Below, one piece after another: positions 1 through 37,097 of a stretch of DNA of 37,097 nt. The notes under the pieces were generated by a model. That model did not search any database, was not told the origin of the DNA, and worked only from the letters and a program-made list of their open reading frames with translations. Numbering within the stretch: the first letter of the stretch is position 1; each line of letters opens with the position of its first letter. A program made the translations under genes and the position numbers. Origin of the DNA: a virus; IMG/VR virus record IMGVR_UViG_3300036046_000022, positions 1 through 37,097 of that record; one strand, written 5' to 3'.

Positions 1-46
1 GAACGATGCGTGCGCGGCGGCCCCGCCGCCGCCGCACGCATCGTTC
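1..46. repeat. Inverted repeat at the left end of the contig
   Basis: Bases 1-14 are the exact reverse complement of bases 33-46, with an 18-base GC-rich loop. The copy of this region at the right end of the window has different bases where 1-8 should be (36964-36971), so the outer part of the left arm exists only here. The simplest reading is a fold-back artefact of assembly or library making. A natural hairpin end is the less likely alternative. Confidence 0.75.
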
Positions 47-134
47 TTCCAAACGATCGAGCCTCCGGCCGTCCACCACGCGCCCAGGTCGGGCGTGCCG
101 CGACTTCTCGGTCGGGCCCGCCTCGGCCGCCGAA
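9..134 (+). repeat. Terminal direct repeat, left copy (126 bp)
   Basis: Bases 9-134 are identical to 36972-37097. The length is close to common assembler overlap lengths, and joining the ends restores an open gene (36809 through to 145), so the repeat most likely marks a circular or circularly permuted genome read through its start point. It could be a true short terminal redundancy. The sequence alone does not separate the two. Confidence 0.85.
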
Positions 135-149
135 TCTGCCGCTGACACG

Positions 150-183
150 AAGGTCCCGGTGCAGACGTCTGCACCGGGACCTT
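150..183. terminator. Perfect 34-bp palindrome, likely terminator
   Basis: A perfect inverted repeat with 16-base arms around a central CG pair, GC-rich in the stem, lies 4 bases after the stop codon (143-145) of the gene that wraps round from the right end. Only a short T-poor tract (gttctgt) follows, so it is a weak match to the classic intrinsic terminator tail but a very stable hairpin. Its symmetry means it could work on both strands. Confidence 0.6.
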
Positions 184-202
184 GTTCTGTTGGAAGTGCC
201 CA

Positions 203-511
203 ATGGAACGCCAAGAGCCGCAACGCGATCGTATTCACGACGAGATGGGGTACATCGCCCCGTTCGGCGAAGTCGGCCATCAGGACGAGCACGCCGCGGC
301 GACCTCGGCGCTCATGGTGTTTTCGCGCGTCAAGTATTGGTCGGCCAAAACCAAAGGTCCGCGGCAGCCCGGGCAACGCCCTGACGATCTGGCCAGTGCC
401 GCGGAGGCCTTGGCCGACGTATTCGAACTGGTCTGGCGGGCCGGGTACAAACCGAACGACGTGTTCGCCGCGGTCGCACGCGCGATCGCCCGTCGCGAGC
501 GGCAGTCCTAG
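203..511 (+). CDS. Hypothetical protein, 102 aa
   Basis: Open frame from ATG at 203 with a GGAAG ribosome-binding site 7 bases upstream; a TTG start at 182 would lie on the terminator stem and is less likely. The protein is soluble and mostly helical, with no motif I recognise. Its C-terminal half reads as two amphipathic helices (ASAAEALADVFELVW and NDVFAAVARAIARRE). It converges on the leftward gene 508-870: the two stop codons are both TAG and share the four bases CTAG. Function unknown; codon use fits its neighbours, so it is probably a real phage gene. Confidence 0.6.
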   Translation: MERQEPQRDRIHDEMGYIAPFGEVGHQDEHAAATSALMVFSRVKYWSAKTKGPRQPGQRPDDLASAAEALADVFELVWRAGYKPNDVFAAVARAIARRERQS

Positions 512-870
512 CGAATCATTCGGTCCATCGCGAAGAAAACAAAAAAGCAGGCGACAAGGTTGTAAAGGTCGGTGAGCGACGTGAGCCTTCGTTCGCCATC
601 AGCGTACGTCGTCGCGACTCGAATCAAGTAAAACACAAACGCTCCGCACAAATACGTCACCCAGATCGCGAGCCTCGCCAGTCGCCGCGGCTTCTCGTTG
701 TCCGCCTGCTGGGTTTCAACCCGCAATGGACGAGTGAGGCCTTCAAAATCACCCCGCTCACGAACGCGGTTGACCGTGCCGCATCGGGGACAGGTCGAAG
801 AATCGTAACCGGCTGCCGGAACGAATTGAGTTGAACAGCGGCAGCATTGGATCGTGTTCATGCCCGGCAT
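508..870 (-). CDS. Zinc-ribbon membrane protein, 120 aa
   Basis: The N-terminus carries two cysteine pairs (CCRC and CPRC, about 16 residues apart) typical of a small zinc ribbon. A charged linker follows, then two hydrophobic segments (about residues 66-85 and 100-116) that look membrane-spanning. It starts 10 bases after the stop of the leftward HTH gene (881-1135), so the two are probably one transcript. An internal ATG at 861 is possible, but the first ATG has AAGG close upstream. The zinc-ribbon plus transmembrane architecture is common in uncharacterised bacterial and prophage proteins; a role in lysogeny or superinfection exclusion would be guesswork. Confidence 0.6.
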   Translation of the reverse strand: MPGMNTIQCCRCSTQFVPAAGYDSSTCPRCGTVNRVRERGDFEGLTRPLRVETQQADNEKPRRLARLAIWVTYLCGAFVFYLIRVATTYADGERRLTSLTDLYNLVACFFVFFAMDRMIR

Positions 871-880
871 GCCCTTGCGG

Positions 881-1135
881 CTACGTCACCTTTGTCGTTG
901 CCCTTTTTTGTTCGGTAGGGCACGGCGGCAGCATTTGAAACGGTCTCATTTTAGCCGCTTCCGCAAGCCAGTGGCGCATTAGGATGGTCGCAGGGCCGCC
1001 CGGCACGTTACCGGTCACAAACCACCGGTAGACCGCGTCTTCGGACAAGGCGAGCTGCTCCGCCAGTCGGCGCTTGGACCATCCCGTAAGGTCCAGCAGC
1101 TCTTGGAGTTCCTCGATCGTCATGCGGTCCATCAT
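881..1135 (-). CDS. Small helix-turn-helix DNA-binding protein, 84 aa
   Basis: Residues about 7-45 form a Cro/XRE-like helix-turn-helix: a helix leading to GWSKRRLAEQLALSEDAVYRW, the usual pattern in which a site-recognition helix ends in a Tyr-Arg-Trp run. I start it at the ATG at 1135 (MMDRMT...) because GGAG lies 7 bases upstream; the longer open frame to 1348 would run through an inverted repeat and has no ribosome site. It lies leftward between attP and the zinc-ribbon gene. Being small, beside the integrase and on the lysogeny strand, it could be a repressor, Cro-like protein or excision factor. The sequence does not decide which. Confidence 0.7.
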   Translation of the reverse strand: MMDRMTIEELQELLDLTGWSKRRLAEQLALSEDAVYRWFVTGNVPGGPATILMRHWLAEAAKMRPFQMLPPCPTEQKRATTKVT

Positions 1136-1232
1136 AACCACACTCCGAAAAAGTGCAAGATTTATCTTGAACTTTTCAAGGCTCTTAAGTAATCTCTTCG
1201 ACAGTCGCTCTTTGACAACTCGACCGTTCGAA

Positions 1233-1379
1233 CGCATGGGGCTGACGCCGAGGGCGTCTGCGGCAACGATTCGTGGTCCGAGGGGAAATCCAATTCGCCC
1301 TGGTCGCTGAAGTTCGTTGCTGACGACAGGCCGCGGCGCCGCGACCATCGCGGATCGCCCTCGGCGTCAGCCCCATGCG
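1233..1379. repeat. 24-bp perfect inverted repeat pair flanking a 99-bp insert
   Basis: Arms are 1233-1256 and 1356-1379, exact reverse complements (core GGGGCTGACGCCGAGGGCG). Each arm also contains a smaller hairpin (GACGCC-GAG-GGCGTC at 1244-1258 in the left arm). The enclosed 99 bases hold a segment duplicated from the replication gene. The arrangement resembles a small non-autonomous element with terminal inverted repeats, or a large cruciform near attP. Confidence 0.8.
1258..1324 (-). repeat. Inverted copy of part of the replication gene (65/67 identical to 5331-5397)
   Basis: Read on the minus strand, this segment matches 5331-5397 with two differences in 67 bases by eye. Weaker similarity continues over the next 30 bases (1325-1355 against about 5300-5330). 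In the replication gene it codes for the stretch around QGELEFPSDHESLPQE; here it is non-coding and sits within the 24-bp inverted repeats. Confidence 0.8.
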
Positions 1380-1392
1380 CTCCAAAAAGAAA

Positions 1393-1466
1393 TGGGCGTT
1401 AAAGGATTTGAACCTTTGACCCCCAGCGTGTCGAGCTGGTGCTCTAGCCAACTGAGCTAGGGAACT
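1393..1466 (-). other. attP core: tRNA-Val(GAC) gene lacking a pairing 5' acceptor strand
   Basis: On the minus strand the D arm (1457-1441), anticodon arm (1439-1423; loop TCGACAC, anticodon GAC), variable loop (1422-1418), T arm (1417-1401), 3' acceptor strand (1400-1394) and discriminator A (1393) are all perfect. The bases where the 5' acceptor strand belongs (1466-1460, AGTTCCC) cannot pair with AACGCCC. That is what a phage attP looks like when it carries the 3' part of a host tRNA to restore the gene after integration. It lies 57 bases from the integrase stop. The host target would be a tRNA-Val(GAC) gene. Confidence 0.85.
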
Positions 1467-1499
1467 GTTCTGTTAAAATGGGTAACGAGTTCCCTAGCT
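1455..1499. repeat. 11-bp inverted repeat beside the attP core
   Basis: AGCTAGGGAAC at 1455-1465 and GTTCCCTAGCT at 1489-1499 are exact reverse complements, 23 bases apart. The left arm overlaps the start of the tRNA D arm and the non-pairing acceptor bases. It could be an integrase arm-binding pair or a hairpin downstream of the integrase transcript. Confidence 0.7.
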
Positions 1500-1523
1500 T
1501 CATAGGCTACGGTACCGCCCGCA

Positions 1524-2570
1524 TCAATCGAGTGCCTCGAACAACGGACAGGCGGGTTCGGCCGGTTTCGCGATCGGCGGCGCCTTTTTTCGGGCCGGCT
1601 TCCGCGTGACCGCTTGCTCCATGGCATCGATGAGGTGGGCGACCTTGTCGTCAAGGTGGGTGTAACCTTCCGCCGTGGTGGTGATCGATCGGTGGCCGAC
1701 GAGTTGAGAGACCGTCGCCAGGCCGACGCCCGCGAGCTGCGATTGCGTGATGAAGGTGTGACGGCCGCCGTGGCACTTTACCGCTTTGGATAGTCCGGCG
1801 CGATCGCGACTGGCGCTCATCGCCTTCGTCCACGCGCGAGTGAGCCAGGGCGTGCCGTGTGAGTTTAAAAAAACTCGCTTGCTCCCTGCCGGATTGTTTC
1901 GTCGTGCCCACTCGAACAGCTTGAGCATCTGCCGATTCACGGGCAGTGCCCGCGCCTCGCCCGTCACGCCGCCGCTCTTGTGTTCCTCCGCGGCGAACAC
2001 GATTTTCCACGCGCCGCCATCGTCCTTGAGGTGTCGCCACTCCAGCGTCGCGACTTCGCCGGGCCGCATGCCCGAGATACGGATGGCGACGAGGTATCGC
2101 CTAAACGCCGCATTTCGGGTGTGTCGGAGCACCGCCCGCAACTCCGCCTCGGACCAGTCTCGGCCCTTCTTGCCGCGCGGCATCTTGAGTCCGTGGAATG
2201 GGTTCGAATCGATGAAGTCGAGCTCTTTGGCCTTATTGAAAGGCACTTGGATCGTGGCGTTCCACCTGCGGCGAGTGTGGTTCGCGAGATGGCCGGCGTG
2301 TTTGTCGAGAAACGCCATGAGTTGCCAGCGCTTGCAGCGACCGACGAGCTGGTCGCCGATGGTCCCGCCGCCGTCGAGTTCCTCGGCGGCGAACTTTGCC
2401 CACAGCCGACGGGCCTCGCCTGCAAGTTTCAGGCGCTGCGCGGAGCTGCTCTGGGCGTACCAGGCCAGGACTTGTTTCACGGTCTTGCCCGGCTCGGACT
2501 CCGGCGGCGGAGTCGCCGGTATCAACGCGGACGCATGCGGTTGGAAGACGCGGAGTGCTGATGCGGTCAT
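1524..2570 (-). CDS. int: Tyrosine-recombinase integrase, 348 aa
   Basis: Site-specific recombinase expected to insert and excise the phage at attP. The N-terminal part (about 25-150) is a helical core-binding domain. The catalytic domain shows box I GMRPGEVATLEW with its Arg, a central Lys region (EEHKSGG), then HGGRHTF as the H-x-x-R box and GHRSITTTAEGYTHL with the nucleophilic Tyr. Length is typical. I start at the ATG at 2570 (MTASALRV) because GGGAG lies 7 bases upstream; a longer frame to 2624 lacks such a site. It ends 57 bases from the tRNA-like attP core, the usual int-attP arrangement. The C-terminal tail (about 320-348) is Lys/Pro-rich and beyond the family core. Confidence 0.95.
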   Translation of the reverse strand: MTASALRVFQPHASALIPATPPPESEPGKTVKQVLAWYAQSSSAQRLKLAGEARRLWAKFAAEELDGGGTIGDQLVGRCKRWQLMAFLDKHAGHLANHTRRRWNATIQVPFNKAKELDFIDSNPFHGLKMPRGKKGRDWSEAELRAVLRHTRNAAFRRYLVAIRISGMRPGEVATLEWRHLKDDGGAWKIVFAAEEHKSGGVTGEARALPVNRQMLKLFEWARRNNPAGSKRVFLNSHGTPWLTRAWTKAMSASRDRAGLSKAVKCHGGRHTFITQSQLAGVGLATVSQLVGHRSITTTAEGYTHLDDKVAHLIDAMEQAVTRKPARKKAPPIAKPAEPACPLFEALD

Positions 2571-2610
2571 TGTCGAGCTCCCATTGACCTGCCAAGGGAA
2601 AGGAAGCCCG

Positions 2611-2641
2611 GGTCCCGGCCGCACCAGCGCGGCACGGGACC
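2611..2641. promoter_or_regulatory. Hairpin in the integrase leader
   Basis: GGTCCCG plus GCCGC pair with GCGGC plus CGGGACC around ACCAGC, with one bulged A. The hairpin lies 41 bases upstream of the integrase start and would be in its transcript leader if transcription starts further right. It could limit integrase expression or stop transcription between the two divergent directions. No T-run follows on either side. Confidence 0.4.
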
Positions 2642-2669
2642 TCCTTACACCTTAGCACGTCAAAGTCGG

Positions 2670-2699
2670 TTGGTAAGAGTGAAATCGCCTGGGTATTTT
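2670..2699 (+). promoter_or_regulatory. Possible early rightward promoter
   Basis: TTGGTA (2670-2675) and TATTTT (2694-2699) are 18 bases apart in the most AT-rich part of the gap between the leftward integrase and the rightward early genes. The fit to a sigma70 promoter is moderate. Position, 40 bases before the csrA start, is the main support. Confidence 0.35.
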
Positions 2700-2738
2700 G
2701 CTTTAGGTTACCACACGTAATCACGGGGGATGTTCGCC

Positions 2739-2933
2739 ATGCTGGTTTTGAGACGAAAACCGCGACAGACGATCCACCTGGTCGAGATCGGCGTCACGAT
2801 CACGCTGCTCGATGCCTGGACCGGCGCCGCGACGATCGGCATCGAGGCACCCGAGACGATCACGATCTCGCGGGGCGAGTTGATGCCCAGCGCCGCCGAG
2901 GAGGGCAGCGATGACGCCGCGGCGAGACAGTGA
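2739..2933 (+). CDS. csrA: CsrA-family RNA-binding regulator, 64 aa
   Basis: Begins MLVLRRKPRQTI, continues with the beta strands VTITLLDAW and ATIGIEAPETITISRGEL: the CsrA/RsmA pattern, including the MLVL start, the early Arg pair, the IGIEAP strand and the Arg of the SRGEL segment that contacts GGA in target RNA. Length is normal for the family. The ATG at 2739 is preferred over 2730 because GGGGGA lies 8 bases before it and it gives the canonical N-terminus. CsrA dimers bind leader RNAs to block or promote translation. As the first rightward early gene it may retune host mRNAs or time phage genes; that role is inferred. Confidence 0.85.
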   Translation: MLVLRRKPRQTIHLVEIGVTITLLDAWTGAATIGIEAPETITISRGELMPSAAEEGSDDAAARQ

Positions 2934-3198
2934 CGGCTCCTCGCCGATGCTCCTGGCGGTCCGCGACCGCGGCGAATGGATCCATGCAGTCCTTTGCCGC
3001 AACGTCCCCGGGGGCGAGGACGCGGCCGACGCGATCATCGTCGGCAAGCTGCTGACACAGGCGGCGCGGTCGGACGCGCTGCTGTTCGAAGGGTGGATCA
3101 AACTGATGACGGACTTCACCGTCCGCGCCGTGCAGTCGTACTTCAACTGCGAAGTCGACCGGATCGAGACGCGGCGTCGTCCGCGGCCGCTCAATTGA
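2911..3198 (+). CDS. Hypothetical early protein, 95 aa
   Basis: ATG at 2911 lies inside the end of csrA (stop 2931-2933), with GGAGGG a few bases upstream, so translation is probably coupled to csrA. The protein is predicted soluble, with a mixed strand/helix pattern (WIHAVLCRN, a helical middle, and a basic tail ETRRRPRPLN). No domain recognised. It belongs to the run of small early genes between csrA and the HD-domain gene. Confidence 0.65.
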   Translation: MTPRRDSDGSSPMLLAVRDRGEWIHAVLCRNVPGGEDAADAIIVGKLLTQAARSDALLFEGWIKLMTDFTVRAVQSYFNCEVDRIETRRRPRPLN

Positions 3199-3208
3199 GG
3201 ATGGAACG

Positions 3209-3466
3209 ATGCTGTACATGCCCGGAGACAAAACACTCGTCGTGCTCGAGCCTGGGAACATCGACGCGATGCGAACCGGCCGGCCCGCGATCACGCCGGA
3301 CCGGAAGATCCTGATCGCGTGGACGCCGGACCCGGCCTGGCTGGCGGATCGCCTGCGGGCGTCGGGCGGCGACGGGGCCCTGGTCGCTCACGCCCTCCGC
3401 GAGGCGGCGCTGCGGCCCATTACGCCGACCAGGGCGTTTTTCGAAACAATCGCGTACGAGTTCTGA
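3209..3466 (+). CDS. Hypothetical early protein, 85 aa
   Basis: ATG at 3209 with GAGGA 9 bases upstream, 10 bases after the previous stop. The sequence runs beta-rich at the N-terminus (MLYMPGDKTLVVLEP), then a helical segment (DPAWLADRLRA) and a helical C-terminus. No family recognised. Probably in the early operon with its neighbours. Confidence 0.6.
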   Translation: MLYMPGDKTLVVLEPGNIDAMRTGRPAITPDRKILIAWTPDPAWLADRLRASGGDGALVAHALREAALRPITPTRAFFETIAYEF

Positions 3467-3476
3467 GGAGGCGCGC

Positions 3477-3548
3477 ATGGCGACGAATCTGAAACGGACC
3501 TACTCAATCCGCCGCCGACGCCCAAGCCGCCGCCTACGAGCCTTGTGA
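3477..3548 (+). CDS. Possible small basic peptide, 23 aa
   Basis: ATG at 3477 has a strong GAGGAGG site 5 bases before it and opens a 23-codon frame that is unusually rich in Arg (RRRRPSRRLR). In another frame the same bases give a proline-rich stretch, so this may be the remnant of a longer gene broken by a frameshift. Confidence 0.3.
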   Translation: MATNLKRTYSIRRRRPSRRLRAL

Positions 3549-3576
3549 TTGAAACGCGTGCCCCGAGGAGATCGCC

Positions 3577-3798
3577 GTGGCAGTGAGAGGTTCGACGACG
3601 GGGACCGCGTTCCGCGTCGCCGTCGATGCCGATGGAGCGTGGAGCGTTTACCGCGTCCAAATGGACACCGACTCATGCTTTATTTGGGACGTGTGGGAAG
3701 CGACCTTCGGCACGGAGTCCGAGGCTGAGAAATTCGTTCGCCATCGCCTCACGGCATCGGACGCCAGAGGTGCCGGCACACCGGGAGGATTGCGATGA
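3577..3798 (+). CDS. Hypothetical early protein, 73 aa
   Basis: GTG start at 3577 with GAGGAG 6 bases upstream. Strands such as FRVAVDADGAWSVYRVQM followed by a helix (SEAEKFVRHRL) suggest a small alpha/beta fold. Its stop overlaps the next start (ATGA at 3795), so it is translationally coupled to the following gene. Function unknown. Confidence 0.6.
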   Translation: MAVRGSTTGTAFRVAVDADGAWSVYRVQMDTDSCFIWDVWEATFGTESEAEKFVRHRLTASDARGAGTPGGLR

Positions 3799-4193
3799 AG
3801 GCTAACCGATTGTTGAAATTGCTCAAAGCGTCGAGCGCGGCCGACATTGCCGCGCTCGACGCCGAGATCGCCGCCGCCGAGGCGAGTCTCAACGCGATGC
3901 GGTCACTGCGGCAAATCATGTCGACCCACCTCAAAACGGGGGGGGGTAATCGACCGCCAAGTTGCTCGGCCGAAGACTTGGGCGATGCGGAGAACATTTC
4001 CGAGAAACGCCGGCAGATCGTCGCCAAGTATTTGCTCGCCGCGGGAACGGCGAAAGCCATCACGCTCGCCAAACACTGTGGACTGGAGAATCTGACGGGC
4101 TTCCATTTTGTTCTCAGGTCCCCTTGGTTTCGCACGAAAGGCGAGTTAGTCGAGCTGACGGACGAGGGCAAGCTCGCCGCAGCCAAGTTTTAA
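3795..4193 (+). CDS. Hypothetical protein with coiled-coil N-terminus, 132 aa
   Basis: Starts in an ATGA overlap with the previous stop. Residues 1-45 form a long Ala/Leu-rich helix (ALDAEIAAAEASLNAMRSL) likely to be a coiled coil. The C-terminal half (about 70-132) has the helix-helix-strand feel of a small winged-helix domain (RRQIVAKYLL... LAKHCGLENLTGFHFVL... GELVELTDEGK), so DNA binding is possible. A run of nine G (3938-3946) lies in the linker; any slippage there would remove the second half. Confidence 0.6.
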   Translation: MKANRLLKLLKASSAADIAALDAEIAAAEASLNAMRSLRQIMSTHLKTGGGNRPPSCSAEDLGDAENISEKRRQIVAKYLLAAGTAKAITLAKHCGLENLTGFHFVLRSPWFRTKGELVELTDEGKLAAAKF

Positions 4194-4204
4194 CGAGGAC
4201 GTCG

Positions 4205-4384
4205 ATGATGGGGACCAGGAAGCGCCGCCGGCCGCTTTCGACGATCCACTCGGTGCGCCGCGTGGGATTGTGGGCCGTGTTCACAGTGCGGTTTTTCGAC
4301 GACGGCTGGGACGAGCAATTCGTCGCGGCGTTCGCCGACGAGCAGGTCGCGGAGGAACTGGCCAGACGGTTGCAAACGGAGTGA
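4205..4384 (+). CDS. Hypothetical small protein, 59 aa
   Basis: Two adjacent ATGs (4205, 4208) follow GAGGA at 4195-4199. A basic N-terminus (GTRKRRR) leads to a beta-like stretch (VGLWAVFTVRFFDDG) and a helix (EQVAEELARRLQTE). The layout resembles the 73-aa protein two genes upstream, which also has a strand pair followed by a short helix; they may be distant copies. Function unknown. Confidence 0.55.
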   Translation: MMGTRKRRRPLSTIHSVRRVGLWAVFTVRFFDDGWDEQFVAAFADEQVAEELARRLQTE

Positions 4385-4387
4385 GCG

Positions 4388-4951
4388 ATGCGTGACGCGG
4401 GCATTGATTGCTGGATTCAGACCTACACGGGCCGGCGATTCTCACTCTCGGCACCGAGCGCATTCGACGTTCGCGTCGAAGATATCGCGCACGCGCTGTC
4501 GCACTTGTGTCGATTTGGCGGTCACACTCGGCAGTTTTACTCGGTCGCTCAACACAGCGTGTTGGTCAGCCTTCACTGCGACGAGGCCGATGCGCTCTGG
4601 GGCTTGCTGCACGACGCGGCCGAGGCTTACGTCGTCGACGTCCCGCGGCCGCTCAAGAAGCTGCTCCGCCAGGGGCACTCGGCGAGTTATTACGATTACG
4701 CCGAGAGCGCTGTCATGGACGCGATCGCGACGCACTTCGACCTGCCTCTAGGGGTGCCGCGATCGGTCAAACTGGCCGATGAGACGCTGCTCGCGACCGA
4801 GGCCCGCGATCTGCTCGGGCCGCTGGTCGACGGCTGGTCGCATCAAGAGGCAAACGGTTATCTGGTCTTCGCCGATAGGATCATCCCGATGCCGCCGGCC
4901 GAAGCCGAAATGGCGTTCTTAAATCGTTTCGCGCGACTCAAGGAACAATGA
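4388..4951 (+). CDS. HD-domain phosphohydrolase, YfbR-like, 187 aa
   Basis: Metal-dependent phosphohydrolase of the HD superfamily. Visible ligands are His56 (SVAQHS), His75-Asp76 with Glu79 (LLHDAAEAY) and Asp84 (VVDVP). The N-terminus WIQTYTGRRFSL is the typical lead-in of the phage and bacterial YfbR-like group, whose characterised members are 5'-deoxynucleotidases. In a phage it would act on nucleotide pools or modified nucleotides in the cytoplasm. It is 3 bases after the previous gene and overlaps the next by ATGA, placing it in the DNA-metabolism run with the replication protein. Substrate is inferred from the family only. Confidence 0.85.
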   Translation: MRDAGIDCWIQTYTGRRFSLSAPSAFDVRVEDIAHALSHLCRFGGHTRQFYSVAQHSVLVSLHCDEADALWGLLHDAAEAYVVDVPRPLKKLLRQGHSASYYDYAESAVMDAIATHFDLPLGVPRSVKLADETLLATEARDLLGPLVDGWSHQEANGYLVFADRIIPMPPAEAEMAFLNRFARLKEQ

Positions 4952-6096
4952 CGGCGCGGACGGTGACGCGCATAGGTCCGTCTCGGAGAATCTGCACGAT
5001 GCACTCACGCGAAACCGCCGGCGGGGCGAGGCGAAACGATCCGTGGCGGATCGTCGCCCGCTGGCCGGCGCCGGAACCGGGGCGCAGCGGCCTGCCAGCT
5101 CAGGCGAAACTGGCGTGGCAATACCTCTACCAACTGGCCGGCGGGATTGACCGGTCGGTGTCGGTGCTCGCGGCCAACGTGGGCGCGGAGCAGGGAACCT
5201 CGGACCGCTCGGGCCGGCGAGCGCTGGAGAGCCTGGCCGAAGTGGGCCTGATCCAGATTGCGGACCGATTCAAGGGGCAGATCACGGTCTATCTCAACGA
5301 TCCTGCGATAGCCGCGCGAGCGCGGCTTGCGTCAGCAACGAACCTCAGCGACCAGGGCGAATTGGAGTTCCCCTCGGACCACGAATCGTTGCCGCAGGAG
5401 CCGGACCCCTCGGAGGGGGTGATCCAACTCCCCCCGAGGGCCTCGCCGGCGGATCTTGTGCAAGAACCGCCGGCGGTTCTTGCACAAGATCCGCCGCGTC
5501 AACATAGAACCGCGCCAGCGCGCGCAATTGAAACATCAATACTAACATCCAACATCCAAAGCGCGCGCAAAGATGTTGATGTTTATGTTCCGCCGGCGGT
5601 TCTTGCACAAGATCCGCCGCCCGCAAGAACCGCCGCGAGCCCCGTCGATTGGCGGATTCAGCTCGATCCGATCGAACGGCGAGCGTTCGAGCAGATCGAG
5701 CGGCAACGGCGAACCGCCAAGGAGCCGGCCGAGTTGCCGACGATCGGGCCAGCCGTGGACGCGAAGTTGCGCAGCTTGCCGACGCCGGGCGAGAAGATCG
5801 CCCAGGCTCAGCAGTGGGTCGAATGGATGCGGGAACGGATCGCCGATCCGACCTGGGGTCAAATGCCGACCGACCGCCACACGGGGCTCCGCGGCGACGT
5901 GATGCTCATGCGGATCGCGTGTGCGATCATCGATGGCTTGCTGCCGATGGCCACGCTCGAATCGATTTTCAAATATTTGAATCAAACGCAGGCAGCCGGA
6001 AAGCTTCGCGTGTCGCGGGCCGCGTATTTCATGGGAGCGATCAAACAAACGTTCGCGAATCGTGGGCTGAATTGGCGACGGAGGGACGACGCATAG
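4948..6096 (+). CDS. Replication initiator-like protein with N-terminal winged helix, 382 aa
   Basis: Residues about 45-120 form a winged helix-turn-helix (LPAQAKLAWQYLYQLAG, then GTSDRSGRRALESLAEVGLI), as in phage replication O-like proteins. A low-complexity middle (about 140-235) is coded by DNA rich in palindromes and AACATC repeats, and a helical C-terminal domain (about 235-380) follows. Having the origin inside the initiator gene is known from lambda O, so this is a reasonable replication initiator. The ATG at 4948 overlaps the HD gene stop (ATGA) and has AAGGA upstream; an ATG at 4999 with GGAG at spacing 10 is an alternative. No helicase motif is seen, so host or unrecognised proteins must supply it. 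Confidence 0.7.
   Translation: MTARTVTRIGPSRRICTMHSRETAGGARRNDPWRIVARWPAPEPGRSGLPAQAKLAWQYLYQLAGGIDRSVSVLAANVGAEQGTSDRSGRRALESLAEVGLIQIADRFKGQITVYLNDPAIAARARLASATNLSDQGELEFPSDHESLPQEPDPSEGVIQLPPRASPADLVQEPPAVLAQDPPRQHRTAPARAIETSILTSNIQSARKDVDVYVPPAVLAQDPPPARTAASPVDWRIQLDPIERRAFEQIERQRRTAKEPAELPTIGPAVDAKLRSLPTPGEKIAQAQQWVEWMRERIADPTWGQMPTDRHTGLRGDVMLMRIACAIIDGLLPMATLESIFKYLNQTQAAGKLRVSRAAYFMGAIKQTFANRGLNWRRRDDA
5447..5496. repeat. 50-bp perfect palindrome
   Basis: Two 25-base arms meet with no loop at CCGG in the centre; the arms carry GGCGGATCTTGTGCAAGAAC. Both strands remain open through it. In the gene frame it reads ADLVQEPPAVLAQDPP. A further hairpin (CTCGG...CCGAG, 5409-5438) lies just upstream. 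Confidence 0.9.
5590..5620 (+). repeat. 31-bp direct repeat of the palindrome's right half
   Basis: Identical to 5467-5497, and in the same reading frame (PPAVLAQDPP). The two copies bracket the AT-rich AACATC region. Part of it (5601-5622) recurs at 12627-12648 in non-coding DNA. Confidence 0.9.
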
Positions 6097-6124
6097 CGGG
6101 CGTACCGCCGCCGGCGTTCTGCGG

Positions 6125-7606
6125 ATGAAACACACTGCTAAATCTCTGCCGACCGTGCCCGCCGAGGTGCGGACATCCGCACCCGCCGCCGGGCCGTTTC
6201 GAGCCCGCGTGGCCGATTCGCGGCATCGGCGAGTCGGCCACGAACCCGCGCAAAACGATCGATCCCGCGAAGCTCGCGAACCTCGCCGACAGCATCAAGG
6301 AGAAAGGCGTCCTCGAACCGCTGATCGTTCGGCCCTACGGCACGACCGGCGTCGTCGAGCTGGTCGCCGGCGAACGCCGCTTCCGGGCCGCGCAGATCGC
6401 GGGCTGCGCGACGGTGCCGGTGACGAGGTCGCCGCGAAACTCAGCGTCTCGCCGACGACCATCTATGCCGCCTTGAAACTCCTGAGGCTGCCGGCGAAGG
6501 CACGCAAAGCCCTCGCCGCCGGCGAGATTTCGGCCTCGACGGCCCAACTGATCGGCCGCGTGCCGAGCGAGTCGCTGCGGAAAGAGGCCTCAGACGCGAT
6601 CGTCGGCGGTCAGGGCCGATGGGGTCCGAGCGAGCCTCTGTCGTTTCGCGCCGCCAAAGAGTGGATCGAGAGTTATGTGACGCGCGAGCTAAAGGGCTCG
6701 CCGTTCGACCAGGCCGACGCCGCGCTGGTCAAGCCCGCGGGTGTTTGCGACACGTGCCCGAAGCGGACGGGGAATGCTCGCGAGCTATACCCGGACGGCC
6801 GCGCGGACATTTGCACCGACACCGCCTGCTATGACGGGAAGGTTCGGGCGCACGGTCAGCTTACCCTCGCACGAGCCAAGGCGGATGGTCGGAAGGTTCT
6901 CTCGGCAAAAGACGCGAAAACGCTTTTCGCCGACTTTTACGATCATCAGCTCAATGGCGGCACCAACTTCGTCGACCTCGACGCCGACTGCTACGAGACC
7001 GGCGCACCAGCGAAGTGGCGATCCCACCTGCTGCCGGACTGCCAGCCGGACATCGTGTTGGCCGTCGATCCAAAGGGCCGCGTGCGCGAGTTGGTGCCGA
7101 AGTCGCGAGCGGCAGCGATTCTACGGCAGAAAAAACTCGTCACGCGGCAACCGACGCCGGCCTCTCGTGTCAGCGAATCCTGGAAGAAGGAGCAGCAAAA
7201 ACGGGACGCGGAGAAGGCTAAGCGAGTCGAGGTTGCGAAAGTGGTCGCCTTGGCGACTCGCGAAGCTGTGCTTCGCCAATCGCATCTGGACGGTCCGCTC
7301 CGCTTCATGCGGGTACTGACAAGGATCTTAATCAACGACATCGTCCTATTTAACGATGCGGCGGAGAAATTGGTCGCAAAATCCTATGGCGTCGCGAACG
7401 TCAATGACGCGATCGAGTCGCTCGGGTCCGCCGGCTGCATCGCGCTTGTTTGCGAGTCGCTTGTGGCACAACTCGAAGTCGTGGGGCGAGAGGACGACGA
7501 CTTCGTGCCGTTTTTTGAGTGTCTCGGCGTCGACCGCGCCGCGATCGCCGCCGGGAAGGTTGAATCCAATCCGAAAAAGAAGGGGTGCTCACGTGACGTG
7601 CGATGA
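6125..7606 (+). CDS. ParB-like protein with frame-disrupted nuclease domain, 493 aa
   Basis: The ParB N-terminal domain is clearly encoded, but in a different frame from the start and from the rest. At about 6215-6420 the frame one base upstream reads IGESATNPRKTIDPAKLANL, then LVAGERRFRAAQIAGC (the GERR box). After 6421 the frame starting at 6125 takes over with DEVAAKLSVSPTTIYAALKL, the ParB helix-turn-helix. About 35-40 codons expected between the GERR box and the HTH are missing. The C-terminal part has the CDTCPKRTGN...DICTDTACYDGK cysteine cluster known in phage ParB-like proteins. The open frame from 6125 crosses the domain as an Arg-rich off-frame stretch. It is either an inactivated gene with two compensating frame changes or an assembly deletion. 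Confidence 0.7.
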   Translation: MKHTAKSLPTVPAEVRTSAPAAGPFRARVADSRHRRVGHEPAQNDRSREAREPRRQHQGERRPRTADRSALRHDRRRRAGRRRTPLPGRADRGLRDGAGDEVAAKLSVSPTTIYAALKLLRLPAKARKALAAGEISASTAQLIGRVPSESLRKEASDAIVGGQGRWGPSEPLSFRAAKEWIESYVTRELKGSPFDQADAALVKPAGVCDTCPKRTGNARELYPDGRADICTDTACYDGKVRAHGQLTLARAKADGRKVLSAKDAKTLFADFYDHQLNGGTNFVDLDADCYETGAPAKWRSHLLPDCQPDIVLAVDPKGRVRELVPKSRAAAILRQKKLVTRQPTPASRVSESWKKEQQKRDAEKAKRVEVAKVVALATREAVLRQSHLDGPLRFMRVLTRILINDIVLFNDAAEKLVAKSYGVANVNDAIESLGSAGCIALVCESLVAQLEVVGREDDDFVPFFECLGVDRAAIAAGKVESNPKKKGCSRDVR

Positions 7607-7664
7607 ACTGGAGTTGATCCAGAGGCGGGTCGGCGCGGCGAAGCTTTTGTTCCATCCACGTTAG
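7593..7664 (+). CDS. Possible small peptide, 23 aa
   Basis: GTG start at 7593 inside the end of the ParB-like gene, with GAAGGGG about 7 bases upstream. The peptide is amphipathic (CDELELIQRRVGAAKLLF). Support is only the ribosome site and position. Confidence 0.3.
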   Translation: MTCDELELIQRRVGAAKLLFHPR

Positions 7665-7678
7665 CGAGGGATTCCTGT

Positions 7679-7936
7679 ATGAACGCGACGCACAATTGCC
7701 GCGCGACCGGCTGCACTCGCCGCATAAAGGTCGAATTGTTAATGTGCCCATTTCACTGGCGGCTCGTGCCGAAGGAGTTGCAAGGTCGGGTGTATACTGC
7801 ATACAACCGATACGTCGCCGCAACGAAGAATTGCGATTTCAACGCAACGCGAACCGCGGCCGAGGATCTCCGGCGCGTCCAGGCCGAGGCCTCGGCCGCG
7901 GTGGGCGAGCCGTCGAACGGCCCGCGGTCGGCTTAA
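7679..7936 (+). CDS. Small Cys-containing protein, 85 aa
   Basis: ATG at 7679 with GAGGG 8 bases upstream. The N-terminus has three cysteines and a histidine spaced as a compact metal site (CRATGC then CPFHWRLVP), followed by a long helix with Arg and Ala. Phage proteins of this CxxxxC...CxxHW type are common just upstream of terminases and are mostly uncharacterised. A zinc-stabilised nucleic-acid contact is a reasonable guess only. Confidence 0.6.
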   Translation: MNATHNCRATGCTRRIKVELLMCPFHWRLVPKELQGRVYTAYNRYVAATKNCDFNATRTAAEDLRRVQAEASAAVGEPSNGPRSA

Positions 7937-7951
7937 CGGGAGGGGCACGGA

Positions 7952-8257
7952 TTGTCCGCCGCCGAGCCGAAGACGACTTGTCCCGGATGCGGCCGCCGCG
8001 TGAAGTTGCGGCGGCGCGGCCTGTGTCGGCGTTGCTATTATTCGACGTCGATTCGTCGCAAATTTCCCGCGGGCCGGCCCGGCGGGCACATGTCGATGCT
8101 CGGCTACGTCGGGGTGCACGAACCCACCAAGCCGCCGCCGCGGCCGACCAGCTTTCGCCCCGGCACGCGCGGAAAGATCCGGGTGATGGCGCGGCGCGCC
8201 GCGGCGAACCAATTCTTGCATCATCCGCTCGACCGACGCGATGAGTGGGCGGGTTAG
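7952..8257 (+). CDS. Zinc-ribbon protein, 101 aa
   Basis: TTG start at 7952 preceded by GGGAGGGG. The N-terminus CPGCGRRVKLRRRGLCRRCY is a four-cysteine zinc ribbon with a strongly basic loop, suggesting nucleic-acid binding. The rest is basic and proline-rich. It is the last gene before the small terminase, a place where many HK97-like phages carry an HNH nuclease; no HNH residues are visible here, so it is not that family. Confidence 0.6.
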   Translation: MSAAEPKTTCPGCGRRVKLRRRGLCRRCYYSTSIRRKFPAGRPGGHMSMLGYVGVHEPTKPPPRPTSFRPGTRGKIRVMARRAAANQFLHHPLDRRDEWAG

Positions 8258-8290
8258 GTGGAATTGATGTTCGCGTTTACGATGTGACGA

Positions 8291-8845
8291 ATGGGACGCG
8301 GACGCAAACCGGCGCCGACGCCGCTCAAGATCGCCGCCGGCAATCCTGGGAAGCATCCGATCAACGCCGCCGAGCCGGCGCCGCTGGCGTCGCGCTTAAC
8401 GATCCCGAAGTGGCTTAAGGCGGACAAAGTCGCGGCTGACGAGTACAAGCGGATGGGCAAGAAGCTCCTCGCGCTCGGCGTGATGACGGAACTCGACGAA
8501 ACCGCGTTGACGGCCTACGCAAAGGCGTACGCGCAGTGGGTCGCCGAATCAGCGTTGCTCGCCGAGGAGGGCACGCTGCTCAAAAGTCCGAAGGGCAACC
8601 AATACACCAACCCGCGGCTCTGGGTCGTCAATGCCGCGCGGGACGCGGCCATGAAGATTTTGGCCGAGTTCGGCATGACGCCGTCGTCGCGCTCGAAGAT
8701 CAAGGCGATGCCGAGCCCGAACGACGGACCCGGGAAAGGGATGCTGGAACGCACGGTCACCGGAGCCGACCAGTCGCAGGTCGCCGTCGAGGCCCGGGCC
8801 TGGGAGCCGCCGGGGCCGACGGCGCACGCCCAGGACGTGGGGTGA
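8291..8845 (+). CDS. terS: Terminase small subunit, P27 family, 184 aa
   Basis: The N-terminus GRGRKPAPTPLKIAAGNPGK is the hallmark of the P27-type small terminase. The central helical region (PKWLKADKVAADEYKRM and following) matches the family. It recognises phage DNA and loads the large subunit for packaging. ATG at 8291; ends 3 bases before the large subunit start. Length is normal. Confidence 0.9.
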   Translation: MGRGRKPAPTPLKIAAGNPGKHPINAAEPAPLASRLTIPKWLKADKVAADEYKRMGKKLLALGVMTELDETALTAYAKAYAQWVAESALLAEEGTLLKSPKGNQYTNPRLWVVNAARDAAMKILAEFGMTPSSRSKIKAMPSPNDGPGKGMLERTVTGADQSQVAVEARAWEPPGPTAHAQDVG

Positions 8846-8848
8846 GGC

Positions 8849-10606
8849 ATGGCCGCCGGCGGCCTCGATCCCGTTGCTGAGATTTGGAAGTGCGAAGCCA
8901 ACCCCCTCTACTTCATCTGGCACTACTGCACCGTCAAGGACGAGAAAACGCGACGGCGGGTTCCCTTCCGCCTTTGGCCCGAGCAGGCCGACACCCTCAA
9001 GCTCCTGTGGCTGGCTCGCTTCGTCATCCTGCTCAAGGCGCGGCAAATCGGCATGACGACGCTCGTCGTCTGCTTCGCCGTCTGGCTAGCACTTTTTCGG
9101 CCGGGCTCGACGATTCTGATCTTCTCGAAGACGCAGCGCGAAGCGAAGGACATGCTCAAGCGAATCAAGTCGACGCTCCGAGCCCTGCCGGAGTGGTTGC
9201 AGCCTGCGGAGTTTGCGGTCGACGCCACGCAAGAGCTCGAATTGTCCAACGGCAGCCGGTTCATCACCTTCGCGAGCCGCGGGCCTGGGGGAGACTCGTA
9301 CACGGCTACGCTCGTCATCATCGATGAGGCGGATCTGATTCCCAACCTCAACGAACTGCTCGAGGGGGCCGAGCCGACGATCGCCGCCGACGGGCGGATG
9401 ATCCTGCTGAGTCGGACCGACAAGAAACGGCCGACCAGCGCGTTCAAGCAGCTCTGGCGAGCCGCGACCGCCGGCGACAACGATTACAAGTGCAAGTTCA
9501 TACCGTGGGATGCCGCGCCCTGGCGGACCGAGGAATGGTATCACGCGCAACGCCGGCAGATCGAGAGCCGGACCGGCTCGCTCGACGATCTCTACTCGCA
9601 ATACCCCAAAACCGCCGACGAGGCCCTCGCCCCGCGTGAGCTGGATCGGCGGTTTCTCGCGCGGATGGTGCTGCCGTGCTTCAAAAAGGCGCCGCCGCTG
9701 CCGCTCGGCCGCACGCCATGGCCGGGCATGGTGGGCCTGCGAGTGTTTGAACTGCCGAAGGCCGGTTTGAGTTACATGATCGGCGGGGACACCGCCAAGG
9801 GAAACCCGAACAGCGACGATTCGACCGCCTGCGTCGTCGAGCGGGCCTACCAGCGCCAAGTCGCCGTGCTCCAGGTCAAGCTGGAACCGGGCGAGTTGGC
9901 GCAGTGGATCGCGCGCCTTGCGGCGTGGTACAACCGGGCCGGAGTCCTCGTCGAGAGAAATCACGAGTACGGCCAGCACTGCATCAGCTCGCTCGCGAAC
10001 ATGCCGCCCGACATCGCCCCGCGGCCCCGGCTCCTGATCGGACGTGACAAGAAGTGGGGCTTCTGGACCGACCGGCAAGGCAAACGGATGATGTACGATC
10101 ATCTCGCCGACGCCTTCCGTTGCGGATCGTGCACCGTTGTCGACGAAGCGACCTACAACCAAATCATCAGCCTCGACTCTGACCAGCTCGAAGCGCCCTA
10201 CGGCGAATTCGACGACCTGGCCGTCGCCTATGGCCTGGCCGTCTACGCGTGTTCCACACCGCAACGCAAGCCGGAGTTGACGGTGTTGAGCTATGATCGG
10301 CCGCAAGCGACGATGGCGACCGACTCGGCCAGCGTCGCCCCGGCGATCGTTCAACCGATTCAGATCGGGAGCGTCGAGGTCAGGTTCTTCGGGCAGTTCA
10401 ACGAATGGTGGGCGATCGCTCGCCGAGACGGGCACCACATCGACCTGTACGGGCATCAGGACAAAGCCGTCGCGGAGGCGGCTGCCGCCGCCGCCGATGC
10501 CCTGCTCGCCTCGCCGGGACCCGTTCCGAGCCCGCTCGCGTCTGATCCATTGGCCGTCCAAATGCACCGCACACTCGCTGAGCGAGGCTGGATCCGCACG
10601 TGTTAG
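8849..10606 (+). CDS. terL: Terminase large subunit, 585 aa
   Basis: DNA-packaging motor ATPase and nuclease. The Walker A-type loop KARQIGMTT is at residues 63-71 and Walker B TLVIIDE at 154-160, with the coupling Ser/Arg region after it. The C-terminal RNase H-like nuclease shows Asp314 (GGDTAKGN), Glu369 (VLVERN) and Asp455-Asp456 (GEFDDL). The GAGG ribosome site overlaps the small-subunit stop. The extra 110 residues after the nuclease are not part of the usual core; the last segment (EVRFFGQFNEWWAIARRDG and on) looks like a small separate beta domain. Confidence 0.95.
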   Translation: MAAGGLDPVAEIWKCEANPLYFIWHYCTVKDEKTRRRVPFRLWPEQADTLKLLWLARFVILLKARQIGMTTLVVCFAVWLALFRPGSTILIFSKTQREAKDMLKRIKSTLRALPEWLQPAEFAVDATQELELSNGSRFITFASRGPGGDSYTATLVIIDEADLIPNLNELLEGAEPTIAADGRMILLSRTDKKRPTSAFKQLWRAATAGDNDYKCKFIPWDAAPWRTEEWYHAQRRQIESRTGSLDDLYSQYPKTADEALAPRELDRRFLARMVLPCFKKAPPLPLGRTPWPGMVGLRVFELPKAGLSYMIGGDTAKGNPNSDDSTACVVERAYQRQVAVLQVKLEPGELAQWIARLAAWYNRAGVLVERNHEYGQHCISSLANMPPDIAPRPRLLIGRDKKWGFWTDRQGKRMMYDHLADAFRCGSCTVVDEATYNQIISLDSDQLEAPYGEFDDLAVAYGLAVYACSTPQRKPELTVLSYDRPQATMATDSASVAPAIVQPIQIGSVEVRFFGQFNEWWAIARRDGHHIDLYGHQDKAVAEAAAAAADALLASPGPVPSPLASDPLAVQMHRTLAERGWIRTC

Positions 10607-10802
10607 CCGTGCGCCCACCCCCGGGGGTCAAGAGAGTGCCCAAATGGCAGCCCCATATTCGGGGGCGACTTTTGCGCGCCGAGGCCGCGAAATTAGGGGG
10701 GGTGGGGGTATGTAGACTGGGTAATTTTAGGCGATAACACGTAGTGCCGCCGCGCGGCGCGCGTTTCGGCGATCGCCACGCCCGCCGTATCATCGGAGGG
10801 CC
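10607..10802. other. Intergenic gap with 12-bp palindrome and G-runs
   Basis: No convincing gene. ACCCCCGGGGGT (10617-10628) lies 11 bases after the terminase stop. At 10696-10708 a G7-T-G5 run, with a further GGG nearby, could form a G-quadruplex on the plus strand. The bipartite motif at 10757-10796 ends just before the portal start. Confidence 0.5.
10757..10796 (+). promoter_or_regulatory. Bipartite late motif, copy 1 (before portal)
   Basis: GCGCGCG directly followed by TTTCGG (10764-10769), 17 bases, then GTATCATCGG (10787-10796). Two other late intergenic gaps have a related arrangement. If TATCAT were a -10 element, transcription would start almost at the portal ATG (10803) and leave the GGAGGG ribosome site outside, so it may be an operator or unusual promoter. 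Confidence 0.4.
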
Positions 10803-12287
10803 ATGGCTCGACCACGCCTCACCGACTGGCTCGCGACTGCGTCGACCGCTGCGCCGACGCCGTCGCGCGGCGCGGCTGCCGACCGCGACGTCGCGCTGAT
10901 GCTGTCCGCGCTGCGGAGCAAGTCGCCGGGGCAATGGTCGCAAAACGTCCTCGAGCTGGCGCGGCACTTCACCGGCGCCGCCTACCTCGCCGTCCACACG
11001 CTCGCCAAGCACGCGATGGATTCGACGTTCAGCCTCTACGAGCGCACCGAGGATCCCGAGGCGCCGAACGGCGAGGTGCAATTGCCGTGGCACGATCCCG
11101 CCCATCGGCTCTTCGAGGATCCCAACCCAGTCGATACTTTCGCGGACCTGATGTACCAATCGGTCCAGCAACTGTCGATCACCGGCCTGACGCTGACCTG
11201 GTCGGTGCCGAGCGATGACGCCGACGAACCGCGAGAGATGTACAACCTGCCGACCGCGAATTGTTGGCCGATGCCGCCCGGCTACCACAATGGATTCGCG
11301 TACCCGCACGGCGCGTACCGAGTTTTACCGTATCCCTTCGGCATGCTGTCGGCGCCGATGGGCCAGATCACGTCAGGCGCGATCATCCCCGCGGAGCAGA
11401 TCGTGCGAACCAAGCAACATCATCCGTTTTTGCGATACGACGGATACGCGGTGATGAGCGCGATCAGCCAGGAAATCGACACGCTCGAAGCGATCGGCAC
11501 GAGCCGCAGCAACACGATGCTCCAAGGCTGCGAACAGAGCCTCGCACTCAAGACCAATTCGCCGACGGCCAGCGATCCCGACGAACCCATGTTGGCACGG
11601 CTGCGCTCGCAATTCCAAGCGCTCTACGCCGGCCCGAAAAACGCCGGCAAGGTCATCATCGTGCCGGTGGGCTGGGATCTGAGCCAGGTGTCGACGGTCC
11701 CCAAGGACATGGCATGGCAGGAGGGGTGGTCGCAAGTTCTCGACTTCATCCTGGCGGCGTGGGGCGTGCCGAAGGCGGTCGCCGGCCTTCAAGACTCGGT
11801 CAGCTACGCGACCCTCTACTCGTCGTTGCGGGCATTTTGCCTGTTCAGCCTTGGGCCAATTGTGCGGCTGATCGCCCGGAGCTGGGGCAAGCACGTCGTG
11901 CGGCCGGCGTGGGGGCCGGCGATCGGGCTGCGAATCAACGCGCCGGAGTTCAAGGACGAAACGCTCGAAGAGACCAAAATCGGCAACGACCTCAAGGCCG
12001 GCATCCGGCTGGTGCGCGAAATGCGCCGATCGCGCGGCTACGACGAACTCAATCCCCAAGACCATCCGTGGGTTAATGACCGCGCCATCGCCTCCTTTTC
12101 GCCGCAATCGCCGACGGGCGGCGGCGACGGCGGACGCGAGAACGATCCCGAGGGGAACGGGCCGCGGCTCAATGACCCCAACGTCGACAACGCCAGGCCG
12201 GCCACGAAGGCCGACCGACTCGAAGCGCTGGCGCGGGCCTTCGAGACGGCGAAAACGAACGGGCACGCGCACCCGATTCGAGGTTAG
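10803..12287 (+). CDS. Portal protein, HK97-like, 494 aa
   Basis: Dodecameric vertex channel through which DNA enters. The family pattern is visible: a helical start (WSQNVLELARHFTGAAYLAV), the wing with YNLPTANCWPM, a polar crown entry IIPAEQIVRTKQHHP, then the long helical stem region and GWDLSQVS with DFILAAWGVPKAVAGL, which is typical of portal proteins just before the C-terminal domain. Length is in the family range. GGAGGG lies 3-8 bases before the ATG. The C-terminal tail after about 420 is Gly/Asp/Asn-rich and probably disordered. Confidence 0.9.
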   Translation: MARPRLTDWLATASTAAPTPSRGAAADRDVALMLSALRSKSPGQWSQNVLELARHFTGAAYLAVHTLAKHAMDSTFSLYERTEDPEAPNGEVQLPWHDPAHRLFEDPNPVDTFADLMYQSVQQLSITGLTLTWSVPSDDADEPREMYNLPTANCWPMPPGYHNGFAYPHGAYRVLPYPFGMLSAPMGQITSGAIIPAEQIVRTKQHHPFLRYDGYAVMSAISQEIDTLEAIGTSRSNTMLQGCEQSLALKTNSPTASDPDEPMLARLRSQFQALYAGPKNAGKVIIVPVGWDLSQVSTVPKDMAWQEGWSQVLDFILAAWGVPKAVAGLQDSVSYATLYSSLRAFCLFSLGPIVRLIARSWGKHVVRPAWGPAIGLRINAPEFKDETLEETKIGNDLKAGIRLVREMRRSRGYDELNPQDHPWVNDRAIASFSPQSPTGGGDGGRENDPEGNGPRLNDPNVDNARPATKADRLEALARAFETAKTNGHAHPIRG

Positions 12288-12289
12288 CC

Positions 12290-12496
12290 ATGCACGATTC
12301 GCGAGGAGCCAATCTTGGGATCGGCGACCGGGTGTTGGTGGAGGCGGAAGTTACCGAACTCCAACCCCACGCCGACCCCAATTACTGCAACGTCACCATC
12401 CGAGTGGTCACCCCCGATCAACGCGACGTCACTCCAATGGTGCCGCCCACGATCTCGGCGATCAACACCAAAATGTTGACGAAGTGCGGTAAGTAG
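12290..12496 (+). CDS. Hypothetical protein, 68 aa
   Basis: ATG 3 bases after the portal stop, with GAGG upstream in the portal gene end. The core (LGIGDRVLVEAEVTELQP... CNVTIRVVTPD) reads as a small five-stranded beta barrel, OB- or SH3-like. It lies between portal and protease, where small head-assembly factors are sometimes found. No family name is justified. Confidence 0.6.
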   Translation: MHDSRGANLGIGDRVLVEAEVTELQPHADPNYCNVTIRVVTPDQRDVTPMVPPTISAINTKMLTKCGK

Positions 12497-12618
12497 TAGC
12501 ACTTGCCGCCGCGGTTCGTTCATCGTTCCGCCGTCGCGTGGGCGCCAGCAAACTCGTGAAGCCGGACCCTCCGATCGCCACGCCGGCCGCCGGCGTTCCT
12601 GACGGCACATACCGAACC

Positions 12619-12646
12619 GCGGCGGATCTTGCACAAGATCCGCCGC
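12619..12646. repeat. Hairpin sharing sequence with the origin palindrome
   Basis: A 12-base stem (GCGGCGGATCTT / AAGATCCGCCGC) with loop GCAC. Bases 12627-12648 are identical to 5601-5622 in the replication gene. It is non-coding, between the 68-aa gene and the 57-aa gene, with no T-run, so it is not an obvious terminator. It is a third member of the palindromic family seen in the initiator gene. Confidence 0.8.
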
Positions 12647-12662
12647 CCCACCGAGGCTGACC

Positions 12663-12836
12663 ATGGAACTCCCCGAATTTAAGGACGCGATCGCCGAGGC
12701 GGCGACGCTGCTCAAAGGCGTGCAGAAAATCCTGCCGGCGCGCGTCGACGCGAAGCTGATCGAGTACCTCGATCGGCTTCAGGACGATCCAGTCGGCCTG
12801 GAGATTCTGCGGGCCGGCTTGGCGGCGAAGGAGTGA
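12663..12836 (+). CDS. Hypothetical small acidic helical protein, 57 aa
   Basis: ATG at 12663 after CCGAGG; 57 codons ending at 12836, three bases before the protease polyprotein starts. The protein is almost wholly helical (KDAIAEAATLLKGVQKILP, then KLIEYLDRLQDD). Size and position suggest a small head-assembly accessory factor, but there is no recognisable family. Codon use matches the flanking structural genes. Confidence 0.65.
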   Translation: MELPEFKDAIAEAATLLKGVQKILPARVDAKLIEYLDRLQDDPVGLEILRAGLAAKE

Positions 12837-12839
12837 CCG

Positions 12840-15800
12840 ATGAGGAAGGAGATCGACTCGCTGGCGTATGACGTCAACGGTGGGCTCGCCATCGATTTCC
12901 TCCCGCGCGCGGCGGTGACGCTCGACAAATCGAAGATGTCCGCGAGCTGCACATTCTCGACGTCGGCGATCGACCGCGTCGGCGACATGCTCGACGTAGC
13001 CGGCATTCGGACCGAGAACCACCAGAGCAATCCCGTGGTTTTTTGGGATCACGCTCGGCACCTCACCTTCCCGATCGGCAAGACCAAGGACCTGGCCGGC
13101 GCCTATACGGTGCAGATCCTCGACGGCGACCAGGGCGGCGTCGCGACTCAGGTCACCTACTTCTCGCAGACGCTGCTCGAAGCGGAGCAGGTTTTCGAAT
13201 TGATCGCCGAGGGAATCATCTCCGCGAATTCGATTGGTTTTCGGCCGATCAAGGCAACGCCGCTGTACGTCGGACATCGGCGCCTCGGCTTGCACCTCAA
13301 AGAGGTTGAATTGCTTGAAATCTCGTGGGTCGGCGTTCCGTGCAATCAGGATGCGGTTCGGTCCGCACTTTCTCGCGGCAGGCTCTGCGGCAAGGCGATC
13401 GCCGAGCCGATCCGGCAATCACTCGCACCGCTCGTCGCCGGCCGCAAGTGCTGGGCGCCTGGCGCGGCGATCAAGGCGCTGACCGAGGTGCCGGAAATGG
13501 GCGAAGAGTCCGAGCGGTTCGCGGTTCTGGTAGACATCGTCGGCGGTCTGCTGGATCGGCCGGTCGCGAAGAATTGGAACGAATCGGACCATCCGCGCGG
13601 CCAACCTAGCAACGCCGGCCAGTTCGGCCCCGGGGGCGGAGCTGGCGGCGGCGGCGGATCCAAGCCGCGCGGCGGCGCTGGCGACAAGCCCGCGAAGAAG
13701 CCGGCGAGCCCGGCCAAGAAACCCTCGAAGGAACCCGCGCCGCCGAGCGCTCGCGCGGGCGGCAAACAGGCGCAGCAAGCCGCTCGGCAGGCGGTAGCGA
13801 AAATCCTGAGCGGCGCGATCACGCCCGAGTCGCACAAGGCACTCGTCGGCCATCTCGGGCGTCTCACCGTGCCGCAATTGCAAGCGATCCGCAAGGAGCA
13901 CAACCTGAAGTGTCCGGGCCGACTCAAGGCGCAGGTCCTCGACGCTCTGTCGCACCATTTCAATTCGCGGATCATCAAGGCCGGGACGGTCGACGTCGAC
14001 AAGGTCGCCGCCGCGCTCAAGCCGTTCGCCGCGGTGGAACTCGACCCGAATACGGTGCGGTTCGCGAAGGCTGACTATTTCGCGATCAAGCAGCAATACG
14101 GAACGCTGGCCGTCCAGAGGATCAAAGAACTCGCCGTGGACGCTCTCGGCGCGATGAACGAGCTGCCGCGCGGCGCGTCCACGGAACGCGAATTCTTCCG
14201 CAAACGGCTGGCCGTCTGCTCGTGGATGTGCGATCAGGCGAAGCGCGACGGCATCACCGGCAGAGTCGAGCCCGCGTCGATGACCGACGCGAAGGCGAAC
14301 CTCGCGCGCATCGCCACGGCCGAGCGGCTCAAGGGGATTCCCTGGACCGCGTTCTTGCTGAAAGGCATTCGCGACGAGTTCGATGTCTCGCCGGAGATTA
14401 ATGACGAGCAGGTGTGGCACAACCTGAAAGACCCGACGGGGTCACGGTACAAGGGGCCGCGGCTCGACGCCGTCCTCACGCGGCTCCGCCCGGACTACGG
14501 CAGCATGTCGCAATCGCAACTCTTCCAACTGTTGCCGCGGCTCGAAAAACGTACCGACACGCTCGCCGACGCGGCGCAGCGAACGCGGCCAACGGCGTCG
14601 CTTTCGGTCAAACGCTGGCGGAAAGACGTTACTGCCGGTCGGTGGGATGAAAGTAAGCATCCCCGCGCCGACGACGGCAAGTTCGGCGCGGGCTCCGGCG
14701 GCGCGGCCGGCGGCGACGCCGCGAAGCCCGGCGGCGACGCGCCGAAGCCGGCGGGCCCTCGTCAGCCCGCCGCCGTCCGTCGCGCGATGGCCGCGGTCAT
14801 CGCGATCGGCAAGCAAGTGGGGCACATCGAGCACGCAGCGCAAGAGTGGATCGGCAAGAAGGTCGGCTCGCTGCCCGCGCCGTTGCGAGTTCCGATCGTC
14901 GGCGTCTACAAGATCGCGTTCGCGAGCCACACAGTCGCGCAGAAAGCCGTGGCGGCGGTCGCCGCCGAGCGCGGCTTCACGCCGGAGCAAATCGCGCACG
15001 TGTCGAAAATCTGTGCGGTCGTCGACGTGGTCGGCGGCGGCAAGGTGTTTCCCGGGGTGCTCAAGGCGACCGGGCTCGGCGCCGCGGCGCTCGCCGGCTC
15101 CTTCGTGCCGGTCGGCAGCCTTGGGTATCTCGTCTTCTCGACCGGGAAGGATCCGCTGGCGACATTGCGTGCGGCAAAAAAGGGAGTCGCCGCCGCTCTT
15201 CGCGTTGTCCGGCCCACGAAAGCGATGGCGAGCACGGATCTCATCAACGTGCTCCTCGATGCCGCCAAGACGGCCGACGATGCCGACTTGTGGATGGCGA
15301 CCGTGCTGGCCGCGATCGACGCGACGGACGGCGACGTCGCACGGGCCATTGAAATCGCCCGAGTTTGCGGCCGCGCAGCAGCCCGCCGCAACTGGCGTAA
15401 GGGTGGGGCCGGAGGCCGCTGGGAGGAGGGCAAACATCCCCGCGCCGACGACGGCAAGTTTGGCGACAAACCAGGCGCGGCAGGCGCGAACGGCCCCGTC
15501 GCGAGATATAGCTCTCCTGACGGCGAAAAGTATGTCATTGGGACGCAAGAAGGTGGTCACGCGGGAGCATTGTACGCGTTCGCGGCAGACGATTTGTCTG
15601 CCGCGGACGACGATGATGATCGCGAGGACGTTAAGGCGGTTGCGTATTTCATCCCGGAAAGCAGCGGCATGACGTTGCTGGCGGTGGACGATAACCACGC
15701 GGGCCGAGGCGTCGGATTGATCCTAAGCTTTCTGTTCCGGTCAGAGCATCCATTTCAACAGAGTGGCGGATTGTCGAGTGGCGGCGAAGCGATCGCACGC

Positions 15801-15842
15801 CGCGTGTATCGCCTCCTCCGCGCAAAAGCGGAGGAACAGTAG
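12840..15842 (+). CDS. Prohead protease polyprotein with C-terminal GNAT-like domain, 1000 aa
   Basis: Residues 1-180 are an HK97-type (U35) prohead protease: His71 in FWDHARH, Ser131 in ISANSIGF, and LLEISWVGVP at 158-167. The usual protease is about 200 residues; here about 800 follow. Three similar linkers occur: WNESDHPR...AGQFG near 246-264, WDESKHPRADDGKFG near 602-616, WEEGKHPRADDGKFG near 861-875, each followed by a Gly/Ala/Pro-rich stretch. Between linkers 1 and 2 is a helical region with a SAP-like segment (about 342-370). Between 2 and 3 is an Ala-rich helical part with hydrophobic segments. After linker 3, LAVDDNHAGRGVGL (947-960) fits the acetyl-CoA loop of GNAT acetyltransferases. 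This resembles phage polyvalent proteins. Cleavage and delivery with the head are inferences. Confidence 0.8.
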   Translation: MRKEIDSLAYDVNGGLAIDFLPRAAVTLDKSKMSASCTFSTSAIDRVGDMLDVAGIRTENHQSNPVVFWDHARHLTFPIGKTKDLAGAYTVQILDGDQGGVATQVTYFSQTLLEAEQVFELIAEGIISANSIGFRPIKATPLYVGHRRLGLHLKEVELLEISWVGVPCNQDAVRSALSRGRLCGKAIAEPIRQSLAPLVAGRKCWAPGAAIKALTEVPEMGEESERFAVLVDIVGGLLDRPVAKNWNESDHPRGQPSNAGQFGPGGGAGGGGGSKPRGGAGDKPAKKPASPAKKPSKEPAPPSARAGGKQAQQAARQAVAKILSGAITPESHKALVGHLGRLTVPQLQAIRKEHNLKCPGRLKAQVLDALSHHFNSRIIKAGTVDVDKVAAALKPFAAVELDPNTVRFAKADYFAIKQQYGTLAVQRIKELAVDALGAMNELPRGASTEREFFRKRLAVCSWMCDQAKRDGITGRVEPASMTDAKANLARIATAERLKGIPWTAFLLKGIRDEFDVSPEINDEQVWHNLKDPTGSRYKGPRLDAVLTRLRPDYGSMSQSQLFQLLPRLEKRTDTLADAAQRTRPTASLSVKRWRKDVTAGRWDESKHPRADDGKFGAGSGGAAGGDAAKPGGDAPKPAGPRQPAAVRRAMAAVIAIGKQVGHIEHAAQEWIGKKVGSLPAPLRVPIVGVYKIAFASHTVAQKAVAAVAAERGFTPEQIAHVSKICAVVDVVGGGKVFPGVLKATGLGAAALAGSFVPVGSLGYLVFSTGKDPLATLRAAKKGVAAALRVVRPTKAMASTDLINVLLDAAKTADDADLWMATVLAAIDATDGDVARAIEIARVCGRAAARRNWRKGGAGGRWEEGKHPRADDGKFGDKPGAAGANGPVARYSSPDGEKYVIGTQEGGHAGALYAFAADDLSAADDDDDREDVKAVAYFIPESSGMTLLAVDDNHAGRGVGLILSFLFRSEHPFQQSGGLSSGGEAIARRVYRLLRAKAEEQ
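14658..14687 (+). repeat. 30-bp linker repeat, copy 1
   Basis: Identical to 15435-15464 except for one base. It encodes HPRADDGKFG, the linker that precedes each accessory segment of the protease polyprotein. The near identity in DNA, not only in protein, suggests recent duplication or shuffling through the linker. Confidence 0.85.
15435..15464 (+). repeat. 30-bp linker repeat, copy 2
   Basis: Second copy of the HPRADDGKFG coding repeat, immediately upstream of the GNAT-like domain of the protease polyprotein. Confidence 0.85.
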
Positions 15843-15850
15843 TGCCGAGG

Positions 15851-16246
15851 TCAATGGACGCCGAGTCCGATCGCGGTCAACACGTGTTGAAGCTTGTGGC
15901 TACCCATGCTTTTGCGCCGCTCCAAATAGTCCTTCACGTGATCTGGGCTGACGGCACCGCCGGTGAGCTTGGCGATCGCGTAGGCCGTCAGCCCGAGTTG
16001 CTCGGCGCGGGCGATGACAGCCTCCTGGACCAAGTCGCGGCGGTGGTAGCGAAAGAAACAGTCGCCCGCCTCGCGCATGAGGCGGGCGATCAGTTTGGCG
16101 TCGCGCGGCGGGTCGTCGAGCCACTCGACGGCGTCGCCGTCGGCCTCGAAACCCCCGTCGTCGCGCGGAGTCAGCGTCACGGAAAAACGGGGCCGGGCGG
16201 TGTGATGCACCACCCGGCCGACGATGCGGAATCCGTCATTCGTCAT
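15851..16246 (-). CDS. HTH-domain regulator, 131 aa
   Basis: The N-terminal half is beta-rich (FRIVGRVVHHTARPRFSVTL). The C-terminal part (about 80-131) is a Cro/C1-like helix-turn-helix: RAEQLGLTAYAIAKLTGG, SPDHVKDYLERRK, then a third helix. Start at 16246 is chosen for GAGGG 7 bases upstream; ATGs at 16249 and 16258 are possible. It overlaps the upstream leftward gene and is read from the same promoter at about 16870. It lies against the direction of all head genes, so it belongs to an inserted cassette; it may bind the operator palindrome in that promoter, which would make the cassette self-regulated (inference). Confidence 0.7.
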   Translation of the reverse strand: MTNDGFRIVGRVVHHTARPRFSVTLTPRDDGGFEADGDAVEWLDDPPRDAKLIARLMREAGDCFFRYHRRDLVQEAVIARAEQLGLTAYAIAKLTGGAVSPDHVKDYLERRKSMGSHKLQHVLTAIGLGVH

Positions 16247-16805
16247 CATCGCCCTCATGAGGAGTCACTAGGACGGCCACACGATAACCGTCCCCGCGGT
16301 CGCGGGAAACGTCGACGATCTCGCCGCCGTGGTCGCGCAACTGAAACGGAGTCCAATCGTCGTCGTCGGCGCGCTCGGCGTTGCATTTTTCGCAGTACGA
16401 GAATATCGCGTGCGTGGTGTATGGCCCCGAGTCGTTGCCGAGGTGGTCGCTGACGACCGCCCACATCCTCTTATCGAGGCTGTTCGGGATGAGGCCATAC
16501 GGGGCGCGCTCCGGATCGCCGCCGTCGGCAACCCATGCGGCCAATGCCCCATCGTCCTGAGGCCACAGCTGGATCGCGACCGACTCCCACCACGGATCGG
16601 ACCCGGCGCGCCGGCCGCACTCGCATGCCGGCCATGACTCGACCCGACCTTCCAACGCGGCCTGAGCCGCCGCGCGGGCCGCGTCGAGCGACTCACAGTC
16701 GATGCCGGCTTGGAACCCGTCAGTCGGGTCGTCGTAGCTGCCGCTACTGCATGGGTGGCCTACAGACTGGCCCTGAGTGTGTTCGGCTGTTGCGATGAAC
16801 CTCAT
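16236..16805 (-). CDS. Hypothetical moron protein, 189 aa
   Basis: Start at the ATG at 16805 (MRFIATAEHTQ), with GGAG 9 bases upstream; the frame runs back to 16880, but that would begin inside the promoter palindrome. The protein is acidic, with scattered cysteines (CECGRR, then YCEKCNAE, a possible metal site at about 103 and 157) and a Trp-rich middle (DPWWESVAIQLWP). No family recognised. It is the first gene of a leftward two-gene cassette inserted between protease and scaffold genes, with its own promoter, which is how phage morons are usually organised. It may be expressed from the prophage. Confidence 0.6.
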   Translation of the reverse strand: MRFIATAEHTQGQSVGHPCSSGSYDDPTDGFQAGIDCESLDAARAAAQAALEGRVESWPACECGRRAGSDPWWESVAIQLWPQDDGALAAWVADGGDPERAPYGLIPNSLDKRMWAVVSDHLGNDSGPYTTHAIFSYCEKCNAERADDDDWTPFQLRDHGGEIVDVSRDRGDGYRVAVLVTPHEGDDDE

Positions 16806-16868
16806 TGTCTCAATCTCCACCCCGGCGACCGGCCGATTCGGTTCGAATATCGTTGACCCGACATAATT

Positions 16869-16897
16869 ATTATCGGCCAATCAGCCGATAATGGCAA
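16869..16897 (-). promoter_or_regulatory. Sigma70-type promoter with overlapping operator palindrome
   Basis: On the minus strand TTGCCA (16897-16892), exactly 17 bases, then GATAAT (16874-16869). The palindrome ATTATCGGC-CAATCA-GCCGATAAT (16869-16892) fills the spacer and -10, so a bound dimer would block RNA polymerase. A leader of about 57 bases precedes the ATG at 16805. The co-transcribed HTH protein is the obvious candidate to bind here. Confidence 0.75.
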
Positions 16898-16920
16898 GTA
16901 AAAAAAAAGCAGAAAAAAAG

Positions 16921-16960
16921 GCGCGCTTTCGGGTGAATCTGCGGCCGCGTGTATCATCGA
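16921..16960 (+). promoter_or_regulatory. Bipartite late motif, copy 2 (before scaffold and capsid)
   Basis: GCGCGC then TTTCGG (16927-16932), 18 bases, then GTATCATCGA (16951-16960). It matches the gap before the portal gene closely and the gap before the holin less well. It lies between the leftward moron promoter and the rightward scaffold gene. Confidence 0.45.
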
Positions 16961-16997
16961 CACTTGGATGCACGACCCGATCACAACGAGCGCCACC

Positions 16998-17501
16998 ATG
17001 GCCGACGACCCAAAGGACGATCCCCAGCCGAAAGCCGCCGCCAAGGCCGTGCCGCTCGGCGCGCAGATCCTGCGTAAACTCAATCGCGGGCTGACCGCCC
17101 TCTCCGAGGAGGTGACGACGATGGCCGGCAGCCTCGACGCGTGCGAGGCGAAGGACGCCATCGGCGGACTCGTCGGCAGCATCGGCACGATGACGGGCGA
17201 GATCGGCAAGAATTGGGGCAGGTACTACAAGGACCTCGACATCGACGAGGCCGACGAACCCGAGCCCGATCCCGACGACAGTGGTGCCAAAAGCGGCGAC
17301 GAGCCGGCCGACGACGATGACGACGCCGACGTCGCGGCGGCGTTGGCGGCGCTCGACGATCTCGACGATGGCGACGAGCCGGCCGACGACGACGATGATG
17401 AAGGGCTGAGCGACGAGGAGAAGAAAGCCGTCGCCCTCCGCATCGCCAAGATCGAATCGCAGATCAAGCATCAAGAGCGTCTCGCCGCCAAGAACAGTTA
17501 G
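16998..17501 (+). CDS. Acidic scaffold-like protein, 167 aa
   Basis: Helical middle (LGAQILRKLNRGLTALSEEV) followed by a long Asp/Glu-rich low-complexity stretch with two EPADDDDD blocks, ending in a charged helix (EEKKAVALRIAKIESQIKHQ). Acidic, coiled, directly before the major capsid gene: this is where HK97-like phages place a scaffold or head accessory protein, and the large capsid N-terminal domain could share the job. I start at ATG 16998; ATG 16968 is only 8 bases after the TATCATCGA motif and may be outside the transcript. Confidence 0.6.
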   Translation: MADDPKDDPQPKAAAKAVPLGAQILRKLNRGLTALSEEVTTMAGSLDACEAKDAIGGLVGSIGTMTGEIGKNWGRYYKDLDIDEADEPEPDPDDSGAKSGDEPADDDDDADVAAALAALDDLDDGDEPADDDDDEGLSDEEKKAVALRIAKIESQIKHQERLAAKNS

Positions 17502-17560
17502 CGGCGGGTTCGCAACGAATCACCCGCGGACCGGATCGCTCACCCTAAAGGACCATTGCC

Positions 17561-18964
17561 ATGCCGAAGCTGCTCGAACGCCTGGACGCCGCGGAAAAGC
17601 GCCTCGCCGCCCTCACCAAAGGGGCGACGACGAATAGGCCCGATCCTCGCACGCCGAAGCCGAGCGACGTGTTCGGCGCGCCCCACGCCCGCAAGGGCGA
17701 AGACCCGATGACGTCTCGCGGGTTCCAATACATGCGCGTCGTCAAGGCGATGCAGTCGAATCCGCTCGTCGACAAAAGTGCGTGGGAGAACGCGAAAGTC
17801 GAGCGATCCGTCCTCGAACAACTCCGCGAGCCGTTCGGCGGCGGCGTCGGCGCGGCGAGCTTTGAGAAATCGAGCGTCCTCGCTCCGTTCGGCGTCGACC
17901 TCTTCCCCGAGCAAATGGGGGCGGACACGCAATTCGGGCAGCGGATCAAGTCGCTGGTGATGTTGGGCACCGAGAACGCCGACCCCGAGGAAATGTCCTG
18001 GATCGCGAGGAAAGCCTACAACGGCATCAACAAGGACATGAGCTGGTTGAACCAGAACGCTGGCGGCGCGCTTGTCGGACCGCCGCAGATGGGCGAATTG
18101 ATTGACCTGTTCCGCAACGAAGACGCGCTGACTCGCGCCGGCGCGACCGTGATTCCCATGCCGCCGTCGGGTCGCATTCAGTTCCCGCGGCAAACCACGC
18201 CCACGACCGGGTATTGGGTTGGCGAAAATCGCTCCACGACCGCGAGCGAGGTCGGCACCGGCATGCTCACGCTGAGCGCGAAAAAGGCGGGCGTCATCAT
18301 TACCATGCCGAACGAGTTGATCCGGTTCGCCGGGCCTGCCGCCGAGATGCTCTTCCGTGCGGACATGACGAAGACGCTCGCGCTCACCGTCGACCTCGCG
18401 GCGCTCGAAGGCGCCGGCGGCGACCTCAAACCGACTGGCATCATCAATACGCCGGGGATCGGCGTCGTCGCGCCGACCACCGCGGCGACCGGCAACACGG
18501 GTGCCCTGCTCGCCGAGGGCGACGTGTACAAGTGGCCGATGAAGGCTGCCCAGGCCAACGCTCGGTTTGAGGGCTTTTTGATGTCCCCGTCGATGTACTA
18601 CGCCTTGCTCCAGCGGCGCACCGGCGGTTCGGCGTCCGGCGACGGCGTCTTCGCGTTCGCGCCGTTCCGGCAGCTCGGCGACAAGGTCGACCAGCTCAAC
18701 ATCAACGGCCACCGAGTCACGATCAGCAATCAGGTCGGTCTCAATCGCGTTCAAGGCTCGACATCGAATCTGACCTACATCCTCGGCGGTATGTTCAGCG
18801 ATGTCATGCTCGCGATGTTCGGCGCCATCGAGTTCGCCGTGGCGACCCAGGGCGACACGATTTTCCCGGCCGATCAAACGTCGATCCGGGCCTTCCTGAT
18901 TTGCGACAGCGGCGTTCGCCACCCCGGCGCCCTCGCTTGGTGCGACAAGCTCCAGCAGGCCTAA
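17561..18964 (+). CDS. Major capsid protein, HK97 fold, 467 aa
   Basis: The first 20 residues are a coiled-coil helix (LERLDAAEKRLAALTKG), the usual start of a delta/scaffold domain removed by the protease. The HK97 pattern follows: long helix and E-loop region, SGRIQFPRQTTPTTGYWVGE, then VIITMPNELIRF, TKTLALTVDLAALEGAG with PTGIINTPG, and a P-domain/A-domain end (GGMFSDVMLAMFGAIEFAV). It is preceded by AAAGGA and follows the acidic scaffold gene. Expected to be the main shell protein. Confidence 0.93.
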   Translation: MPKLLERLDAAEKRLAALTKGATTNRPDPRTPKPSDVFGAPHARKGEDPMTSRGFQYMRVVKAMQSNPLVDKSAWENAKVERSVLEQLREPFGGGVGAASFEKSSVLAPFGVDLFPEQMGADTQFGQRIKSLVMLGTENADPEEMSWIARKAYNGINKDMSWLNQNAGGALVGPPQMGELIDLFRNEDALTRAGATVIPMPPSGRIQFPRQTTPTTGYWVGENRSTTASEVGTGMLTLSAKKAGVIITMPNELIRFAGPAAEMLFRADMTKTLALTVDLAALEGAGGDLKPTGIINTPGIGVVAPTTAATGNTGALLAEGDVYKWPMKAAQANARFEGFLMSPSMYYALLQRRTGGSASGDGVFAFAPFRQLGDKVDQLNINGHRVTISNQVGLNRVQGSTSNLTYILGGMFSDVMLAMFGAIEFAVATQGDTIFPADQTSIRAFLICDSGVRHPGALAWCDKLQQA

Positions 18965-19020
18965 ACGGCGGCGTCCGCCCCGACGCGAGCCAGACGCTTT
19001 ACCTTCACGAGGACCCTGCC

Positions 19021-19446
19021 ATGCAATTGCTCGCCGACCTCGCCACCATGCTGTTCGGCCTCACGCAGAAGCCGGCGGCGGCGCTCAACACCAACACCAA
19101 CGGCCTCGGGGTCGACCTCAAGGACGCCGGCGTTCGCACCAACCTGATCGTCTGCCTCGGGGCGCTGCACGCCAACGCGATCCTGAGCGTGAACGTGCTC
19201 GAAAGCGACGACAACACGACGTTCGTGGCCCCGGCCGACACGACCAACACGAACACCGGCAATTTCAACACCGGCAACTCGAACACCATGGTCGTGAAAT
19301 CGTTCCAACGCGGCAAACGCTACGTGCGCGCTGACGTCGCGCTCAGCGGCACGAACGCGGACGCCCTCGTCACCGCCGCGTTCGTCGCGCAGCCCAAGAG
19401 CGGCGGCGCCAACAACGCGGGTTACTCGATCGCGCCGCAATCGTAA
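19021..19446 (+). CDS. Probable head decoration protein, 141 aa
   Basis: ATG at 19021 with GAGGA 10 bases upstream, immediately after the capsid gene. Beta-rich (LIVCLGALHANAILSVNVLES, then KRYVRADVALSG), with an Asn/Thr repeat in the middle (TTNTNTGNFNTGNSNT) that is probably a surface loop. Size and place fit the small auxiliary head protein of HK97-like phages. The polar loop is rich in possible glycosylation sites, and the next gene is a glycosyltransferase. Confidence 0.65.
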   Translation: MQLLADLATMLFGLTQKPAAALNTNTNGLGVDLKDAGVRTNLIVCLGALHANAILSVNVLESDDNTTFVAPADTTNTNTGNFNTGNSNTMVVKSFQRGKRYVRADVALSGTNADALVTAAFVAQPKSGGANNAGYSIAPQS

Positions 19447-19588
19447 CCGAAATACCCAAGGGCCCCTAACCGCGGTGTAAACGCGGGGAGGAGGTTTGCG
19501 GAGCGGTAAACCGTGGGGAGACCGCCGACCAACGCATAAGCCCACGGACTCCGGGGCCCATCATTTTCTCCGCCGAGGATCCTTGCCG

Positions 19589-20377
19589 ATGAGCGACCGG
19601 CCCGTTGTGTTCCAGGCCATGCCGCACTATGGCCCGATCGAGGCCGAGGCGGGCAAGGCGTTTTGGTGCAACGCCTCGGCCGATGCCGACACGCTGTGCC
19701 TCAATCTTGCGACGCCGCTCCTCGCGCACGGATTCAATCAGTGCTGGTGCTCCGCGCTCAATGTCGTTCGCAAGGGCCAGCGCATCGACTATTTTGTCAT
19801 GCTCCACGCAGACATCGTCCCGGAGGAGTGGTGGATCGACAAACTCATCGCCGAGATGGTCCGCACGGGCGCCGACCTCGTTTCGTGCGTCGTCCCGATC
19901 AAATCGGCGCACGGCGTCACGTCCACGGCGATCGCCGGCCTCGACCCTTGGGTCGTCGAGCGGCGGCTCACCATGCGAGAGGTCATGCAACTCCCCGAGA
20001 CGTTCGGCGCCGCCGACTGCGGCTTTCCGGGCCGCGCGCTGATGGTCAACACCGGTTGCTGGATCGCCGACTTTCGCAAGCCGTGGGTGGAGCAGGTCCG
20101 TTTCCAGATCTCGAACCGCATCGTGCGTACCGCCGCCGGATTCGATGCCCAGGTCGTGCCCGAGGACTGGGACTTCGCCCGTCAGATCGTCGAGCTCGAA
20201 GGCCTCGTGTTGGCGACGCGCAAGGTCTCGCTGGCCCACATCGGCCCCAACCCGTTCCGCAACCAGACGGCGTGGGGCAGTTACCGAATCGACCATATGG
20301 CCAAGGGCCGGGCGCTGCCTCCGCTGCGATGGAGTCAGCGGCTGCGAGCGCTCGGGTGCAAGCTGCTCGGGCGATGA
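19589..20377 (+). CDS. GT-A fold glycosyltransferase, 262 aa
   Basis: The start of the frame is set by ATG 19589 after GAGGA. The sequence YFVMLHADIVPEEWWIDKL holds the metal-binding acidic pair region (His73-Ala-Asp75, the DxD equivalent). PEDWDFARQ (Glu192-Asp193) is the catalytic-base region and LAHIG (His217) a further metal ligand, as in nucleotide-sugar transferases of the family 2 type. VNTGCWIADF may line the acceptor site. It is rare to find a glycosyltransferase among head and connector genes; it follows the decoration protein and precedes the connector. It may modify a virion protein or the host surface. Donor sugar cannot be read from sequence. Confidence 0.75.
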   Translation: MSDRPVVFQAMPHYGPIEAEAGKAFWCNASADADTLCLNLATPLLAHGFNQCWCSALNVVRKGQRIDYFVMLHADIVPEEWWIDKLIAEMVRTGADLVSCVVPIKSAHGVTSTAIAGLDPWVVERRLTMREVMQLPETFGAADCGFPGRALMVNTGCWIADFRKPWVEQVRFQISNRIVRTAAGFDAQVVPEDWDFARQIVELEGLVLATRKVSLAHIGPNPFRNQTAWGSYRIDHMAKGRALPPLRWSQRLRALGCKLLGR

Positions 20378-20386
20378 GGTTGACCA

Positions 20387-21052
20387 ATGGGGCTGATCTC
20401 GCTCGCGAACGTGAAGACTCTCTGGGGCATCACGGACTCGTCGCAAGACGCCGTCCTGAACCTGCTGATCGCGCAGTGCTCCGCGCGGTGCGCGACCTAC
20501 GTCGGCCACGTTCTCGAGGCGACCAACCTGACCGAGTATTACCGCGGCACGGGGACGTGCGACCTAGTGCTGCTGAATTGGCCAGTCAACAGCATCACGA
20601 GCGTCCACGAGGATATGGGCGCGGAGTGGGGCCAGGCCGCCGACGCCTTCGCCGCCGCGACCGAGCTGGTCGCCGGCGTCGATTACTCGCTCCGCAAGGA
20701 CGGCGGCGGCGGTCAGGCCCGCAGCGGCATCCTCCGGCGCATCGGCACGGTCTGGCAAAAGCCCACCATCTACGTTCCGGGTACGATCTCGCCGACGCCC
20801 GCCGAAACCAGCGGCACCATCAGGGTTGTTTACAACGCCGGGTTCGCGACGATCCCCGACGACCTTCAGCAGGCGTGCCTGCTGCTGATGGCGTGCGTGA
20901 AGCGGATTCTTAAGATCGGCCAGCCTCTCAGCAGCGAGGGCTGGGAGGATTACAACTACGCCGTCGCCGCCGCCGCCGGCGACGCGATGGGCGGATTGCC
21001 GGCCGACGCCCTCGCCACGCTCAGTCGGCTGCGTAACGTGTCGATCGGTTGA
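20387..21052 (+). CDS. Head-tail connector (gp6-like adaptor), 221 aa
   Basis: The pattern LANVKTLWGITDSSQDAVLN then LIAQCSARCATYVGH is the common start of the HK97 gp6-like adaptor; a conserved strand pair (TEYYRGTG, VLLNWPVNSITSV), and the final helical part with AGFATIPDDLQQACLLLMACVKR complete the family picture. It forms the ring below the portal. A Gly-rich insertion (DGGGGQARSG) and about 60 extra residues make it longer than the lambda-type adaptor. Confidence 0.85.
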   Translation: MGLISLANVKTLWGITDSSQDAVLNLLIAQCSARCATYVGHVLEATNLTEYYRGTGTCDLVLLNWPVNSITSVHEDMGAEWGQAADAFAAATELVAGVDYSLRKDGGGGQARSGILRRIGTVWQKPTIYVPGTISPTPAETSGTIRVVYNAGFATIPDDLQQACLLLMACVKRILKIGQPLSSEGWEDYNYAVAAAAGDAMGGLPADALATLSRLRNVSIG

Positions 21053-21086
21053 GTGCGGACGTCCGTACTCAGAGGAGGGGAACACC

Positions 21087-21422
21087 GTGCTCGCGTCGTC
21101 CGACATCGTCGAACGGATCATCGCCATCGCGCCGGAGCTGAAGGCGGTGACGCTCCACAGCGTTCAGCCTGGCGAGGCTCTGGGCGCGGGCGTGGCCTGG
21201 ACGGTGAAAAGAAAAACGGCCGACAAGGAAACGTTGCTGCTGGCTGGAGCTCAGATCGGCGTCGAGCACCGCCTGTTTCAGTTGCTTCAGCAGGCGCAGA
21301 CGACGCCGCCGGCGATCGGCAATCGGGTGGTCGACTGGAACGGCGCGACGTGGTTCATCCGCCACATCGACGTTTCCCTCGGCGACCGAGTTCATAACTG
21401 CCTGTGCTTGAGGGCTATCTAG
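21087..21422 (+). CDS. Head-closure protein, probable, 111 aa
   Basis: GTG at 21087 with GAGGAGGGG upstream. Mixed beta protein (LKAVTLHSVQPG, GVAWTVKRKTADKETLLL) ending in VVDWNGATWFIRHIDVSLGDRVHNCLCL, which resembles phage head-closure proteins in shape and length. It lies directly after the connector and before the tail completion gene, which is where a stopper protein sits in siphophages. Assigned mainly by position. Confidence 0.5.
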   Translation: MLASSDIVERIIAIAPELKAVTLHSVQPGEALGAGVAWTVKRKTADKETLLLAGAQIGVEHRLFQLLQQAQTTPPAIGNRVVDWNGATWFIRHIDVSLGDRVHNCLCLRAI

Positions 21423-21947
21423 GTGCAGACGCTCGCCGAGATCCTGGTCGACATGAAAAAGGGGATCGCCGACCCGAGCCGGCTCGAGATCGCGCGCGCC
21501 GCGCAGGACCTGCTCGCGAAGCAGGTCCGCCAGAGCTGGGAACTGCGGCACGATCAAGACGAAAACGCCTGGGTCGGCCTCAAGCGCCCGAGCTTCGCCG
21601 GCGTCCTCGGCAAGCACATGGGGCACGGGCACTTGCTCGGCTACAAGGAGACGGGACAATGGCGGTTCTACGGGCGCGACGAGTTGGCGCCGCACCAGAA
21701 CGAATCGTTTCTGTCGCAATCCGCACTGAAGGATATCCGATACGCGACCGTGACCGACCGAGGTTTTGAGACAGGCGGCCAGATCAAGCGGTACTGGCTA
21801 TGGCAGGACCAGGGCACGAGTCGGACGGGTTGGGGACCGCCGATCCCGGCGCGGGCGTTCTGGGCCTTCGGCGACGATCTACTGGAACTGGTCGCCGTGC
21901 TGCTCGCGGAGAAGGCCGCCACGGCCGTCGCGGGGAGGGCAGCATGA
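21423..21947 (+). CDS. Tail completion (virion morphogenesis) protein, 174 aa
   Basis: Immediately after the previous stop, GTG start. It begins with a helical dimer-like region (ILVDMKKGIADPSRLEIARAAQDLL) and ends in GTSRTGWGPPIPARAFWAFGDD, the IPARpF segment of phage virion morphogenesis/HK97 gp10-type completion proteins. It is likely to join head and tail. The ATGA overlap with the next gene couples translation. Confidence 0.7.
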   Translation: MQTLAEILVDMKKGIADPSRLEIARAAQDLLAKQVRQSWELRHDQDENAWVGLKRPSFAGVLGKHMGHGHLLGYKETGQWRFYGRDELAPHQNESFLSQSALKDIRYATVTDRGFETGGQIKRYWLWQDQGTSRTGWGPPIPARAFWAFGDDLLELVAVLLAEKAATAVAGRAA

Positions 21948-22654
21948 GTGCGAGCCTCACGATTGCCGACAACCTCGACGGCACGGGTGGAGTCGCCACG
22001 GTCGCGGGCAGCGGCGGCGCCGACACGAACACGCTCTACCGCGCGGGCTGGACCGGACAATCCGGTACGCTCGCTTGGACGCTCGTCGGTGCCCGAACGG
22101 GCGACGGCACGATCGCCATCGCCGCCAGCGCGGGCCACTACCTGTTTCGCCTGGCCAACAGCGACGGCGACGTCGCCGTCGTCTATCAGCCTCTCACGAA
22201 CGCCGCCGCCAAGGCGATCCTCGACGCCGCCCTCGACGCCGTGGTGCTGCGCATTCGGGGGCTCAATCTCTCGGGGATCTCGTCTGGGCAGATCAGCAAG
22301 CGTTGGCTGCCGCGTGTCACGCCAGCCGACGCGTTTCCGATGATCCACGTCACGCCCTTCGGCGGCGAGACGTTCCCGGGCGTCATGACGGCGACCGACG
22401 ACACGGGGCTCCCGATCGCAACGACCATCGTCGACGGGCAAAACCAGGACCCGACGGCGAACCTGAGCCGAAATGCGTTTTGGCGCGAGACGATCCTGGC
22501 CGCGCTCCGATACCAGCGGCTCGCCGGCGTACCGGCCGCTTACATCCTCGTCCCCGAGCCGGGGACAATAGTCAACCCAGCGATTTTCGACGCGCAAAAC
22601 CTGTTTTTTTCGCCGCTGTTCTTTCGCCTGATCACGAGGACCCCGCGAGGGTGA
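21944..22654 (+). CDS. Neck or tail terminator-like protein, 236 aa
   Basis: Starts in an ATGA overlap with the completion gene. Residues 1-85 are a beta-sandwich-like segment (TIADNLDGTGGVATVAGS... GHYLFRLANSDGDVAVVYQPL). The rest is alpha/beta with AILDAALDAVVLRIRGLNLS, PRVTPADAFPMIHVTPFGGE and a final LFFRLITRTP. In position it should be a tail terminator or neck protein. The extra N-terminal domain is uncommon and could be a decorating Ig-like fold. No close family named. Confidence 0.5.
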   Translation: MSASLTIADNLDGTGGVATVAGSGGADTNTLYRAGWTGQSGTLAWTLVGARTGDGTIAIAASAGHYLFRLANSDGDVAVVYQPLTNAAAKAILDAALDAVVLRIRGLNLSGISSGQISKRWLPRVTPADAFPMIHVTPFGGETFPGVMTATDDTGLPIATTIVDGQNQDPTANLSRNAFWRETILAALRYQRLAGVPAAYILVPEPGTIVNPAIFDAQNLFFSPLFFRLITRTPRG

Positions 22655-22658
22655 CGCC

Positions 22659-23534
22659 ATGGCCGCCGCGCAAGGAGTAATGTCCCAACTGGGAATTTCG
22701 GCTTCGAGCCCAGTCGACGCCCGCTTTGACTTCCAAAGCGAACGGCTGGCGTGCGCCGAGGATTTCCTCGACGGCAACGGCCTGCGCGGGACGCGCGAGC
22801 GCGACATTTCGCGCGTCCGCCGCAACGTCCGCCGCATCGGCGGCCAACTCGCCCTCCAGCCCAACGCCGCCGAGTTGGCCCTGCTCTTGCCGTGGGCCCT
22901 GGGCGCCGACGCGTCGGGAACCACCTACGCGCTCGCCGACACATTGCCTGAGCGATACGTGTCGGTCGATCGCGTGGCCAAGGTGTTCCTTTATTCGGGC
23001 TGCAAAGTCGACCGGGCGACGTTCCGGGCCGGCCAGGGCGAGGCGCTCCAACTCGCGCTCGACCTAGTAGGCCAAGATGAGACGGTCGGCAACGCCGGCA
23101 CGTTCCCGTCGCTGTCGATCGACGTCGCGACGGGACCGTTCATATTTACCGACCTGGCGCTCACGATTGGCGGCACGACCTACAACGCAAAAGAGTTCGA
23201 ACTGACAATCGACAACAAGCTGGACAAGCAGCGGTTCTTCAACTCGGCGACGCTCGTCTCGGTGGTGCCCACCGACCGGGAGATTTCGCTGCGGACGAGT
23301 CTCCCATACGGCGACGCGACCACGGCATACAACTCCGGCCCAGGCGGAGTCGCGGTCGTCGCGACCTTCACCAACGGCACGGTGTCGGTAGCGTTTTCGT
23401 TGGTCAAGGTGACCTTCCCGCGGCGATCGCCACACGTTCCCGGCCGCAGCGAAATCATGGTCCCCATGGAGGGGACCGCGTACCACTCCGGCTCGACCAA
23501 CTCGCTGGTCGTCACGCTCGACTCGACTCCCTAG
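22659..23534 (+). CDS. Major tail tube protein, 291 aa
   Basis: Tail tube pattern: N-terminal beta-rich region, GLRGTRERDISRVRRNVRRIGG, a middle with VAKVFLYSGCKVDRATFRAGQGEALQLALDLVG, then FTDLALTIGGTTYNAKEFELTIDNKLDKQ, the strand-turn-strand that is typical of tail tube subunits, followed by the C-terminal strands. Hexamers stack to form the tail. It is the last gene before the tail-assembly chaperones. Start ATG 22659 follows CGAGG. Confidence 0.85.
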   Translation: MAAAQGVMSQLGISASSPVDARFDFQSERLACAEDFLDGNGLRGTRERDISRVRRNVRRIGGQLALQPNAAELALLLPWALGADASGTTYALADTLPERYVSVDRVAKVFLYSGCKVDRATFRAGQGEALQLALDLVGQDETVGNAGTFPSLSIDVATGPFIFTDLALTIGGTTYNAKEFELTIDNKLDKQRFFNSATLVSVVPTDREISLRTSLPYGDATTAYNSGPGGVAVVATFTNGTVSVAFSLVKVTFPRRSPHVPGRSEIMVPMEGTAYHSGSTNSLVVTLDSTP

Positions 23535-23566
23535 GCCAGCGCCGACCGCTTCATTGGAGGATCAGC

Positions 23567-23917
23567 ATGCCGTCCTGTTTGATTGACGACGGGTACACGT
23601 TCTCGGGCCAGGTCGAGCCGATCGGCCCTTGGCCCGCGGTCGCGTTCCGGTTCCGGCCGGCGCTGGCGGACCGGGTGCAGCAGTATCTCGACGACTGCGG
23701 CCGCGCCAAGGGCCGCGCTGACGCGATCGTGGCGCTGCTCAAAGATCACGTCGTCTCCTGGGACGTCGAGGACGCCCTCGGCAAGCCGGTGGCCGTAACC
23801 GACGTGAACCTGCGCCGGATCCCGTTCCACGTCCGCGAGCGCCTCGCGGACGCGGTGTGCGGCTACAGCGGGGGGGCCGACGAAAAAAACTCGCCCACGG
23901 GGTGCGCGTCCTTGTGA
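23567..23917 (+). CDS. Tail assembly chaperone, G-type frame, 116 aa
   Basis: ATG at 23567 with GGAGGA upstream, between tail tube and tape measure, the place of lambda G. Small alpha/beta protein with an internal acidic stretch and a helical C-terminus (RRIPFHVRERLADAV). The last codons cross a poly-G run (7 G at 23870-23876) and a poly-A slippery site (23884-23890). Terminating normally gives the 116-residue form; a -1 shift gives a longer G-T form. Confidence 0.75.
   Translation: MPSCLIDDGYTFSGQVEPIGPWPAVAFRFRPALADRVQQYLDDCGRAKGRADAIVALLKDHVVSWDVEDALGKPVAVTDVNLRRIPFHVRERLADAVCGYSGGADEKNSPTGCASL
23884..23890 (+). promoter_or_regulatory. -1 ribosomal frameshift site A AAA AAC
   Basis: In the G frame the codons read GAA AAA AAC, so the heptamer sits exactly as X XXY YYZ. 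After a -1 slip the frame continues CTC GCC CAC, the frame of the downstream T gene, giving a G-T fusion of about 239 residues (108 from G, 131 from T). Siphophage tail chaperones are known to use such shifts. Confidence 0.85.
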
Positions 23918-24285
23918 TGCACCCCGAATGGGCGAGGTCCTGCGGAGATTGCGCCCGCTGGCTGTACGAGCCGGATGGGAGGCCGAGCAAACGGCTAGGA
24001 TTGCCGATCGCGCGGCCGGCGGGCGTTCCAACTCCCTGCCACAAGTGCGCGAGAATCCCCGCCGGCGAACTGCCGATCCGGGACAACGCAATCGAGCTCA
24101 GCGATCGCAACTGGCGCGCGTACGAACATTTTTTGGAATGCCGGGCGGTCGGGCTGTGGCCCGACGATCCGATCGTCAAGCGGAACGCTCGCATTTTGCG
24201 GGAGATCCACGACGAGGCCGAGAGGCGGCCGCTCCTACACCTGATCGCGATTTTGGGGATGCAGCATGTCAGAGGCGGTGCGTGA
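23917..24285 (+). CDS. Tail assembly chaperone, T-type frame, 122 aa
   Basis: The frame is open from well before 23890. If expressed alone it would start at ATG 23917, which overlaps the G stop (TGATG), but the normal product is more likely the frameshift fusion from 23567. It carries four cysteines in two pairs (SCGDCARW and CHKCARIP), probably a zinc knuckle, a feature seen in some T-type domains, followed by helical HDEAERRPLLHLIAILG. Overlaps the tape measure start by 20 bases. Confidence 0.75.
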   Translation: MHPEWARSCGDCARWLYEPDGRPSKRLGLPIARPAGVPTPCHKCARIPAGELPIRDNAIELSDRNWRAYEHFLECRAVGLWPDDPIVKRNARILREIHDEAERRPLLHLIAILGMQHVRGGA

Positions 24286-26020
24286 CGCAAAACTGAGGCT
24301 GGTGCTGGACACCGTGGAGGCGGTTCGCGGGATGGAGGACGTCGCACGCGCCGGCGCCAAGGTCGAGGATCAGGAAAATCGGATCGCCGAATCGATCTCC
24401 AAGGTCGAGGAGGCGGCCCGGCGGTCGGCGACGGCCCAGGCGGCGCAAAAACAGATCGACCGCTACGGCGGCACCGAACTCAGTAAGGTCGAGACGAGAA
24501 AGAGCCGGCGATATCAGGGGTTTGTTGAGAGGTTTGAAGCTGAACAGGAGATGATGCAATACGACGACCGCAAGAGGCGGCAGGAGGAGGCTCGCAAAAC
24601 GTTCGAAAAGGCCGCGGCCGAGCACCAAAGCCGCGCCGCCGCCGAGTACAAGAACAACGCCCGCGAGCACCTTCACCGGCTCGGTCTGGTCGATGCCCGC
24701 GGCGATTACGAGAAAGCTCGCGACGCCGAACGCGGATCCGGCGGCCTGTCTGGAATGATGGGGATGATGGGGCGGTTCGGCCCTCACGCGTTCCTGGCGA
24801 CTGGCGCCGCGATGGCCGCGTCTCGCGCGGTCAGCTTCACGACGAACACCGCAAACACGCTTCAGAACAACGATCTGACCCTGGCCCAAAAAGGCCACGC
24901 GATTCTCGACGACGCGACGCTGGGAGTCTCGAAGCAGTTGCGCGAACTCGGCAACGCTCTCGACGGCACAACCGAGCGGGTGCGTCGAGCGGGCATTCGG
25001 CTTCAAGAGCAGTCGCAGGTCAACTCCCTGGCGGGCAGGAATTGGGACGAATACGCCGCCGCGCGCAACACCGCACTGACGGCTGGCGTCGCGGCGGACG
25101 TTCTCGGAAGCTCGTCGGTCCGCCGCTGGGACCATATCGACCGCGGCACGTATGGCGGGCAGGTCGCGTTCGGGCAGCAACAGCAGCGGATCGCGGCGGA
25201 CGACTCTCTCGCCGCCGCCGAGCGTCAAGCCGAGATCGCGCGGGGCGCGCTCGGCGTTCAGCGCGCCGTCGTCGACGAGGCTCGGGATGATTATCGGATC
25301 GCGCACGCCGCGCGGCAGCGAGTCAATCGGCTATACAACGACACGCTGCGCGACGAGGCGGGAGGCTCGCGCCGACAGGCCAGCCGCGCGGAGTTGGGGA
25401 CGGAACTGAGGCTCGCGCAGGAGGAGGAGGGCCGCGCGCTCGAGCGGCTCATCGAGTCGAGGCGCCGCCTCGGCCAAGTCGGCGTCGAGGCGGCCCAGGC
25501 CGAGGCCCGGGCCCGCGAGGCCACGGTCGAGGTCATGCGGACCGAGCTGACAATCGCCGAGCAGCGCACCAACCGAATGTCTAGCGACGCCGCACGGATC
25601 GGCGGACTGAGCGCGGTCGACCGTTCCCTCGCGGCGTCCGCGGCGATTATGGCTCAGGAGCAGGGAATCGGCTCGCTGACGCAACGAATGCGCGCCCGCG
25701 TGCAGGCGATCGCGCCGGAGTGGTATCAGGCCCAGGTGCAGCGCCTGGGCGAGGGCACGGCCGAGTTCGGCGAACTGTCGCGCCGCGGCATCTTGCAGCA
25801 CGACGGCCGCCGGAGCATCGAGGAGTCGCGCCGCGAGGAGACGGTGCTGCGCGACAGCGTCCGCCAAGAGGTCCTGCGAAATCAGCAGGTTCTGGCCCGG
25901 GAAACCTCGGAGATTCTCGACCGAGCGCTGAGGTCGCTCGTGTCGTCCTTCGACCAGCGAGTGCGCGACTTGGTCCGCGAACTCACCACCGGGCGCCAAA
26001 TGAGCAACAACGCGTTGTGA
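24266..26020 (+). CDS. Tape measure protein, 584 aa
   Basis: Long, strongly helical, coiled-coil protein with many Arg/Glu/Ala/Gln heptads (KVEEAARRSATAQAAQKQID; later SRRQASRAELGTELRLAQEE). A short mildly hydrophobic part near 155-200 (LSGMMGMMGRFGPHAFLATG) may insert in the membrane during DNA entry. It starts just inside the T-type chaperone gene, the classic order. At about 0.15 nm per residue, tail length would be near 88 nm (rule-of-thumb estimate). It is shorter than many siphophage tape measures. Confidence 0.85.
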   Translation: MSEAVRDAKLRLVLDTVEAVRGMEDVARAGAKVEDQENRIAESISKVEEAARRSATAQAAQKQIDRYGGTELSKVETRKSRRYQGFVERFEAEQEMMQYDDRKRRQEEARKTFEKAAAEHQSRAAAEYKNNAREHLHRLGLVDARGDYEKARDAERGSGGLSGMMGMMGRFGPHAFLATGAAMAASRAVSFTTNTANTLQNNDLTLAQKGHAILDDATLGVSKQLRELGNALDGTTERVRRAGIRLQEQSQVNSLAGRNWDEYAAARNTALTAGVAADVLGSSSVRRWDHIDRGTYGGQVAFGQQQQRIAADDSLAAAERQAEIARGALGVQRAVVDEARDDYRIAHAARQRVNRLYNDTLRDEAGGSRRQASRAELGTELRLAQEEEGRALERLIESRRRLGQVGVEAAQAEARAREATVEVMRTELTIAEQRTNRMSSDAARIGGLSAVDRSLAASAAIMAQEQGIGSLTQRMRARVQAIAPEWYQAQVQRLGEGTAEFGELSRRGILQHDGRRSIEESRREETVLRDSVRQEVLRNQQVLARETSEILDRALRSLVSSFDQRVRDLVRELTTGRQMSNNAL

Positions 26021-26023
26021 TTT

Positions 26024-26737
26024 ATGAACGTCAAATGGGGCTCGTATAGTTTCGGCTCGAACGCCTGCCGCGTGCAGGCCTCGTCAGAGACCGTGCTGAA
26101 CGACGGCGGGCAGCCGATCGCGGTGAGACGATCTCTCGCGGTCGACGGATTTTTGCAGGGCGACGGCCAGGCGGAGCTCGCACAGTCCGCGTCTGCGTTG
26201 GCGACGGCGCTCGCGCGGCCGTACCAGGACCTCGTGCTTTTCCGCGACGACGGGAGCCCGAGCGACACCGCGCTCTACAACGCCGGTTCGCTGACTGGCG
26301 TCTCGATCGAGGGCCTCGATTTCCCCGGGACCGACGGCGGCGAATACGCGACGTACCGGCGATTTCGATTTACGGCCTCGGCCGAGTATCCGCTTACGTC
26401 GAGCGCGAAGGTCCTCGTCTCGTTCACCGAGTCGCTCACCTTCAGTGGCGGCGGCCCGATTTATCGGCACCGGCCGGCGCTCAACGGCAAGCCGCAAAAA
26501 CAGCTCATCTATCCGCACTCGATTTTCCGGGCCACGCAGGCCGGCGAGGCGGTCGGTTTTTTGGCGACGCCGCAACCGCCGCGGGCGCTCTGGCCGACCG
26601 CACTGGTCGAAGATCCCGAGATCACGCACGTGAGCCCCACGCGCCGTGGGCGTCTCTACACCGACTTTGTGGTCCGCTGGAAGTACAGTTTCGAGTCGGC
26701 CGAGCCGTTGATCGGCTCCCCGACCCTTTGGAAGTGA
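26024..26737 (+). CDS. Distal tail-like protein, 237 aa
   Basis: ATG at 26024, three bases after the tape measure stop. Beta-rich with VKWGSYSFGSNACRVQASSE, GQPIAVRRSLAVDGFLQGDG and EYATYRRFRFTASAEYPL. This order of a short strand, a loop with the tail-associated KWG-like pattern, and a long central beta region occurs in distal tail or baseplate adaptor proteins that follow tape measures in siphophages. Called by position and general pattern, not by a recognised motif. Confidence 0.5.
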   Translation: MNVKWGSYSFGSNACRVQASSETVLNDGGQPIAVRRSLAVDGFLQGDGQAELAQSASALATALARPYQDLVLFRDDGSPSDTALYNAGSLTGVSIEGLDFPGTDGGEYATYRRFRFTASAEYPLTSSAKVLVSFTESLTFSGGGPIYRHRPALNGKPQKQLIYPHSIFRATQAGEAVGFLATPQPPRALWPTALVEDPEITHVSPTRRGRLYTDFVVRWKYSFESAEPLIGSPTLWK

Positions 26738-26747
26738 GAGGACGCGC

Positions 26748-28232
26748 ATGGCGACGAATCGATGGAGAGGCGACGCGCCGGCGGTCGCGCAGGTGAACAC
26801 AATCACCCCGGCGTCGGTGACGGTCGGAAACGTTTTCACGTTGACGATCAACGGAAAGTCGCTTTCTTTCACCGCGACTGCGGCGACCATCGCCAACGTG
26901 ACCGCCGGCCTGGCCGCCGCAGTCGCGGCGTCTTCGATCGCCGAGTTCCAGGAGCTCGACGCCGCGGACAACACGACCAACCTCACGCTCACCGCCAGGA
27001 CCCCGGGCGTGCCGTTCACTCAGACGTCCAACTCGGCGACCGGCACCGGGTCCGCGGGGCACTCGCTCTCGACGTCGACGTCGGTGGCGAACAGCGGCCC
27101 CAACTGTTGGGGCATCGCCGGCAACTGGTCGCTCGGCGCGATCCCGGTCGATGGCGACGACGTCTACCTCGAAGAGTCGGCCGTCGACATCCTTTACAAT
27201 TTGAACCAGTCGAGCGTCGACCTGGTTAGCCTCAACGTCGCGGCCTCCTACACCGGCCGGCTCGGGTTGCCCGCCGTTAATGACTCCGGATCGTATTTTG
27301 AGTACCGCACACGTCACCTGACCCTGACGGCCGACACGGTCAATATCGGCTACGGGGAGGGCAGCGGGTCGGGCCGCGTGCTCCTGAGCCTCGGCGCCAA
27401 TGCGACCACGATCCTGGTCACGAAGACTGGATCTCCGGAGTCGCAATCGCTCCCCGCGGTCGGCATTGCCGGCAGCGGCTCGACCTACACGCTCACGGTG
27501 CTCGACGGCTCCGTTGGTGTTGGTATTGAGCTCGGGCAAACCGCGACGCTCGACACGGTCACCCTGTCGGGCGCGGCGGTGGTGACGTTGGGCGTTGGAT
27601 GCACGGTGGCCACGGTCCGCCAGGCCGGCGGCACGCTGACGCTGCACGCCGCGGTGACGACGCTCAACGTCGACGGCGCTGGCTCGACGACCTACGTGAT
27701 GGCGGGCGCGGTCGGGGCGCTGAACATCGACGGCGGCACCGTGTGGTACAGATCGACCGGGCCGATCACGACGCTCAAGGTGGGCACCGCGGCGACCATC
27801 AACTTCACGCTGGACGTCCGCAGCCGCACGGTCACGAATTGCACGATCGAGGCCGGCGGGGCGATCGTCGACACCGCGAAGACGGTCACCTGGACCAACG
27901 GTATATCTCTCAATCGTTGCTCGCTCGCCGAGGTGGCGCTCGACCTCGGCACGCACTTCACCGTGCTCGTCAGCTCGCCGGCGGTCGGCGCGGCCGGCGT
28001 CTACTCCGGCCTAATCGGCGACGGCGTCGCAACCTCCTACACGATCATCGCCGCGACTCACGGGCTTGCCGGCAACGGCCGGCTCATCGTCGACGTATAC
28101 GACGCGGCGACCGGGCTGCGCGAGGAGCCAGCCGTCACCGTCAACAACGCGACCGGCGCGGTGACGCTCGTGTTCTCGTCGGCGCCGGCCTCGAACGCGA
28201 AGCGAGTCGTTATCCTGGGAGCCAGCGCATGA
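26748..28232 (+). CDS. Tail fibre-like beta protein, 494 aa
   Basis: GAGG 7 bases before ATG 26748. Residues about 20-100 (VTVGNVFTLTINGKSLSFTA...TLTARTPGVPF) form a beta domain that also appears in the 756-aa hub-like protein near its residues 270-360. After it the sequence repeats short hydrophobic-Thr-Gly strands (LGQTATLDTVTLSGAAVVTLG and so on), typical of a parallel beta-helix or fibre shaft. A Gly/Ala/Thr-rich, Cys-poor composition and place among tip genes support a tail-fibre or receptor-binding role. Confidence 0.6.
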   Translation: MATNRWRGDAPAVAQVNTITPASVTVGNVFTLTINGKSLSFTATAATIANVTAGLAAAVAASSIAEFQELDAADNTTNLTLTARTPGVPFTQTSNSATGTGSAGHSLSTSTSVANSGPNCWGIAGNWSLGAIPVDGDDVYLEESAVDILYNLNQSSVDLVSLNVAASYTGRLGLPAVNDSGSYFEYRTRHLTLTADTVNIGYGEGSGSGRVLLSLGANATTILVTKTGSPESQSLPAVGIAGSGSTYTLTVLDGSVGVGIELGQTATLDTVTLSGAAVVTLGVGCTVATVRQAGGTLTLHAAVTTLNVDGAGSTTYVMAGAVGALNIDGGTVWYRSTGPITTLKVGTAATINFTLDVRSRTVTNCTIEAGGAIVDTAKTVTWTNGISLNRCSLAEVALDLGTHFTVLVSSPAVGAAGVYSGLIGDGVATSYTIIAATHGLAGNGRLIVDVYDAATGLREEPAVTVNNATGAVTLVFSSAPASNAKRVVILGASA

Positions 28233-29884
28233 AAGCGACAAATGTGGTCGACTTTAACGGCGAGGCGGCGGCGAACGTCGCCTACGCCGAGCTGGTGTCC
28301 GGCGGCGGCGCTCCGGCGACGCCGGCGGCCAGCCGGGTGCGACTGTGGTCGGCCAGCGCCACGGACATTGCGTTCGTGGACTCGACCGGCGCCGTCCGGC
28401 AGCTCGCGATCCTTGCCATCACCCGCCTCGACCAACTCGCCGCCGCCACGTCGACCCTCAGTTCGACGGTCCAGAACGCCGCCGCGATCTCGGCGACGTC
28501 GACGGCGGCGGCCGATGGGTCGGGCGCGACCGGCACGGCGGGCGTCGCTCCGTTGGCTCTCGCGTTCGCCGCCGGCCAGAACACGACGATCGCGACTACA
28601 GGTGCCGGCGGGGCTGGAGCGCCGTGGACTGTTGTGCTCGGAGCCGGCGGCACCGCGGCCTCGGCCGCAACGTCGAGCACGACTGGGGCAGGGGGTGCAT
28701 TCTCATTGACGTCTGGCGCGAGTCCAGCGAATGCGACCGCGGCGGGAACGACCAGAAGCGGATCGTCCGGCAGGTTATCGCTCATCGCTGGCCCGACCGG
28801 GTTCGTGTCGGGCGGCACGACGACAAACCAATCCGGCTCTGTCGGCACGACGACCGGCACGACGGCCGGCGCCATCCTCATTGGATACAGCGTGGCGACG
28901 GCGGTCGGTACAGCAACCTCAACCAACTCGGCGAACTCTGTCGGCGGCGCTCTTGGCGACATCGTGATTGGTTCGACTGGGAGCGGAGCGTTGCTTTCAA
29001 CGGCCGGCTCGGCGATCGCCGTCGACGGCACGGCAACGGGCGGCTCGGCTGGCACAGTCCAGTTACGAGCTGCTCGCGGCGGGTTCGCAACGACATCCGG
29101 TTCAGGCGCGGCGACGGCAGGCGCCGGGCAAGACATCAACCTGGTTGGCGGCGCGGGCGGCAATTCGACCAGCAACAGCGGGGCGTCAACGTCGGGTCGA
29201 GGTGGCGACGTAAAATTGGCCGGGGGCGGTGCCGGGGCTGCGGCCACGACCTCGGGTAGCACGACGACCGGCCGCACTGGCTGGATTTGCCTCGAAACCG
29301 CACCCGCGCTCAAGCTTCTCGCGGCCGCCCCCGAGACGCCGCAATCGGGATACGTCGCGCTCCACACACTGACCGCCGCGGGCGGCACGTTCATCTACTC
29401 CAAGGACTCAGCCGGAGATGTTCGCCGCGTCCGCCTGGCGTTGAGCGCCCTCGGAGCTCGCAGCACGGCCGACCTGGTGAAGACCAGTGACACCGCGTGG
29501 TCAACGATCGCGGGCCTGTCGCTAACGCTGGAGGCGAACACTGATTATCTGATTCGCGCGGCCGGAGTGATGGATGTCGGCGCGGGTGGTACGGGGCGAG
29601 TGCGATTTGCGTTCTCCGGAACGACCACGAGCGGTTCGACCCGCGGTGGGGCGTACGACCTTCTCGGCAACGAGGCCAGCCGCATGACGAACACCTTCGC
29701 CGACGAATTGTCCGCGACCTCATTTGTCGGCAGTGGGTTCCTGAGCCACTGGTGGCTCGAGGGCACGCTGCGCGTCGGCGCTGCCGGCGGCACACTGACC
29801 GTGGAAGGTTCACAAACCTCGCCAGACGCCAGCGCGACCACGTTCTACGCCAACTCAACCGTACTCGCGACGATTCTTGGCTAA
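28229..29884 (+). CDS. Tail fibre-like Gly/Ala/Ser/Thr-rich repetitive protein, 551 aa
   Basis: ATG overlaps the previous stop (ATGA). After a short N-terminal domain (VVDFNGEAAANVAYAELVSG), the centre (about 85-360) is made of Gly-Gly-Asp/Ala-Thr-Ser blocks such as GQDINLVGGAGGNSTSNSG and GRGGDVKLAGGGAG, as in extended fibre shafts. The C-terminal domain (about 365-551) is a compact beta region with ALKLLAAAPETPQSGYVALH and a distal TFYANSTVLATILG. Probably a side or tip fibre; the low-complexity shaft would evolve quickly. Confidence 0.65.
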   Translation: MKATNVVDFNGEAAANVAYAELVSGGGAPATPAASRVRLWSASATDIAFVDSTGAVRQLAILAITRLDQLAAATSTLSSTVQNAAAISATSTAAADGSGATGTAGVAPLALAFAAGQNTTIATTGAGGAGAPWTVVLGAGGTAASAATSSTTGAGGAFSLTSGASPANATAAGTTRSGSSGRLSLIAGPTGFVSGGTTTNQSGSVGTTTGTTAGAILIGYSVATAVGTATSTNSANSVGGALGDIVIGSTGSGALLSTAGSAIAVDGTATGGSAGTVQLRAARGGFATTSGSGAATAGAGQDINLVGGAGGNSTSNSGASTSGRGGDVKLAGGGAGAAATTSGSTTTGRTGWICLETAPALKLLAAAPETPQSGYVALHTLTAAGGTFIYSKDSAGDVRRVRLALSALGARSTADLVKTSDTAWSTIAGLSLTLEANTDYLIRAAGVMDVGAGGTGRVRFAFSGTTTSGSTRGGAYDLLGNEASRMTNTFADELSATSFVGSGFLSHWWLEGTLRVGAAGGTLTVEGSQTSPDASATTFYANSTVLATILG

Positions 29885-29895
29885 AGGAGAAAACC

Positions 29896-30393
29896 ATGCC
29901 AGTTCTGCAATCGTGGACGATCAACGGCGGGACCAACTTGGAGGGTGTGCAGCGGTCGATTGTGCGATCGATTCGGGTCGTGTTCGACACGCCCGTCCAT
30001 ATTGAGCCCGGCGGTGTCGCACTGCGGCTCGTCAATGAGGATCTCGGCGAGTTGCCGACGTTCGCGTTGGCAACGATCGATGGCGGCTTCACGTGGGATA
30101 TCACCTTCGAGGGGGCGAACACCGAGAATGCCAACGGGTTGATGACAGGGATCTACCGCGTCGTGCTCGACGGCACGAAGATCTTGCCGGCACTCGGCGC
30201 GTTCCACGTGTTGCCAGGCGACGGCAACGGCAACCGCACGGTGCAGAGCGTACCCGACGCCGCCGGCGTCGTTCTCAATTCCGAGCTCGGCCAGGCGGCC
30301 TTCAAGCCCTGGGCGGACTTCGACGCCGACGGCGTAATCACCGCCGCCGACGTCGAGAAGATCCGCGTCGGATCGAGCGTGCCGGCCTACTGA
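29896..30393 (+). CDS. Planctomycete surface-protein-like tail protein with dockerin-like repeat, 165 aa
   Basis: AAAGGAG upstream of ATG 29896. Residues 1-105 match the beta domain common in planctomycete surface proteins: VQRSIVRSIRVVFDTPVHIEPG, then GLMTGIYRVVLDGTKI. The C-terminus has a GDGNGNRTV loop and a second FDADGVITAADVEKIR loop, the paired D-x-D-G-x-(V/I)-x-x-x-D pattern of dockerin-type calcium-binding repeats that follow that domain. Lies among tail-tip genes, so it probably sits on the virion. The similarity to host surface modules suggests acquisition from the host (inference from remembered family patterns). Confidence 0.65.
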   Translation: MPVLQSWTINGGTNLEGVQRSIVRSIRVVFDTPVHIEPGGVALRLVNEDLGELPTFALATIDGGFTWDITFEGANTENANGLMTGIYRVVLDGTKILPALGAFHVLPGDGNGNRTVQSVPDAAGVVLNSELGQAAFKPWADFDADGVITAADVEKIRVGSSVPAY

Positions 30394-30404
30394 GGATTAG
30401 CGTG

Positions 30405-32675
30405 ATGACGATCCGCCACGGTACGGCGACCTGGCCCGGCGCGCTGTCGGTCGTGAGTTGCACCTACACGCTCTCGCACGGCATCTCGCCGGGCATCGCA
30501 ATCCTCAAAATTCACCCCCAAGGCGACTTCCCCGCCGGCGTCGGCACGCTCACGATTTCCGACGGCCTGGAGACGGTCGCAATCCCCGATTGCAAAATTG
30601 ATTCGATGCTGGTCGAGCAAGACGCCGATGGTTTTCTGTGGTCGTTCACGATCCTCGATCGCCGGTGGAAGTGGGCTTTCGGCGCGCTCAGCGGCTGCTT
30701 CAACCAACTGAACAACAACGGAAAATTGATCCCATGGACCATCCTCGGGCCGGACGTGGTCGCGCGCCGCTGTCTGGCGGCGATGGGCGAGGGCGGCGCC
30801 GAACTGATTGACCTCCCGGAGGAGATGCGGGCGGTCGACGGCATCCCCTGGTTTCCCGGAGTCCAGCCCGTGACGGGCACCAACCCGCCCGTCAACTGGG
30901 AGGCGATGAACCCAGCTCAGGCGCTCGCCCAGTGGGTCGAGCTGTTCGGCCGCCGCGTGATCTATCGGCTCACGACCAACCGAGTAATGATCTCGATCCC
31001 GGGGCGCATCGCCGCTCAGCTGCCCGACGGGTCGATCGCCCGCGAGTCGCCGACGATCAACAGCCCAGAGACGCCCGCTGGCGTCGCGGTGGTCGGGGCG
31101 TACACCCGATTTCAGGGCAAGTTCAACATGAACGAGGCCGTGGGCAAGGAATGGGACGGCCATTATGTGCCGATCGACGAGCTCAGCTACGCGCCCCTGA
31201 TCAATGGCGCGGTTCAGATCAACACCGCGACCGCGACCTGCGACGGCGGCAGCAACATCTTTCAAGTTTTCATCGGCGATGCCGACGAGACGGCGACGTC
31301 TGGGACCCTGTTCGAGGTCACGACGAATTCGGCGGCGACCGCCGTCGCCACGCTCGCCGCCGCGATCAACGCCAGCCAGGACCCCAAGGTCAAGAACAAG
31401 GTCGCCGCCGTCGACGTCGGCGGCGGAGTCTTGCGTGTGAGCGGCCTTGCGGTCGGAGTCCCGTTCGGGTTTTTCGCCAAACTTTCCGGCGGCGTCGTCG
31501 GCAACGCCGATTTTCTGCCCGAGTTGGTGCAGGCCGCGAGGCGAGTAATGCCGGGATGGGAGTTCTCGCAGCCGCCGGAGTTCCCCGGCGTCCGCGAGAC
31601 AAACCGATTGACGCTCGAGGAGGCTCGCGCCCTCGCGCGGGAGTCGGTGTTCCGCTGCTACCGGCTCGTGCCGCGCGACCCGGCCACGGGGCGAAACGCC
31701 CTGATCGTTCCAGGGTTCGGGCCGGTGCGCCGGCGTCACCAGATAGTTCTGCTGCCGACAATGGTCGAGCAAGTTGTCCCAATCGCGCTGGATCAGAACC
31801 TCGTCAACCCGAACCTCGGCGGGCTACAGAACGCCGGCAATGCGGCCGCGATCGAAAACTTTTACAACGGATTCTCGCGCGACAAACCCGCGCAGTTTTT
31901 CGGTTCGGCGTCGCTCGAGGTCCTGCGCGACAACGGCCATCTGTGGTGGGCCCCGCACGCCGCGCAGCTTGCCGCGCCGATGGCAACCGGCAACTCGCAG
32001 CGGACCGACCGAATCTATGTGCCGTTCGAAATCATTCCCGACGAGCAGATCGTGAAGTTTTCAGTGCCGGTCTACAGGCTCACGGGCAACCAGCAATCGG
32101 GGTTGCGCGTCGCGCCGATCGGAAACCCGGTGATCGAGACCGCGTGCTACGTGCGCACGTCGCATCACGCCCTCGCCCGGTCGTCGTGGTCCCGGCCGAT
32201 GCCAAACAGGGGCGCGGCCGACACGATTTACGACGGCCCCGACGCAAATTGGAACCGCTACCACAACCATGCCGTCAAAATGTGCGATGACATTCAGGAG
32301 GAGTTCTTCGGAGTCTATTCGGCCGCCCTGGTGCTGCTCAAGTCGCAGCGCGTCGACCAGGACGCGCTGGCGCGGGCTAACCATTATCTCGACACGATGA
32401 CGGTGCAGTACCTCTACGAACGCGGCCTGACTCGCGAGTACAACGGCATCAAGTTCATCGATTGCGACGGCGGCATTCAACAGGTCACGTGGGAGGTCGG
32501 GCCCAACGGCGCCTCGACCGTCGCCTCGCAAAACACCGAGCACTCGGTCTACATCCCGCCGTACCCGGCACGGCGGCGAAAGGAATTCCTTGCCGCCGCC
32601 AACCAGGACGCGATCGCCGCGGCGGTGAATCCCCAACGACTTGGCCGTGCTCTCGTCGACCCAGGGAGATATTGA
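30405..32675 (+). CDS. Large tail hub-like protein, 756 aa
   Basis: ATG 30405 follows GAGG by 9 bases; a GTG at 30402 is possible. The N-terminal 100 residues are beta with GALSVVSCTYTLSHGISPGIA. The next part has WAFGALSGCFNQLNNNGKLI and NPAQALAQWVELFGRRVIYR, as in baseplate or tip hub proteins. An inserted beta domain near 270-360 resembles one in the 494-aa fibre-like protein. A C-terminal Tyr-rich domain ends in SVYIPPYPARRRKEF. As the largest tip gene, it is likely the central tail protein that contacts tape measure and membrane. Confidence 0.55.
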   Translation: MTIRHGTATWPGALSVVSCTYTLSHGISPGIAILKIHPQGDFPAGVGTLTISDGLETVAIPDCKIDSMLVEQDADGFLWSFTILDRRWKWAFGALSGCFNQLNNNGKLIPWTILGPDVVARRCLAAMGEGGAELIDLPEEMRAVDGIPWFPGVQPVTGTNPPVNWEAMNPAQALAQWVELFGRRVIYRLTTNRVMISIPGRIAAQLPDGSIARESPTINSPETPAGVAVVGAYTRFQGKFNMNEAVGKEWDGHYVPIDELSYAPLINGAVQINTATATCDGGSNIFQVFIGDADETATSGTLFEVTTNSAATAVATLAAAINASQDPKVKNKVAAVDVGGGVLRVSGLAVGVPFGFFAKLSGGVVGNADFLPELVQAARRVMPGWEFSQPPEFPGVRETNRLTLEEARALARESVFRCYRLVPRDPATGRNALIVPGFGPVRRRHQIVLLPTMVEQVVPIALDQNLVNPNLGGLQNAGNAAAIENFYNGFSRDKPAQFFGSASLEVLRDNGHLWWAPHAAQLAAPMATGNSQRTDRIYVPFEIIPDEQIVKFSVPVYRLTGNQQSGLRVAPIGNPVIETACYVRTSHHALARSSWSRPMPNRGAADTIYDGPDANWNRYHNHAVKMCDDIQEEFFGVYSAALVLLKSQRVDQDALARANHYLDTMTVQYLYERGLTREYNGIKFIDCDGGIQQVTWEVGPNGASTVASQNTEHSVYIPPYPARRRKEFLAAANQDAIAAAVNPQRLGRALVDPGRY

Positions 32676-33727
32676 TGGCGTGGATCAAGGTTCGGAATAC
32701 CGATGCCGGCGTGGCGCCGCCCTACGCCGTACTCGAGGCTCAAGCTCTCGACGGCTACACGGGCCTTTTGGACGTCGGCAAGCCGACGTCTGGCTCGGGC
32801 ATCGTGCTGTTTAACAACGGCCAGCCGATCGGCCCGGGCGAGTACGGGCAGGCGACGACAACGCTCCCGGCGATTGCGGCGTATCACCCGACCAACGGCG
32901 CCGCCCCCGCTCACGGCGAACGCTGGGGCGCGAAGAATGGAACGTGGTATTTACGCAAAAATCGGCTCGGCTTTCGCGTCATCGGCGCGGGCGCTGACGG
33001 CGCGTGCAACGTTGTCGCGGACCCGCCGGCGAAGTCGCTCTACACCTGGACATCGGTGAAAAACAGCGACTACACGGCGAACGTCTGGGAGGCGATTCCA
33101 GTCGATACTTCGGACGGGTCGGCGCCGTTTACAATCACCCTCCCCGAAGAGCACGAGATCAACGACCGGGTACTCGTGGAGTTACTATTCGATGTCGATC
33201 CGACGCTGCCAAATGTCAATGTGACAGGCGTCGGTGCAGACAAAATCGACAGGAGCGGCAGCCCGGCGGCTTACTGGGGTGCAGGTTACGTCGAGTTCAT
33301 TTGGTCTGGGGATGACGATGTCGGCTGGGCGTCGTCGCGGATTCAGTTCAACCCGCCCAAAAGCGACTACACCTGGACATCGGTACAAACCAGCAACTAC
33401 ACGGCGAACGTATGGGAGGCGATTCCGGCGCGGCCGTCGAGCGGGAGCAGCCTCACCATAACTCTCCCGGCCTGGGCGGACTGCGAGGTCAACGACCGCG
33501 TGCTCGTGGCCGTGTTTTCCGATTACACACTCGGCACGTATGTCGAAGTCCTTCCGGACGGGACCGATAACATCAACGGCGTCAATCGGCTCTACACTGA
33601 ACTATGCGACTCGGGCATCGGCGGAAGAAGCGTCGTCGGTACCTCGGTGGGAGGATACTGGGAGTTCATCCGCTCGGCGGAGGAAACGTTCGGTTGGGTC
33701 TGCTCGCGGCATCTGATTGACACGTGA
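32675..33727 (+). CDS. Tail protein with tandem duplicated domain, 350 aa
   Basis: ATG overlaps the previous stop (TGATG). After a first beta domain (residues 1-120), two copies of a roughly 110-residue domain follow, at about 123-230 and 232-345, both starting with YTWTSV, then YTANVWEAIP, then NDRVLV, and ending in WASSR/WVCSR. DNA identity between copies is highest at the starts (33041 and 33368 share a 17-base stretch). Likely a tail tip or fibre component. No enzyme motif seen. Confidence 0.6.
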   Translation: MAWIKVRNTDAGVAPPYAVLEAQALDGYTGLLDVGKPTSGSGIVLFNNGQPIGPGEYGQATTTLPAIAAYHPTNGAAPAHGERWGAKNGTWYLRKNRLGFRVIGAGADGACNVVADPPAKSLYTWTSVKNSDYTANVWEAIPVDTSDGSAPFTITLPEEHEINDRVLVELLFDVDPTLPNVNVTGVGADKIDRSGSPAAYWGAGYVEFIWSGDDDVGWASSRIQFNPPKSDYTWTSVQTSNYTANVWEAIPARPSSGSSLTITLPAWADCEVNDRVLVAVFSDYTLGTYVEVLPDGTDNINGVNRLYTELCDSGIGGRSVVGTSVGGYWEFIRSAEETFGWVCSRHLIDT

Positions 33728-33773
33728 GCAAGGCGGCGCCGGTGGTCTCGATTCCAGGTCAGATCATCGAGCG

Positions 33774-33813
33774 GCGCGCGTTATGCGTCCAATGGTCAAT
33801 CGTTTACCATCGG
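33774..33813 (+). promoter_or_regulatory. Bipartite late motif, copy 3 (before holin)
   Basis: GCGCGCG (33774-33780), TTATGC (33781-33786), 17 bases, TTACCATCGG (33804-33813). It matches the portal and scaffold gaps less exactly but with the same parts in the same order, followed by GGAGGG (33823-33828) and the holin ATG. Weakest of the three. Confidence 0.35.
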
Positions 33814-33833
33814 CGTCATTCTGGAGGGCGACA

Positions 33834-34301
33834 ATGAGTGCCGATTCGATTGTCCGCGATGGCGAGGCCCACCCCCAGAAACCTCGCGCCGCCGGCGTCG
33901 CGGAGGCGGCCGAGCTGGTCGAGATCGTCGGTCGCGGCTCGCAGATACTCTCCGATTACGGCCCAGCCGCCGTCATCATCTGCGTGTTCCTCGTTGTTTT
34001 CGTCGCGACGCTGTGGGTTGTCCGCTCCGACTTCGTCGCCGCGGACAAGGCCCGGACCGACACCTACGAGCGGGTTGCCAGGGTCCAGGCCGAGGCCGAC
34101 GAGCGCAAGCACAAGCTGACTATTGAGACATTCTCGCGCATGCACGCGGACCACCGGGACGACGCGAAAGACGAGCGTACCGGTCAGCGCGAGCGCGACG
34201 GCAAGATGTGGCAGGGGATCCGAGACCTTCGCGACGCCGCCCTCGAGCAAACCCAGGCGGTCAAAGATCTGACCGCGGAGATCCGCAAGAATCTGAAGTG
34301 A
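33834..34301 (+). CDS. Holin-like protein with one membrane segment, 155 aa
   Basis: GGAGGG 5 bases before ATG 33834. Residues 44-64 form one strong membrane helix (GPAAVIICVFLVVFVATLWVV); the remainder is a highly charged coiled-coil region (RVQAEADERKHKLTIETFSR and RDLRDAALEQTQAVKDLTAE). A single helix, small size and start of the lysis-side gene group suggest a holin or a membrane-anchored spanin-like protein. Which one cannot be said. Confidence 0.55.
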   Translation: MSADSIVRDGEAHPQKPRAAGVAEAAELVEIVGRGSQILSDYGPAAVIICVFLVVFVATLWVVRSDFVAADKARTDTYERVARVQAEADERKHKLTIETFSRMHADHRDDAKDERTGQRERDGKMWQGIRDLRDAALEQTQAVKDLTAEIRKNLK

Positions 34302-34326
34302 TCGCCACCAACCCGAGGAGGCCCCG

Positions 34327-35016
34327 GTGCGACCCGCCGTCCTGCTGCTGCTGCTGACCGTGGCGCCCGCGTCGTCCGCTCAATCCGTCACCCTCCCGGT
34401 CGAGGTGAGGGGAGCGCCGGGCACCTGGATCATCATCGCCCCATCGGCCATCGACGGCGGCGTGCCGCGTTGGCGAATCGATCCCGCCCTTCAAGAGGTG
34501 CGACTCGATCTGTTGCTGCCGCCCGAGTTGATCGCTCAGCTCAAGGGCAAGGTCGTCACCGGCCCGGCCGGCGTCTACAAGGTCGAAGCCTGGAATGCCA
34601 AGGGCGACGTCGCCAGCGATCTGGCGGTCTGCTGGATCACGATCGGCGACGGCAAGCCTACGCCGCCGCCGATCCCGATTCCCGATCCCAAGCCCGAGCC
34701 CACGCCGCCCCCGACGCCGGCGAAGCTGACGGCGATCGTGCTCGAGGAGTCGGCGCAGCGCACCGCCGGCGTGGCCGCGATCGTCGGCTCGAAGGCCCTG
34801 CGCGATCAGCTCGCCGGCAAAGGTCATCAGATGCGTGTGTACGACAAGGACGTCGGCACCGGTCGCGACCTGCTCCCGAAGGTTGTCGCCGCCAAGATCG
34901 AGCTGCCGGCGCTCGTGCTGGCCGAGACGTCGTCCGGCCGGATCCGCCAAATCCTTCCCCTGCCGACGACCGTCGACGCGGTCGTCGCCGCGACTCTGAA
35001 AGCGAGCGGTGAATAG
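34327..35016 (+). CDS. Exported protein with Pro-rich linker, 229 aa
   Basis: GTG start with GAGGAGG upstream. Residues 1-18 are a signal peptide with LLLLL core and likely cleavage after SSA. Domain 1 (19-108) is beta-rich (PVEVRGAPGTWIIIAPSAIDG). A Pro-rich spacer (PTPPPIPIPDPKPEPTPPP, 111-129) follows, then a C-terminal domain with EESAQRTAGVAAIVGSKALRD and VLAETSSGRI. The layout is typical of exported planctomycete proteins. It lies between holin and cysteine protease; a partner or envelope-binding role is possible. Function unknown. Confidence 0.6.
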   Translation: MRPAVLLLLLTVAPASSAQSVTLPVEVRGAPGTWIIIAPSAIDGGVPRWRIDPALQEVRLDLLLPPELIAQLKGKVVTGPAGVYKVEAWNAKGDVASDLAVCWITIGDGKPTPPPIPIPDPKPEPTPPPTPAKLTAIVLEESAQRTAGVAAIVGSKALRDQLAGKGHQMRVYDKDVGTGRDLLPKVVAAKIELPALVLAETSSGRIRQILPLPTTVDAVVAATLKASGE

Positions 35017-35850
35017 ATGCGATTGCATTTCGACCCGGCGACGGGGACCGACTTTTTCTCGGACGATCAGGGGGCCGAGTATCGCACGGGTCTCATGCCC
35101 GGGGCTCCCGCGGCGGACGCCCCGCTCGCGGCGTCGCTCGGCTTTCCCCTGATCCCGCGCAGCGACATCCGTGACATCAATCTGTGGGAGCTCGACCCGC
35201 AGGTTTGGAATCAGAACCCGTACAACTCGTGCGCCGGTCATGGCGCCGTCGCCGCCGTCTCGTTGGCGTACCACCTCGGCGGCGCCAAGTCGCTGCGCCT
35301 GTCGCCGACCTACGTCTACGGCAACATCATCGCCGACAAGAACCGCGGCGACAACGGGGCTCGTCTCGACGAGACGCTCCGCGAGGTGACCGAGCGCGGC
35401 GTCTGCTCCGAGAACCTCGTCGGCCGCGGACAGATTTATCGCCGCTCCTGGGCCAACCGCGCCGCCGCCGACAAGGAAGCCGAACTGTACAAGGTCGCCG
35501 AGTGGCTGCTCGTCAAAACGTTCGACGAGATGCTGACGCTCATCTCGCTCGCCTTCCCGATCTCGTTCGGCATTTCGCTGGGTCAGAGGTTTTCGCCCGG
35601 CCCGGGCGGCGTCATTCCAGATCGGTCCGGCGGCGGCGGCGGGCACGCCATGGCCGCGGCGGCGATCCGGCGCATTGGCGGTCGGCTCTACGTCGGTTCC
35701 AAAAACTCCTGGGGCCCGGACTGGGCCGACGGGGGCTACTGCTGGATGCCCGAAAGCTACTTCACCGCGGGCGACATGAACGCCTACGGCGGAGTCTGGG
35801 TGCCGCTGGTCGTGACGACCGACCCGAAGAGCGATCCGACGATTTCTTGA
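35017..35850 (+). CDS. Papain-like (C1A) cysteine protease, 277 aa
   Basis: Gln66 and Cys72 lie in WNQNPYNSCAGHGAVAAVSLAY, matching the papain Q...C helix start; His210 lies in GGGGGHAMAAAA, and Asn230 in YVGSKNSWGPDWADGGYCW, the classic N-S-W-G-xx-W-xxxG-Y block. All catalytic positions are present. ATG follows the preceding stop directly. No signal peptide is visible. It sits in the lysis region after holin and exported protein, where an endolysin is expected. It might cleave host envelope protein, process virion proteins or act as a moron. A role as lysis enzyme is an inference. Confidence 0.85.
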   Translation: MRLHFDPATGTDFFSDDQGAEYRTGLMPGAPAADAPLAASLGFPLIPRSDIRDINLWELDPQVWNQNPYNSCAGHGAVAAVSLAYHLGGAKSLRLSPTYVYGNIIADKNRGDNGARLDETLREVTERGVCSENLVGRGQIYRRSWANRAAADKEAELYKVAEWLLVKTFDEMLTLISLAFPISFGISLGQRFSPGPGGVIPDRSGGGGGHAMAAAAIRRIGGRLYVGSKNSWGPDWADGGYCWMPESYFTAGDMNAYGGVWVPLVVTTDPKSDPTIS

Positions 35851-35863
35851 TTGGAGCCCTTTC

Positions 35864-35914
35864 GTGAGCGAGCTGCGCGTCGAATTCGCGCTGCCCGACG
35901 ATCGAAGCAAGTGA
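35864..35914 (+). CDS. Possible leader peptide, 16 aa
   Basis: GTG at 35864 with GGAG 8 bases upstream opens 16 codons (SELRVEFALPDDRSK), ending 28 bases before the next gene. It could be a short regulatory leader, or the remains of a broken gene. Confidence 0.25.
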   Translation: MSELRVEFALPDDRSK

Positions 35915-35941
35915 CCGTTTCGTTCCACTTTGGAGAACCTC

Positions 35942-36280
35942 ATGCTTTGGACTCAGTTCCCCGACGAACTCGACAAGTCCGCGTTGATGCTGGTGCTCGA
36001 CGCGTATCGCGGCAAACCGATCGAGCGCGACGCCGCCGCGCTCGCGGCGTTCAACGTCGCCGGCTTTATCTACGGCAAAGGCTTCGCCCTCCCGCTCGCC
36101 GGCGACGGGCCGGGCCTGCCCACTCCGCCGACCGACGAGGACGTCGACGCCGCGTTCGCCGCGGCGAGCGCCTGGCTCGGGCCGGCCATGACCGCCGCCG
36201 GCGAGAAAGCGAACGCGGTCCCGTGGGGGTTGGTGTTCACGATCGCGATCAAAGTCATCGGGTTGTTTCGCGGCCTATGA
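35942..36280 (+). CDS. Small membrane-tail protein, 112 aa
   Basis: ATG 35942 after GGAG at spacing 6; an in-frame TTG at 35930 overlaps that site. Helical with a polar middle containing PPTDEDVDAAFAAASAWLG, and a C-terminal hydrophobic stretch (WGLVFTIAIKVIGLFRGL), possibly a membrane anchor. Its stop overlaps the next start (ATGA). No family known; it might be a second holin-like or antiholin factor. Confidence 0.5.
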   Translation: MLWTQFPDELDKSALMLVLDAYRGKPIERDAAALAAFNVAGFIYGKGFALPLAGDGPGLPTPPTDEDVDAAFAAASAWLGPAMTAAGEKANAVPWGLVFTIAIKVIGLFRGL

Positions 36281-36624
36281 GCGCGCTCGCCGCCCTGGCT
36301 CTGTTCGCCGTCTGGCCGCTCGAAAATTATCATGACGCCCGCTACGTCGCGATCGGCTCAGGGCAGCCGCTCGTCGTCGGCGTCCGGTGCGACCCGCCGC
36401 GGGGGCCGTGGCTGACCGTCCGCGTCGACGAATGGCCCTGGGGCCGGCAGCAGTCGTTTGTGGTCGTCTCCACGCCGATGGCTGGCGAGTTGTACCACCG
36501 AAGCGATCTGCCGGCGGCGGCGTCGACGGATGACGTGACGAGATTGATCTCGCCGCCGCCGGCCGGCCCGAGATTTCCGGGCGGGCCGAGTTGCGTCGGC
36601 CCGATTTGTCCGATCAGACGCTAG
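36277..36624 (+). CDS. Exported small protein, 115 aa
   Basis: ATGA overlap with the previous gene. An N-terminal hydrophobic stretch (SALAALALFAVWPL) looks like an uncleaved signal or short anchor. The middle (QPLVVGVRCDPPRGPWLTVRV) is beta-rich. It ends in a Pro/Gly tail with two cysteines (GPSCVGPICPIRR), similar in style to planctomycete exported peptides. Last gene of the rightward run before the junction region. Function unknown. Confidence 0.5.
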   Translation: MSALAALALFAVWPLENYHDARYVAIGSGQPLVVGVRCDPPRGPWLTVRVDEWPWGRQQSFVVVSTPMAGELYHRSDLPAAASTDDVTRLISPPPAGPRFPGGPSCVGPICPIRR

Positions 36625-36689
36625 GGGTTGCATTCGCCGTTGAAGGGCGAAGCCGCCGTCCCTCGCCGCCCGCGATCGGCGACCCCTAG
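36621..36689. repeat. 8-bp inverted repeat after the last late gene
   Basis: CTAGGGGT (36621-36628) and ACCCCTAG (36682-36689), about 53 bases apart; the left arm overlaps the stop codon of the 115-aa gene. The region between is GC-rich with no gene. It could fold into a transcript-ending structure, but the loop is long. Confidence 0.4.
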
Positions 36690-36808
36690 GACGACCGAGG
36701 CGGTCGCGGGCAGGCCGATAACAAGGCCATGGCTCCTTGCCGTTCGCCGGAAGCCGAGCGCATGACAACGGCGGCAGCTTCCAATTTTCCACCTTCAAGG
36801 AGTGTTTC

Positions 36809-37097
36809 ATGCGCTTCAGGACGTCCACCGCCATCGCTTTGACAGCGATCGTCGCCTTCGCGGCGGCCGCCGAGCTGCACGCCGGCGACTGCCCCGGCGG
36901 TCAATGCCCAGCGCCCCGAACGGTCGCCATGCCCCGCACCCCGGCCGCCAGCCCGGCCATTGCCGCGCTCCCGTGCGCGGCGGCCCCGCCGCCGCCGCAC
37001 GCATCGTTCTTCCAAACGATCGAGCCTCCGGCCGTCCACCACGCGCCCAGGTCGGGCGTGCCGCGACTTCTCGGTCGGGCCCGCCTCGGCCGCCGAA
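36809..37097 (+). CDS. Small secreted protein, completed across the contig join (99 aa)
   Basis: ATG at 36809 with AAGGAG 8 bases upstream. The first 26 residues are a signal peptide (RFRTSTAIALTAIVAFAAAA, cleavage likely after LHA). The mature part begins GDCPGGQCPAP, a Cys pair common in planctomycete exported proteins, then becomes Pro/Ala-rich and basic. The frame is open to 37097. If the ends are joined through the 126-bp repeat, three more codons (Ile-Cys-Arg, from 135) and a TGA at 143-145 follow, directly before the terminator at 150. This supports circularity. Its role is unknown. Confidence 0.65.
   Translation, partial: MRFRTSTAIALTAIVAFAAAAELHAGDCPGGQCPAPRTVAMPRTPAASPAIAALPCAAAPPPPHASFFQTIEPPAVHHAPRSGVPRLLGRARLGRR
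36972..37097 (+). repeat. Terminal direct repeat, right copy (126 bp)
   Basis: Identical to 9-134. Base 36971 is C where base 8 is G, so identity ends exactly there. The repeat includes the middle and end of the secreted-protein gene. Confidence 0.85.

Follow-up and report, generated by a model that had tools for sequence, protein, structure and literature searches.

The central gene of this study lies in a 37,097-nt stretch of viral DNA (IMG/VR record IMGVR_UViG_3300036046_000022; the window). It raises the question of why a predicted prohead protease should be followed by a series of modules divided by a recurring short peptide, and of what this peptide does. The initial annotation had suggested that the protein might cut itself at the repeats. 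We favor another reading, to which we assign a probability of about 0.45: the product would be a polyvalent virion protein with a prohead protease as its carrier, and the peptide, here called the HPR element, would act as a head-cargo signal that opens each module.

Domain architecture of the polyprotein

The N-terminal domain is a predicted prohead protease of the S78/HK97 type. It was matched by PF04586 (S78) with an E value of 2.8e-6 and 28 bits, above the cut-off of 21; TIGR01543 matched with an E value of 1.6e-7 and a score of 31.5, below its stricter cut-off of 59. The head maturation protease family phrog_80 (PHROGs) also matched (E=6.7e-12), and the top tblastn matches of the polyprotein among phages were Vibrio phage prohead proteases. 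His71 and Ser131, previously proposed for a U35-type protease, are located as stated there and are kept in the aligned sequences of L002, L065, and L003. The catalytic His and Ser and the domain profile are common to T5-type and HK97-type prohead proteases (PF04586, TIGR01543, phrog_80), from which the window protein differs by about 800 additional residues of modules. These residues comprise, in order, HPR1, a Gly/Pro/Lys-rich stretch, a SAP-type domain, domain A, HPR2, a Gly-rich stretch, domain B, HPR3, and the C-terminal domain (Table 1).

Table 1. Features of the polyprotein locus in the window
Feature	Residues	Position (nt)	Strand	Basis or remark
Portal protein (context)		10803..12287	+	PF04860, E=6.8e-28
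Polyprotein, 1,000 aa, prohead protease and three HPR-led segments		12840..15842	+	ATG start, frame open throughout
Predicted S78/HK97-type prohead protease domain	45-180	12972..13379	+	Profiles, aligned His71/Ser131
HPR element 1, long variant WNESDHPRGQPSNAGQF	246-262	13575..13625	+	Motif scan
Predicted SAP-type DNA-binding domain	about 336-378	13845..13973	+	Profile match
Helical domain A	379-585	13974..14594	+	64% identity to L002, dN/dS 0.37
HPR element 2, WDESKHPRADDGKF	602-615	14643..14684	+	Motif scan
Hydrophobic helical domain B	641-850	14760..15389	+	47% identity to L002
Inferred insertion relative to L002 (HPR3, GNAT-like domain, two minus-strand ORFs)		15392..16967	.	L002 alignment
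HPR element 3, WEEGKHPRADDGKF	861-874	15420..15461	+	Motif scan; missing at corresponding L002 position
C-terminal domain with GNAT-like A-loop	885-1000	15492..15839	+	phrog_29287-family relative
Acidic coiled-coil-like protein, equivalent to C-terminal part of L002 polyprotein		16968..17501	+	Alignment
Major capsid protein (context)		17561..18964	+	PF05065, E=4.7e-24; without HPR motif

In viral contigs, the only close relative of the polyprotein was found in L002 (IMGVR_UViG_3300042691_020373), where the portal, polyprotein, and capsid genes are ordered as in the window. A two-sequence profile (window and L002) of the region behind the first Gly-rich stretch matched the C-terminal SAP domain of Ku70 (PDB 1jjr; E=6.4e-6), and TIGR00578 (ku70) matched the same region (E=8e-4). 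This region is a SAP-type domain, predicted to bind DNA, and is 65% identical to its L002 counterpart. For the protease domain, the identity was 68% and the dN/dS 0.20; across the protease, SAP, A, and B domains, dN/dS ranged from 0.15 to 0.37. Family searches with A and B gave no match, and no relatives of the two domains were found in genome contigs. A low-confidence AlphaFold model of A and B (pLDDT 45, few sequences) was helical.

The protein combines protease, SAP, and GNAT-like domains, and its gene lies between those for the portal and the capsid protein, as expected of a polyvalent protein. The profiles and the head-gene context bore out the annotated fusion of a prohead protease to modular cargo. 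Elsewhere in the window, we observed a tyrosine integrase (1524-2624, minus strand; PF00589, E=3.3e-19), and the phage is therefore probably temperate. A 493-aa ORF upstream of the terminase contains a ParB-type HTH (6125-7606, plus strand; PF17762, E=1.4e-6), and a papain-family cysteine protease is encoded near the window end (35017-35847, plus strand; PF00112, E=1.1e-8).

The L002 protein joins the protease, A, B, and an acidic coiled domain directly before the capsid gene, an arrangement that would suit a protease-scaffold polyprotein. In such a protein, A, B, and the acidic domain would be assembly parts (an internal scaffold or DNA-binding core), and the GNAT-like piece would be the sole cargo. 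Domains A and B have no recognized enzymatic fold and could be such parts: they are under purifying selection and lack an effector match, and DNA binding is a SAP-domain trait. However, in other phages the same HPR boundaries stand before effector domains, and SAP/Rho-N domains have been reported for polyvalent proteins (PMC5512222). We regard this explanation as quite unlikely. If the HPR elements are head-cargo signals, as we prefer, the cargo modules would be the SAP domain with the first helical domain, the second helical domain, and the GNAT-like domain.

The GNAT-like module is accessory

An acetyl-CoA-loop-like motif, LAVDDNHAGRGVGL, is present at the C-terminus, as had been noted before. 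The GNAT-like character ascribed to this end of the protein was supported in part: the domain is related to a family of jumbo-phage proteins whose loop is GNAT-like, and it had no match to a GNAT profile. Compared to motif A, (Q/R)xxGx(G/A), the window loop AGRGVG retains the Gly pattern and carries Ala at the Q/R position. In the relative L088, the loop reads RGKGLG, and L088 reached only E=0.12 against a GNAT profile. Searches of Pfam, NCBIfam, and PDB with the C-terminal domain gave no sequence match. In an hhalign comparison (RimI/YhhY/L020 profile), the loop alone aligned (P=0.005), but the probability was only 8%. A profile match of the GNAT-like alignment to a cytochrome (PDB 9l08) had no passing stretch and was rejected. 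The AlphaFold model of the domain, built from two sequences only, had a pLDDT of 51.6 and was unusable; Foldseek with this low-confidence model (pLDDT ~52) retrieved no GNAT and nothing at E<=0.001. Since the AlphaFold models were poor and had too few sequences, the Foldseek results on A and B and on the GNAT-like domain were not used.

A jumbo-phage profile built from three relatives (SCTP-2 gp461, Atu_ph07, and L088) matched the window domain alone among 10,230 ORFs (E=7e-4), and the domain outscored all 20,000 shuffles of itself. Salicola phage SCTP-2 gp461 matches phrog_29287, and the homologous segment in this phage and in Agrobacterium phage Atu_ph07 shares TLL.V.....GxGxG and SGG...G with the window. 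There, it is a segment of a solo protein of ~440 aa in which no HPR element was seen, whereas in the window it is an HPR-led module. The phrog_29287-type proteins L087, L088, and L089, which come from jumbo phages and a viral contig, have a GNAT-like loop with an SGGxxxxG insert. The domain is thus better called GNAT-like than a confirmed GNAT, a designation that its sequence supports in part.

The L002 polyprotein (1,068 aa) is encoded directly upstream of the capsid gene and has two HPR elements. It lacks HPR3 and the GNAT-like domain, and B runs directly into an acidic coiled-coil-like domain. Accordingly, the alignment extends to residue 851 in the window and 895 in L002, and L002 residues 914-1066 match a separate downstream ORF of the window (45% identity, E=8e-39; Table 1). 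Because L002 lacks both HPR3 and the GNAT-like domain and the acidic domain is a separate gene in the window, ~1.5 kb with an HPR-led module was probably inserted between B and the acidic domain, and recently. The HPR2/HPR3 repeat and the split gene argue for a gain in the window lineage and not a loss in L002. The GNAT-like module is accessory: it has its own HPR element here and is missing from L002.

Behind the GNAT-like domain, a stop codon and two minus-strand ORFs (15851-16258 and 16236-16880) precede the acidic gene; these ORFs belong to the inferred insertion, oppose the direction of the head operon, and gave no significant family match. A plus-strand ORF (15842-16453) overlaps them, also had no significant family match (Pfam, PHROGs), and was taken as spurious.

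HPR elements in the window and across phages

The initial annotation had described three HPR-x-DDGKFG linkers, each opening a new segment. All three elements are present and are supported as module boundaries, but the first is a longer variant, WNESDHPRGQPSNAGQF, and does not fit HPRxDDGKFG. This recurrent variant, HPRGQPxNAGQF, was also found in L041 and L046. Beyond the polyprotein, no HPR motif was found in the window. The near identity of the linker DNA was confirmed: over their 30 bases, positions 14658-14687 and 15435-15464 show a single difference, and both belong to a 74-nt direct repeat of 76% identity.

Scanning of viral contigs (IMG/VR) for the HPR motif yielded 79 loci and, together with phage records, 81 ORFs in 54 clusters. 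The motif is far above chance, as no match occurred in 718 kb of random viral DNA read in all six frames. The logo reads W/F, D/E, E, S, K, HPR, three variable residues, G, K/R/Q, F, G, and a Gly-rich stretch, of which the search pattern itself prescribed HPR, G, and F. Outside this search core, Glu was conserved at 97% and Trp/Phe at 99% (53 clusters). Proteins carry one to six copies. Upstream of the elements (35 scanned), a portal domain was present in about half and MuF in two. Downstream, we found ADP-ribosyltransferases, PBECR1/3, LPD3, zeta toxin, S-AdoMet lyase, 2'-5' ligase, topoisomerase IB, PI3/4-kinase-like domains and, in L020, a clear GNAT; these neighborhoods are biased by the motif-seeded survey and its restriction to IMG/VR.

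In L020 (1625-5677; 1,351 aa), six HPR elements separate a ParB-like domain, a GNAT (865-930), a HipA/PI3K-like kinase, and other modules. In L016 (2264-7732; 1,823 aa), two HPR elements join a Mu-type portal to a putative metallopeptidase and to topoisomerase IB at the C-terminus. In L065 (2384-5686), an S78-type protease (weak match) is fused to modules and HPR, and one segment ends in NGHYTWPRLGYD, which is GNAT-like in appearance.

The position of the element was asymmetric. Among 45 complete ORFs, the first element lay <60 aa from the start in 16, and the last lay <60 aa from the end in none (sign test p=3e-5); therefore, the element leads the cargo. This is the placement of capsid-targeting sequences, N-terminal to the cargo, and internal copies precede modules. 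Several solo ORFs that begin with HPR lie directly behind head genes, with some of the upstream head identities read from C-termini.

In phage records (2.3 Gb), a linker query matched 30 records, with the top matches in portal proteins. The same query in plasmids (7.3 Gb), where one 35-residue query served as the probe for headless polyvalent proteins of conjugative elements, gave only two matches, a weak haloarchaeal one and another at chance level. A possible HPR match in a haloarchaeal virus had E=1.

The near identity of the window copies, which share 9 of 12 codons in HPR2/HPR3 (0.53 expected) and are followed by Gly-rich stretches, could point to passive spacers or to DNA patches that aid module recombination, and the copies in L085 are fully identical. 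In most proteins, however, copies shared no more codons than usage predicts (L048, 0/9; L061, 8/28; L002, 5/12), and the residues are conserved although the codons are mostly unshared. Since synonymous codons differ freely between the copies in most proteins, selection on HPR acts on the peptide and not on the DNA. In line with this, dN/dS against L002 was 0.09 in the HPR2 region (598-618), 1.45 in the adjoining Gly/Ser stretch, and 0.44 over 14 codons in the HPR1 region, where the window and L002 carry different variants; these values are rough because the stretches are short and dS is near saturation. The codon comparison disfavors the recombination patch, and both the patch and the passive spacer conflict with peptide-level selection and with the cargo-leading position, including HPR at the start of solo ORFs and the conserved Glu and Trp/Phe outside the search core. 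We consider spacers or patches very unlikely.

Peptide-level selection fits a head-cargo signal, and it would also fit cleavage sites of the phage's own prohead protease, at which the polyprotein would be cut in the head and its modules released separately. Cleavage of head cargo or of capsid N-termini is known for P1 Pro and T4 gp21 (PMC12810830, PMC9024508). Of the 46 HPR-bearing records, many carry a head protease gene, with DUF2213 in 21, S78 in 4, XkdF-type in 3 more, and S49 and ClpP types in none; a further head protease was detected via PHROGs in Gordonia phage Boopy. Fusions of protease and HPR in the same ORF also recur, namely in the window, L002, L065 (weak S78), L082 (weak XkdF type), L054 (XkdF type), and L055 (DUF2213). 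In random contigs, the corresponding counts were 7/38 for S78, 0/38 for DUF2213, 0/38 for S49, and 2/38 for ClpP. This comparison is confounded, because the way in which HPR-bearing records were collected ensures that they contain head genes, and one portal lineage is overrepresented among them; since a random contig may lack a head module, we kept the association as weak evidence. Furthermore, solo ORFs begin with HPR, with nothing there to cut off, and the window major capsid protein, the expected main substrate of the protease, lacks the motif. In HHTV-1, searches for four protease families gave no match, and PHROGs revealed no protease in two head ORFs. Self-cleavage at HPR is possible, but as a general explanation it is weaker than a head-cargo signal, and we consider it unlikely.

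A candidate head-cargo signal

The head-cargo signal is favored because it fits peptide-level selection, the cargo-leading position, and the phage-versus-plasmid distribution together. The protease domain and the location of the gene between portal and capsid genes would place the chain inside the assembling head. Each HPR element would serve as a conserved signal at the start of a cargo module and would retain that module in the head; the modules, perhaps trimmed by the protease, would then enter the host with the DNA.

In this respect, HPR may be likened to T4 and P1 capsid-targeting sequences, which are short peptides through which cargo enters the head. In P1 DarB, the 30 N-terminal residues suffice to direct a reporter to the capsid (PMC9024508). 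Unlike these sequences, HPR, a candidate signal, also occurs internally in up to six repeats and is present in many unrelated phages. By analogy, signaling and processing can be combined: according to the title of Mullaney and Black (1996; cited in PMC9024508), the T4 signal targets and also permits proteolytic processing.

Polyvalent proteins (Iyer et al. 2017, PMC5512222) are multidomain, virion-associated proteins that likewise bring together components of the head, peptidases, DNA-binding domains, and effectors (ART, GNAT, PBECR, LPD). They already include GNATs, SAP/Rho-N domains, peptidases, and portal/MuF fusions, and release or processing of their domains was predicted; the word "linker" is absent from the text of that paper. 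In the window protein, by comparison, the carrier is an S78 prohead protease and every segment is opened by HPR. Portal-effector and MuF-effector fusions (MuF toxins; Jamet et al. 2017, PMC5576092) are similar in that a head protein carries a C-terminal effector, and several survey members are portal or MuF fusions with HPR. MuF toxins are defined by the MuF domain, however, which the window protein lacks. New here are the S78 protease as carrier, HPR as the common module leader, and the clean module difference between two relatives. We found no description of the HPR motif in the open-access literature, which leaves out most subscription papers.

Head proteins of many unrelated phages carry HPR ahead of their effector modules, so that HPR may be a general head-cargo tag. 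More tentatively, [WF][DE]ESKHPRxxxG[KRQ]FGsGG could represent a portable head-cargo signal of many unrelated tailed phages, possibly also archaeal ones, which would acquire new payloads via HPR-led cassettes on portal, MuF, and protease genes. The single inferred insertion beside an otherwise matching relative illustrates how a payload is extended. If HPR marks head-delivered cargo, a motif of 15 residues would find injected phage effectors from sequence, including many that are now called hypothetical, and proteins could be tagged with it to load them into HK97-type heads.
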